This document shows, piece after piece, positions 1 through 48,235 of a stretch of 48,235 bases of DNA; position 1 is the first letter of the stretch; every line of letters starts with the position of its first letter. Source of the stretch: an uncultured bacterium (GTDB taxonomy: Bacteria; Bacillota_I; Bacilli_A; RFN20; CAG-826). The stretch is taken from NCBI GenBank assembly GCA_949299165.1, contig CASFZJ010000009.1, positions 1 through 48,235 of the forward strand, written 5' to 3'. The position numbers were made by a program, and so were the translations under genes. Under the pieces are notes generated by a model, which had not been told where the DNA came from, made no database searches, and saw only the letters and a list, made by a program, of their open reading frames with translations.

Positions 1-60
1 TGTATAAATTATTGAATCTTTAGGAACTTGTACTTTAATCGAGTCGTCATATCTAGCCAT
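1..60 (-). CDS. partial hypothetical protein, N-terminal 20 residues only
   Basis: An ATG on the minus strand (58-60) opens a frame that runs off the left edge of the window. The visible N-terminus begins MARYDDSIKVQVP. A good ribosome site (AGAGGTGAG, 66-74) lies 5 bases upstream and a promoter-like pair lies upstream of that, so the start is well supported. Twenty residues are too few for me to recognise a family, and no function is proposed. Confidence 0.6.
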   Translation of the reverse strand, partial: MARYDDSIKVQVPKDSIIYT

Positions 61-81
61 AGCACTCACCTCTTTAGTAGT

Positions 82-110
82 ATTATACTAAATAATTAAC
101 AAAAAAACAA
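82..110 (-). promoter_or_regulatory. probable promoter of the partial left-edge gene
   Basis: On the minus strand TTGTTT (110-105) and a perfect TATAAT (87-82) are separated by 17 bp. They sit upstream of the AGAGGTGAG ribosome site and the ATG at 60. This is a consensus match only. Confidence 0.5.
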
Positions 111-270
111 TAAAAAAATAACGATATTTATCGCACTTTTTAAAATTTCATGTGATTTAGTATAAAAAGATTAGGTTAATATATGGTTCAAAAAAACTTT
201 TCGCAAATATAAATAAAATAGTAGTGGCCGCTTGTACAAAGCATACTAAAGAAAGCATGATGTGGCAGAA

Positions 271-457
271 ATTATTGGTGACATTATTGGTGACAAAATT
301 GGTGACAAATAAGCGGAAAAAACATAAATAAGTTATAGGAGGAATTGCTGATTTAATCAAAAACCTTACAAATTCGCCTCATTTTATTTAAAAAAAATAT
401 TACACTGTAAAATATTTCTTAATTTATTGGCGACATTATTGGTGACAAAATTGGTGA
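271..457. repeat. two copies of a 35-bp GGTGACA-rich motif in a 533-bp intergenic stretch
   Basis: Positions 271-305 and 423-457 match at about 33 of 35 bases. Each copy is itself made of near-repeats of ATTGGTGACA. On the minus strand they would read as VTN-type tripeptides and on the plus strand as IIGD/KIGD. Between and around them (61-593) I see no convincing gene: the open frames are short, have no ribosome site and take their composition from the repeat. The region could be the remnant of a lost element, but no integrase or transposase sequence is visible. Confidence 0.55.
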
Positions 458-593
458 AAAAATTTCCACTATTTGAATAAACTAAAAATTGTTTGAACAA
501 CAATGTAAATTACAATCTGCGAATATTAAAATCACAAAATATTTACTAAGCATAACATAAGAGAAAATCTTAGTGTGCCAAAAGTTTAATGAT

Positions 594-1433
594 TTATTCA
601 AAATCCAACTTACTTGCTTTGTTTCCCCAATCTTTTAGATCGCTTTCTAGTTTATCAATATAGGTTCTAACCGTTGAAATAGCATCTTTTCCTACAGGAA
701 GATAAAGAGGCGGATTGAGAGAATTTGAAACTTCATATATCAATTTAGCTAGTTTTTTAGGATCGCCTGGTTGTTCGTGATTACTATTTGATTTAACAAA
801 ATCGTTTTGCCATCTTGCATTGTCATAATCTTTAATGTGGTTATCTAAATTTTGTTTCATGGAATTTTTATCATAAAAAGAAGTTCTAAACAAACCTGGA
901 GCAACATCAGTAACTTTAATATTAAATGGAGCAAGTTCAAAAGATAAAGAAGTAGAAAAGCCTCTAACTGCAAATTTCGAAGTGTGATATGCAACAGGAC
1001 CTTGGCTATAAGAAGCAGCAGAAGAAACATTAAAAATGTGGCCATTTTTCTTTTCTCTCATATAAGGAAGAACGGCTCGAGTTACACGCATCATGCCAAA
1101 AAGATTAGTTTCAAAAAGTTCGTGGATATTTTCTTCGCTTGTTTCTTCAAAGTTAGTAATCATTCCATGCCCTGCATTATTCACTAAGACATCAATTCTT
1201 CCATATTTATCAATTATTGTTTCTATTAACTTATTTATGATTTCTTGAGAATCATTAGCAATATCAAGTTTAAGCCGTAATAAATCATTATATTTTTTAA
1301 ATTCTTCATCATATGTATCACTTCTTGATAGAGCAACACAAATTTCGCCTTGTTCAAGAACATATTTTAATAATTCTTTTCCAATACCTTTAGAAGCGCC
1401 AGTAATTATCCATACTCTTTTATTATTAAGCAT
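594..1433 (-). CDS. short-chain dehydrogenase/reductase (SDR family)
   Basis: This is a classical SDR of 279 residues, an NAD(P)-dependent oxidoreductase expected in the cytoplasm. The cofactor motif TGASKGIG is at 11-18 and NNAG at 85-88. The catalytic Ser138, Tyr149 and Lys153 (YHTSK) are all present, so it should be active. The substrate cannot be deduced. The start is supported by AAGGAGA about 8 bases upstream of the ATG. It is a single gene on the minus strand with no obvious strong terminator, and its 3' side faces the repeat-bearing gap. The C-terminal 80 residues beyond the Rossmann core are typical of SDR proteins that act on aldehyde or ketone substrates, but this does not define one. 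Confidence 0.9.
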   Translation of the reverse strand: MLNNKRVWIITGASKGIGKELLKYVLEQGEICVALSRSDTYDEEFKKYNDLLRLKLDIANDSQEIINKLIETIIDKYGRIDVLVNNAGHGMITNFEETSEENIHELFETNLFGMMRVTRAVLPYMREKKNGHIFNVSSAASYSQGPVAYHTSKFAVRGFSTSLSFELAPFNIKVTDVAPGLFRTSFYDKNSMKQNLDNHIKDYDNARWQNDFVKSNSNHEQPGDPKKLAKLIYEVSNSLNPPLYLPVGKDAISTVRTYIDKLESDLKDWGNKASKLDFE

Positions 1434-1525
1434 AATGAGTCTCCTTATTACATATTTATTGCCAAATCCATATTAGCATAGAAAAGGCTAAATTGTAGCC
1501 AAGTAAATTTTATTTTTCCTTTTTT

Positions 1526-1625
1526 TGTGTGTACACACATTTTTACCGAATAGAAACTGCATAAAATATTTAAATTTATAGGTGCATATTTTATTTTGAG
1601 AAGAACTTTTAAAGAATACGTATTC
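1526..1625. other. intergenic stretch with two perfect palindromes
   Basis: TGTGTGTACACACA (1526-1539, 14 bp) and GAATACGTATTC (1614-1625, 12 bp) are perfect palindromes between the SDR gene and tRNA-Gln. Both lie beyond the tRNA terminator. They may be protein-binding sites or chance. I see no gene between 1434 and 1690; an open frame here overlaps the tRNA and is not credible. Confidence 0.3.
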
Positions 1626-1643
1626 CCTGAAAACGTATATTTT

Positions 1644-1676
1644 AAAATAAAAACCTATAGTAGCATGGACTATAGG
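1644..1676 (-). terminator. intrinsic terminator of tRNA-Gln
   Basis: On the minus strand an 8-bp perfect stem (CCTATAGT / ACTATAGG, 1676-1669 with 1661-1654) and a 7-base loop are followed by TTTTTATTTT. It begins 14 bases after the CCA end of the tRNA. Confidence 0.8.
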
Positions 1677-1690
1677 CATTTGATTAAAAG

Positions 1691-1766
1691 TGGCTGCCCT
1701 GGCTGGATTCGAACCAGCACATGTATGGTTCAGAGCCATATGACTTTACCATTTGTCTACAGGGCA
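1691..1766 (-). tRNA. tRNA-Gln (anticodon CTG)
   Basis: A full 76-base cloverleaf can be folded by eye. The acceptor stem pairs TGCCCTG with CAGGGCA, the D stem GAC with GTC, the anticodon stem TATGG with CCATA, and the T stem GCTGG with CCAGC around TTCGAAT. The anticodon loop CTCTGAA gives anticodon CTG, which reads CAG. The CCA end is encoded. It stands alone with its own terminator downstream. CAG is rare in the AT-rich genes here, so a separate TTG-anticodon tRNA is expected elsewhere. Confidence 0.93.
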
Positions 1767-1917
1767 AGTGACTAAAATATTTTATAACATTATTAAAATA
1801 TTGAGTAATGTTTTGTTAATGTGATTTTAGTCTTATCACGAAAAGAATCGCATAAATATAAATTTAAATGATATTGAAGTTAGTGGTAGCATTAATAAGG
1901 AAAGCAAAGAATTATTT

Positions 1918-2733
1918 ATGAACGATATTATTAATGGAAACAAAATCTATTTAAGAAAATTTCAAAACGGAGATGAAATCTATATTTTTAGGCGGAAAAA
2001 AGACCCTGAGGTTTCTAGATTCTTATCATGGTATCCAGAAAACGATATAAGAGAAAGCATAAAAGATCTCGATAAATATTTAACTGAATATAAAGATCCA
2101 AAAAATGTTCGCTTTGCAATTGTTTATAAAGAAAACGATGAAGTCATCGGTAGTATTAATATTTGTCGTTTCCATGATGATATTCCAGAAGTTGGATATG
2201 TTTTAGCTAAAGCTTATCGGGGCAAAGGATTGATGAGCGAGTGTCTTTCTTTATTCTTAAAACATCTCGAATTTATAGGATATAGGAAAATTCTTATTCA
2301 TGCTGATATTTTTAATGTCGGAAGTAATTTGGTTATTATTAAAAACGGATTTAAATATTTAAAAAGGTATAAAACAATTTTTGAGGAAAATAAACTAAAA
2401 TGTGTTTTGAATGAATATGAGTTTATTTCAAATATGACTAAACCAAAAATTTATAAAGTTAAAGTTAATAAAGAAACATTCAAGAAAATGATTCATTCTA
2501 CCAATAAATATTTAACTCTTGCTGTTGATGAAAAACTAAGTAATTATGATTATTTATTGTGTAGTGATGAAGAAAACCATAATGCTGCTTTCTCGTTGTT
2601 TAAAGTAACAGAATGTAGCAAAAACAACTGGTCTTCGTTGGTAGTGGAATTGTCGAACAAAAATAAATATCCTAAAAAAATTGATGCAAACTTAATATAT
2701 ATGGTCAACTATAAAATAGTATTAATTTTCTAA
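1918..2733 (+). CDS. GNAT-family N-acetyltransferase with an unrecognised C-terminal domain
   Basis: Residues 1-173 are a GNAT acyltransferase of the RimJ/RimL-like type. The acetyl-CoA-binding motif A, RGKGLMSE, is at 101-108, preceded by the beta strand EVGYVLAKAYRG and followed by the NxxS-type segment FNVGSN. The substrate is unknown. Residues 174-271 form an extra segment of about 98 residues, mixed alpha/beta by composition and beginning KPKIYKVKVNKETF. Most GNAT proteins are only 150-190 residues long. The opening of the tail faintly recalls PUA/ASCH-type RNA-binding folds, but I cannot support that. The ribosome site is weak (AAGGAAAG, 13 bases upstream). The gene stands alone. Confidence 0.75.
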   Translation: MNDIINGNKIYLRKFQNGDEIYIFRRKKDPEVSRFLSWYPENDIRESIKDLDKYLTEYKDPKNVRFAIVYKENDEVIGSINICRFHDDIPEVGYVLAKAYRGKGLMSECLSLFLKHLEFIGYRKILIHADIFNVGSNLVIIKNGFKYLKRYKTIFEENKLKCVLNEYEFISNMTKPKIYKVKVNKETFKKMIHSTNKYLTLAVDEKLSNYDYLLCSDEENHNAAFSLFKVTECSKNNWSSLVVELSNKNKYPKKIDANLIYMVNYKIVLIF

Positions 2734-2828
2734 AATATTTGAGTTTTGCATGGTTTTTATTTTATTTAGTTGATTTTTAGTAGTTTTTTAGTTGTTATTC
2801 AGAACAAAGTTAGTTTACTCTTAGTAGT

Positions 2829-3590
2829 TTAAACCTTCTTAACTTTTTTGAATTTTCTCAAAATTAATATAAGGACAATAACTAATATTATAAGAAAAAT
2901 CGCAAGGAAAAAAGGCCAGCCAAAAGCAAGAACATATGCCCAGAAATGCTCATTTTCATGATTATAGTAATCATGCATCTTCTCGACTGCGTAACTAATT
3001 TGATCCGCTTTTAAAGTTGAATGTTCGCCATCAAAAGTAACTTCGTCTGTGATTATTGATGAATTATTGGAACTTGGATAATTTGGATAGATCCATCCAT
3101 AACGATAGTAGTCAGCATTTTCATCATAAAAGTAAAATAATGTGCCATAAAGTTTATCTGTTTCGTGATTTGTAACTTTTAAAGATATATCAAATGTTGT
3201 TTCGTCTTTATCCAGGTCATAAATCGGATTGGATATAATTATATCGCTAATTTCAACTTTTGCTTCTGTATAATCAAAGGCATAATAGCTGAAAGTCAAT
3301 GGTTCATTTACTCTTGACATGTATTCCTTGAGCTCTAAAGTTAATGTTATTTCGCTTTGCGGAGGAAGGAAATATTCTTTGTCTCCCGAAGAAAAGTTCT
3401 GACTGCTATAAAAAGCATAATATTTGCTATTGTTTTCTATAGAAAAAGTTACTTTATTTTCTTCTCGTACATAATCAGAAGAAGTAATTTCGTATTCACC
3501 ATAATCAGAATATCCTTGATTAGGTGCCGGTGAATTACTCATCAATAAAGGCAAAACCAATAGTAATGGTAAAAATTTCTTCTTTTTCAT
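2829..3590 (-). CDS. secreted, C-terminally membrane-anchored protein of unknown function
   Basis: The protein has 253 residues. The N-terminus has a signal peptide: MKKKKF, then a leucine-rich core, ending near SNSPAP. About 200 residues rich in Tyr, Ser, Asp and Glu should lie outside the cell. A single transmembrane helix at about 220-244 is followed by a basic cytoplasmic tail (RKFKKVKKV). The visible topology is therefore an ectodomain anchored at its C-terminus. There is no LPXTG motif and no enzyme motif. The gene has no ribosome site. A TGCTAAAAT -10 box ends exactly 6 bases before the ATG, so the mRNA may be leaderless. It is divergent from the membrane protein at 3659. Confidence 0.7.
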   Translation of the reverse strand: MKKKKFLPLLLVLPLLMSNSPAPNQGYSDYGEYEITSSDYVREENKVTFSIENNSKYYAFYSSQNFSSGDKEYFLPPQSEITLTLELKEYMSRVNEPLTFSYYAFDYTEAKVEISDIIISNPIYDLDKDETTFDISLKVTNHETDKLYGTLFYFYDENADYYRYGWIYPNYPSSNNSSIITDEVTFDGEHSTLKADQISYAVEKMHDYYNHENEHFWAYVLAFGWPFFLAIFLIILVIVLILILRKFKKVKKV

Positions 3591-3596
3591 GCTTTT

Positions 3597-3605
3597 ATTT
3601 TAGCA
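3597..3605 (-). promoter_or_regulatory. extended -10 box giving a probably leaderless mRNA for the secreted protein
   Basis: The minus strand reads TGCTAAAAT, then AAAAGC, then ATG. With the usual 6-base gap from the -10 hexamer to +1, the A of ATG would be the first transcribed base. There is no good -35 box, but the TG extension compensates for that. Confidence 0.5.
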
Positions 3606-3616
3606 TATTAAAATTT

Positions 3617-3645
3617 TTGTCACTGTTTTTCTTACATATTATATT
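3617..3645 (+). promoter_or_regulatory. promoter of the small membrane protein at 3659
   Basis: TTGTCA (3617-3622) and TATATT (3640-3645) are separated by exactly 17 bp. Transcription should start near 3652, leaving a leader of about 7 bases and no ribosome site. Confidence 0.5.
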
Positions 3646-3658
3646 AAAATAAATATAT

Positions 3659-4096
3659 ATGCTGATTTATCTTTTACCTTTATTTATAGTTCTAGCAATT
3701 GAAACACCTATATATTTTGAATGTTTAAAAAGAAAAAATATTTTATCTTTGGTCTTGATAATTGTGATGAATATTATTTCAAATTTATCTTTTAATCTAG
3801 CATACGTTTATACTGATTATTCAAACCTTACTTTAATATTTGGTGAAATAATTGTTTTCGTTTTAGAAGGCCTTTTATTAAGCCTTGCTTTTAATGAATT
3901 TAAATATTTTATCTATTCTTTTATAGTTAATATCTTGTCGCTATTAATAGGATTGTTTATAAACCGATTCTTCAATCTTGATGACTTTGAACTTACTATA
4001 TCTATAATAGTATTCGCTTCGTTATTTGCTTTATACATGATTATTAGAATTATTTTTCTTTTTGTTTCCAAGAAAGAAAAAGTAAAAATAGTGTAG
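3659..4096 (+). CDS. small multi-spanning membrane protein, unknown function
   Basis: Its 145 residues are almost entirely hydrophobic, with about five predicted transmembrane helices (near 1-14, 28-48, 58-80, 84-102 and 112-136) and a basic tail (SKKEKVKIV). There is an acidic/proline EtPIYFE motif in the first helix. I do not recognise a family. No ribosome site precedes the ATG; the promoter-like pair just upstream implies a very short leader. It shares its upstream region with the divergent secreted protein. Confidence 0.6.
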   Translation: MLIYLLPLFIVLAIETPIYFECLKRKNILSLVLIIVMNIISNLSFNLAYVYTDYSNLTLIFGEIIVFVLEGLLLSLAFNEFKYFIYSFIVNILSLLIGLFINRFFNLDDFELTISIIVFASLFALYMIIRIIFLFVSKKEKVKIV

Positions 4097-4166
4097 ATTT
4101 GCGTGGTTTTTGTAAAGTTTAAACTTGTTTTATAGTTTTTGATTTGAAATTAGGAAGGGTAAAATT

Positions 4167-4547
4167 ATGAAATTTTCAATGAAGTTATTAGCACAAATTA
4201 CATTAGGAATATTTGCAATTTTGTTTATTGTTTTTGGTTCTTATCTAATTTGGGCTTTTTACGAGGGACTTGGAAGTAAGTTAGAAGGAACAGGTGAAAT
4301 TACAGATATTATTGCGATATTATTGGTATCATTCGTCTTTGTGCTTTTCTTGATACTTGGCATTTATTTTATTCTTGTTGGAATTTTTGAATTGATAACA
4401 ATCTTGGTTTTAGCAAAAACTAAGAAGCGTGATGTAATATTGGTTTTAGGAATTTTAATTACTATTTTTGGTGGAGTTTTACCTGGCGTTTTCATGCTTT
4501 TAATTAAGGAAGAAGATCCAGTTCAAACCACTGATTTAACGCGTTAA
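4167..4547 (+). CDS. small membrane protein, unknown function
   Basis: It has 126 residues and three or four transmembrane helices (about 8-31, 46-85 which may be two, and 92-114), followed by a short charged tail. The start is supported by AGGAAGGG 8 bases upstream. It resembles many uncharacterised small membrane proteins of Bacillota. It has the same strand and topology style as the SHOCT-tailed protein that follows, separated by 91 bp, so the two may be paralogues or cotranscribed. Confidence 0.6.
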   Translation: MKFSMKLLAQITLGIFAILFIVFGSYLIWAFYEGLGSKLEGTGEITDIIAILLVSFVFVLFLILGIYFILVGIFELITILVLAKTKKRDVILVLGILITIFGGVLPGVFMLLIKEEDPVQTTDLTR

Positions 4548-4638
4548 ATTTATATTAATAATTTTTAAGTTTGTATTATTTTTACAATATTTATGAGAAA
4601 ATATTGCTAGTTTACGAGGAGTTACGAGGAGGGGGAAT

Positions 4639-5091
4639 ATGAAAACAGTTGCAAAAGTATTTCTAATTTTATCTGCAGTCGGCTTTGGTTGTGGCGCTCT
4701 TGCTTATTTAATTCTTAGTTTTGTTATGTTACCAGCATCACTTATAAGTTTAGTAGGAGCCATTATATTTTGCGTGCCTGTAATTCTTAATATTTTGACT
4801 TTTAAAAAGTTAGACACTGCAAAAAGCAAAAAAGAAATTCTCGGCCTTGCTATAGCAACTATGCTTTTAGGTGGATTTATTGGAGGTCTTCTTGTTCTTT
4901 GCATGGATGAAAGTTATTTTGGTGGAGTTAATACTCATTCCGTTTCCGAAGCTACTAAAGGACTAAATACTAACACTTTAGAAAAAGATTTAACAAAGTT
5001 AAAAGAGCTTCGCGATAATGGAACACTAACCGAAGAAGAATACGCCGAAGCTAGAAAGAAAGCTATTGATAAATCGGTTGGCGGAAAATAA
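4639..5091 (+). CDS. membrane protein with a C-terminal SHOCT domain
   Basis: Residues 1-90 hold three hydrophobic helices. The last 37 residues form a SHOCT-type short helical domain (L-x-K-L-x-x-L-x-D-x-G-x-L-T-x-E-E-Y/F-x-x-x-K), a module often found at the end of bacterial membrane proteins and thought to mediate oligomerisation. The start is very well supported by GAGGAGGGGG. A near-duplicate ACGAGGAG lies 11 bases upstream of it. The role is unknown. Confidence 0.75.
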   Translation: MKTVAKVFLILSAVGFGCGALAYLILSFVMLPASLISLVGAIIFCVPVILNILTFKKLDTAKSKKEILGLAIATMLLGGFIGGLLVLCMDESYFGGVNTHSVSEATKGLNTNTLEKDLTKLKELRDNGTLTEEEYAEARKKAIDKSVGGK

Positions 5092-5115
5092 AAACACGAA
5101 TTAAAGTTAAATTTT

Positions 5116-5137
5116 GGCTCAGTAATGGGCCTTTTTA
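5116..5137 (+). terminator. weak intrinsic terminator after the SHOCT protein
   Basis: GGCTC pairs with GGGCC (one G-T pair) around a 6-base loop and is followed by TTTTT. It lies 25 bases after the stop codon and before the ppa promoter. Confidence 0.45.
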
Positions 5138-5201
5138 ATTTTTCTAAAATATTTAATTTTTTTGTTATAAAATATAATCACTAGAAAAGAGGTAAACAAT
5201 T

Positions 5202-5747
5202 ATGAGTAAAGAAGGACAAAGAAAACTTTTTTCTGTTTTTAAAAAAAGTGATGTAAAACCAGAATTATTTAAGGCAATTATTGAAATTCCAAAAGGCAGT
5301 AAAACAAAATATGAATTAGACAAAGAAACTGGCTTAATTAAATTAGACCGTGTTTTATTTACTTCAACCCATTATCCACATAATTATGGTTTTATTCCTT
5401 TAACTTATTGTGATGATGGTGATCCGCTTGATGTTTTGGTTCTTTGTAGTGAAGTGCTTTATCCTTTAACAACTTTAACTGTTAGACCAATTGGTGTTCT
5501 TGAAATGGTTGATAATGGAAAAAGAGATTCAAAAATTATCGGAGTAAGTGTGGATGATCCATTTTATAATTCATATTACGATACAAGCGAACTTCCAAAA
5601 CATATCTTTGATGAAATCAAAAATTTCTTTGATATATATAAAAAATTAGAAGGTTCAGAGCTTTTAACAGGTAATGTTGAAGGCGCAAAAAAAGCAAAAG
5701 AAGTTATCGCAAGATGTATTAAACTTTATGAAGATGGTAACTTCTAG
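5202..5747 (+). CDS. ppa: family I inorganic pyrophosphatase
   Basis: It hydrolyses pyrophosphate to phosphate in the cytoplasm, pulling biosynthetic reactions forward. The 181 residues match the family I length. The signature DGDPLDV is at 72-78 with its metal-binding aspartates, preceded by the conserved [11 protein letters not shown] segment (28-38) and YPHNYGFIP (58-66). An AGAGGT ribosome site and a TATAAT box (5173-5178) support the start. The stop codon overlaps the stop of the convergent kinase-like gene by a few bases, and no terminator separates them. Confidence 0.95.
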
Positions 5748-6598
5748 AGTTTATAGTAATTTTTATAAGTCATCATCGACTCTTTAATGTGTTCAAATTT
5801 TTCTAGGGAGATATCATAATAAATTTTATCTCCTCTTTTTTTATAATAATGGAGTGACCAATAATAAAATAAGATATCGAGCATTCGAGCGTAAGCGTCA
5901 ACTTTTTTCATTTTTAAATTAGTAAATTTATATCCATAATATTGCTTTAAAAAAGTAATTTCTTGTTCTTTACTTAAATTGTTTTCGCTGATAAAACTCG
6001 CTAGATCAAAAAGTGGCGAATTCATTGAAGCATATTCCCAATCAATTAAAACTAAATTATTAAATTTGAATAAAAGATTATGTTTTACAAGATCGTTATG
6101 ACAAAGACAATAATCTTCTTTTTCGTCTATCTTTTTGAATTCATTTATTATTAATTTTTCATATCTTTGGTCTAAAAACGCTGCAGAATCGACATATTTT
6201 TTGTAATATGCTAATTTTTTCATGATTTCATAATCTTTAGAAACTTTGATATTTGAGCCATGAACTTTCTTTAAAAGTTTAGCAACATCTCTAATTTGAG
6301 CATCACTTGGAGTAGTAGCGTAAAAACGAGTATTATGAACAAATTTTGAAATTTTAATTCCTTTATTTTGGTCAAAATAAATCACTTTTTCAGAGATTTT
6401 TAGTGGTTCGATTTTTTTATATACTTCATCCTCAAGTTTATAATTGATAGTTTCATCATGATCTTTTCTTGGCAAACGTAAAACATAGGCATCATTTATT
6501 AAATAATTTTCGTTTGTGATGCCTTCTTTTAACTGAGTTTGAGTTCTAACATCTTTCTCAGTTATTTCTTCGAATAAACGTTTAATTCCGTGAATCAT
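5744..6598 (-). CDS. choline/ethanolamine kinase or aminoglycoside-phosphotransferase-like protein
   Basis: This is a 284-residue member of the APH/choline-kinase fold. The Brenner motif [12 protein letters not shown] carries the catalytic Asp and the metal-binding Asn. It is followed by the metal-binding Asp in LIDWEYAS and by a PLFDLASF segment typical of LicA/choline kinases. It probably phosphorylates a small alcohol such as choline, ethanolamine or thiamine, but there are no lic neighbours, so the substrate stays open. The ATG has no ribosome site. A TATAAT box 11 bases upstream suggests a leader of about 5 bases. It is divergent from trmL. Confidence 0.82.
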
Positions 6599-6609
6599 AA
6601 TTACTTAAT

Positions 6610-6642
6610 ATTATAAATTTAGGTCTTTTAATGTGCTACAAT
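6610..6642. promoter_or_regulatory. divergent -10 boxes for the kinase-like gene and trmL, both implying almost no leader
   Basis: On the minus strand TATAAT (6615-6610) lies 11 bases before the ATG at 6598. On the plus strand an extended TGCTACAAT (6634-6642) lies 9 bases before the ATG at 6652. Neither gene has a ribosome site. Expected leaders are about 5 and 3 bases. Confidence 0.5.
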
Positions 6643-6651
6643 TTTAGGCGT

Positions 6652-7176
6652 ATGATTGGAATTATTTTATATCGCCCTGAAAAACCAGCTAACGTTGGAA
6701 ACATTATCAGAACATGCATGGCTAGCGAAACAAAACTTTATATTATAGGGCCTTTAACTTTTTCTTTAACCGAAAAAGAATTTAAAAGAGCCGGGATGGA
6801 CTATATTAAGGAAACGGATTTTAAAATTTACGATAATTACGAATCTTTTCTTAAAGATTTTAAAGATAAAAATATCTTTTACGTAACACGATACTCAAAC
6901 AAACTTTATTCTTCTTTTGATTATTCTAAAGTAGAAGAAGATATTTATTTTATGTTTGGAAGAGAATCAACTGGCATTCCTCATGATGTATTAAGAGAAC
7001 ATCTTGATAAATGTATTCGTATTCCAATGACAATAAGTGCAAGAAGTTTAAATGTTAGTAATAGTGTTGCTATTGTTTTATATGAAGCTTTAAGACAAAG
7101 AAAATTCTATGGTTTAGCAACTTATGAAACCATTAAAGGAGAAGATTTCTTAGAAAAAGAAGTTAAAAGCGATTAA
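6652..7176 (+). CDS. trmL: tRNA (cytidine/uridine-34 2'-O)-methyltransferase, SpoU family
   Basis: It methylates the ribose of the wobble base of tRNA-Leu using SAM. The 174-residue SPOUT protein shows the three knot motifs: N-terminal PEKPANVGNIIRTC, FMFGRESTGIP in the middle, and the C-terminal IPM...SLNVSNSVAIVLYEALRQ. An ATG 21 bases further upstream is in frame, but its six extra residues precede the normal family N-terminus and it lies inside the promoter, so I chose the second ATG. The last 14 bases overlap the convergent NFACT gene. Confidence 0.9.
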   Translation: MIGIILYRPEKPANVGNIIRTCMASETKLYIIGPLTFSLTEKEFKRAGMDYIKETDFKIYDNYESFLKDFKDKNIFYVTRYSNKLYSSFDYSKVEEDIYFMFGRESTGIPHDVLREHLDKCIRIPMTISARSLNVSNSVAIVLYEALRQRKFYGLATYETIKGEDFLEKEVKSD

Positions 7177-8542
7177 TATTTTCTAGATATTTTTTAAAGT
7201 CATAGTGGAATGACTTAATAACATATGATTCGTATTTGTTTAATAAGACAAGGCCTGGTTCCTTGCCTTTTTTAACAGTTTTGATTTGAGCAAGAATAAG
7301 CTCAGCATCTTTTTGTTTTGCAAGATAGGTTGCAAACTCTAATGCAAACTCTAATGTTTCATCATCTAATTCGCTTTTAAAAATTACAACATGGTTTGAA
7401 TGAACATTTTTAAGATGGATAAAATAATCTTCTTTTGAAGCATATTTAAATGTTAAGTTATCGTTTTGAAGAGAGTTTTTACCAAAGCCGATTTTAGTTC
7501 CATTAAATACAATATAATAAGGTTTTGCAGCGTTTTTCAAATTTTTAGGCTTTTTATACTTACTAACTTTGATGATTTTTTTCTCAATTAATTCGTTAAT
7601 TAGCTCTTCATAATCTTCTTCATTATAAATATCGATTGTATTGAAAATGTTAGTAATATATTCGATTTCGTTTTTGGTTTTTTCGATATATTCTTCGGTT
7701 GAAATGATTGTGGCTTTTGCTTTCTTATAGATTTTATACATTCTTTCAAGATTTTGGGATGGGGAATATTGAACATTTAATGGTATCTTTTTGCCATCAA
7801 TTTCAAAATATTCATCACCTCTTTTAACTTCATCAAGAATTGTTAAAAGATAATCAGCATAATCTTTATAAGCGAGTTTATTTTTAGCTTCATCTTGATC
7901 TTCTTTGATTTTTTCTACCTTTTTCTCAAGAGATTTTTTGCGTCTTTTTAGCTCTAAAATAATTTCACGATATTTTTGTACTAAATGAAGTTTTTCGATA
8001 TTTGAAAAATAGTTTTCTTCATTTTCGTAATCTTTGTCTTTTATTTCTTTAGAAAATGGAGTTCGAAGTGGTGGCTCATAAATCGCATTTTTTAAAATAG
8101 GGTGATGAGTATCGATTCCCTTAAATCTAAAAGCTTCATCAACTTTGTTATCGACAAGTAAAACAAGATTAGAATTACTTTTGAAAATCTCAAAAAGTAA
8201 AACATAGTGAATTTTATCGTATGTATCAGTAGTTTTGATAAACTCTAACTTTAAAATATTGTCATCATTATGAACATTTGCTTTTAAAAATAATGAATTC
8301 AGTAATTTAGTTTTTAAACGAGTATAAAATTGATTAGTTGTATTAAATAAAAATTTCTTGTTAGTAACTCTGAGAAATGGATTTTTAACATTCAAAGAAA
8401 TAAAGATGTTTGGCGATTTACTTTTAGAGAACGAAAAAATGTAATCGCATTCGCTTAAGCATTGAATTTTATTTAAATACGAGCCGGCAAGATTTGCATT
8501 TATTTCTTTAACTTGGTTTTTTAATCTTTCAAGGAATGTCAT
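7163..8542 (-). CDS. rqcH: NFACT-family protein, RqcH-like (shortened)
   Basis: NFACT proteins of the RqcH/NEMF/Tae2 family bind stalled 50S-peptidyl-tRNA and add alanine tails in ribosome-associated quality control. The N-terminal NFACT-N region, a charged coiled coil (about residues 195-235 and 280-310) and a clear C-terminal NFACT-R domain (GFGKNSLQNDNLTFKYA, then HLKNVHSNHVVI) are visible. It has 459 residues, shorter than the usual 550-590. The Asp-Arg pair that family members carry in NFACT-N appears as DDN here, by eye alignment only. I chose the ATG at 8542, where the family N-terminus begins, over a TTG at 8581. There is no ribosome site. Confidence 0.85.
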   Translation of the reverse strand: MTFLERLKNQVKEINANLAGSYLNKIQCLSECDYIFSFSKSKSPNIFISLNVKNPFLRVTNKKFLFNTTNQFYTRLKTKLLNSLFLKANVHNDDNILKLEFIKTTDTYDKIHYVLLFEIFKSNSNLVLLVDNKVDEAFRFKGIDTHHPILKNAIYEPPLRTPFSKEIKDKDYENEENYFSNIEKLHLVQKYREIILELKRRKKSLEKKVEKIKEDQDEAKNKLAYKDYADYLLTILDEVKRGDEYFEIDGKKIPLNVQYSPSQNLERMYKIYKKAKATIISTEEYIEKTKNEIEYITNIFNTIDIYNEEDYEELINELIEKKIIKVSKYKKPKNLKNAAKPYYIVFNGTKIGFGKNSLQNDNLTFKYASKEDYFIHLKNVHSNHVVIFKSELDDETLEFALEFATYLAKQKDAELILAQIKTVKKGKEPGLVLLNKYESYVIKSFHYDFKKYLENINRF

Positions 8543-8678
8543 ATAAACAATTATTAAACATTCTTTTTTAAAATCAAACAAAATATGTCGTTAGCTCGTT
8601 TAAAAATTAGAAAATGTCGGTTAATTTGATTTTGAAAACGCTTTCATTAATTTGTCAATAAAAATTTAACGATTTGAC

Positions 8679-8707
8679 TTGTAAGTGAAAATTTAATTTT
8701 CTATTAT
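8679..8707 (+). promoter_or_regulatory. gmk promoter producing a leaderless mRNA
   Basis: TTGTAA (8679-8684) and TATTAT (8702-8707) are separated by 17 bp. Exactly 6 bases (TTTCAC) lie between the -10 hexamer and the gmk ATG, so the expected +1 is the A of ATG. Confidence 0.55.
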
Positions 8708-8713
8708 TTTCAC

Positions 8714-9286
8714 ATGAAAGGCTTACTAATCGTATTAAGTGGCCCTAGTGGAGTAGGTAAGGGGACTGTTAGAGAAATACTCATGAATGATGAGTCTCTT
8801 AATCTTGCTTATTCGATTTCAATGACTACTAGAAAACCACGTGTTGGTGAAGTTGATGGAAGAGACTATTTCTTTGTAAGCCAAGAAGAATTTGATAAAG
8901 CTTTAAATAATAATGAATTATTAGAGCATGCATGTTTTGTTAATAATTGCTATGGCACGCCTAGAAATTATGTTGAAAAATTGAGAAATGAAGGCAAGAA
9001 TGTCTTGCTTGAAATCGAAACTCAAGGCGCTTTTTCTGTTATGGAAAAAGAAAAAGACGATCCTTTATTTTTAAGTATATTTTTATTACCTCCATCCTTT
9101 GACGAACTTGAAAAAAGAATCAGAGGCAGAAGAACTGAAGAAGAATCAATCGTTCAAGAAAGACTTGCAAAAGCTAGAATTGAATTAAATCTCCAAGATA
9201 ATTATCAACATAAAGTAGTTGATATCACACCAGAACAAGCCGCAAAAGAAATTGCTGATATTATAAATAAGAAAATAAATTTATAA
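8714..9286 (+). CDS. gmk: guanylate kinase
   Basis: It phosphorylates GMP to GDP with ATP. The 190-residue length is normal. The P-loop GPSGVGKGT is at 9-17, followed by the GMP-binding TTRKPRVGEVDGRDYFF and the lid (RIRGRRTEEE). It opens the conserved gmk-priA...rpe gene series; rpoZ and coaBC, which usually lie between gmk and priA, are absent. There is no ribosome site, and a promoter sits directly upstream of the ATG. Confidence 0.95.
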   Translation: MKGLLIVLSGPSGVGKGTVREILMNDESLNLAYSISMTTRKPRVGEVDGRDYFFVSQEEFDKALNNNELLEHACFVNNCYGTPRNYVEKLRNEGKNVLLEIETQGAFSVMEKEKDDPLFLSIFLLPPSFDELEKRIRGRRTEEESIVQERLAKARIELNLQDNYQHKVVDITPEQAAKEIADIINKKINL

Positions 9287-9293
9287 TATTTAC

Positions 9294-11492
9294 ATGTATT
9301 TATTAAAAGTTCTAACTCAAAGAAATCTCTATTTACTTGATAGGACTTTTTATTATGTTTCTAATGATGAAGCACAAATTGGGGTTAGAGTAGAGATAAA
9401 CTTTAATAAAACAAATATTGTCGGATATGTTTTAGAATGCAAAGAAGTAAATAAAACTAAAGAACAACTTGAAGATGAACTTGGAATCAATTTATCTTAT
9501 ATAAATTCAATAATTGATGAAAAACCTATACTATCTGATAATTTATTAAAGCTAGCTTTCGAACTTAAAAAAAGATATATTTATCCTTTGATTGGTGTTC
9601 TTCAAACAATGCTTCCACCATCATTAAAACCAAAAGATACCTTTAAAAATGCTGCTAAAAAGAAGATGATAAGATATTATCTTTTAAATGAAGAAAAGCT
9701 AAGTTCATATAAAGTAAATAAGAACGAAGAAAAAATAATTTCTAAGTTTATTGGTAAAAAACAAATACTCTATAAAGACTTAAATCAAACAAAAACCTTG
9801 CAAAACCTCATTAAAAATGAAATTATTACACTAAATGAAGCTGAAGAATACAGGTATCATTTAAAGTCAATTTTTAATAATTATGAAGACGAAATTACTC
9901 TTAGTGAAAAACAAGACAAAATTTTTCACGAAATTTTAGAGTCAAACGATAGGACATTTTTACTTCATGGAGTTACTGGAAGTGGTAAAACAGAGATTTA
10001 CATAAAACTAATCGAGCACTATTACAAAGAAGGTAAAGGAGCAATTGTTTTAGTTCCAGAAATTTCTTTAACTCCATTAATGATTTCTCGTTTATTTGCT
10101 TACTTTAAAGAAGACATTGCAGTTTTACATTCTTCATTAACTTCAGCCAAAATATACGATGAATATCGTAAAATTTCTGAAGGTAAAGCTAGAATTGTGG
10201 TCGGCACAAGAAGCGCAATTTTTGCTCCAGTTAATAATTTAGGAATTATTGTAATCGATGAAGAAAACGATGAATGCTATAAACAAGACGACCAAGGTTT
10301 GTTATACAATGCTAAGGAAGTTGCGTTAATTAGATCGAAAATAGAAAATTCTAAAGTGATTTTGGGCTCGGCAACACCAGCTATAGAAGATATGGCCAAA
10401 GCTAAAAACGGGCAATATCATCTTCTTAAATTAGATGAAAGGTATAACAATGTACCTTTACCAAGAGTATATTTAATTGATAGCAAAAATTATAAAAATT
10501 ATTCGTCGCTATCGAGTATATTTTCGCTTGAACTCATTAAACAATTAAAAATGACTCTTCTCAAAAATAAACAAGCTATTTTATTCATCAATAGAAGAGG
10601 TTATTCAAATTACATGATTTGCAGGGAGTGTGGTCATGTTTTTAAGTGTCCTCATTGTGGATTGCCGTTACATTATCATCGTGAAAAGAAAGTTTTATAT
10701 TGTCATCATTGTGAATATCAAGTTAATGTTCCTAAAAAATGTCCAAAATGCGATTCTCAATATTTAGGGTATGGAGATTTTGGCATAGAAAAAGTTGAAG
10801 AAGAGTTTAAAAAGCTTTTTCCGGGGGTAAAATATCTCGTTTTAGATAGTGATAGGGCTAGTAAAACTTTACAAATTGAATCAATTTTGGATTCATTTAA
10901 TAAAAGAGAAGTTCAAGTTTTAATAGGCACTCAAATTGTTGCGAAAGGTCATGATTTTGAAAATGTTAGTTTAGTTGGCGTTTTAAACGCCGATACTTTG
11001 TTAAATTTCCCTAATTATCGAAGCAATGAAATGACTTTTTCGCTATTAACACAAGTTATTGGAAGATGCGGAAGAAAAGACGAAGAAGGAGTTGCTATAA
11101 TTCAAAGTAGTGCGATTACAAGTGAATCAATTATTTCGGCTACAAAACAAAATTATATGGCGTTTTATGATTACGAATTGCGCAATAGAAAAATGCTTAA
11201 TAATCCGCCATTTTCCTCTATTTTAGCAATAGAAGTTTCAACCAAAAGTGCGACTAAATTAGATGAATATGTTAAGAAAATTAAAAACTATTTTGTAAGT
11301 TTAGGTATCGAAGATACAGAAGTTCTTGGACCATCAATTTTCCATTATTCCAAATACAAATGTTGGAGACAAATTTTTATAAAATACAAAAAATTAATTA
11401 ATCTTATTGAACATGTTGAATCACTCCTAGACATATATAAAAGTGATTCAAATGTTAAAATTGAATTAAATTTTAATCCTTATTCTTATTAA
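9294..11492 (+). CDS. priA: primosomal protein N' (replication restart helicase PriA)
   Basis: PriA recognises stalled forks and reloads the replicative helicase. The 732 residues comprise the N-terminal 3'BD domain (1-100), the helicase core with Walker A GVTGSGKT (226-233) and motif II DEEN (322-325), paired CxxC zinc motifs (from C443, through CPHC, CHHC and CPKC), and the C-terminal helicase lobe (GTQIVAKGHDF, QVIGRCGRKD). Motif II is usually DEEH in PriA; here His is replaced by Asn. The ATG follows the gmk stop by 7 bases with no ribosome site. TATAAT overlaps the gmk stop exactly 6 bases before it. Confidence 0.96.
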   Translation: MYLLKVLTQRNLYLLDRTFYYVSNDEAQIGVRVEINFNKTNIVGYVLECKEVNKTKEQLEDELGINLSYINSIIDEKPILSDNLLKLAFELKKRYIYPLIGVLQTMLPPSLKPKDTFKNAAKKKMIRYYLLNEEKLSSYKVNKNEEKIISKFIGKKQILYKDLNQTKTLQNLIKNEIITLNEAEEYRYHLKSIFNNYEDEITLSEKQDKIFHEILESNDRTFLLHGVTGSGKTEIYIKLIEHYYKEGKGAIVLVPEISLTPLMISRLFAYFKEDIAVLHSSLTSAKIYDEYRKISEGKARIVVGTRSAIFAPVNNLGIIVIDEENDECYKQDDQGLLYNAKEVALIRSKIENSKVILGSATPAIEDMAKAKNGQYHLLKLDERYNNVPLPRVYLIDSKNYKNYSSLSSIFSLELIKQLKMTLLKNKQAILFINRRGYSNYMICRECGHVFKCPHCGLPLHYHREKKVLYCHHCEYQVNVPKKCPKCDSQYLGYGDFGIEKVEEEFKKLFPGVKYLVLDSDRASKTLQIESILDSFNKREVQVLIGTQIVAKGHDFENVSLVGVLNADTLLNFPNYRSNEMTFSLLTQVIGRCGRKDEEGVAIIQSSAITSESIISATKQNYMAFYDYELRNRKMLNNPPFSSILAIEVSTKSATKLDEYVKKIKNYFVSLGIEDTEVLGPSIFHYSKYKCWRQIFIKYKKLINLIEHVESLLDIYKSDSNVKIELNFNPYSY

Positions 11493-11510
11493 AAACCCCG
11501 CAAAAAATCA

Positions 11511-11609
11511 TTTTTTTCCCAGAATTTTGAAAAATTTCCAGGAAATATTTAAAATTCCTGGACTTTTTTCAATTTTTTCCAGAAATTTTGCAAAAAAGTG
11601 TATTTTTTA
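11511..11609. repeat. palindromic about 40-bp intergenic repeats, locus A
   Basis: Between priA and the DUF1904-like gene lie units of the form TTTTTTCAA-ttttttCCAGAAA-TTTTGCAAAAAAGTG. The clearest (11570-11609) matches the unit at 18411-18450 at most positions. The middle unit is overlaid by the hairpin described separately. No gene is present. Confidence 0.6.
11537..11569 (+). terminator. probable priA terminator within the repeat
   Basis: TCCAGGAA and TTCCTGGA form a perfect 8-bp stem around the 10-base loop ATATTTAAAA and are followed by C and six T. The same loop and nearly the same stem recur after leuS (31899-31931). Confidence 0.7.
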
Positions 11610-11613
11610 TTAA

Positions 11614-11641
11614 TTGACACTTTGCATATTAGATTGAAAAT
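11614..11641 (+). promoter_or_regulatory. possible promoter of the DUF1904-rsmB-like-rlmN operon
   Basis: A perfect TTGACA (11614-11619) is followed 16 bp later by GAAAAT (11636-11641). The -10 match is poor. The segment TTGACACTTTGCAT resembles the coaX promoter TTGACTTTTGCATG. Confidence 0.35.
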
Positions 11642-11687
11642 AAGGACATAATAATCTATGATTATTATTGTTGAAAAGAGAGGTATT

Positions 11688-12170
11688 ATGATAACAGTTT
11701 CAATACTAGGTTTAGATCCATATTTAGTTAGACAAATTTCAAAAGATTTAACTCCAAGACTAAGTGATATTTATGAATGCCACAAAGACGATGTTGATTT
11801 TTATGCACCAGAATGTCTATTCATTCACGATGGTGTTGAACAAAATACATGGAATGTTCTTGTTAGAGTTCATGCTCCATTAAAAGTAAAAGTTATGGAA
11901 AAAGAAGCAGCAAGAATCATTCATGAATTTATGAAAAATGCATGTATCAATTTAGCAATCGAATTTTATTATTACAGCCAAGACAATAGATATGAGTTCA
12001 TAGATCCTACACATCCAAGATTTATGACTGAAGAAAATAGTGTTGAAATTGACCACGATGATAGTTTAGAAGAAGACCTTCACGACGAAAGGGACGATGA
12101 AGATTATGAAGAACCATATCTTGGAAATGTTTTTGAAGATTTTGAGAAAAAACTTAATGGGGGAAATTAA
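11688..12170 (+). CDS. DUF1904-like (tautomerase-fold) protein with an acidic tail
   Basis: Residues 1-110 resemble DUF1904, a MIF/tautomerase-fold family: ISKDLTPRLSDIYECHKDDVDFYAPECLFI, then a beta strand and a final helix. The length of 160 residues exceeds the usual 100-110 because of a strongly acidic tail (DHDDSLEEDLHDERDDEDYEE). I chose the ATG at 11688 because AAGAGAGGT lies just before it; a frame-matched ATG at 11658 lacks a ribosome site. The gene ends 2 bp before the RsmB-like gene, so the two are probably translationally coupled. The tautomerase N-terminal proline is absent (Met-Ile-Thr instead), so enzyme activity is doubtful. The role is unknown. Confidence 0.6.
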   Translation: MITVSILGLDPYLVRQISKDLTPRLSDIYECHKDDVDFYAPECLFIHDGVEQNTWNVLVRVHAPLKVKVMEKEAARIIHEFMKNACINLAIEFYYYSQDNRYEFIDPTHPRFMTEENSVEIDHDDSLEEDLHDERDDEDYEEPYLGNVFEDFEKKLNGGN

Positions 12171-12172
12171 TT

Positions 12173-13450
12173 ATGACTACAAAAGTTTTTGATTTAAGTT
12201 TTACGGTTTTAAAAAGTATTTTAAAAGACCATGCAACATTTTCATCAGCAATTAAAAATAACAGTAAAGGTACTTCTAAAGAAGATTTTGCTGCGATGAG
12301 TTCTTTATCTGGAATATTTTTGAGAAATTATTATGCAATCAAAGTTATTTCAAATCTTGTATTTAATGTAACTCAAGAAGAACCATTAATTTATATCGGT
12401 TTAGTATTCGTTAACAACGTTTTCAAAAAAGTTGTTGATGAAAAAGAATCATTAACTTATTTAGTCAGCAAATTAAATTTATATCAAGTTAAGTTTGATG
12501 ATGAAATCAAAGAAAACTTCAAAAAAGCTATTGCAGACAAAAATGGTTTCTTAAAAGAAGCTAACGTCGAAAAGAAATTTGGTAAAAATAATAGAACTTA
12601 TCTTTCAAGCATTACAAATCTCCCAGAATGGATTATCAAAATGCTCCATAGTCAATATGGCAGAGAATATGGATTAGAAACTGTTAGAGCTATTTTTAAA
12701 ATGCCAAAACAATTTGCAGTTAAAAATCTAGCTTTAGGTGAAGTAAAAGAAGAAGAAATCTCTGAAAACTTTAAAAAAGTCGAAGAAACTTTATACGAAT
12801 ACAAAAATAAAACATCAATTAGAAAAGATGCTTTAGTTAGAGAATCCAAATTAATGCCAATTCAAAAAGCTGAATATGATATGATTCGTGATTTACCAGA
12901 AGTAGAAGGTAAAGCTGTCACTTTCTATTTTGAAGAAAAGAACTCAATTTATGTTGCTTTTATCAACAAATATCTTAAAAATGGCAATAAAGTTTCTTTG
13001 GGGACAAATAATCCACATTTAAACCCTGATTTATTCTCAAAAGTTAAACCTCTAGGTTTAGAAAAACTTGATGTTTATGAATCGACTGAAAGTGAAATGG
13101 TTGCTCATCTTTCAGAAAAACAAGATATTTTTGTTTTACTTCCAAAAAATAGTAATTTTGAGCAATTAAGAAGAACTCCAGAATATGGAATCATTTTTGA
13201 TCAATCAACTCTTGATGGAATTCTTGAAAACGAACTTAAAGAATTAATCGATTCAACACAATATGTAAGCGATGAAGGCAAACTTGTTTATTGTGTACCA
13301 ACATTTAACATCAAAGAAACAATGTTAATTGTTCATAAATTTTTAGAAGAAAGAAAAGATTTCAGATTAGCTAAAGAAAGCGCATTTTTCCCATTTGAAA
13401 AGGATAACTCAATTTTCTATTACGCAGTATTTGAAAAGAAAGCTAACTAG
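12173..13450 (+). CDS. RsmB-family 16S rRNA m5C methyltransferase homologue lacking both catalytic cysteines
   Basis: The length (425 aa), domain order and position just before rlmN-prpC-prkC-rpe match RsmB. Residues 1-130 look like the NusB-like domain. LPEWIIKMLHSQYG (150-163) matches the conserved HPxWLVxxWxxxYG. Near residues 318-343, FVLLPKNSN...LRRTPEYGIIFD aligns with DAPCSGxGxLRRxPDIKW, but PCSG has become PKNS. EGKLVYCVPTFNIKE (368-382) aligns with GGxLVYSTCTLxPEE, with the catalytic Cys replaced by Pro376. The DxxAxPGGK SAM loop is unrecognisable. RsmB needs these cysteines for m5C967 formation, so this is probably a non-catalytic rRNA- or ribosome-binding paralogue. The frame is intact. 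Confidence 0.8.
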   Translation: MTTKVFDLSFTVLKSILKDHATFSSAIKNNSKGTSKEDFAAMSSLSGIFLRNYYAIKVISNLVFNVTQEEPLIYIGLVFVNNVFKKVVDEKESLTYLVSKLNLYQVKFDDEIKENFKKAIADKNGFLKEANVEKKFGKNNRTYLSSITNLPEWIIKMLHSQYGREYGLETVRAIFKMPKQFAVKNLALGEVKEEEISENFKKVEETLYEYKNKTSIRKDALVRESKLMPIQKAEYDMIRDLPEVEGKAVTFYFEEKNSIYVAFINKYLKNGNKVSLGTNNPHLNPDLFSKVKPLGLEKLDVYESTESEMVAHLSEKQDIFVLLPKNSNFEQLRRTPEYGIIFDQSTLDGILENELKELIDSTQYVSDEGKLVYCVPTFNIKETMLIVHKFLEERKDFRLAKESAFFPFEKDNSIFYYAVFEKKAN

Positions 13451-13452
13451 TA

Positions 13453-14502
13453 ATGTTCAATTTATACGATTATAGTCTTCCTAAACTTGAAGAATTAGTA
13501 GTTTCTTTAGGCGAAAAGAAATTTCGTGCTACTCAGATTTTTAAATGGATTTATAAACGTAAAGTTTATGATTTTGATGAAATGAGTGATATTTCAAAGG
13601 AATTTAGAGAAACACTTAAAAAAGATTTTTGCTTAAAAAAACCTGAAATATTCACTAAGCAAGTCAGTAAAGATGGCACAATTAAGCTTCTTTTATCGCT
13701 TGAAGACGGCGACAAAGTTGAAACAGTTTTAATGCGCTACAATTATGGAAATGTAGCTTGTGTTTCTAGTGAAGTTGGTTGCAACATGGGCTGTGCCTTT
13801 TGTGCAAGTGGACTTTTAAAGAAAAAAAGAGAATTAAAAGTTAGCGAAATTCTTGGTCAAGTTTTGGTTTTAAATGATTTGCTTGATGAAGAAGGAAATA
13901 ACGAAAGAATAAGTCACATTGTTGTTATGGGAACAGGTGAACCATTCGATAATTATGGAAACGTTATGGACTTTATCCGTATTGCAAATCATCCACACGG
14001 ACTTGAAATTGGAGCACGCCATATAACAGTTTCTACTTGTGGAATTATTCCTAAAATTTATGATTATGCAAACGAAGGACTTCAAATTAATCTAGCAATC
14101 TCTCTTCACGCTCCAAGTGATGAAATTAGAAACAAAATAATGCCAATTAGCAGGGTTTATCCATTAAATGAGCTGATGAAAGCTGTTAAATATTATGAAA
14201 AAACTGCCGGCAGAAGAGTAACTTTTGAATATATTCTTCTTAAAGGAATCAATGATTCTAGAGAAAATGCAAAAGAATTAGCTGCATTAATTAAAGGTAC
14301 TTTGGCATATGTAAACTTAATACCTTATAATGAAGTTAACGAAATGAAATATCGAAGAAGTGGCGAAAAAACTGTTCATGAATTTTTAGATACTTTAATG
14401 AAATGTGGAGTAACAGCAACTATTAGAAAAGAATTTGGTAGTGATATTGATGCCGCTTGTGGCCAATTAAGAGCGAAAGATGAAAAACAATTATCGAGGT
14501 AA
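13453..14502 (+). CDS. rlmN: dual-specificity RNA methyltransferase RlmN
   Basis: This radical-SAM enzyme methylates C2 of A2503 in 23S rRNA and A37 of some tRNAs. The 349-residue protein carries CxxxCxxC (C110, C114, C117) for the 4Fe-4S cluster and the second catalytic cysteine near C336 (DAACGQL). MGTGEPFDNY and the SLHAPSDEIRNKIMPI segment are diagnostic. It starts one codon after the RsmB-like stop and overlaps prpC by 23 bases. Confidence 0.96.
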   Translation: MFNLYDYSLPKLEELVVSLGEKKFRATQIFKWIYKRKVYDFDEMSDISKEFRETLKKDFCLKKPEIFTKQVSKDGTIKLLLSLEDGDKVETVLMRYNYGNVACVSSEVGCNMGCAFCASGLLKKKRELKVSEILGQVLVLNDLLDEEGNNERISHIVVMGTGEPFDNYGNVMDFIRIANHPHGLEIGARHITVSTCGIIPKIYDYANEGLQINLAISLHAPSDEIRNKIMPISRVYPLNELMKAVKYYEKTAGRRVTFEYILLKGINDSRENAKELAALIKGTLAYVNLIPYNEVNEMKYRRSGEKTVHEFLDTLMKCGVTATIRKEFGSDIDAACGQLRAKDEKQLSR

Positions 14503-15229
14503 TTATTGTTATAGGACTGACATAGGAAAAGTCAGACGCACAAATGAAGATGAAACAAAAATTGTTATTAATTCTAATGGCAATGCTCTTTTAATTGTGG
14601 CTGATGGAATGGGTGGACATAATAAAGGTGACTATGCTTCTTTTGAAACGGTTAGAATAATTAGTGAAGCTTTTAAAGATAAAAAGACTTTTTTAACACC
14701 TCAACTTGCTGCAAAATGGCTTAAGAATATCGCAAAAATCGCAAATTCAACAATATATAATCTTCAAGATCAAGATGTTACCTATAAAGGTATGGGCACA
14801 ACTCTTTCGATGGTTTTGATATTAGGTAATAAAATTGTCGCCTTAAATTGCGGAGATTCACGAATTTATATCAAACGCAAAGACAAATTAGAACAATTAA
14901 GTGAAGATCAAACTTATGTTAACTTCCTTGTTAAATCTGGACAAATTAGTGAAGAAGAAGCTTTAACTCATCCTGAAAGACATGTTTTAACTAACGCAAT
15001 CGGAATTTTCCCTTCTTTAAGTGTTGATATCAAGATTTTAAATTATAGTGGAGAGTCAATCATTCTTTGTAGTGATGGCTTATATAACAATGTACGTGAA
15101 AAAGACATTTTTAATGTTTTAAATATGAATATTCCAATTAGCGATAAGGTTCAATCGCTGATTTCTTTAGCTAATTTTAATGGTGGAAGCGATAATATTA
15201 CCGTTGCTCTTTGGGAGACGATAAAATGA
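14480..15229 (+). CDS. prpC: PP2C-family protein phosphatase (Stp/PrpC)
   Basis: This metal-dependent Ser/Thr phosphatase opposes the kinase encoded next to it. The 249-residue protein contains the PPM motifs: TDIGKVRRTNEDE (13-25), VADGMGGHNKGD (40-51), GDSR in the middle, and SDGLYNNV plus GGSDNITVAL near the end, with all metal-binding aspartates visible. It overlaps rlmN by 23 bases and the kinase by 4 bases (ATGA), so expression is tightly coupled. Confidence 0.94.
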   Translation: MKNNYRGNYCYRTDIGKVRRTNEDETKIVINSNGNALLIVADGMGGHNKGDYASFETVRIISEAFKDKKTFLTPQLAAKWLKNIAKIANSTIYNLQDQDVTYKGMGTTLSMVLILGNKIVALNCGDSRIYIKRKDKLEQLSEDQTYVNFLVKSGQISEEEALTHPERHVLTNAIGIFPSLSVDIKILNYSGESIILCSDGLYNNVREKDIFNVLNMNIPISDKVQSLISLANFNGGSDNITVALWETIK

Positions 15230-16104
15230 TTCGCGTAAATGACGTTATTGGTCAAAGATATAAAATTGTAAGTGAACTAGGTCATGGAGGCATGGCTGAT
15301 GTTTATGAAGCGCGCGACGTCATTTTTAAAAGAGAAGTCGCTTTAAAAATCATTAAATATGAAAACGCCAAAAAAATTGAAAATTTAATTCGCTTTCAAA
15401 ATGAGGCGAGATTTTCTGCTGCTTTTAACCATCCAAATATTGTAAAAATCTACGATTATGGCGAATATAATAATTTACCTTACATTGTCACTGAATTTGT
15501 AAGAGGTCAAACAATTCGAGATGTTTTAGATTATAAAAGATGTTTTTCGTTAAACGAAAGTTGCTCAATCATGCTTCAACTTTGTGATGCAGTGCATGAA
15601 ATTCACTCAAAAAATATTGTGCACCGCGATATCAAACCGCAAAATATTTATTATTCAAGTGACGGAAGTATCAAACTTGGTGATTTTGGTATTTCTATTT
15701 TGCTCGGTAGTGGAATGAATGTTTCTGAAAATAGAAAAATTATGGGCACGGCACAATATCTCGCTCCAGAACTCGTATATGGTGAAAAACCAACCTTCCA
15801 AAGTGATATTTTTGCGATGGGAATCACGCTTTTTGAGCTTTTAACTGGAAGAGTGCCTTTTGATGCTAAAGATCCACATGATGTTGCAGTAATGCAAGTT
15901 GAACAAGAAGTGCCATCTCCTTTAAAAACAAATCCAGATTTACCTAAAGAAATTGAAGAAATTGTTTTTAAAGCGGTTAATAAAGATTTAAATAAAAGAT
16001 ATAAAAATGTTTTAGATATGAAAAAAGATATCACTGCTTTATATAAAAATAAGAAAATAATGAAAAAAAGAGGTTTCTTATCATTTTTTGGGTTTAAGAA
16101 ATAA
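15226..16104 (+). CDS. prkC: soluble Ser/Thr protein kinase (PrkC-like, without PASTA domains)
   Basis: This is a Hanks-type kinase of 292 residues. The glycine loop LGHGGMADV is at 18-26, the ATP-anchoring Lys at 41, HRDIKPQN at 133-140 and DFG at 153-155, followed by a GTAQYLAPE activation segment, so it should be active. PrkC/StkP normally continue with a transmembrane helix and PASTA repeats that bind muropeptides. This protein stops after the kinase domain with a short basic tail (KKRGFLSFFGFKK) that could at most touch the membrane. The ATG at 15226 overlaps the prpC stop and is preceded by GGGAG; it is preferred over an in-frame ATG at 15211. Confidence 0.92.
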   Translation: MIRVNDVIGQRYKIVSELGHGGMADVYEARDVIFKREVALKIIKYENAKKIENLIRFQNEARFSAAFNHPNIVKIYDYGEYNNLPYIVTEFVRGQTIRDVLDYKRCFSLNESCSIMLQLCDAVHEIHSKNIVHRDIKPQNIYYSSDGSIKLGDFGISILLGSGMNVSENRKIMGTAQYLAPELVYGEKPTFQSDIFAMGITLFELLTGRVPFDAKDPHDVAVMQVEQEVPSPLKTNPDLPKEIEEIVFKAVNKDLNKRYKNVLDMKKDITALYKNKKIMKKRGFLSFFGFKK

Positions 16105-16766
16105 TGGAAAAAGAAGTAAAAGTTAGTATTTCAATATTAAATTCAAATTTTCTAAATTTAGAAAAAGAGATTTTACGTGCAAAAGAAATTGGTATTGATT
16201 GGCTACATTTTGATGTGATGGATGGACATTTTGTGCCTAATATTTCCTTTGGAGCACCAATTTTGTCTTGCATTGGCCATAAATTTAACATGTTTAATGA
16301 TGTTCATTTAATGATTAGTGAACCTGAAAAATATTACGAAGATTTTATAAAGGCAGGAGCTGATTTAATTACGTTTCATTATGAAGCAATTGATTCAGCC
16401 CAAAAAATTCACGATTTGATTGATAAAATTCATGAAAAAAATACAAAAGTTGGAATTTCAATTAAACCAAATACTGATGTAAAAGTTTTATTACCATTTT
16501 TAGACAAACTCGACCTAGTTTTAATAATGTCGGTTGAACCAGGATTTGGTGGACAAAAATTTATTTTGACTTCTTTAGATAAAATTCGCATTTTAAGCGA
16601 ATATAAAATCAAAAATGGTTTAAAATATTTAATAGAAGTAGATGGAGGGATAAACGATACTACCTTTAAACTTTGTAAAAAAGATGGTGTAGATATTTGT
16701 GTTATTGGGAGCTACTTATATAGAAGTGACAACATGTTAGAAAGTTACAAAAAGTTAGAGGATTAA
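16104..16766 (+). CDS. rpe: ribulose-phosphate 3-epimerase
   Basis: It interconverts ribulose-5-phosphate and xylulose-5-phosphate in the pentose phosphate pathway. The 220-residue TIM barrel shows the signatures LHFDVMDGHFVPNISFG, DVHLMI, ITFHYEA, MSVEPGFGGQKFI and VDGGIN. The metal-binding His and Asp and the catalytic Asp pair are present. The start overlaps the kinase stop by one base (TAATG). In Bacillus, rsgA lies between prkC and rpe; it is missing here. Confidence 0.96.
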   Translation: MEKEVKVSISILNSNFLNLEKEILRAKEIGIDWLHFDVMDGHFVPNISFGAPILSCIGHKFNMFNDVHLMISEPEKYYEDFIKAGADLITFHYEAIDSAQKIHDLIDKIHEKNTKVGISIKPNTDVKVLLPFLDKLDLVLIMSVEPGFGGQKFILTSLDKIRILSEYKIKNGLKYLIEVDGGINDTTFKLCKKDGVDICVIGSYLYRSDNMLESYKKLED

Positions 16767-16769
16767 CCT

Positions 16770-17456
16770 ATGAGTGAGTTACAATTAGCATTTTTATCTA
16801 TTATTGGCCTAGGAATTATAGCCCTTGCTGTTTTATATGTTTTAGAAATTAAAAGTTTTAATAAAACTGGAAATGAAAAATATAATTTTTTAAGATTTTT
16901 CCCTTTTGAACTCAATAGATATAAAAGAGATCAATCTTCAAGTTATGTTTATCCAATTTTACAAGGTTTTGGAACTTTATGTATTGCTACCGCAAGTTTA
17001 TTTTTTGCGCTTCAAGTTTTCTATAAAGGCGGAGCTTCAACGATTGCATTTATTTTATTTGCGATTTCATTTATTACCGCACTTGCTTTTAATATTTTGA
17101 CATTTGTAAAGTTATCAAATTATCAATTACACCTTATTTTTGCGGTGATTTTAGTTTGTTTAAACCTTTTATCTTTAATTTGCGGTTTGTTCTTTTTACC
17201 AAATAATAACTATTATTTTGTTAACACAACAAGTCAAGCAACTCAAATTACAATCTTTATTGTTTTCTTCTTGTTGCTTGTTTTTGAAGCAGTTTTAATG
17301 TTTAATCCTGCATATAAAAGATGGAATAAGATGGTAAAAGTCGATGCTGAAACTTTTAACCGTCCTAAATTTAATTATCTTGCAATGTTAGAGTGGGGCA
17401 ACCTTCTCATTTATATTTTGAATTTAATTCCAATTGCATTAGTGATGTTTCTTTAA
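16770..17456 (+). CDS. multi-spanning membrane protein, unknown function
   Basis: It has 228 residues and about six transmembrane helices (near 5-26, 62-84, 90-110, 115-138, 153-176 and 203-226) with a basic loop after the first helix. It follows rpe by 3 bp in the same direction, so it is probably the last gene of the gmk-to-rpe run. I do not recognise the family. It ends 2 bp from the stop of a convergent membrane protein gene, with no terminator between them. Confidence 0.65.
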   Translation: MSELQLAFLSIIGLGIIALAVLYVLEIKSFNKTGNEKYNFLRFFPFELNRYKRDQSSSYVYPILQGFGTLCIATASLFFALQVFYKGGASTIAFILFAISFITALAFNILTFVKLSNYQLHLIFAVILVCLNLLSLICGLFFLPNNNYYFVNTTSQATQITIFIVFFLLLVFEAVLMFNPAYKRWNKMVKVDAETFNRPKFNYLAMLEWGNLLIYILNLIPIALVMFL

Positions 17457-17458
17457 TT

Positions 17459-18025
17459 TTAATCATAAATAAATAATAAAAAAATAGGTCGCGGAGGACG
17501 TATTTTTTTTAAATTATTTTCAGCGAATTTTTTCTTAGAAAATATTAATAGAATCACAAAAACTATTACTGTAATGAAAAAGAACCAAACAAAAAGGAAA
17601 GGATAAGTAGTTGAAGCAACAAAATTATTTGTATCAATTTCCGTAACTATATTGCTTACAAATAGGAAAGGATAAAGGACTGTTCTTACCGTAAACTCTG
17701 GATCTGAAGGTTCTAACTTGTAATAAGATAATGGGACTCCACGCGCCAAATAAAAGGCGCTTTCCAATAAATCAGCTAGTAAAAAGACAAAAAACAATAT
17801 ACTTATTGTTAAGTCAATTTTGCTTCTTTTTCTTAAAGAAATAATCGCATAGACGAGTATAAGAAAAGCAATTATAGTTCCTATTACAGAACCTACAAGC
17901 CAAGGCACAGATTCAGCAAAATAGGTTCCTATAGCTATATTTATACTTAAAGCGTAAGAAAAAAATATTATAAGAATGAAAATTGAATAATGATAAGTTA
18001 TTTTTTGTGGTAATTCAGATACCAT
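17459..18025 (-). CDS. small membrane protein, unknown function
   Basis: It has 188 residues with four or five hydrophobic helices (about 11-33, 40-62, 72-92, 118-128 and 140-164), a KKKFAENNLKKIRPPRP basic segment and a final short hydrophobic stretch. There is no ribosome site. TATAAA lies 4 bases before the ATG, again suggesting a leaderless mRNA. No homologous family comes to mind. Confidence 0.55.
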   Translation of the reverse strand: MVSELPQKITYHYSIFILIIFFSYALSINIAIGTYFAESVPWLVGSVIGTIIAFLILVYAIISLRKRSKIDLTISILFFVFLLADLLESAFYLARGVPLSYYKLEPSDPEFTVRTVLYPFLFVSNIVTEIDTNNFVASTTYPFLFVWFFFITVIVFVILLIFSKKKFAENNLKKIRPPRPIFLLFIYD

Positions 18026-18478
18026 TAAATTTATATCATTTTTTGTATTGCAGTTTACTTTTTGAAGAAGATGTTTAAAACTCGAAAGATCATAATATCC
18101 ACGATTCCATAATCTTAATAATAATGATAATTTGTTTAGCGTTTTTTTATCCCCCAGTTAATGAATTACATTCTATTGTTGTTAATTTAATTGAATGTTA
18201 CCTTGTGAGTTCAATTAATAGAAACTATGTTTTCTGATTTCATAGTATGGTACAGCAAAAAAACGCAAGTTTAATTTAAGCAAGCAGCAAGAGTATCACT
18301 TTTTTTATAAATACAAAAATAGTGTTTTTTGCAAAAATTTCCTAAGAAAATGCAAAAAAGACTACTTTTTGCAATATTTCCAGAGAAAATTAAAAAAAAT
18401 ATACATTTTTCAATTTTTTCCCAAGAATTTTGAAAAAAGTGCATTTTTGCAAATTTTATTATTTTGTTAAATTTATGA
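18026..18478. other. 453-bp gene-free stretch
   Basis: I find no gene here. It holds a small inverted repeat (ACTATG / CATAGT, about 18224-18246), a C-run at 18153-18157, and from 18325 on the palindromic repeats listed separately. A 73-codon minus-strand frame through the repeats has no ribosome site, and its reading frame shifts from unit to unit. Confidence 0.5.
18325..18455. repeat. three tandem palindromic units with an exact 40-bp period, locus B
   Basis: Units start at 18331, 18371 and 18411. Each has the plan (T)5-6 GCAA-ATTTCC-n-GAAAATT-(G)CAAAAAA(G), so each can fold on itself. In unit 1, TTTTTTGCA pairs with TGCAAAAAA; in unit 3, TTTTTCAA pairs with TTGAAAAA. Similarity between units is moderate (AT-biased), but the 40-base spacing and the CC(C/A)NNGAA core are constant. 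Confidence 0.6.
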
Positions 18479-18506
18479 AAAAGGGCCGCCAAGTTGGCGA
18501 CCCTTT
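18476..18506 (-). terminator. strong intrinsic terminator of rpmB
   Basis: On the minus strand AAAGGG-T-CGCC and GGCG-G-CCCTTT pair around a short AACTT loop (one G-T pair) and run into TTTTT. It starts 4 bases after the rpmB stop. Confidence 0.88.
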
Positions 18507-18510
18507 AAAA

Positions 18511-18705
18511 TTAATTTTCTTTAAGTGATTTGTTAAGAGTACGATAAGCTCTAGCGCTCATTCTAACCTTACAAATTTGACCATCGATTTCAACTCTGTA
18601 AGTGTGGAGATTAACATCCCATCTTCTTCTTGTGGCTCTTAAACTGTGTGAACGATTGTTTCCGCTCATAGGTCTTTTACCAGTAACAGGACAAATTCTT
18701 GACAT
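18511..18705 (-). CDS. rpmB: 50S ribosomal protein L28
   Basis: It is a structural protein of the large ribosomal subunit. The 64 residues match L28: SRICPVTGKRPMSGNNRSHS, then TRRRWDVNLHTYRV and a basic C-terminus. The start at 18705 is fixed by a near-perfect AAAGGAGG (18713-18720) 7 bases upstream. A longer in-frame ATG at 18753 lies upstream of that ribosome site and is rejected. The gene is monocistronic, with a good promoter and terminator. Confidence 0.97.
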   Translation of the reverse strand: MSRICPVTGKRPMSGNNRSHSLRATRRRWDVNLHTYRVEIDGQICKVRMSARAYRTLNKSLKEN

Positions 18706-18735
18706 TTCGTTTCCTCCTTTCAAATCAGCCTTAGC

Positions 18736-18765
18736 ATTGTAGCATAGACACACATTTTGTGTAAA
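18736..18765 (-). promoter_or_regulatory. rpmB promoter
   Basis: On the minus strand TTTACA (18765-18760) and an extended TGC-TACAAT (-10 at 18741-18736) are separated by 18 bp. The spacer contains ACACAAAATGTGT, a small inverted repeat. Confidence 0.6.
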
Positions 18766-18828
18766 GCAATTTTTGAAATAAATATGTGTGTTTCTAATTA
18801 TACTTTTTGAAAAAGTAATAGCAATCTT

Positions 18829-19392
18829 TTATTTTTTGATGAGTTCTTTACCATCCTTAAAAGCTTTACCAACTTCATCTTTTACAAGTAAATAATTGAA
18901 GTTATCTGGATCATATGAAATTGGTTCTAATTTTGAAATGTCAACTTTCCCATCAGTTAATATAGATTCATCAGCGGTAACATTAAGAATTTCACCAACT
19001 AACATTTCAGTTTCTTCATTATAACTAATAAGTTTACATTCAAGAGTAAGTGGGAATTCTTCAATTAAAGGAGCATCAACTAAATCAGATTTTTTAGTGT
19101 GAAAATTACAAACTTCAAGTTTGTTTTTGACATTATTACCGCTAACAATGCCTAGATAGTCGCATTCTTTCACATATTTTTTGATTCCAGGAGAAACCGT
19201 GAATGCTTTCTTTAATAAAATGTTAGAAGTGGTTTTGTGTTCTTTACTAACAGCAATTGAAATTTTGTTTGTGTCTGAAATTGCTCCCCAAGCCGCATTC
19301 ATACAATCTGGATTGTCGTTTTCATCATAACTTGCAATCATAATTACAGGTTGTGGATAAAGTAAAGTTTTAACGCCTAAATTTTTTCTCAT
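18829..19392 (-). CDS. flavin reductase-like, FMN-binding split-barrel protein
   Basis: This 187-residue protein of the flavin reductase/flavoredoxin family binds FMN and probably transfers electrons between NAD(P)H or ferredoxin and a partner. The N-terminal motif YPQPVIMIAS, then NPDCMNAAWGAIS and KEHKTTSNI, are characteristic. TAGGAGGT lies 10 bases before the ATG. It is a stand-alone gene between rpmB and a small membrane protein. The physiological partner is unknown. Confidence 0.85.
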   Translation of the reverse strand: MRKNLGVKTLLYPQPVIMIASYDENDNPDCMNAAWGAISDTNKISIAVSKEHKTTSNILLKKAFTVSPGIKKYVKECDYLGIVSGNNVKNKLEVCNFHTKKSDLVDAPLIEEFPLTLECKLISYNEETEMLVGEILNVTADESILTDGKVDISKLEPISYDPDNFNYLLVKDEVGKAFKDGKELIKK

Positions 19393-19412
19393 ATTATATA
19401 TACCTCCTAAAA

Positions 19413-19889
19413 CTATGTGTTAGGGAATTTAACGCGAAATTCCTCTTGTGATATTAAATTTTTCGAGTGGTTCTTCACCTCTTTAAAAATTTTTTCATCT
19501 TTATCTAAAACAAGATAAATTGGGTTTCCGCTTTTATTATAAAAAAGCATTGTTTTATGTTTTTCTGTATATTCTTCATCGATAAAAATTACATCAGAAA
19601 AATTATATTTATCTTCTTTTATCCATTTATGATGAACTATTCCATCTTTTAACAAAACATAGTAATTTTGGGTTGTAAAAACAAACAAGGAAAGTGAGGA
19701 AATTACAAACCAAATTATAAGAGAAATAACATCTTGAATTATACAATTTTGAATTTGACTTTCATCAACATATGCCCAGCCAAAACGAGAAGAAAAAATA
19801 AGGTAAATTAAAATCAATAAAACTAGCGAATAAATCGAAAAAAGTTTCAAAATCTTACTTTTTTTCGGAAAAATGCGTTCAAATTTCAT
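19413..19889 (-). CDS. two-helix membrane protein with a possible PH-like domain
   Basis: It has 158 residues. Two hydrophobic helices (about 14-33 and 50-71) are followed by about 85 residues of beta-strand-rich sequence (YYVLLKDGIVHHKWIKEDKYNFSDV...), which recalls bacterial PH (bPH/YcxB-like) domains; this is inference. No ribosome site precedes the ATG, and the leader is T-rich. It is divergent from jetA with 80 bp between them, and nothing else ties it to that operon. Confidence 0.55.
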   Translation of the reverse strand: MKFERIFPKKSKILKLFSIYSLVLLILIYLIFSSRFGWAYVDESQIQNCIIQDVISLIIWFVISSLSLFVFTTQNYYVLLKDGIVHHKWIKEDKYNFSDVIFIDEEYTEKHKTMLFYNKSGNPIYLVLDKDEKIFKEVKNHSKNLISQEEFRVKFPNT

Positions 19890-19943
19890 AAAAAAATAAA
19901 AGGAAAATTTCTAAAAATTTTATAGGTATATTATATCAAGTAA

Positions 19944-19952
19944 TGATATAAT
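19944..19952 (+). promoter_or_regulatory. extended -10 promoter element upstream of jetA
   Basis: TGATATAAT (TATAAT at 19947-19952) lies 17 bases before the jetA ATG. No clear -35 box is visible. The expected leader is about 11 bases and contains no ribosome site. Confidence 0.5.
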
Positions 19953-19969
19953 TTAATAGATAAGCAGAC

Positions 19970-21388
19970 ATGAATTTATTTGATATTATTCCACAAAACT
20001 ATTTTGGTTTGTTTGGGGGGAAAAATAGGTATATTTATATAGAAAGTCTCCTCATACTTTTTGGTATGTTAGAAAAGGATGAAACGATCATTTCCAAAAG
20101 CGATTTCATCAAAACCTTAAAGGATAAAGCTCAAGATTTAGATAAATTTACCTATGAAGATGAGGATTTTGATGCAACAGATGATGATGCTCTTTTAATG
20201 AACACAATTACAAGTAAAGCAGGTTTTATTTGTCGCAGACTTGAGGAAACTGGTTGGATTGACATTGCAATGAATCCAGATAATTTTGAAGAAACAATCG
20301 TTTTACCTCAATATACAATTATTTTACTTAAGGCATTCCAAGATATTATTTCTGATGAAGAATCGCCTTATTTATCTCTTGTTCATTCAACTTATAGTGA
20401 ACTTAAACTTGAAGATGAAGAGCACGATGAATTAATGTATGCAACTTTACTTCGTGCCTTTGATAACACTAAAAAGTTAAAAGTTGAACTTTTAACTCTC
20501 ACTAACTCAATCAGAATTTTCCAATCGAAATTATCTAAATTATTCGATACTAATCGTGTTTTACATGATTATTTTGATGTTTATAAACGTAAAATTAGTG
20601 ATAGATATTATCACCCATTAAAGACATTTGATAGTGTTGCTCGTTTTAAAAGACCAATTATTCGTATTTTAGATGGATGGCTAAACAACAAAGAAATTCG
20701 TGAAAAATTAGTTTTCCAAGCTTCATTATCGGCTGCAGGAAATGACAAAAAAGAAATCGAAAAAGACGTTATCGAAAAAATTAACTATATTACCGATACT
20801 TACGAAAAATTAAATGTTTTAATTAATGGAATTGATAAAGAAAACAATGCTTATACTAAAAGTAGCACTAATAAAATTCTTTATCTTAATAACAACGACC
20901 GTACAATCAAAGGTCATCTTGAAAATATCCTTAAAACATATGCAAAAAATATTAATGACACTAGAACTTTGTCAAAAATTTTATCAAAAATGCAAGATTC
21001 AACCTATTTTTATGAACAAGGCTATATCGATCCATCTAGTGTCACTCTACCAATTTTAAGAAGATTCAAATATGAAGGAGTGCCAATGGAACTTGTCACT
21101 TTTGATGAAGCAACAGGTTTTATGATGGATAACTTCCTTGAAGAGACAAAAGCAATTTTCACTGATGAAAAAGTTTATGGATTTATGCATCAAGCTTTTG
21201 GTGATAAAGAAAGAATGCACATTAGTGAAATCCCTTTAGTAAATTTTGATGCATTTATTTGCTTGATTCTCGCAGTTATTAAGAAAGATGATGAAAATTG
21301 TTTCTATTACGTTGAAGAAATTGATAAAGGAAAAGTCCATACAAATGGATATATTGTTCCAAATTTCGAATTTATAAAGAAGGAGTGA
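19970..21388 (+). CDS. jetA: Wadjet JetA / MukF-like kleisin subunit
   Basis: The 472-residue protein resembles the JetA family (DUF5716 type): the opening NLFDIIPQNYFGLFGGKNRYIYIESLL is typical, followed by winged-helix-like and long helical regions. JetA is the kleisin that bridges the SMC heads, equivalent to MukF/MksF. Family membership is also supported by the immediate jetB (DUF4194) and jetC (SMC ATPase) neighbours, which give the invariant A-B-C order. It starts at an ATG with no ribosome site after a TGATATAAT box, and ends with TGA. Known Wadjet operons continue with jetD; none follows here. Confidence 0.85.
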   Translation: MNLFDIIPQNYFGLFGGKNRYIYIESLLILFGMLEKDETIISKSDFIKTLKDKAQDLDKFTYEDEDFDATDDDALLMNTITSKAGFICRRLEETGWIDIAMNPDNFEETIVLPQYTIILLKAFQDIISDEESPYLSLVHSTYSELKLEDEEHDELMYATLLRAFDNTKKLKVELLTLTNSIRIFQSKLSKLFDTNRVLHDYFDVYKRKISDRYYHPLKTFDSVARFKRPIIRILDGWLNNKEIREKLVFQASLSAAGNDKKEIEKDVIEKINYITDTYEKLNVLINGIDKENNAYTKSSTNKILYLNNNDRTIKGHLENILKTYAKNINDTRTLSKILSKMQDSTYFYEQGYIDPSSVTLPILRRFKYEGVPMELVTFDEATGFMMDNFLEETKAIFTDEKVYGFMHQAFGDKERMHISEIPLVNFDAFICLILAVIKKDDENCFYYVEEIDKGKVHTNGYIVPNFEFIKKE

Positions 21389-21392
21389 AGCT

Positions 21393-22040
21393 ATGTTTAA
21401 TGAAGATTTTGCAAAAATGCCACCAAGTGAACAAAACGAATTCGCTTCAGTTGTTAATACATTACTTTTAAAAGGTTTTGTTGTTCGTGATATTTTTGAT
21501 TCAAAAGAAAAAATCATGAGAATTAATGAAACTTATCGTTACATTGAGCGTCACTTCGACTTAATTCAAGATTATCTCAAATTTAGTGGATGGAATCTTG
21601 AAAAAGATGTTATTTTAGGTGTTGTTGCTTTAACAAATTTCTATACAGAAAATAGAATTAGAATCGATAGAGAAACTTCCCTCATTCTTTTTGCTTTACG
21701 TTTAATCTATGAGAACGAAAAAAATGAGTCAAATTCAACTAACCAAGCAATTTATATTACAACTCCTGGTCTTATCAAAACGATGGTCGATGATGGAATT
21801 GTTATGCCAGGAAAAAGACTTTATGGTAGAGGAATTGCAAAATCTTTAAGATTCTTAAACAATCACAATATTATTTCAAAAGTTAGCGGAAGTTATGATG
21901 AAGGAAATGTCTCTTTTTATATTCTTCCAAGTATTGTTTATGCTCTAGATAATGACAAAATCGTTGCAATGAGCAATGCACTTGATGAACTTAATAAGAA
22001 AAATGATGAAAGGGGCTTATTAAATGAAACTATTAACTAG
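21393..22040 (+). CDS. jetB: Wadjet JetB / MukE-like subunit (DUF4194)
   Basis: At 215 residues it resembles DUF4194 proteins, the MukE-like KITE subunit that binds the JetA kleisin. The pattern ...RYIERHFDLIQDYLKFSGWNLEKD..., then LILFALRLIYENE, and a C-terminal winged helix ending in FYILPSIVYAL fits. It begins 4 bp after jetA with GAAGGAGTGAAG as ribosome site spanning the jetA stop. It overlaps jetC by 17 bases, so the three proteins are probably made together. Confidence 0.85.
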   Translation: MFNEDFAKMPPSEQNEFASVVNTLLLKGFVVRDIFDSKEKIMRINETYRYIERHFDLIQDYLKFSGWNLEKDVILGVVALTNFYTENRIRIDRETSLILFALRLIYENEKNESNSTNQAIYITTPGLIKTMVDDGIVMPGKRLYGRGIAKSLRFLNNHNIISKVSGSYDEGNVSFYILPSIVYALDNDKIVAMSNALDELNKKNDERGLLNETIN

Positions 22041-25000
22041 AGTTAAAATTATAAATTGGCACTATTTCTGGGATGAATTAATCGATATTAAGCCTATCGT
22101 CTTTTTAACAGGTGTTAATGGTAGTGGTAAATCTACCTTAATCGACGCAATGGAAGTTGTTCTTCTTGGAGATACAAGTGGAAGATACTTCAATAAAGCA
22201 GCCATGGAAAAAAGTGCACGTACTTTAAAAGGTTATTTAAGGGGTGAAATTGGCGATAATATTGAAGGCGGCTTCCAATATTTAAGAAATGGAAGATTTA
22301 CATCTTATATTGCACTCGAATTTTTAGATGATTTAAACAACGTTCCTTTTGTCATGGGAATTGTTTTTGATTCTTTCGAAGATGGAAGTGAAGAACATCA
22401 CTTTTTCTATCTTGAAGCACCTATTCCAATCAATAATTTTGTTAAAGATAGAGTCCCAATGGATTATAAAGCACTTCTTGCTTTCTTTAATGAAAATTAT
22501 CCAGAAAAATTCAAATTCTTCGATAGTAATCGACAATATCAAGATTTCTTAAAGAGAAAATTTGGTGGTTTAAAAGATAAATATTTCTCACTTTTAAAGA
22601 AAGCAACATCTTTTACTCCAATTACTGATATCACGACTTTTATCACTCAATATGTTTGTGATCCACAAGCAAATATTGAACTTGATGCTCTTCAAGATAA
22701 CATTCTTCAATATAAACGTCTTGAAGTTGAAGCGACAAATATTGAAAAAAGAGTCAAAAGACTTGAAGAAATTCATCAAACATATGATGTTTATAAACGC
22801 CAAAAAGAAAATTATGTCATTGCTCAATATATTATTGAAAAATGTCAACTCGAACAAAGCTATACAAAACTTAGAAATTTAAATAATTTAATCGAGAAAA
22901 ATCAAAGAAGAATCTCTGAAATTGATGAAGAACTTAAAGACTTTGCTGAAAATTTAAAAGAACTTGAAGCAAGAAAAACTAAACTCATCAGTGATAGAGC
23001 AAGTAATGATACAATTCGTATCGCTCAAAATTTAAAAGATGAAAAGAGAGATTGTGAAGATAAAATTGGTGCTATTAATCAAAATGTTTCAGTTGTTAGA
23101 AATTCGATTTCAACATATGTTGAAAATTTTGACCGTTGTGCCAGAGCTTTAATTAAAGATTTAGACAATGTTGATGTTGCTACACTTGGTGAAGATAGAG
23201 CTGAAGAAATTGGCGAACTTAAAGAGTCAAGTAAAGCTGTAATTAGTGCTTGTGGCTCTTTTAGAGATACATATTTAAATGATTTAACAAAATTAACTAA
23301 AAATGATTTAAGTGATTTTAGAGATACACTTTTAATTTTTAAGAACCATGTTTCTAATCTTGCTGTTTCATTAGCAAGAACAATTCAAGCTTTAGAAAAA
23401 GGTGTTAGAGAAATTAGAGCACAAGAACAAGACATTAAAAAAGGCACAAAATCTTATGATTCGCGTCTTGTTTATATCAAAAATGCACTTGAAGATAGAC
23501 TTGAAAGTCAATTTGGTAAGCACATTGAAGTTTCAATTTATGCCGATCTTGTCGATATTAATGATTTAAGATGGTCAAACGCAATTGAAGGCTTACTTTA
23601 TGCACAAAAATTCAATCTTTTCGTTGCGCCAAAATATTATGATGATGCTTATCGAATTTTAAGAAATTTACTCAATGAATATTCATATTATGGCACAGCT
23701 TTAGTTGACGAAGAAAAAATCATTGACCGCGAACCAATTTGTGAAGAAGGTTCACTTGCTGAAGAAATTATTACCGATCACGAAGGCGCCAGAGCTTATA
23801 CAAATTTCCTTTTAGGTAGAGTTCATAAATCAAAAGATCCTCGTGAAGCTAGAGAAAGCGGAAATGGTATTACCATGGAATGCGATTTATATCGTAATTT
23901 TGCTATGAGTAGACTTAATCCAAGAACATATGCTTCTAGCTTTATTGGTAGAAACTTAGATTCACGTTTTATTAACGAAAAAGCCCGTCAATTAGAGGCT
24001 AATTTAGAAAATTTAAAGATTTATCGCGATATTAAAGCATTAATTGATGAAGCAAATCGCCTTGAACTTTTCACAACTAGTGAAATGGATAACATTTTCG
24101 TTTTACTTAAAAGAATTAGCGATCTTCCAGGACTTCGCAAAACTCTTGAATATATTGAAGATGAACTTAAAAACAATGATTCACCTCTTGCTCAATCTCT
24201 TGATTCAAGAATTGATGATATCGATGCGGATATCCGTTCAATTAACGAATCAAAAGATAAAGTTAACCTTGAAAAAGGCAACCTTATTAAAGATATTGAA
24301 ACAATTAAATCTGAAAGAATCATTGCAGAACAAAATAGCATCAGAGAAAAAGAAAATTCTATTAATTCTCACTATGATCCATTCCTTGTTAGCGATCAAG
24401 CTTTACCAATTTATGAAAAAGAAATTGCGGATGGAAAATCCACTCTTGAAATTTTCCAAGAATTTAATGTTGAATTTTCACGTTTACAATACCTTGTAAA
24501 TAACATCAATAACCAAGTTATTCGTTTAAGGAGAGATTATTGTCAAGATTATCATTTAAGTTATGACGTAGAAAGCGAAAATAACGATGTCTTTGAAAAC
24601 GAACTTAAAGAATTTAGAGATGTTAAACTTCCTGAATATAAAGAAAAAATCAAAGATTCATATGATAAAGCTACCAAACAATTTAAAGATGATTTCATTT
24701 TTAAATTAAGAGGTGCGATTGAAGACGTTGAAGATCAAATTGAAAATTTAAATAACGCTTTAAAACAATCTTCATTCGGTAGAGATTTATATCGTTTCAC
24801 TGTTAGACCATCTTCAGTTTATAGAAGATATTATGACATGCTCAAAGATGACCTTGTCATAAATGGCGGAAAAGACGACACTGAATTTGTTGAAAAATAT
24901 AGAGATGTCATGGAAGATTTATTTAGACAAATCGTTGATGTCGGCGATAACTCTAAAAACGACCTCCTTATGACTAACATTGCTAAATTTACTGATTACA

Positions 25001-25389
25001 GAAGTTATCTCGATTTCGATTTAATAGTCTATAATAAAGATAGTGGTAAAGAAGAACGACTCTCGGTAATGCTCAAGAAGAAGAGTGGTGGTGAAACCCA
25101 AACCCCATTCTATATCTCTGTCCTTGCATCATTTGCCCAGCTATATCATGTTAATGATGAAGGCGAAATGGGAAATACCTTGCGTCTTATTATATTTGAT
25201 GAAGCATTCTCCAAAATGGATAAGAACAGAATGACTGAAGCAATCAAACTTTTACGTAAGTTCTCACTCCAAGTTATTCTTAGTGCTCCATACGATAAGA
25301 TTCCAGATATTTCACCATTAGTTGATGAGACCTTGATTACATTGCACGACAAAAATAAGAGTTGCGTTCGTCTTTTTGAAAAAGAATAA
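22024..25389 (+). CDS. jetC: Wadjet JetC / MukB-like SMC ATPase
   Basis: The 1121-residue protein has SMC architecture. Walker A TGVNGSGKST is at 29-38. Long heptad-rich coiled coils lie at about 225-480 and 690-920, separated by a hinge-like region. The ABC signature SGGETQTPFY starts at residue 1021 and Walker B LIIFDEAFSKMD at 1055-1066 with the catalytic Glu1060. The SGGExQTPFY form of the signature is that of MukB/JetC, not canonical Smc. All catalytic elements are intact, so it should be an active DNA-translocating ATPase. It starts inside jetB and ends 19 bp before glgC, leaving no room for jetD. Confidence 0.92.
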   Translation: MKLLTRVKIINWHYFWDELIDIKPIVFLTGVNGSGKSTLIDAMEVVLLGDTSGRYFNKAAMEKSARTLKGYLRGEIGDNIEGGFQYLRNGRFTSYIALEFLDDLNNVPFVMGIVFDSFEDGSEEHHFFYLEAPIPINNFVKDRVPMDYKALLAFFNENYPEKFKFFDSNRQYQDFLKRKFGGLKDKYFSLLKKATSFTPITDITTFITQYVCDPQANIELDALQDNILQYKRLEVEATNIEKRVKRLEEIHQTYDVYKRQKENYVIAQYIIEKCQLEQSYTKLRNLNNLIEKNQRRISEIDEELKDFAENLKELEARKTKLISDRASNDTIRIAQNLKDEKRDCEDKIGAINQNVSVVRNSISTYVENFDRCARALIKDLDNVDVATLGEDRAEEIGELKESSKAVISACGSFRDTYLNDLTKLTKNDLSDFRDTLLIFKNHVSNLAVSLARTIQALEKGVREIRAQEQDIKKGTKSYDSRLVYIKNALEDRLESQFGKHIEVSIYADLVDINDLRWSNAIEGLLYAQKFNLFVAPKYYDDAYRILRNLLNEYSYYGTALVDEEKIIDREPICEEGSLAEEIITDHEGARAYTNFLLGRVHKSKDPREARESGNGITMECDLYRNFAMSRLNPRTYASSFIGRNLDSRFINEKARQLEANLENLKIYRDIKALIDEANRLELFTTSEMDNIFVLLKRISDLPGLRKTLEYIEDELKNNDSPLAQSLDSRIDDIDADIRSINESKDKVNLEKGNLIKDIETIKSERIIAEQNSIREKENSINSHYDPFLVSDQALPIYEKEIADGKSTLEIFQEFNVEFSRLQYLVNNINNQVIRLRRDYCQDYHLSYDVESENNDVFENELKEFRDVKLPEYKEKIKDSYDKATKQFKDDFIFKLRGAIEDVEDQIENLNNALKQSSFGRDLYRFTVRPSSVYRRYYDMLKDDLVINGGKDDTEFVEKYRDVMEDLFRQIVDVGDNSKNDLLMTNIAKFTDYRSYLDFDLIVYNKDSGKEERLSVMLKKKSGGETQTPFYISVLASFAQLYHVNDEGEMGNTLRLIIFDEAFSKMDKNRMTEAIKLLRKFSLQVILSAPYDKIPDISPLVDETLITLHDKNKSCVRLFEKE

Positions 25390-25408
25390 ATAAAGGAGGT
25401 CTACGCTA

Positions 25409-26524
25409 ATGGCGCAAAAAGTAGTTGCGATGATACTTGCGGGAGGGAAAGGCACCCGTTTAAAGGCTTTAACCAAAAAAATTGCTAAACCAGCAGTTCA
25501 TTTTGGTGGCAAATATCGTATCATCGATTTTTCACTTTCCAATGTTGCAAATAGCGATATTACAGTTTGTGGCGTTTTAACTCAATACGAATCAGCTGTT
25601 TTATCAAATTATGTTGGAAACGGTTCAACCTGGGGGTTTGATGGAGTTAATGGCAAATGTCAATCACTTGCTCCTCACCAAACTGAAGAAGGTGCAAATT
25701 GGTATAATGGCACAGCTGATGCAATTTACCAAAATCTTGATTTCTTAGATGATGAAGATCCAGAATATGTCTTAATTTTAAGTGGAGATCATATCTATAA
25801 AACAACTTATAATGACATGATTGATCTTCATATTAAATCTGGTGCCGTTTGTACAATTTCGGTTATTGAAGTTCCTTGGGAAGAAGCATCAAGATTTGGT
25901 ATTTTAGAGGTTGATAGCAACGATCAAATCACAAAATTCGTTGAAAAACCTAAAAAACCACAATCAAATCTTGCCAGTATGGGAATTTATGTCTTCTCTT
26001 ATAAAGAATTAAGAAAAGCTTTAGTAGAAGATGCAAAAGATGAAACAAGTTCACATGATTTCGGAAGCAATATCATCCCAAAACTCTTAAAAGATAATAA
26101 AAAAGTTATGGCTTATCGTTTCTCAGGTTATTGGAGAGACGTTGGAACACTTGATTCACTTCATGCAGCAAACATGGAACTCCTCCCATCAATGGGTAAA
26201 GAAGATATCATTCATTTCTCAGAATTCCCAACTGTTTTTAGTGAAGATACGCACTCAATGCCTCAATATATTGGCAAAAATGCCACAATTGATGACTCTT
26301 TAATTAATCAAGGGGCAATTATTCTTGGTTCTGTTGCTGAATCAGTTATTTCAAATGAAGTTTTTGTAGGCGAACAAGCAAGTGTTGTCAAATCAGTCGT
26401 TATGCCAGGCGCAAAAATTGGTAAAGGCGCCTATGTCTATAACGCAATTGTCGGACCAAACGTTGTCGTTAAAGATGGCGAAGTTATTAATAAGGACGGA
26501 AAAGACGTCTTGTTAGTTGATTAA
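25409..26524 (+). CDS. glgC: glucose-1-phosphate adenylyltransferase
   Basis: It makes ADP-glucose from glucose-1-phosphate and ATP, the first committed step of glycogen synthesis. The 371 residues contain the nucleotide-binding AGGKGTRL (11-18), FGGKYRIIDFSLSN, the catalytic SGDHIYKT, FVEKP, YWRDVGT, and a C-terminal left-handed beta helix. AAAGGAGG precedes the ATG. It starts 19 bp after jetC with no terminator, so read-through from the SMC operon is possible. Confidence 0.96.
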   Translation: MAQKVVAMILAGGKGTRLKALTKKIAKPAVHFGGKYRIIDFSLSNVANSDITVCGVLTQYESAVLSNYVGNGSTWGFDGVNGKCQSLAPHQTEEGANWYNGTADAIYQNLDFLDDEDPEYVLILSGDHIYKTTYNDMIDLHIKSGAVCTISVIEVPWEEASRFGILEVDSNDQITKFVEKPKKPQSNLASMGIYVFSYKELRKALVEDAKDETSSHDFGSNIIPKLLKDNKKVMAYRFSGYWRDVGTLDSLHAANMELLPSMGKEDIIHFSEFPTVFSEDTHSMPQYIGKNATIDDSLINQGAIILGSVAESVISNEVFVGEQASVVKSVVMPGAKIGKGAYVYNAIVGPNVVVKDGEVINKDGKDVLLVD

Positions 26525-26535
26525 GGAGACCTTTT

Positions 26536-27651
26536 ATGAATAATGTTTTAGCTCTTATCGATTTATATGATAATTCAGATTTAGGTCTTTTAACTAGAGA
26601 TAGACCTCTTGCTAGCACAACATTTTTAGGAAGGTACGCATTTATCGATTTCGCTTTATCAAATCTTTCAAATAGTGGAATTGATAACATTTGCGTTCTT
26701 GCTAAAAATCATTCAAATAGCATTTATAAACACATTGGAAATACTAATACATATTTAGCAAATCCAAAAACAGGTTATTTATCCATTCTTATCAATGAAG
26801 AAGGTATCATTAATCCAGTTTTTAATACTGATGTTAATAATATTAAAGAAAATGACTTCGTTTTATACGATGACAAAGTAAAATATGTCATCATTACAAA
26901 TAGTGCCTATATTATGAAAATTGACTACAAAAAAATAGTCGAAGATCATATTAAAAGCGGAAAACAAGTTTCACTTGTTTATAAAAATGTTGAAGATTCA
27001 ACTGAATTTTCTAAATGTTCAAAACTTGTAGTTGATAACTTAAATTGTGTTCAAAAAATTTATAAAGATAGAAAAACATCTCGTGCCAATATCTTACTTG
27101 ACACAATGGTTATCGACAAAAATCTATTACTTGATTTACTTTCTAAATCAAGTCAAATTTCAGCGATGATTAATGTTGAAAGTATGGTCGGTTATCTTGT
27201 TAACTTTGTTACAAGAGTTAACGCAATTGAATTTAAAGGATTCGTTCGTTTCTTTGATTCTCTTGAACATTACTTCAAATATTCTTTAGAATTTTTAAAT
27301 AATATTGAGGTTTTGCGCGAATTTTTCCAAGATCCAGAGTGGACATATTATACGACAACTCACAATTCTCACCCGGTTTTATATGGACCAAATGCAAAAG
27401 TTACTAATTCACTCGTTGCAAATGGAACAAATATTGAAGGCACGGTTAAAAATTCTATTATTTCTCGTGACGTCACGGTAGAAGAAGGAGCGATCGTTGA
27501 AAACTCAATTATTTTTACCCACACAGTTGTAAAAAGAGGAGTTCACTTAAAGAATGTAATTGCTGATAAACGTACTGTTTTTGAAAATAAAAAAGACGTT
27601 TATGGCACCGAAGAGCATCCTTTATATTTTCCAAGAGGAGTTATAGTTTAA
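26536..27651 (+). CDS. glgD: GlgD subunit of glucose-1-phosphate adenylyltransferase
   Basis: GlgD is a GlgC paralogue found in Bacillota that forms a mixed enzyme with GlgC and raises its activity. The 371-residue protein keeps the fold (RPLASTTFLGRYAFIDFALSN) but the GGxGxRL nucleotide loop of GlgC is replaced by a non-glycine segment, as expected for the regulatory subunit. The GDH catalytic motif is also replaced (ITNSAYIM). It lies 11 bp after glgC with AAGGAG upstream. Confidence 0.94.
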   Translation: MNNVLALIDLYDNSDLGLLTRDRPLASTTFLGRYAFIDFALSNLSNSGIDNICVLAKNHSNSIYKHIGNTNTYLANPKTGYLSILINEEGIINPVFNTDVNNIKENDFVLYDDKVKYVIITNSAYIMKIDYKKIVEDHIKSGKQVSLVYKNVEDSTEFSKCSKLVVDNLNCVQKIYKDRKTSRANILLDTMVIDKNLLLDLLSKSSQISAMINVESMVGYLVNFVTRVNAIEFKGFVRFFDSLEHYFKYSLEFLNNIEVLREFFQDPEWTYYTTTHNSHPVLYGPNAKVTNSLVANGTNIEGTVKNSIISRDVTVEEGAIVENSIIFTHTVVKRGVHLKNVIADKRTVFENKKDVYGTEEHPLYFPRGVIV

Positions 27652-27654
27652 TTT

Positions 27655-29106
27655 ATGAATGTTTTAATGGCAAGTAGTGAAGCTTTACCATTTTCTAAAA
27701 CCGGTGGTTTAGCTGATGTAGTTTATGCACTATCAAAATATATAGCAAAAAATTGTAAAGGCGATACGATGAGTGTCGTATCTCCTTTTTATGGTTCGAT
27801 TAATAAAGATAAATACAAATTTAAACTTCTTTATAGCTTTGATGTAAAGATGAATTGGAGAAAAATTCATACTGAAATCATGCATATAACTTATGAAGGA
27901 ATTGATTATTATTTAGTTAAAAATGATAATTATTTTGCTAGAAATGGTGGCCTTTATGGCTATTATGATGATGGAGAAAGATATGCTTATTTTTCTTTAG
28001 CAGTCATTGAACTCATTAAACTTTTGCCATATAAAATTGATGTTGTCCATTGCCATGATTGGCAAAGTGGCATGATACCTTGTCTTATTAAAGAAAGATA
28101 TCATAATGATACAATTGTTGGAAAAGTTAAATCGATTTTAACAATTCATAATCCTTTATTTAAAGGTTATTTTGGTGTTAATTCCTTATATGATTTTTAT
28201 GGATTAAGCGACAACTTATTCTATTCAGGAAAAATTAGACTTGATGGACAAGTTTCTACCTTAAAAGCTGGAATTTGGTATGCAGATAAAATCACAACCG
28301 TTTCACCAACTCACGCTTATGAACTTAAAACTCCAGATGGATCAAAAGGTTTATGGTATGACCTTATTTTAAGACAAAATGATTTTGTTGGAATCATCAA
28401 TGGAATGGATTATAAAGAATTCAATCCATTAACTGATAAAATGATTTATTTTAATTATGGTAAAAAGAATTTTTCTGAAGGAAAAAGAAAAAATAAAGAG
28501 GCTTTCTGCAAGGAATTTGAACTAGAACAAGGGAAACCATTATTTAGTGTCGTTTCTAGACTTTCAGATCAAAAAGGTCTTGAACTTATCAATGCAATGG
28601 CTGATTTTGTTGTTTCAAATGGTGCAAATTTTGCTCTTGTTGGAAGCGGAGAAAAATATGCCGAAGACTATTACAATGCTCTTCACATGAAATATCTCCA
28701 TAATGTTAGAGTTTATATAGGCTACAACAATGAGATGGCACATAAATGTTATGCAGCTAGTGATTTCTTCATTATGCCAAGTGCTTTTGAACCTTGTGGA
28801 CTTGGTCAAATGATTGCTCAAAGATATGGAACTCTTCCAATTGTTAGAAGAACGGGTGGCTTAAAAGATAGCGTAAAACCATATAATTATGGAATTAACA
28901 ATTTCAAAGACGCTGATGGATTTGGATTTGACAATTTCTCAGTAAATGATGCTTTAAAAGCAAGCGCTCAAGCTTTGATGGTTTATAATTCTAGACCAAA
29001 AGAATTTGAAAAAATGAGATTAAATGCTTTAAAAGCAGATCATAGTTGGACAAAACCATCTCAAGAATACTTAAAACTTTATCAAGAATTAAGTGAAAGA
29101 AAATAA
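27655..29106 (+). CDS. glgA: glycogen synthase (ADP-glucose type, GT5)
   Basis: It transfers glucose from ADP-glucose to growing alpha-1,4-glucan. The 483 residues show KTGGLADV near the N-terminus, the CHDWQSGMIP acceptor region, SRLSDQKGLELI, and the C-terminal EPCGLGQMIAQRYGTLPIVRRTGGL with the GT5 catalytic glutamate. It starts 3 bp after glgD, with AGAGGAG upstream. The branching enzyme GlgB and phosphorylase GlgP are not in the window. Confidence 0.96.
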   Translation: MNVLMASSEALPFSKTGGLADVVYALSKYIAKNCKGDTMSVVSPFYGSINKDKYKFKLLYSFDVKMNWRKIHTEIMHITYEGIDYYLVKNDNYFARNGGLYGYYDDGERYAYFSLAVIELIKLLPYKIDVVHCHDWQSGMIPCLIKERYHNDTIVGKVKSILTIHNPLFKGYFGVNSLYDFYGLSDNLFYSGKIRLDGQVSTLKAGIWYADKITTVSPTHAYELKTPDGSKGLWYDLILRQNDFVGIINGMDYKEFNPLTDKMIYFNYGKKNFSEGKRKNKEAFCKEFELEQGKPLFSVVSRLSDQKGLELINAMADFVVSNGANFALVGSGEKYAEDYYNALHMKYLHNVRVYIGYNNEMAHKCYAASDFFIMPSAFEPCGLGQMIAQRYGTLPIVRRTGGLKDSVKPYNYGINNFKDADGFGFDNFSVNDALKASAQALMVYNSRPKEFEKMRLNALKADHSWTKPSQEYLKLYQELSERK

Positions 29107-29109
29107 TAT

Positions 29110-29133
29110 GAGCCGGTAAATTCCGGCTCTTTT
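29110..29133 (+). terminator. intrinsic terminator of the glg genes
   Basis: A perfect 7-bp GC-rich stem (GAGCCGG / CCGGCTC) with a 6-base loop is followed by TTTT. It lies 3 bases after the glgA stop. Confidence 0.85.
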
Positions 29134-29224
29134 CATCCTCTTAAAAAAATAATGCGCCGAAATTAAATCTTCCGTATCTATTTATGCACTTTCTGCGTTT
29201 TTTGCACAAAATATTCATTTATTA

Positions 29225-29253
29225 TTGAAAGAATTCGCTTTAATTTCTATAAT
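29225..29253 (+). promoter_or_regulatory. promoter of the leuS T-box transcript
   Basis: TTGAAA (29225-29230) and a perfect TATAAT (29248-29253) are separated by 17 bp. Transcription is expected to begin near 29260. Confidence 0.8.
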
Positions 29254-29259
29254 TTTTCA

Positions 29260-29436
29260 AGATGATTAATTAATTTAATTAAGTTTTTAGAGAGCTAATG
29301 GTTGGTGAAAATTAGTAACTTAAAAATTAAGTCTCACATCTTTATCTAAAATATAAATGAGTGCGTATAAATTTATACGAACTAAGGTGGTACCACGTGA
29401 AAGCGTCCTTAGAATTTCTAAGGATTTTTTTATTTT
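29260..29436 (+). promoter_or_regulatory. T-box riboswitch (leucine) controlling leuS
   Basis: The leader carries the diagnostic T-box sequence AAGGTGGTACCACG (29384-29397) and a stem I AG-bulge region (AGAGAGCTAATGGTTGGTGAAA, about 29290-29310). A probable CTC leucine specifier is at 29333-29335. Stem III (CGTATAAATTTATACG, 29364-29379) precedes the T-box. The terminator TCCTTAG-AATTT-CTAAGGA with a T-run (29406-29436) competes with the antiterminator. Uncharged tRNA-Leu should stabilise the antiterminator and allow leuS expression. The specifier assignment is inferred by position. Confidence 0.93.
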
Positions 29437-29449
29437 TAGGAGGTCATGT

Positions 29450-31855
29450 ATGTACAATCATAAAGAAGTTGAAGCAAAATGGGCTAAAATTTGGGATGAA
29501 AGAAAAGAATATAAATGTGATACTAACGATTTTTCAAAACCTAAATATTATGCCTTAGATATGTTCCCTTATCCAAGTGGACAAGGTTTGCATGTTGGTC
29601 ATCCAGAAGGATATACTGCAACCGACATTGTTTCACGTATGAAAAGAATGCAAGGTTTTAATGTTTTACATCCTATTGGTTGGGATGCATTTGGTCTTCC
29701 TGCCGAACAATATGCGATGAAAATGAATGAGCATCCTGAAAAATTCACTTTAAAGAATATTGATAATTTTAGAAGACAAATCAAAATGCTCGGATTTTCC
29801 TATGATTATGATAGAGAAATCATGACTTGTGATCCTAAATATTATAAGTGGACTCAATGGATTTTTAAGAAGATGTATGACAATGGCTTAGCCTATGTTG
29901 ATTATAAACCTGTTAATTGGTGCCCTGAACTCGGCACAGTTTTAGCAAATGAAGAAGTAATTGATGGAAAATCCGAAAGAGGTGGCTACCCTGTTATTAG
30001 AAAGCCAATGAGACAATGGATGTTAAAAATTACATCTTATGCTGATAGACTTGACGAAGATTTGAAAGGTCTTGATTGGCCACAATCAACAATTGAACTC
30101 CAACATAACTGGATTGGAAAGTCTCTCGGAACTGAAGTTATCTTTAAAATCGATGGCTGTGAAAAGTCGTTCAAAGTTTTCACGACTAGAGCCGATACCC
30201 TTTTTGGATGTACATATTGTTGTCTCGCTCCAGAGCACAAACTAGTTAAAGAAATCGTTACTGATGAGCAAAAATCCGCCTGTGAAAACTATATTGAAGA
30301 AGTTTCACACAAGTCTGATTTAGATAGAACTGAACTTAATAAAGATAAAACTGGTGTCTTCACTGGAAGATATGCAATCAATCCTATCAACAACAAAAAA
30401 GTTCCAATTTGGATTGCAGATTATGTTTTAGCAAGCTATGGAAGCGGAGCGGTTATGGCGGTTCCTGCACATGATGATAGAGATTATGCTTTCGCTAAAA
30501 AATATAACTTAGAAATGATTCAAGTTCTTGAAGGTGATATTTCAAGCGAAGCAATGACTGATGATGCAAAACATATTAATAGTGATTTTATTAATGGATT
30601 AAATATTGAAGAAGGCAAAAAGTTAGTTACAGAAAAATTAATTGAATTAAATGCTGGAAATTATAAAGTAAATTACAAACTAAGAGATTGGTTATTCTCA
30701 AGACAAAGATACTGGGGCGAACCAATTCCAATTATCACTTTTGATGATGATTCAACAATGGTTAGTGTAGATGAAAGCGAATTGCCATTAGTTCTTCCTG
30801 AACTTAGCGAATATAAACCAAGCGGAACTGGTGAATCTCCATTAGTTCACGCTAAAGAATGGTTGCATATTGAAAAAGATGGAAGAAAAGCCACAAGAGA
30901 AACCAATACAATGCCACAATGGGCAGGAAGCTGCTGGTATTATCTTAGATATATTGACCCAAAAAATGATAAATGTATCGCTGATAATAAATTGTTAGAC
31001 CATTGGCTACCTGTTGATCTTTATATTGGTGGGCAAGAACACGCAGTTTTACATTTACTTTATGCTCGTTTTTGGCATAAATTCTTATATGATCAAGGTG
31101 TTGTTTCAACAAAAGAACCATTCAAGAAACTTTTCCACCAAGGTATGATTCTTGGCGAAAATGGTGAAAAAATGTCTAAATCTAGAGGAAATGTTATTAA
31201 TCCAGATGAAATTGTTGAAAAATATGGCGCTGATACTTTAAGACTTTATGAAATGTTTATGGGCCCACTTGAAGCCTCTTTACCTTGGTCAAGCAAGGGA
31301 TTAGAAGGTGCAAGAAGATTTATTGATAGAGTTTATAGAATGTTTGAAGATGAAATTTTCTTTAAGAAAGTTGTCGACACAAATGATGGTAAACTTGACT
31401 ATGTCTATAATGTAACAGTAAAAAAAGTTACGAAAGACTTTGAAAATCTACAATTCAATACAGCTATTTCTCAAATGATGATTTTTGTTAATGAACTTTA
31501 TAAAGCTGAAAAGATTTATAAACCATATTTAGAAAATTTCATTAAGATGTTTGATTGTATTTGTCCTTTTATTGGTGAAGAAATTTGGCATAAATTCTTC
31601 AACCATGAAGATATGATAACTTATGCATCTTGGCCAACATATGATGAAAGTAAAACAGTTCTTTCAAAAATTACAATTGGTGTTCAAGTTAACGGCAAGT
31701 TAAGAGATACAATTGAAGTCAATAAAGATGAAGAAGATGACAAAGTAAGAGAAGGCGCGCTCGCTTCTGAAAAAATTCAAAACTTCATTAATGGCAAAAC
31801 AATTGTCAAAGTAATTGTTGTTAAAAATAAGATTGTTTCAATTGTTGTCAAATAA
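29450..31855 (+). CDS. leuS: leucyl-tRNA synthetase
   Basis: It charges tRNA-Leu with leucine. The 801-residue protein contains HVGH (48-51), the CP1 editing domain with TTRADTLFG, and KMSKS (574-578), plus the C-terminal anticodon-binding and tRNA-elbow regions. The start at 29450 follows AGGAGG (29438-29443) that sits just after the T-box terminator. A longer in-frame ATG at 29357 would begin inside the riboswitch and is rejected. Confidence 0.97.
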
Positions 31856-31898
31856 AAAACTATACAAATTTTAAAAAAAGTCCAAGAAAATTGAAAAT

Positions 31899-31931
31899 TT
31901 CCCAGGAATATTTAAAATCCTGGGAATTTTT
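31899..31931 (+). terminator. leuS terminator, member of the dispersed hairpin family (locus C)
   Basis: TCCCAGGA and TCCTGGGA form a perfect 8-bp stem around the loop ATATTTAAAA, identical to the loop of the priA terminator. The T-run after it is interrupted (AATTTTT). Repeat-like sequence (TCCAAGAAAATTG) lies directly upstream. Confidence 0.65.
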
Positions 31932-31960
31932 AGCAAATTCTGTATATTTTTTCAAAATAT

Positions 31961-31989
31961 TTGACTTTTGCATGTTTTAATGTTTTAAT
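31961..31989 (+). promoter_or_regulatory. coaX promoter
   Basis: TTGACT (31961-31966) and TTTAAT (31984-31989) are separated by 17 bp, about 50 bases before the coaX ATG. The 21-base segment AAAATATTTGAnTTTTGCATG around the -35 box recurs at about 2733-2752 after the GNAT gene. Confidence 0.6.
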
Positions 31990-32038
31990 TAGACAGTAAA
32001 ATTCACGGTACTTTTATAAGACTGTAGAAAGGACAAAT

Positions 32039-32803
32039 ATGGTTTTATGTGTTGATTGCGGAAACACAATGATTAAGTTCGCTTTAATTGAAAACGGACA
32101 AATCATTAAGTCTTTCCAAATTAGAACTTTGAAGGATAGGAGTGACGATGAGTATGCCTATTCTTTTTCATCGTTAATTAAAAGTGATGTTAAGGTTGAA
32201 GGGGCTATTATCTCTAGCGTTGTGCCTTTATTAACCGCTGTTTTATTTAATGCTATTAAAAGAAGTTTTAAAATCGTACCTATGATAGTAGGTAAAGAGC
32301 TTAAGACAAAAATGCCCATTAAAATTGATAATCCAAGTGAACTTGGAAGCGATATGTTAATTGGCGCACTTGCAGCAAGAGCAAAGTTTGGAAACTCTGT
32401 TCTAATCGCTGATTTGGGCACAGCAACTAAAATATATGTTGTTAACGATAAAGGTGCTTTTATTGGTGGAGCAATTACTTGTGGAATGGAAGTTTCTTTA
32501 AAAGGATTAGTTAGTTCAACAAGTCAACTTCTTGAAACGCCTATGGTTTTGCCTAACAAAATTATTGGTAAAAACACAAAAGATAGCATAGAATCTGGCA
32601 TTGTTTATGGCCAAGCGTTCATGATTAAAGAATTTGCTAAAGAAATGGAACAAGAATGTGGCTATAAATTGACTAAAGTTTTAACTGGTGGATTCTCAAA
32701 AATTATCAGAAATATTTTAAATGATTTTAATTATGATGAAGATCTTTGTCTTGAGGGTCTTTATGAAATTTATAAGATGAATGAGGTAAAAAAAGATGAG
32801 TAG
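32039..32803 (+). CDS. coaX: type III pantothenate kinase
   Basis: It phosphorylates pantothenate, the first step of coenzyme A synthesis. The 254-residue ASKHA-fold protein has the type III motifs: the phosphate loop DCGNT (6-10), GSDMLIGALAA near 103, and DLGTATKIYVV followed by GGAITCGMEVS. AGAAAGGAC precedes the ATG. Its last 8 bases overlap the ECF S-component gene, linking uptake and phosphorylation of the vitamin. Confidence 0.93.
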   Translation: MVLCVDCGNTMIKFALIENGQIIKSFQIRTLKDRSDDEYAYSFSSLIKSDVKVEGAIISSVVPLLTAVLFNAIKRSFKIVPMIVGKELKTKMPIKIDNPSELGSDMLIGALAARAKFGNSVLIADLGTATKIYVVNDKGAFIGGAITCGMEVSLKGLVSSTSQLLETPMVLPNKIIGKNTKDSIESGIVYGQAFMIKEFAKEMEQECGYKLTKVLTGGFSKIIRNILNDFNYDEDLCLEGLYEIYKMNEVKKDE

Positions 32804-33572
32804 AAGAACTAGTTTCTACATTGCTTTTGATGCAATGTTCCTTGCGCTTTTTGTGATTTTTTCTTTTGTGCCTAATATTGGTTATATAACTTTTGGTCCA
32901 ATTAGTTTTACAACAATTCATATCCTTGTTTTAGTTGGCGCTTTACTTTTTGGAAAATGGCAAGGATTACTATTTGGAACCTATATGGGCGTACTGTCTC
33001 TTCTTGTTTCTTTACAATATCCTGGGACAGTAAATTACCTATTTTTAAATCCATTTGTTTCGGTTTTACCACGTATGCTTTTTGGATTTTTAGCAGGTCT
33101 AATTTTTGATATTTTCAAAAAAAAGTCGACTTTTGCAGGGTTTTTAATGATTTCAGCGCCTTTATGCGGAATTCTAACTTTATTACACACAGTATTAACT
33201 TTGTTATTTTTATATATTTTTGGCTATCTTGATGTGTTCTATATTTCCTACGCAATGGGCCTAACTGATATTATTGAAGCAAATAATAATGCGTTTGGAA
33301 GTTTTGGAAATTTCATTGCAGCTTTCATTGCTCCTGGTACAGTTTGTGAAATGGCTGGAGCAATTGTATTATCACCTGCTATTATGGGCGTTTTATATAA
33401 AGCAGTAATTAAGAAAAACGAAAATAGTTTTGGTATTAATGTTCATTTTCTTCCTGAAAATAGCGAAAATGCTTTATCAAAGAAACAATTAATCACAATT
33501 ACAGTAATTTTTGGTGTTGTGATTGTTGTTTTAGCAGCACTTGTTTTATTCCTTTATTACTATTTTAAATAA
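32796..33572 (+). CDS. ECF transporter S component, probably pantothenate-specific
   Basis: The 258-residue membrane protein has six main hydrophobic helices in the first 210 residues and an extra C-terminal helix (about 228-257). The N-terminal helix followed by the TTIHILVLVGALLFGKWQGLLFG segment is typical of the S-component superfamily, which binds vitamins and works with the EcfAA'T module encoded elsewhere. Overlap with coaX makes pantothenate (PanT) the likely substrate; this rests on context. The C-terminal extra helix is unusual for an S component. Confidence 0.8.
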   Translation: MSRRTSFYIAFDAMFLALFVIFSFVPNIGYITFGPISFTTIHILVLVGALLFGKWQGLLFGTYMGVLSLLVSLQYPGTVNYLFLNPFVSVLPRMLFGFLAGLIFDIFKKKSTFAGFLMISAPLCGILTLLHTVLTLLFLYIFGYLDVFYISYAMGLTDIIEANNNAFGSFGNFIAAFIAPGTVCEMAGAIVLSPAIMGVLYKAVIKKNENSFGINVHFLPENSENALSKKQLITITVIFGVVIVVLAALVLFLYYYFK

Positions 33573-33631
33573 GCAATTATCTATTTTTTACATAACTTTG
33601 TTATATAATTTCTAAGAAATGAGGTTTTAAT

Positions 33632-35002
33632 ATGAGTATAAATTTTAAAGAACTTTGTAAAAAATATGAAAAAGAAGCATTAGAAACTTTAATTAAAGAC
33701 TGTTCAATTGATTCGGTTTATGATGAAATTACGATAACTAAAGAGCATCCTTATGGAAAGGGTGTCGCTGAATGCTTTGAATTTTTAAAAGAACTTGCAC
33801 TTAAAGATGGTTTCGAAGTTGATATGTGCGATGGGCATTGTCTTGAAATTTCTTGTGGAACAGGTGCACAATTAATCTCAATTTTTGCTCACCAAGATGT
33901 TGTTCCTGCAACTGGGAATTGGTCGCATCCTCCATTTGAACCATATATAAATAAAGAAGAAAATAGACTTTATGCACGTGGAACAAGTGATGATAAGGGG
34001 CCTGGAATTGCAGCTTATTATGCTTTAAAAGCATTAAAAGATAACAATTTATTTGATAATTATCGTGTAAAACTTGTTTTTGGTGGAGATGAAGAAAGAG
34101 GATCTTCTTGTTTAGCTTATTATTTTGAAGAACTCAAAAAAGAACAACCAACTTATGGTTTCACTCCAGATGCTGATTTCCCATTAATTTATGGTGAAAA
34201 AGGAATCGTAAATTATACCTATGATGGAAATTTACCATTAAACAATGTTATTTCAATAAAGGCTGGACTTGCATCAAATATTGTAATTGATAGTTGTGTT
34301 GTTGAAGTCACTGAACCAGAAAAACTTGATGCTTATTTAGCAAGCGATGACAAAGTAAATTGCAGAAAATTATCTGAAAATAAATATGAATTTATCGGAA
34401 AATCTGCTCATGGATCGACTCCAGAACTCGGTTTAAATAGTGGAGTTATCGCTCTTGGCGTTTTAGGCGAAGTTTATAACAATCCAATGCTTACTTTATT
34501 ATGTAATGAATATTCAAATGTTAATGGTAAAAATATGCATGTTTATTGTGAAAGCAAAGACATGGGTAAAACTACCTTTAATGTTGGAATTATTGATTAT
34601 GAAAATGGACATTTTAAGATGGTTGTAAATTTCAGACATCCTGAAAATTGTGATGTTGATAAAACAATGGAAAAAATCCAAGAATGTTCGCCTCTTTTAA
34701 TTAGAGAAGATAGCAGAGCACCTTATTTATATTTCAATCCAGAAAAGACTGATTTTATCAAAAAACTTTATGAAGTTTATGTTGAAGAAACTGGTGATAA
34801 AGAACATAAACCAATGGCAATTGGAGGTGGAACATATGCAAAAGAAGCTAAAAATACTGTCGCTTTTGGTAGCTGTTTCCCAGGTAAAGTTGATCATATT
34901 CACGAAGAAAATGAAAAAATCGATTTAGATGATTTCTTTTCTTCAATTCCAATTTATGCTCATGCAATTTATGCTTTAGGAAAACTTAATAATGAGAAGT
35001 AG
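33632..35002 (+). CDS. M20 family dipeptidase (PepV-like)
   Basis: This is a zinc dipeptidase of the PepV/Sapep group, cytoplasmic, releasing amino acids from dipeptides. The 456-residue protein has the M20 metal ligands: H87 and D89 in AHQDVVPATGNW, D120/D121 in GTSDDKGP, and E154/E155 in GGDEERGSS. TPDADFPLIYGEKG, which follows, is diagnostic of PepV-type enzymes, and HGSTPELG lies in the lid. A TATAAT box (33604-33609) and an ATGAGGT ribosome site precede it. It overlaps trmB by 11 bases. Confidence 0.9.
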   Translation: MSINFKELCKKYEKEALETLIKDCSIDSVYDEITITKEHPYGKGVAECFEFLKELALKDGFEVDMCDGHCLEISCGTGAQLISIFAHQDVVPATGNWSHPPFEPYINKEENRLYARGTSDDKGPGIAAYYALKALKDNNLFDNYRVKLVFGGDEERGSSCLAYYFEELKKEQPTYGFTPDADFPLIYGEKGIVNYTYDGNLPLNNVISIKAGLASNIVIDSCVVEVTEPEKLDAYLASDDKVNCRKLSENKYEFIGKSAHGSTPELGLNSGVIALGVLGEVYNNPMLTLLCNEYSNVNGKNMHVYCESKDMGKTTFNVGIIDYENGHFKMVVNFRHPENCDVDKTMEKIQECSPLLIREDSRAPYLYFNPEKTDFIKKLYEVYVEETGDKEHKPMAIGGGTYAKEAKNTVAFGSCFPGKVDHIHEENEKIDLDDFFSSIPIYAHAIYALGKLNNEK

Positions 35003-35663
35003 ATATAAACCTTGGGCAATTGAATATTTAAAAACCCATACTGAGAATGAATTTTTTCTTGATGAACAACTTGAAGAAGATAAAATTAATGAATTCATTT
35101 CAGAAAAAGATACATATTTAGAGATTGGCCCAGGGAAGGCAAAATTTATTTTATCAATTGCAAGTAAATACCCTAACTATAATTTTTTAGTTATAGAACT
35201 CGATCATTCAATCGCAGGTACAGCTTTAAAAAAGATTGATGAATCAAAATTAACTAACGTTAAACTCATTGCTGGAGACTTCTATAAATTATCAAAAATT
35301 TTAAAAAAAGATTTGTTTTGCGGGGTTTTTCTAAATTTTAGCGACCCATGGCCTAAAAAAAGACACGAAAAAAGAAGACTTACTTCACCTAATTTTTTAG
35401 TTGAATACGCTAAAATTTTAAAAGATGATAGATGTATTTATTTTAAAAGTGATAACGATGGGTTTTACGAGTATTCTTTAGAAATGTTTAAAGAATATGG
35501 ATGGGAAATTATTTATCAAAATGAAGATTACCAATCTTCAGAAAGCGATTTTGATGCTGAAACTGAGTTCGAAGCGCGATATAAAGCAGAAGGCATTAAA
35601 ATAAAAAGATTAATATTAAGAAAAAATAAAAATACATTAAAAGAAGTAAAAGAAGAGAAATAA
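34992..35663 (+). CDS. trmB: tRNA (guanine-N7-)-methyltransferase
   Basis: It methylates G46 of tRNA using SAM. The 223-residue Rossmann-fold protein begins with the typical MRSRYKPWA. The SAM loop EIGPGKAKF is at 44-52, followed by the acidic IELDHS and the catalytic NFSDPWPKKRHEKRRL segment. It starts inside the dipeptidase gene and its stop codon merges with the left arm of a bidirectional terminator. Confidence 0.95.
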   Translation: MRSRYKPWAIEYLKTHTENEFFLDEQLEEDKINEFISEKDTYLEIGPGKAKFILSIASKYPNYNFLVIELDHSIAGTALKKIDESKLTNVKLIAGDFYKLSKILKKDLFCGVFLNFSDPWPKKRHEKRRLTSPNFLVEYAKILKDDRCIYFKSDNDGFYEYSLEMFKEYGWEIIYQNEDYQSSESDFDAETEFEARYKAEGIKIKRLILRKNKNTLKEVKEEK

Positions 35664-35693
35664 AAAGACCTGTGCGGCAAGCCAGGTCTTTTT
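35662..35693. terminator. bidirectional terminator between trmB and the Wzz-like gene
   Basis: A perfect 11-bp stem AAAAAGACCTG / CAGGTCTTTTT with a 10-base loop has A and T tracts on both sides, so it can end both convergent transcripts. Confidence 0.9.
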
Positions 35694-35711
35694 AAAATCT
35701 TGTTATATGTT

Positions 35712-37103
35712 TTATTTTGTTGTGTCGTTATTTTCGGCAATTTTTAATGCATCTTCTTTATTTTGTTCTTCTTTTTTCATGTCGACATGACCTTTAATGC
35801 CAGCGACAATACAACCAAGAATGATACCAATTACAACACTAATTGCTGCATTTAAGATAAGTGATAAACCGCCAGATTTTTCAACAATATTTGGTAAAGT
35901 ATAAATTGGTTTAGCGAAATTTGTATATAAATAAGTAGTTGTGTCTTTTAAGTTGTTAGTAAATGTATTAAGTTGGGTTTTGATCGAGGCGAGTTTTTCT
36001 TTATAAGATTCTGGAGCTTCGTTATATTTGGTTTCGCCAGAATTATGGATAATTTCGCCAGTTTCAGAATCGATAGTTACATTTAATTTTTCACAAAGCA
36101 TTTCGATTTGATCATTATAATTGGTTAATTCAACCGTTAATTCCATGATTCTATTTTGATATTCTGGTGAAACTTGTAAGATAACGCTTGAGTTGCTTGT
36201 TGCGATTAAATTTTTAAATTCAGTCTGTAGATTATCGAGAGTTTTTCTAGTTAAATCACGTTGGTGGATTAAATTATTTAATTGGCTTTCTAATTTTTGA
36301 ATACCTGCTGGGCTACTATCTTTAATATAACCAGATTGTCTAGCATCGTTTTGGAGTGAATTTAAATCATTAATAATGAAATATCTTTCAATTTCAGTTA
36401 AGGCTTGGGAAATTGTAGTTTGACTATTTTGTCCAACATAAGAACTTTCGCCAAATTCATCGATTAAAGTGTTGTAATTATTAACTAACATATCTTTTTG
36501 ATTGATTAAATAGTTATATTCTTCTTCATAAGTTGGAGCACTATCAGCCATGATGAGGTTTTGGTTGTAAATAATTGCGTTATATAAACTATTTGCAGTG
36601 AGGTTAGCGTAATCTAAAACACCTCTTAAAAATTCTCTAGCTTGATTATCGTCTGAAAAATAAGAAGCAGAGCAAGTAATAGAGATATAATTTGGCATTA
36701 TAACAGTGACTTCTTGGTTTTGTTCATTATAAGAAGTGCGGCTAAGTTGAGAAACAGAGATATCGTTATTAGAAATCATTTTTCCGATATCGATATTAGC
36801 GAAAGATTCGTTGCTATCTTTAACGGATTGAAGAACTTCAGGTTCAATAAGTGTCCTATAATCAAAAGTAGTATTATTTGGATATTCTCCATCTTCAGCC
36901 CCTCTAAATTGATAAGTTACTGAACCAGAATAAACTTCTTGAGGTTTTGAATATAAATAGTGAATTCCCAAAACACAAACAACAGTCGAAACTACAAAAG
37001 TTACACCAAGTGTGATTTTAGCGTGCCATATTTTTTTAAAAACATCACCAATTGATATTCCTTCTTTTTCTTCTTCAATAATTTCAATATCTTTATTTTC
37101 CAT
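35712..37103 (-). CDS. Wzz-like (polysaccharide chain-length determinant type) membrane protein
   Basis: At 463 residues, the topology is that of polysaccharide co-polymerases. A cytoplasmic N-terminus is followed by a transmembrane helix at about 32-52, a large extracellular helical region (about 53-415, with coiled-coil stretches around 265-295 and 310-345), and a second helix at about 414-438 followed by a charged tail. The proline-rich motif usually seen before the second helix is weak (IYTLPNIV). There is no BY-kinase fused and no glycan gene cluster nearby, so the role in surface polysaccharide export is inference. GGAGAAAG precedes the ATG. Confidence 0.7.
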   Translation of the reverse strand: MENKDIEIIEEEKEGISIGDVFKKIWHAKITLGVTFVVSTVVCVLGIHYLYSKPQEVYSGSVTYQFRGAEDGEYPNNTTFDYRTLIEPEVLQSVKDSNESFANIDIGKMISNNDISVSQLSRTSYNEQNQEVTVIMPNYISITCSASYFSDDNQAREFLRGVLDYANLTANSLYNAIIYNQNLIMADSAPTYEEEYNYLINQKDMLVNNYNTLIDEFGESSYVGQNSQTTISQALTEIERYFIINDLNSLQNDARQSGYIKDSSPAGIQKLESQLNNLIHQRDLTRKTLDNLQTEFKNLIATSNSSVILQVSPEYQNRIMELTVELTNYNDQIEMLCEKLNVTIDSETGEIIHNSGETKYNEAPESYKEKLASIKTQLNTFTNNLKDTTTYLYTNFAKPIYTLPNIVEKSGGLSLILNAAISVVIGIILGCIVAGIKGHVDMKKEEQNKEDALKIAENNDTTK

Positions 37104-37239
37104 AGCTTTCTCCGTTCTTTATTATTATAAAGAAAAAAGATTAGATAGTATAATAAAATTTTAGTGCCGGTTTTGAGACATTTTTATTAAAGAAAATGAA
37201 ATATTTTTATATAATTAAAGACGCTTTGAGGAATTTATT

Positions 37240-37851
37240 ATGAAAAGATACGGACTTTATTACAACTATAGAACTTTAGGTGATGTATTACTTATTGTTT
37301 TTGAACCAAACGCAATTGCAGATGAAGTAATTAAAAAAGATGATGTTGTAGTTTTAAAAAAAGAAAATAAAACAATCGGCATCAATATTTTTAACATTTC
37401 AAAAATTATGAAAATTAAGGCTAATGGTTACATCCCTCTAGTTGATGAAAAAGTATTGAGCGTCATAAATCATATATTAGAAAATCATGAAGTTGAACCT
37501 TTAGAAAAGCTTCCTCATAGTGGATTTATTGTTGCAAAAATAGTAGATATTGAAGAACATCCTGAAAGTGATCATTTACATATTTGTAAAGTTGATGTTG
37601 GTCATAATGATTATTTGGAAATTGTTTGTGGAGCATTTAATGCAAGGAAAGATCTAGTTTGCGTCTGTGCTTTGCCTTATTCTTTCATGCCTAGCGGAAG
37701 ACAAATTATTCCAGGTAAACTTCTAGGAATTGAAAGTTATGGAATGCTCTGTTCAGGTAGAGAATTAGCGCTTGAAGGATATGAAAATAAGCGTGGACTT
37801 TTAGAGCTTGATGATAGCTATAAAGTCGGTTCAGATTTCTTTTCTTATTAA
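37240..37851 (+). CDS. YtpR-like tRNA-binding domain protein
   Basis: The 203-residue protein has an N-terminal YtpR-type region (about 1-85) and a C-terminal OB-fold tRNA-binding domain (about 90-200), the same module found at the N-terminus of PheT and the C-terminus of MetG. Diagnostic segments are GFIVAKIVDIEEHPESDHLHICKVDVG, VCGAFNAR, and IPGKLLGIESYGMLCSGREL. The biological role of YtpR is not established. GAGG precedes the ATG and TATAAT (37210-37215) lies upstream. The gene stands alone. Confidence 0.85.
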   Translation: MKRYGLYYNYRTLGDVLLIVFEPNAIADEVIKKDDVVVLKKENKTIGINIFNISKIMKIKANGYIPLVDEKVLSVINHILENHEVEPLEKLPHSGFIVAKIVDIEEHPESDHLHICKVDVGHNDYLEIVCGAFNARKDLVCVCALPYSFMPSGRQIIPGKLLGIESYGMLCSGRELALEGYENKRGLLELDDSYKVGSDFFSY

Positions 37852-37936
37852 TTATTTTCATAAATTTACATTTTATTTACATTATTAAAAAATGTAAAAA
37901 AACCTAGGAAATTTTAAATTTTTCTAGTAATTTTTC

Positions 37937-37965
37937 TTTACTAAATGGTAAATAATCGCTAATGT
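37937..37965 (+). promoter_or_regulatory. promoter and possible operator of the LacI-family regulator gene
   Basis: TTTACT (37937-37942) and TAATGT (37960-37965) are separated by 17 bp. The imperfect palindrome TTTACTAAATGGTAAA (37937-37952) covers the -35 box, a place where a LacI-type protein could repress its own gene. It lacks the central CG typical of LacI-family sites, so operator status is speculative. Confidence 0.4.
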
Positions 37966-38029
37966 ATGAGTATGCGAAATGAAAAAATTTTCATTTTCTT
38001 ACTTTCATATCGATAAGGGGGTAAAACTT

Positions 38030-39028
38030 ATGGAAAATTTGAAGGAAAGAGTAACGATTTACGAGGTCGCAAAAGCAAGTGGAGTTTCTCTTGCTACTGT
38101 TTCGCGTGTTATGAATAACAGTGGAACAGTCAGAGAAGACACCAAGAAAAAAGTCATGTCAGTTATTAAAAAACTTGGCTATAAACCAAGTGGCCTTGCT
38201 CAAGCTTTAGCGACAAATAAAACTACCAATATTGGTGTTATTATCCCTAGTGCAAACTATGTTTATATTGCAAACATGTTAAATGGTATTACCGAAGTTT
38301 GTAAGAAAAATGGATTTACTATCATTCTTTATACAACGTCACATAGTAGAGAAGATGCCCTTGGCTGCCTTGAAAGAGTTATTAAATCCCATGCAGATGG
38401 CGTTATCGTTTTTGATGATGAACTTGATGGAGAAGATTTAGAAGTCTTTAATTCTTATGGTGTGCCGGTAATTGATGTTAATAACTCAGTTACAGCAAGT
38501 AAAATTGGTTGTATCCCATTTGGTTATGAACACCTTGTGAAACATATTATTGAAGATAACTTTATAAAGGGCGATAAAAAGATGACTTTCCTTCATGTTC
38601 ATAATGCAGGACGTTTATTATCAAGAGTTGAAAATCAATTTATTAAGGTTCATTTAGAAAATGACCGTGAATATAACATTATGAATTGTGATGACTCATA
38701 TCAAAGAACTTATCAAGATTTTATGGAAAGATTTAAACAAAAAAGAAAAGAATATGTTATCGCTTATCGTGACTCAATTGCAGCCGCCGTATTAAATGCA
38801 GCAACTGATTCTGGGCTTAGAGTTCCTGAAGATATTGAAGTTTTATCAATCATTGGAACGAAATATTCATCAATTCTTAGACCGCAAATTTCAAATTTAC
38901 ATATTAATTTTTCTGAAGTAGGTAAAAGAGCAATGTATATGTTAATTGATTTAATTAACGGAACACTCATTGAAAAAGAATATAAATTTGAAAGTGAATA
39001 TGTTAAGAAAGATTCAACATTATTTTAA
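38030..39028 (+). CDS. LacI-family transcriptional regulator (CcpA-like)
   Basis: The 332-residue regulator has an N-terminal helix-turn-helix (TIYEVAKASGVSLATVSRVMNNS, about 9-31), the hinge helix region KPSGLAQALATNKT, and a periplasmic-binding-protein-like effector domain. It lacks an obvious match to the HPr-contacting segment of CcpA, but I cannot exclude CcpA. The start at 38030 follows AAGGGGGT; the earlier in-frame ATG at 37979 has no ribosome site. It is followed by apt (10 bp) and tyrS (3 bp), so it may be cotranscribed with housekeeping genes. Confidence 0.88.
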   Translation: MENLKERVTIYEVAKASGVSLATVSRVMNNSGTVREDTKKKVMSVIKKLGYKPSGLAQALATNKTTNIGVIIPSANYVYIANMLNGITEVCKKNGFTIILYTTSHSREDALGCLERVIKSHADGVIVFDDELDGEDLEVFNSYGVPVIDVNNSVTASKIGCIPFGYEHLVKHIIEDNFIKGDKKMTFLHVHNAGRLLSRVENQFIKVHLENDREYNIMNCDDSYQRTYQDFMERFKQKRKEYVIAYRDSIAAAVLNAATDSGLRVPEDIEVLSIIGTKYSSILRPQISNLHINFSEVGKRAMYMLIDLINGTLIEKEYKFESEYVKKDSTLF

Positions 39029-39038
39029 GGAGTAGGCT

Positions 39039-39749
39039 ATGGACTTTTATGATAAATATATAAGAACTGTTGTTGATTATCCAATTAAAGGAATTAAATT
39101 TAGAGATATTACACCTTTACTTGCAAATGGTGATGCATTCCATCAAGTAATCATGGATTTAAATAGAGAATTACCAAGTTATGAGAAGTGGGATAAGATT
39201 ATTGCGGCTGAAAGTAGAGGATTCATATTTGCTGCTCCACTTGCAAGTTACAACAATAAAGGTTTAGTTCTTGCTAGAAAAGCTGGAAAGTTACCTCTTG
39301 TTGGATATCGCGAAACTTATAAATTAGAGTATGGCGAAGCAACAATTGAAATTCCTCAAGACGCTATCCAAAAAGGCGACCGAGTAATTATTATGGATGA
39401 CCTTATTGCAACTGGCGGAAGTGCTAAGGCAATGGTTGATCTTGTCCGCCAAGCTGGTGGAATTCCAATTATGGGCTTGTTCCTTATTGAACTTAGAAGT
39501 TTACAAGGTTATAAAAAACTTGGAATTCCTGTTGTTAGCATTGTAAATTATGGCTTACACGCTGGTGATATTTTACAAATTGAAGATGCCAAAGAATCAA
39601 TGGTGAAATTCGTGAAGAAAATTGATGAAGAAGAGATTGAGATTTCTTATAAAGATGGTTCAACTGCAGTAATTAACAAAAATAAAATTATTTCAGTGAT
39701 TCAAGTTGAAAAGAATGGAAGGTTAACTTATATAAAATATAGGGATTAA
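39039..39749 (+). CDS. apt: adenine phosphoribosyltransferase with a C-terminal extension
   Basis: It salvages adenine to AMP using PRPP. Residues 1-180 are standard Apt: DYPIKGIKFRDITPLL, AAESRGFIFAAPLA (57-69), RKAGKLPLVGY, and the PRPP loop VIIMDDLIATGGS (116-128). The protein continues for about 55 more residues (about 182-236), ending in a beta-rich EISYKDGSTAVINKNKII segment not present in the usual 170-180-residue enzyme. The ribosome site is AAGGAG. It lies 10 bp after the LacI-type gene and 3 bp before tyrS. Confidence 0.92.
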   Translation: MDFYDKYIRTVVDYPIKGIKFRDITPLLANGDAFHQVIMDLNRELPSYEKWDKIIAAESRGFIFAAPLASYNNKGLVLARKAGKLPLVGYRETYKLEYGEATIEIPQDAIQKGDRVIIMDDLIATGGSAKAMVDLVRQAGGIPIMGLFLIELRSLQGYKKLGIPVVSIVNYGLHAGDILQIEDAKESMVKFVKKIDEEEIEISYKDGSTAVINKNKIISVIQVEKNGRLTYIKYRD

Positions 39750-39752
39750 TTT

Positions 39753-41009
39753 ATGGTAAATGTTATTGATGATTTAAATTACCGCGGCCTTATTAAAGAA
39801 TATTCAAACGAAGAAAACGTCCGCAAACTTTTTGAAACAAAACAAACAATTTATTGTGGTTTTGATCCAAGTGCTTCAAGTATGCACATTGGAAATTTTG
39901 TTATGATTTCTATTTTAATGAGACTTCAAAAAGCCGGCCACAAAATCATTGCTCTTGTTGGTGGTGGAACTGGAATGATTGGCGATCCAAGTGGTAAAAG
40001 TAAAGAAAGAAATCTTTTAACACCTGATAAAGTCTTAGAAAATACCATGGCAATAAAAAAGCAACTTGAAAGATTTATTGACCTTTCTGATCCAGATAAA
40101 GGAATGATTTTAAATAACTACGATTGGTTAAATAATATTAGTTTACTTGAATATTTAAGAGATACAGCTAAATATTTCCCAATAAATTACATGTTAAGCA
40201 AAGATATTGTTAAATCACGTTTAGATAGCGGAATTTCTCTTACAGAATTCTGTTATATGACATTACAAAGTTATGATTTTAGATATTTACATGATAAATA
40301 TGGCGTAAATATTCAAATTGGTGGCAATGATCAATGGGGCAATTTAACTGCTGGATTAGACTTTATCAGAAAGACTGAAGGCGAAGAAAGTAAAGTTGAA
40401 TGTATGACTGCTCACTTGATTACAAGAAGTGATGGCAAAAAATTTGGAAAGAGTGAAGATGGCGCTTTATTTTTAGATAAAAACTTAACTTCACCATATA
40501 AACTTTATCAATTTTTTATCAATCAAAGTGATGAAGATAGCGTTAAATATCTTAAAGTTTTCACTTTCTTACCAAGAGAAGAAATTAATGAAATCGAAAA
40601 AGAACATTTAGCAAATCTTGGCGCAAGAATTGCTCAAAAACGTCTTGCTTATGAAGTTGTTAAAATTGTTCATGGTGAAGAAGAAGCAAATGAAGCTAAA
40701 AAAATGAGTGAAGTTTTATTCTCAAATGACTTTACTTCACTTAAAGAAGAAAGTTTAAACGAATTATTCTCTAACGCAAAAATTGAAGTTAAAGAACAAA
40801 TGAAACTTGAAGATTTACTTATTTTCATTAAAGCTGCAAGTAGTAAAAGAGAAGCTCGTGAATTCATCAAAAATAACGCTGTTTCTGTTAATGGAATTAA
40901 AGTTAATGATGCTTTAAAAGAATTCACGAAAGAAGAAGCTTTATTTAATAAATACTTAGTAGTTAAAAGAGGAAAGAAAAATTACTATTTAGTAGAAATT
41001 TCTTATTAA
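39753..41009 (+). CDS. tyrS: tyrosyl-tRNA synthetase
   Basis: It charges tRNA-Tyr. The 418-residue class I enzyme has YCGFDPSASSMHIGN (34-48) with the HIGN motif, the tyrosine-binding GGNDQWGNLTAG, the KFGKS form of KMSKS, and a C-terminal S4 RNA-binding domain (about 350-415). No T-box leader is present, unlike leuS; it is read from upstream. It begins 3 bp after apt and is followed 1 bp later by the YhhN-like gene. Confidence 0.96.
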   Translation: MVNVIDDLNYRGLIKEYSNEENVRKLFETKQTIYCGFDPSASSMHIGNFVMISILMRLQKAGHKIIALVGGGTGMIGDPSGKSKERNLLTPDKVLENTMAIKKQLERFIDLSDPDKGMILNNYDWLNNISLLEYLRDTAKYFPINYMLSKDIVKSRLDSGISLTEFCYMTLQSYDFRYLHDKYGVNIQIGGNDQWGNLTAGLDFIRKTEGEESKVECMTAHLITRSDGKKFGKSEDGALFLDKNLTSPYKLYQFFINQSDEDSVKYLKVFTFLPREEINEIEKEHLANLGARIAQKRLAYEVVKIVHGEEEANEAKKMSEVLFSNDFTSLKEESLNELFSNAKIEVKEQMKLEDLLIFIKAASSKREAREFIKNNAVSVNGIKVNDALKEFTKEEALFNKYLVVKRGKKNYYLVEISY

Positions 41010-41010
41010 A

Positions 41011-41724
41011 ATGCAAAAATTTAAAAAGATAGATTGGATTGTTATTTCAGTATTTTTATTAATCGAGATGGCTTTATATCTATCTTTTTTAATTTTGGAT
41101 ATGAATCCAGGAACAATTGATACTACATGGTTTAAATATTCCGGAGTTGTTTTGTGCTTAATATTCTCTATATATTGCGTATTTAAAAAGAAAGACAAAA
41201 TAAGTTTGTTTATTCCATTAGCATTAGTGTTTACTTTAATCAGTGATTATTTTTTGCTAATAAATACAGATATGGATCTTTTTATACCGGGATTAGCAAC
41301 TTTTATAATTACTCAATTAATTTATTTTTTATTGATATCTTACAAAAGAAGAAAGAGAAACGAATTTATTCTCAATATTATTTTAAGAATTTTGATTTCA
41401 GCAATTCTAATCTTTGTTGCTTCGACATTGGTAAAAATTGATTGGCTTGTTTCTTTAGCGTTAATTTATTTTACTCAACTTTTGATCAATTTTTGTTATT
41501 CAGTCTGTTTAATTAAAGAAGATAAGAAGTACTTAATTTTTGTTTCAGGATTGCTTATTTTTATAGCTTGCGACATTAATGTTGGTTTAAATAATGCCCA
41601 TATTATTGATGGTATTGATTATAAAATTGTGAATTATTTAATGTGGTTATTTTATCTTCCAAGTCAAGTTTTGCTTGCTTGTTCAAATCTTGTTTTTGAT
41701 AACAAAAACATACAAAAAATATAG
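41011..41724 (+). CDS. YhhN-like (TMEM86/lysoplasmalogenase family) membrane protein
   Basis: The 237-residue protein has about eight transmembrane helices. The pattern L-x-S-D-Y-F-L-L-I, then PGLATFIITQLIYF in the middle and a final ACDINVGL ... WLFYLPSQVLLACS resembles the YhhN family, whose vertebrate members cleave the vinyl-ether bond of lysoplasmalogens. The family normally shows GD where this protein has SD. Assignment is by eye and moderate. It starts one base after the tyrS stop with no ribosome site of its own, so it probably depends on translational coupling. Confidence 0.55.
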   Translation: MQKFKKIDWIVISVFLLIEMALYLSFLILDMNPGTIDTTWFKYSGVVLCLIFSIYCVFKKKDKISLFIPLALVFTLISDYFLLINTDMDLFIPGLATFIITQLIYFLLISYKRRKRNEFILNIILRILISAILIFVASTLVKIDWLVSLALIYFTQLLINFCYSVCLIKEDKKYLIFVSGLLIFIACDINVGLNNAHIIDGIDYKIVNYLMWLFYLPSQVLLACSNLVFDNKNIQKI

Positions 41725-41764
41725 TTTAGTAGATAACTAGTAGTTTTCTAGTATATTTTTGAGG

Positions 41765-42307
41765 TTATTTATGGTAGTAAAAACTACTTTCTTTGACAAA
41801 TTCAGCAGCTTCTTTGCTGTTGATTTTCTCAAGTAAAAGTAATGCAAATTCTAAAGTCGCCAATGGTCCTTTGCCGGTAATTAATTTTCCATCACTTACT
41901 GCATAATGGTCGACATATGTGCCACCAAAATCTTCATTCATCGAATTGAAACAAGTGTAGGATTTATTTTTTAACAAACCCATATGACCTAAAATTGTTG
42001 GTGCTGCACAAATTGCTGCAATGTATTTATCATTTTCATAAAAATATTTGATTATATTTTTGAAATCTTCGCTTTTTTCTAATTCTTGATATTGACCGCC
42101 ACCAGCTATAAACAAGCAATCATATTCATTTAAATTTGCAGATTTATAATTCTTTAAATCAGCTACTTTAATGTTGTGAGCACCAGTTAAGGTTTCTCCA
42201 TGCAAAGAAAATACATCAATTGTAACTCCGCCACGGCGCAAAATATCAATTGTGCCTAGTGCCTCAATTTCTTCAAATCCATTAGTTAATATATTCAAAA
42301 CTTTCAT
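41765..42307 (-). CDS. DJ-1/PfpI family protein
   Basis: This is a 180-residue member of the DJ-1/ThiJ/PfpI superfamily. The nucleophile-elbow cysteine is C100 in AAICAAPTILGHMG, and the acidic partner lies in GFEEIEALG (10-18). Family members include glyoxalase III, deglycase-like and chaperone-like proteins, and the activity here cannot be decided. AAAGGAGTG precedes the ATG. It is convergent with the YhhN-like gene and divergent from the aldo/keto reductase. Confidence 0.9.
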   Translation of the reverse strand: MKVLNILTNGFEEIEALGTIDILRRGGVTIDVFSLHGETLTGAHNIKVADLKNYKSANLNEYDCLFIAGGGQYQELEKSEDFKNIIKYFYENDKYIAAICAAPTILGHMGLLKNKSYTCFNSMNEDFGGTYVDHYAVSDGKLITGKGPLATLEFALLLLEKINSKEAAEFVKESSFYYHK

Positions 42308-42415
42308 ATTTTATGTCACTCCTTTTGACATTTTTATTATAACTTTTTTGCTCTTTTATGGATTTATTAATTATTTTTTATTTGTTATATTTATTGCGAA
42401 AAGAGGTGGAGTCAT

Positions 42416-43324
42416 ATGGTAGTTGAATCTAAAATCGTTCAAGGATTAATGAGACTTGGAGATGTATCAGTTGATGATCTTTATAAATTAATTTGTTTTG
42501 ACTTAGAAAACGGCGTTAATTATTTTGATTTGAGTGATATTTATTTAGACGGTGAATCAGAGAAAAAATTTGGTGAAGTTCTTAAAATGCACCCAGAACT
42601 TCGTGAAAAAATGTTCATTCAAACAAAATGTGGAATTGTAAAAGATCGTAAAAATGATATTTGTTATTACGATTTAAGCTATGACCATATTATTGAATCA
42701 GTTGATAAATCTTTAAAAAGAATGAATATAGACCATATTGATTCACTTTTATTGCATAGACCAGATATTTTCTTAGATGCTAATGAAGTTGCAAGAGCAT
42801 TTGCAACTTTATCACAAAACGGCAAAGTTTTACATTTTGGCGTTTCAAATTTCCCACATGAATTAATGAAATATTTATATGACCACACAAATATTCCAAT
42901 GGAAATTAATCAATTACAACTTGGTTTAGGTCATTTAGATCTTGTTAGAGAAGTATTTAATGTAAATATGGAAAATGAAGAAGGCGTTGAACATACAGGA
43001 GAACTTTTCTTCTATATGAAAAGATACGGAAAAATCCTTCAATGCCGGTCACCATATCAAGTAGGTTTCTTTGGTGGAAGCTTATTTAATGATCCTAAAT
43101 ATGCTGAAGCTAATGCTTATTTAGATGAATTAGCAACAAAATATAAAGTGTCAAAATGTGCCATTGCAACAGCATTTTTGCTTATGTTAGGTAATCATAT
43201 TCAAGTTGTAACAGGTTCCACAAATATCGACCACGTCAAAGAAACTATAGATGGAACTAAGATTACATTAACAAAAGCCGAATGGTACACGCTTTATAGA
43301 AAAACAGGAAATTTATTGCCATAA
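42416..43324 (+). CDS. aldo/keto reductase
   Basis: This 302-residue NADPH-dependent oxidoreductase has an AKR TIM barrel of the YdhF-like subgroup. The catalytic tetrad is visible: D38 and Y43 in NYFDLSDIY, K71 in FIQTKCG, and His in SLLLHRPD. GVSNFP and the C-terminal TGSTNIDHVKE cofactor segment follow. The substrate is unknown. AGAGGTGG precedes the ATG. The gene is followed by a strong hairpin shared with the convergent MgtC-like gene. Confidence 0.92.
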   Translation: MVVESKIVQGLMRLGDVSVDDLYKLICFDLENGVNYFDLSDIYLDGESEKKFGEVLKMHPELREKMFIQTKCGIVKDRKNDICYYDLSYDHIIESVDKSLKRMNIDHIDSLLLHRPDIFLDANEVARAFATLSQNGKVLHFGVSNFPHELMKYLYDHTNIPMEINQLQLGLGHLDLVREVFNVNMENEEGVEHTGELFFYMKRYGKILQCRSPYQVGFFGGSLFNDPKYAEANAYLDELATKYKVSKCAIATAFLLMLGNHIQVVTGSTNIDHVKETIDGTKITLTKAEWYTLYRKTGNLLP

Positions 43325-43327
43325 ATA

Positions 43328-43366
43328 AAAGGGACGCCGAAGTTAATCTTCAAGTAGCGTCCCTTT
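43328..43366. terminator. bidirectional terminator overlapping the end of the MgtC-like gene
   Basis: A perfect 10-bp stem AAAGGGACGC / GCGTCCCTTT encloses a 19-base loop, with A and T tracts at the ends. The stop codon (43343-43345) and last codons of the MgtC-like gene lie inside the loop and right arm, so the coding end and the terminator share sequence. Confidence 0.75.
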
Positions 43367-44149
43367 AGTTTCTATTTTGATATCTTTTGGATTGTATTTT
43401 ATTTTTAGGTCTCTAGCTAGAAGTGAGAGTCCTTCGTTTGAGCAACTAGCAAATTCAATTGTAATAACTAATCCTTCAAAGTTATCACTTTTATAATTTT
43501 CAATTTTTGATTTTCTAATTGTGTATGAATAAGCTTCAATTAGTTTAGTGATTTCTTCATAAGTTAACTTAGAATCGTGATCTAGTAAAATATACATTTT
43601 GCTTGAGTTTTTATTTGCGCGGACTTCAACTTTATAGAACAAGAATAAGCAAAGATAAGTGGCGACGGAACCTAAAATTGCTATTACAAAATTTCCTGAG
43701 CCACAAGCTAGACCAATTGCCATACTAACCCATAAAGTAGCAGCTGTTGTTAAGCCTCTAATTGAACCTTTATTTTTGATGATAACACCTGCGCCAATAA
43801 AACCAATGCCAGGAGCAACGCTTGCGGCAAGTCTCATTGTTTCATAGTTTGTTTCGGTTGCACCAACAGCATAAATTGAAAGGAGCATTATAATACAACT
43901 TCCAATTCCAAGAAGAATATGTGTTCTAAATCCTGCATTATGACCTTGGGCTTCTCTTTGATATCCAATAATTCCAACCAGAACTATACAAAGGATAATT
44001 GAAATGATGCAAAGTAAAAAATTTCCCCAGCCGTTGCCGTTAAATAAATTATTAAAAAATTTAATTATTTCTCTATCAATGGTGGTTACGGCGCCAGATG
44101 AGAAATCAGCAACTTTTGAGGTTACAAAAAGATTATTAAAAAAGTCCAT
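43343..44149 (-). CDS. MgtC/SapB family membrane protein
   Basis: The 268-residue protein has an N-terminal domain of about five helices (35-165) with the MgtC signature: GYQREAQGHNAGFRTHILLGIGSC, then APGIGFIGAGVIIKNKGSIRGLTTAATLW. A C-terminal ACT-like cytoplasmic domain occupies about 180-268. MgtC proteins aid growth in low magnesium or act on ATP synthase and phosphate balance; which applies here is unknown. AGAGGAAA precedes the ATG. No magnesium-sensing leader is visible. Confidence 0.9.
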   Translation of the reverse strand: MDFFNNLFVTSKVADFSSGAVTTIDREIIKFFNNLFNGNGWGNFLLCIISIILCIVLVGIIGYQREAQGHNAGFRTHILLGIGSCIIMLLSIYAVGATETNYETMRLAASVAPGIGFIGAGVIIKNKGSIRGLTTAATLWVSMAIGLACGSGNFVIAILGSVATYLCLFLFYKVEVRANKNSSKMYILLDHDSKLTYEEITKLIEAYSYTIRKSKIENYKSDNFEGLVITIEFASCSNEGLSLLARDLKIKYNPKDIKIETKGTLLED

Positions 44150-44212
44150 AAAGTTTCCTCTAAAAATAAGTATCTTAATTTTACGAAAAACTCGTAAATT
44201 TTGGAAGAAAAT

Positions 44213-44320
44213 TCATATTTTCCCATGACTTTTTTCATAAAAATCCCAGAATTTTGAATAAAGTAGTACTGTTATGAAATATTCCTGCAGAAAAATTAAT
44301 TTTTCTCTAGAAAATTAATA
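44213..44320. repeat. palindromic about 40-bp intergenic repeats, locus D (diverged)
   Basis: Between the MgtC-like gene and the oxidoreductase lie TTTTTCATAAAAATCCCAGAATTTTGAATAAAG-type segments and, about 39 bases on, ATTCCTGCAGAAAAATTAATTTTTCTC. These share the CCCAGAATTTTGA core with loci A and B but are more degenerate. A direct TGTGCCTA repeat lies nearby (44349-44368). No gene is seen in 44150-44434. Confidence 0.45.
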
Positions 44321-44377
44321 AAAAAATAGAGCTTTTAGAGATTAAAAATGTGCCTATAGTTGTGCCTAAAAATTATA

Positions 44378-44406
44378 TTAAACTTTTAAGTTTAAAGTTA
44401 TATAAT
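44378..44406 (+). promoter_or_regulatory. promoter of the pyruvate:ferredoxin oxidoreductase gene
   Basis: TTAAAC (44378-44383) and TATAAT (44401-44406) are separated by 17 bp. Because the in-frame ATG at 44405 lies inside the -10 box, it cannot be on the transcript. This fixes the start at 44435, after TAAGGAG. Confidence 0.65.
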
Positions 44407-44434
44407 GTTTGCAGTTAAGGAGAAAAATTTTTTT

Positions 44435-47400
44435 ATGTCAGAAGTAAAGAAAACAATGCTTAGTGTTGATGGTAATACTGCTGCTGCATTAATGAGTTAT
44501 AACTTCACTGAAGTAGCTGCTATTTTCCCAATTACTCCATCATCACCAATGGCTAATTACGTCGATATCTACGCTTCACAAGGAAAGAAAAACTTCTTTG
44601 ATAGCACAGTCAAAGTTTGTGAAATGCAATCTGAAGCAGGCGCAAGCGGTGCTCTTCACGGAGCATTAAATGGTGGCGTTTTAGCTACAACATACACAGC
44701 AAGCCAAGGCTTACTTTTAATGATTCCTAACATTTATAAATGGTGTGGTGAATTATTACCAGCTGTTTTACATGTTAGTGCTAGAAGCTTAGCAACAAGA
44801 TCACTTTCAATTTTCGGCGATCACCAAGATGTCTATGCTATTAGACAAAGTGGAATCGCAATGATTTGTGCTGATTCTGTTCAAGAAGTCGCTGATTTAG
44901 CTTCCGTTGCTCACTTAGTAGCAATTGATGCTGAATATCCAGTTTGCCATTTCTTCGATGGTTTTAGAACATCACACGAAATTCAAAACGTTGAATTCCT
45001 CGCAGATGAAGAATGGAAGAAACTTGTACCATGGGATAAAGTTAAAAAATTCAAAGAAAGAGCTTTAAATCCACACGGACACGCTGTTACAAAAGGCGGT
45101 GCTGAAAATGACGATATCTATTTCCAAGGTAGAGAAGCTCAAAATAAACATTTTGAAAATGTTCTTCCAGTCGCTGAAAAATATTTCAAGAAAGTTAGCG
45201 AATTAACAGGCAGAGAATATGCCCCATTTGTATATTATGGTGCTAAAGATGCTGAAAAGATTATCATCGCAATGGGTTCTGTTAACGAAACAGCTTATGA
45301 AGTCGTAACTGACTTAATGAAGAAAGGTGAAAAAGTTGGTATGGTTAGAGTTCACCTCTATAGACCATTCTCAGCTAAACACTTAGTTGCATGTATCCCA
45401 AGTACAGTTAAAGAAATCGCTGTTTTAGATAGAAGTAAAGAATTAGGTAGTGTTGGCGAAGCTTTATATGAAGATGTTTGTTCAGCATTAACTCTTGAAG
45501 GTAGAACAGGAATTAAAGTTATTGGTGGAAGATATGGTTTATCTTCAAAAGATACTCAACCAAAACACATCAAAGCAGTCTTTGATTTCATGTTAAGTGG
45601 AAAAGAACATCACAATTTCTCAGTTGGTATCAACGATGATGTTACATTCTTATCAATTCCAGTTGATGATAATTACGAAATCAAACACAGCTATACATCA
45701 TGCTTATTCTATGGTTTAGGTAGTGATGGTACAGTTGGTGCTAATAAATCTTCTATTAAGATTATTGGTGATGCAACTCATCAATATGCACAAGCTTACT
45801 TTGCTTATGACTCAAGAAAATCCGGTGGTGTTACAAGAAGCCACTTAAGATTTGGTAAAGAACCAATCCACTCAACATATTATGTTGAACATGCATCATT
45901 TATCTCATGTTCACTTGATACATATGTCTTCAGATTCGATATGCTTAAGAATTTAAGCGATGGTGGTACATTCTTACTTAACACTGATATGGATGACGAA
46001 AGATTAATCGCTTCATTACCAAACAGAGTTAAATATCAACTTGCTACAAAACATGCTAAATTCTATGTAATTGATGCTAACAAGATTGCTAGTGAAATTG
46101 GTATGGGTAGACATACAAACACAATTTTACAAAGTGCATTCTTCTATCTTAATCCACAAATCATGCCATATGCTGATGCAAATACATGGATGAAGAAACT
46201 CGCATTAAAGACCTATGGTAGAAAAGGTCAAGACGTTGTTGAACTCAACTATAAAGCTATCGATAAAGGTACTGAAGGTTTAAGAGAAGTTAAAGTCGAT
46301 CCAGAATGGGCAAAATTACCATATAATAGAGAAAGAAATCTCACTGGTGATGATTACTTTGATTCATATGTTGATTTAGTCAACAACCTTGATGGTTATG
46401 ATATTCCAGTTAGCAAATTCACAGAATATGAATTACTCGATGGTACAATGAGAGAAAATGTTACTTTCATGGAACAAAGAGGTATCGCTGATAGAGTACC
46501 AGAATGGAACAAACAATATTGTATTCAATGTAATACTTGTGCATTTGTCTGTCCACACACCACAATCAGACCATTCTTATTAAACGAAGATGAAATTGCT
46601 AAAGGACCAAAAGCTCTTGCTGAAGCAGTTACAGATGTTAAACCAGCAAAACCAGGCTTAAAATACATTATTCAAGTCTCACCTAAAAACTGTGTTGGTT
46701 GCGGACTTTGTGTTAAAGAATGTCCAGCAAATGCTCTTGCTAAGAAACAAGGCAATGATCACTTTGCATTAAAACTTGTTGAAGCTAAATCACAATTCGA
46801 TAAAGAAGAATTAGCTCAATATGTTTATAAACACACAGAATATAAGACAAATGTCTTCCCAGCAACAACTGTTAAAGGTGCTGCATTCTTAATGCCATAT
46901 ATGGAAGTCAGTGGAGCTTGTGCTGGATGTGGTGAGACTCCATATTACAACTTACTCTCCAGATTATTTGGTAAAGACTTAATGATTTCTAACGCTACAG
47001 GCTGTTCTTCAATTTACTGTGGTTCAACTCCATTAACTCCATTCGTTAATGATAAAGATGGTAATGGTGTTGCTTGGGCTAACTCATTATTTGAAGATAA
47101 CGCTGAAAACGGCTATGGTATGAGACTTGCAACAGATTACAAACTTGCTAATATTTGCAGAATCTTAAATGCAGGATTAGAAAGTGAAAATGTAACTGAT
47201 GAACTCAAAGAAACAATTAAGAATTATCTCGCTAATATCAAGAATAAGGAAGAAGCAAGAAAGATTATTCCTGAACTCGTAAAAGGCGTTGAAGCTTCTA
47301 AAGACGAAGCAATTAAAGAAGTACTTAACTACAAACAAGACTTACTCGATAAGAGTGTATGGATTGTTGGTGGCGATGGTTGGGCATATGATATCGGTTA

Positions 47401-47998
47401 CGGCGGACTCGATCATGTCTTAGCTAGCGAAGATGATATCAACGTTATGTGTCTTGATACTGAAGTTTACTCCAACACAGGCGGTCAAGCTTCTAAATCA
47501 TCACAAACAGGTCAAATTGCTCAATTCACAGCTAGTGGCAAGAAGACAAGTAAAAAGAACCTTGCTTTAATGGCAATGGCTTATGGAAATGTCTATGTCG
47601 CTCAAGTTGCTTTAGGTGCTAATATGCCAGCTGCAATTAAAGCATTTAAAGAAGCTGAAAGTTACAATGGTCCATCCTTAATTATCTGTTACGCTCCATG
47701 TGTCAACCATGGTATTAAAGGTGGTATGGTCAATTCAATCGAAGTTGAAAAAGAAGCAGTCGCTTGCGGTTACTTCACAACATTCAGATATGATCCTAGA
47801 CTTGCTGCTGAAGGTAAATCACCATTACAACTCGATTGTAAAGAACCAGACTTCAGTAAGATTAGAGAATTCATTATGAAAGAAACAAGATATTCTCAAC
47901 TTCCAAAGATTAACCCAGCTGAAGCAGAAGCATTATTCGAAAAGAATGAAAAATGCTGTAAGGATAGATGGGAAAAGATTAAGAAATTTGGTCTTTAA
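44435..47998 (+). CDS. nifJ: pyruvate:ferredoxin (flavodoxin) oxidoreductase, single-chain
   Basis: It converts pyruvate and CoA to acetyl-CoA, CO2 and reduced ferredoxin, the central anaerobic pyruvate step. The 1187 residues match the single-chain enzyme. Domain order is the pyruvate-binding N-terminus (FPITPSSPMANYVD), gamma/CoA regions, two 4Fe-4S motifs (C696/C699/C702/C706 and C753/C756/C759/C763), then the TPP domain with C829/C832 (GACAGCGETPY) for the proximal cluster, GDGWAYDIGYGGLDH and the metal-binding segment LDTEVYSNTGGQ. All cluster cysteines are present, so it should be active. It is transcribed alone from its own promoter. Confidence 0.97.
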   Translation: MSEVKKTMLSVDGNTAAALMSYNFTEVAAIFPITPSSPMANYVDIYASQGKKNFFDSTVKVCEMQSEAGASGALHGALNGGVLATTYTASQGLLLMIPNIYKWCGELLPAVLHVSARSLATRSLSIFGDHQDVYAIRQSGIAMICADSVQEVADLASVAHLVAIDAEYPVCHFFDGFRTSHEIQNVEFLADEEWKKLVPWDKVKKFKERALNPHGHAVTKGGAENDDIYFQGREAQNKHFENVLPVAEKYFKKVSELTGREYAPFVYYGAKDAEKIIIAMGSVNETAYEVVTDLMKKGEKVGMVRVHLYRPFSAKHLVACIPSTVKEIAVLDRSKELGSVGEALYEDVCSALTLEGRTGIKVIGGRYGLSSKDTQPKHIKAVFDFMLSGKEHHNFSVGINDDVTFLSIPVDDNYEIKHSYTSCLFYGLGSDGTVGANKSSIKIIGDATHQYAQAYFAYDSRKSGGVTRSHLRFGKEPIHSTYYVEHASFISCSLDTYVFRFDMLKNLSDGGTFLLNTDMDDERLIASLPNRVKYQLATKHAKFYVIDANKIASEIGMGRHTNTILQSAFFYLNPQIMPYADANTWMKKLALKTYGRKGQDVVELNYKAIDKGTEGLREVKVDPEWAKLPYNRERNLTGDDYFDSYVDLVNNLDGYDIPVSKFTEYELLDGTMRENVTFMEQRGIADRVPEWNKQYCIQCNTCAFVCPHTTIRPFLLNEDEIAKGPKALAEAVTDVKPAKPGLKYIIQVSPKNCVGCGLCVKECPANALAKKQGNDHFALKLVEAKSQFDKEELAQYVYKHTEYKTNVFPATTVKGAAFLMPYMEVSGACAGCGETPYYNLLSRLFGKDLMISNATGCSSIYCGSTPLTPFVNDKDGNGVAWANSLFEDNAENGYGMRLATDYKLANICRILNAGLESENVTDELKETIKNYLANIKNKEEARKIIPELVKGVEASKDEAIKEVLNYKQDLLDKSVWIVGGDGWAYDIGYGGLDHVLASEDDINVMCLDTEVYSNTGGQASKSSQTGQIAQFTASGKKTSKKNLALMAMAYGNVYVAQVALGANMPAAIKAFKEAESYNGPSLIICYAPCVNHGIKGGMVNSIEVEKEAVACGYFTTFRYDPRLAAEGKSPLQLDCKEPDFSKIREFIMKETRYSQLPKINPAEAEALFEKNEKCCKDRWEKIKKFGL

Positions 47999-48016
47999 TT
48001 AATGAACCTTCTTTTT

Positions 48017-48041
48017 GAGGCTCCTTAACCGGAGCCTCTTT
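48017..48041 (+). terminator. terminator of the oxidoreductase gene
   Basis: GAGGCTCC and GGAGCCTC form a perfect 8-bp stem around TTAACC and are followed by TTT, 18 bases after the stop codon. Confidence 0.85.
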
Positions 48042-48231
48042 GGTCCTTTACAAAATTTTAGGGTTTTGTAGGGTTTGGCAAAAAAATAATTTGTTGGCAA
48101 TTTAGGGTCACCGAGTAAAATCGGTGCCCTTTTTGCGGTCCTTTACAAAATTTTAGGGTTTTGTAGGGTTTGGCAAAAAAATAATTTGTTGGCAATTTAG
48201 GGTCACCGAGTAAAATCGGTGCCCTTTTTGC
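48042..48231 (+). repeat. two identical 95-bp tandem units, each ending in a terminator-like hairpin
   Basis: 48042-48136 and 48137-48231 read the same base for base. Each unit starts GGTCCTTTACAAAA, contains ACAAAA...TTTTGT and TTGGCA...TTGGCAA short repeats, and ends with GGG-T-CACCGA-GTAAAA-TCGGTG-CCC-TTTTT. The window stops 4 bases after the second unit, so the array may be longer. No open frame of note is present. The units could be duplicated terminators or tandem small RNA genes. Confidence 0.85.
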
Positions 48232-48235
48232 TTAT

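Follow-up and report, generated by a model that had tools for sequence, protein, structure and literature searches.

A nuclease-free, Wadjet-derived JetABC complex as the probable chromosome-organizing motor of a Bacillota order without detected Smc-ScpAB

What does a Wadjet gene set do when its nuclease gene is missing? The question is raised by a jetABC operon that is followed by glycogen genes and not by jetD, in an uncultured bacterium of the order RFN20 (Bacillota_I; Bacilli_A). The window analyzed here is the whole 48,235-nucleotide stretch from contig CASFZJ010000009.1; its genome, G000, comprises 1.43 Mb in 39 contigs and is 98.4% complete. The Wadjet group is known to include complexes without a nuclease, MukBEF and a number of others among them (PMC7617805); MukBEF and the MksBEF of P. 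aeruginosa are described as lacking a nuclease and acting on chromosomes (PMC7617805, PMC10586767). A defense origin has been proposed for MukBEF and remains open (PMC10586767).

The three genes are intact, with a 4-bp gap between jetA and jetB, a 17-bp overlap of jetB and jetC, and 19 bp separating jetC from glgC (Table 1). The first-pass annotation of this DNA had described abutting or overlapping genes for a JetA-like kleisin, a DUF4194 JetB and a 1121-residue SMC protein, with glgC just downstream and a divergent gene upstream; coordinates, Pfam, PADLOC and the ORF calls all agree. The best PADLOC models for the three window proteins are JetA1, JetB1 and JetC1. Structure searches match the predicted JetB model (pLDDT 82) to JetB (8as8/8dk1) and to MukE; the top Foldseek matches of the predicted JetA model, which has low global confidence and a domain arrangement predicted with low confidence, are Wadjet JetA and MukF kleisins; by profile, the solved chains nearest to JetC are those of JetC itself (9qxt/8as8). 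The Walker A, SGGETQTPFY signature and Walker B (FDEAFSKMD) motifs, earlier read as intact, are indeed so, their residues being invariant or nearly invariant across 25 orthologs of the order, and JetC orthologs carrying the invariant ATPase motifs reach down to 33% identity. Upstream, the divergent membrane protein matched no family above the cut-off in a Pfam search. Downstream, no terminator-like site is predicted on the + strand of the jetC-glgC interval and one is predicted right after glgA, so that jetABC-glgCDA may form a single predicted transcript. Within this run, glgD (window 26536-27651) is a paralog of glgC that scores only weakly as a nucleotidyltransferase (PF00483 at 5.8e-10 as against 3.1e-69 for glgC itself), the usual regulatory-subunit arrangement.

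Table 1. Features of the jetABC locus (window coordinates) and of the second-Wadjet remnant elsewhere in the genome.
Feature	Position	Strand	Evidence or remarks
jetA, kleisin subunit, 472 aa	19970..21388	+	Pfam PF18982 JetA 2.3e-89; PADLOC JetA1 1.2e-119
jetB, KITE subunit (DUF4194), 215 aa	21393..22040	+	PF13835 6.6e-13; PADLOC JetB1 9e-65
jetC, SMC ATPase, 1121 aa	22024..25389	+	PADLOC JetC1 E=0; SbcC_Walker_B 7.6e-25 (Pfam)
glgC-glgD-glgA, downstream neighbors, outside the complex	25409..29106	+	same strand, conserved
terminator-like hairpin after glgA (predicted)	29110..29129	+	7 pairs, 6 G-C, then T run
divergent small membrane protein gene, 158 aa, upstream	19413..19889	-	neighbor in much of family f1
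second-Wadjet wreck	L002 (G000 contig C32) 2980-5170		jetA split between two frames, no jetB or jetC left, shortened jetD

Whether such an operon is resident or acquired can be judged from its distribution, examined here in 115 relatives, mostly metagenome bins. The named relatives in the genome scan are uncultured Bacilli, Mollicutes and Erysipelotrichales bins together with Candidatus Onthovivens merdipullorum. JetC orthologs occur in 44 of the 46 genomes of the same order outside family f1; retention of nuclease-free JetABC is near-universal in families f2-f8, and in genus g1 the one genome without JetC is 52%-complete, a pattern with which the JetA search concurs. Across 43 fetched loci, the gene order jetABC-(X)-glgCDA(-leuS) repeats in families f1, f3 and f5, so the linkage to glgC that the first-pass annotation had proposed looking for in relatives does recur; the gene X found between jetC and glgC in some of them is DUF3137-like or without family, and no recognized nuclease. 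No jetD is present at the locus in the window, nor in the sequence retrieved on either side of the 43 orthologous core loci.

The glgC-linked copy also looks to have been passed on vertically. JetC distances follow those of leuS (Spearman 0.84) and glgA (0.85) about as closely as leuS follows glgA (0.89); the lower correlation with glgC (0.42) was set aside because it is spoiled by the glgC/glgD paralogs. Values of dN/dS for the core subunits, 0.01-0.12, are as low as for glgC and below the 0.10-0.20 of a second Wadjet in the same genome pair; these ratios indicate that jetA, jetB and jetC are each under strong purifying selection. The locus lies among housekeeping genes. This is in line with the earlier remark that a place beside the glycogen genes is typical of core DNA.

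Of the canonical smc-scpA-scpB set, which the first-pass annotation wanted sought in the genome, the Smc hinge (PF06470) and ScpA (PF02616) were looked for, and neither has a match in G000. Among the 115 relatives, the hinge profile matches in nine, each time by coordinates inside a jetC gene, while control genomes and 143 other genomes of the class match strongly; ScpA, searched within the organism's own order, is above the cut-off in none of the 115. JetC is, moreover, the only SbcC/JetC-type Walker-B protein detected in G000. With the hinge found only within JetC and ScpA absent, the searches show no SMC-type complex in this genome other than JetABC.

Taken with the core distribution of the operon, the absence of Smc-ScpAB argues for a role on the chromosome. 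The nuclease-free, Wadjet-derived complex is probably the lineage's resident chromosome-organizing motor, a MukBEF-like condensin that folds the chromosome of an order in which Smc-ScpAB is not detected. JetC dimers, together with the kleisin JetA and the KITE subunit JetB, would load onto chromosomal DNA and extrude loops with ATP, much as MukBEF does and without any cutting by JetD, functionally replacing Smc-ScpAB. Such loading is probably not ParB-dependent everywhere, since G036 and three genomes of genus g36 have the core complex and no HTH_ParB match. The first-pass annotation had left two options side by side, a chromosome-organizing condensin drawn from the defense family and a sensor of plasmids that relies on an unlinked effector. 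The former is the better supported, by the order-wide, vertically inherited core, the missing Smc hinge and ScpA, and the jetD-bearing outgroups.

These outgroups are the nearest homologs outside the order (Caldicoprobacter, Thermoclostridium, Fervidicola, Lucifera, Alicyclobacillus and others), in nearly all of which jetD comes immediately after jetC; two outside relatives inspected closely, L150 and L176, have no jetD there. A tree of JetC, MukB and MksB had been suggested earlier; the JetC tree groups the order's core copies with JetD-bearing type-I systems of clostridia and Alicyclobacillus. Monophyly of the core is not rejected (AU p=0.109), which fits jetD having been lost once, in the order's ancestor, on trees that are quick, use a simple model and have a root that does not decide between loss and gain. 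Alignment columns kept in the JetD-bearing clostridial relatives and lost in the core number 5 in JetA, 3 in JetB and 22 in JetC (reverse: 0, 0 and 2), and 8 of the 22 lie in the hinge region (p=0.013). They hint at a lost JetD interface, but they also track phylogeny and the uneven numbers of sequences compared, and are given no weight as evidence here. Nor could the N-terminal IFDR motif of JetB, reported as a JetD contact (PMC10586767), serve as a test, for it is unrecognizable in members of this branch with and without JetD alike.

The kinship with type-I Wadjet, seen in both the PADLOC models and the tree, is what lends substance to the idea that JetABC is still directed against plasmids, sensing circular DNA by loop extrusion and then either silencing it by compaction, in the manner of Smc5/6, or handing it to an unlinked and unrecognized nuclease. 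Restriction by compaction alone has been proposed for Smc5/6 (PMC10586767). We nevertheless think this unlikely. The operon has housekeeping genes for neighbors, the Smc hinge and ScpA are missing, and the core, vertical distribution is unlike that of the second Wadjets, which are patchy. JetD is found in 17 of the 115 relatives, 14 times adjoining a second JetABC of about 27% identity, and these JetD-bearing second copies are spread across the tree. The remaining 98 have no JetD match in a profile search, and the single copy in G000 is a wreck, which weakens the case for a plasmid sensor working through an effector at another locus.

Two further observations concern these accessory copies. 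Genomes of genus g25 in family f1 that lack a core copy have a divergent, accessory-type JetABC, also without jetD (loci L101, L224 and L225); the JetC proteins of L224 and L225 are 54% alike, and that of L101 matches either at only ~33%, hinting at further separate losses of the nuclease. At L100 (G099 C54, 6091 onward) there is a 546-aa JetD-like protein with no JetABC recognized in its vicinity; it may belong to a different type of Wadjet or be an orphan.

Slightly less likely again is a reading in which JetABC is a leftover Wadjet without its nuclease, retained for a modest or accessory role in DNA repair or in supercoil or nucleoid maintenance, while the lineage lives without a true condensin. 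Lineages without Smc and JetABC do exist in the same family and class. In family f1 outside genus g1, 27 of 43 genomes lack both JetC and the Smc hinge, two of them listed as 100% complete, and so do about 80 of the 296 genomes in the class sample. The complex is thus not essential in every relative, Smc can go missing without JetABC, and genomes as small as these may do without a condensin. Near-complete genomes with neither complex fall in families f12, f19 and f23 and in the f1 genera g13, g18, g19, g23 and g33, apparently condensin-free lineages, several of which keep ParB. Against an accessory role stand the strong purifying selection that acts on each subunit, the invariance of the ATPase motifs in even the most divergent orthologs, and the near-universal presence of the complex in f2-f8, as well as its presence in many genomes of f16, f27 and f28.

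The statement that jetD is lacking holds for the locus and not for the genome as a whole, where one JetD_C match lies on contig C32. There, two out-of-frame jetA fragments run straight into a jetD that keeps only its 3' part. At the DNA level these remains match a complete second jetABCD (L097) in G013, a genome of a sister species, with 90-95% identity; the glgC-linked JetC of G013 is 98% identical to that of the window. The alignments abut, with ~4.3 kb gone (the end of jetA, jetB, jetC and the start of jetD) in addition to the frameshifts, and the best-fitting PADLOC JetA model for the C32 pieces differs from that of the window JetA. The match to G013 suggests a recent loss, in the G000 strain, of an accessory Wadjet distinct from the glgC-linked locus; a misassembly of C32 is possible, and even then its jetD would belong to another locus. 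That jetD vanished just in this strain or assembly, with the C32 match as the displaced partner of the glgC-linked genes, can be dismissed almost entirely, being contradicted by the comparison with G013 and by the lack of an adjacent jetD in 43 of 43 other core loci. The C32 gene is not a conserved partner, and jetD is missing at the locus throughout the order.

Other parts of the class show the same combination. Nuclease-free JetABC without an Smc hinge also occurs in families f16, f26-f28 and f10; in f14 and f20 Smc is present and JetABCD is mostly complete. By genome, nuclease-free JetC is found in 3 of 143 with Smc versus about 70 of 153 without, a strong association per genome, which the genome-level Fisher value for Smc/JetD (6e-21) nevertheless overstates, as it is clustered by family and phylogeny. 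The rule has exceptions: some Smc-less genomes of f1 and f21 (G052, G062, G231) whose sole JetABC carries jetD, and two of f14 with Smc but nuclease-free JetABC, L191 (G157) and L192 (G120). Placing all nuclease-free copies in one clade is rejected (p=5.5e-8), as is uniting the core with f26-f28 (p=7e-6) or f16 with f26-f28 (p=8e-5), while f10 with f26-f28 is not rejected (p=0.15). These rejections indicate at least three separate nuclease-free JetABC lineages, a provisional count given quick trees, groups named after the first tree was seen, and a JetC that is transferable. On this basis it is nearly as likely as not that Wadjets repeatedly became nuclease-free condensins replacing a lost Smc-ScpAB, on three or more occasions in this single class of Bacillota. 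If true, these would be parallel origins of MukBEF-like chromosome organizers, caught at different ages.

How, then, should the complex be classified? Among replacements of a bacterial condensin, MukBEF is the textbook example. The order's complex resembles it in being a nuclease-free, Wadjet-group SMC in genomes without Smc-ScpAB and in having a KITE subunit folded like MukE, but the window JetC is not MukB (PF04310 at 20.7 bits, below the cut-off of 23), and the complex belongs to another Wadjet branch, in Bacillota. With SMC, kleisin and KITE genes, intact ATPase motifs and no nuclease, it has the composition of a nuclease-free condensin of MukBEF/MksBEF type. The MksBEF of P. aeruginosa differs in acting beside Smc, which is here undetected along with ScpAB. 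With type I Wadjet (JetABCD / MksBEFG / EptABCD) the complex shares JetA, JetB (DUF4194), JetC and their order, clostridial systems being nearest, but the operon JetD (DUF3322/DUF2220 Toprim) is missing order-wide, the copy is core and vertically inherited, and no other SMC complex is detected. Without JetD, the defining part of a Wadjet, the locus is not to be filed as a Wadjet defense system, even if a Wadjet is clearly what it was made from. Smc-ScpAB, finally, would supply the function expected in Bacilli, and in this order the Smc hinge turns up only inside JetC and ScpA not at all.

In the literature covered here we found the idea of nuclease-free Wadjet-group complexes, and neither this order nor a JetABC replacing Smc in Bacillota is described there. 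The principle is already known from MukBEF and MksBEF; what appears to be new is the instance, a Bacillota order lacking Smc-ScpAB in which JetABC is the one SMC complex detected, and its apparent recurrence in the class. Defense-finding tools will label this core gene set as Wadjet, and Smc-ScpAB may be absent from more Bacillota than is usually assumed. The order combines a nuclease-free copy with complete and decaying accessory Wadjets, and its outside relatives are JetD-bearing; it is probably a younger, testable case of a defense machine turning into a chromosome organizer.
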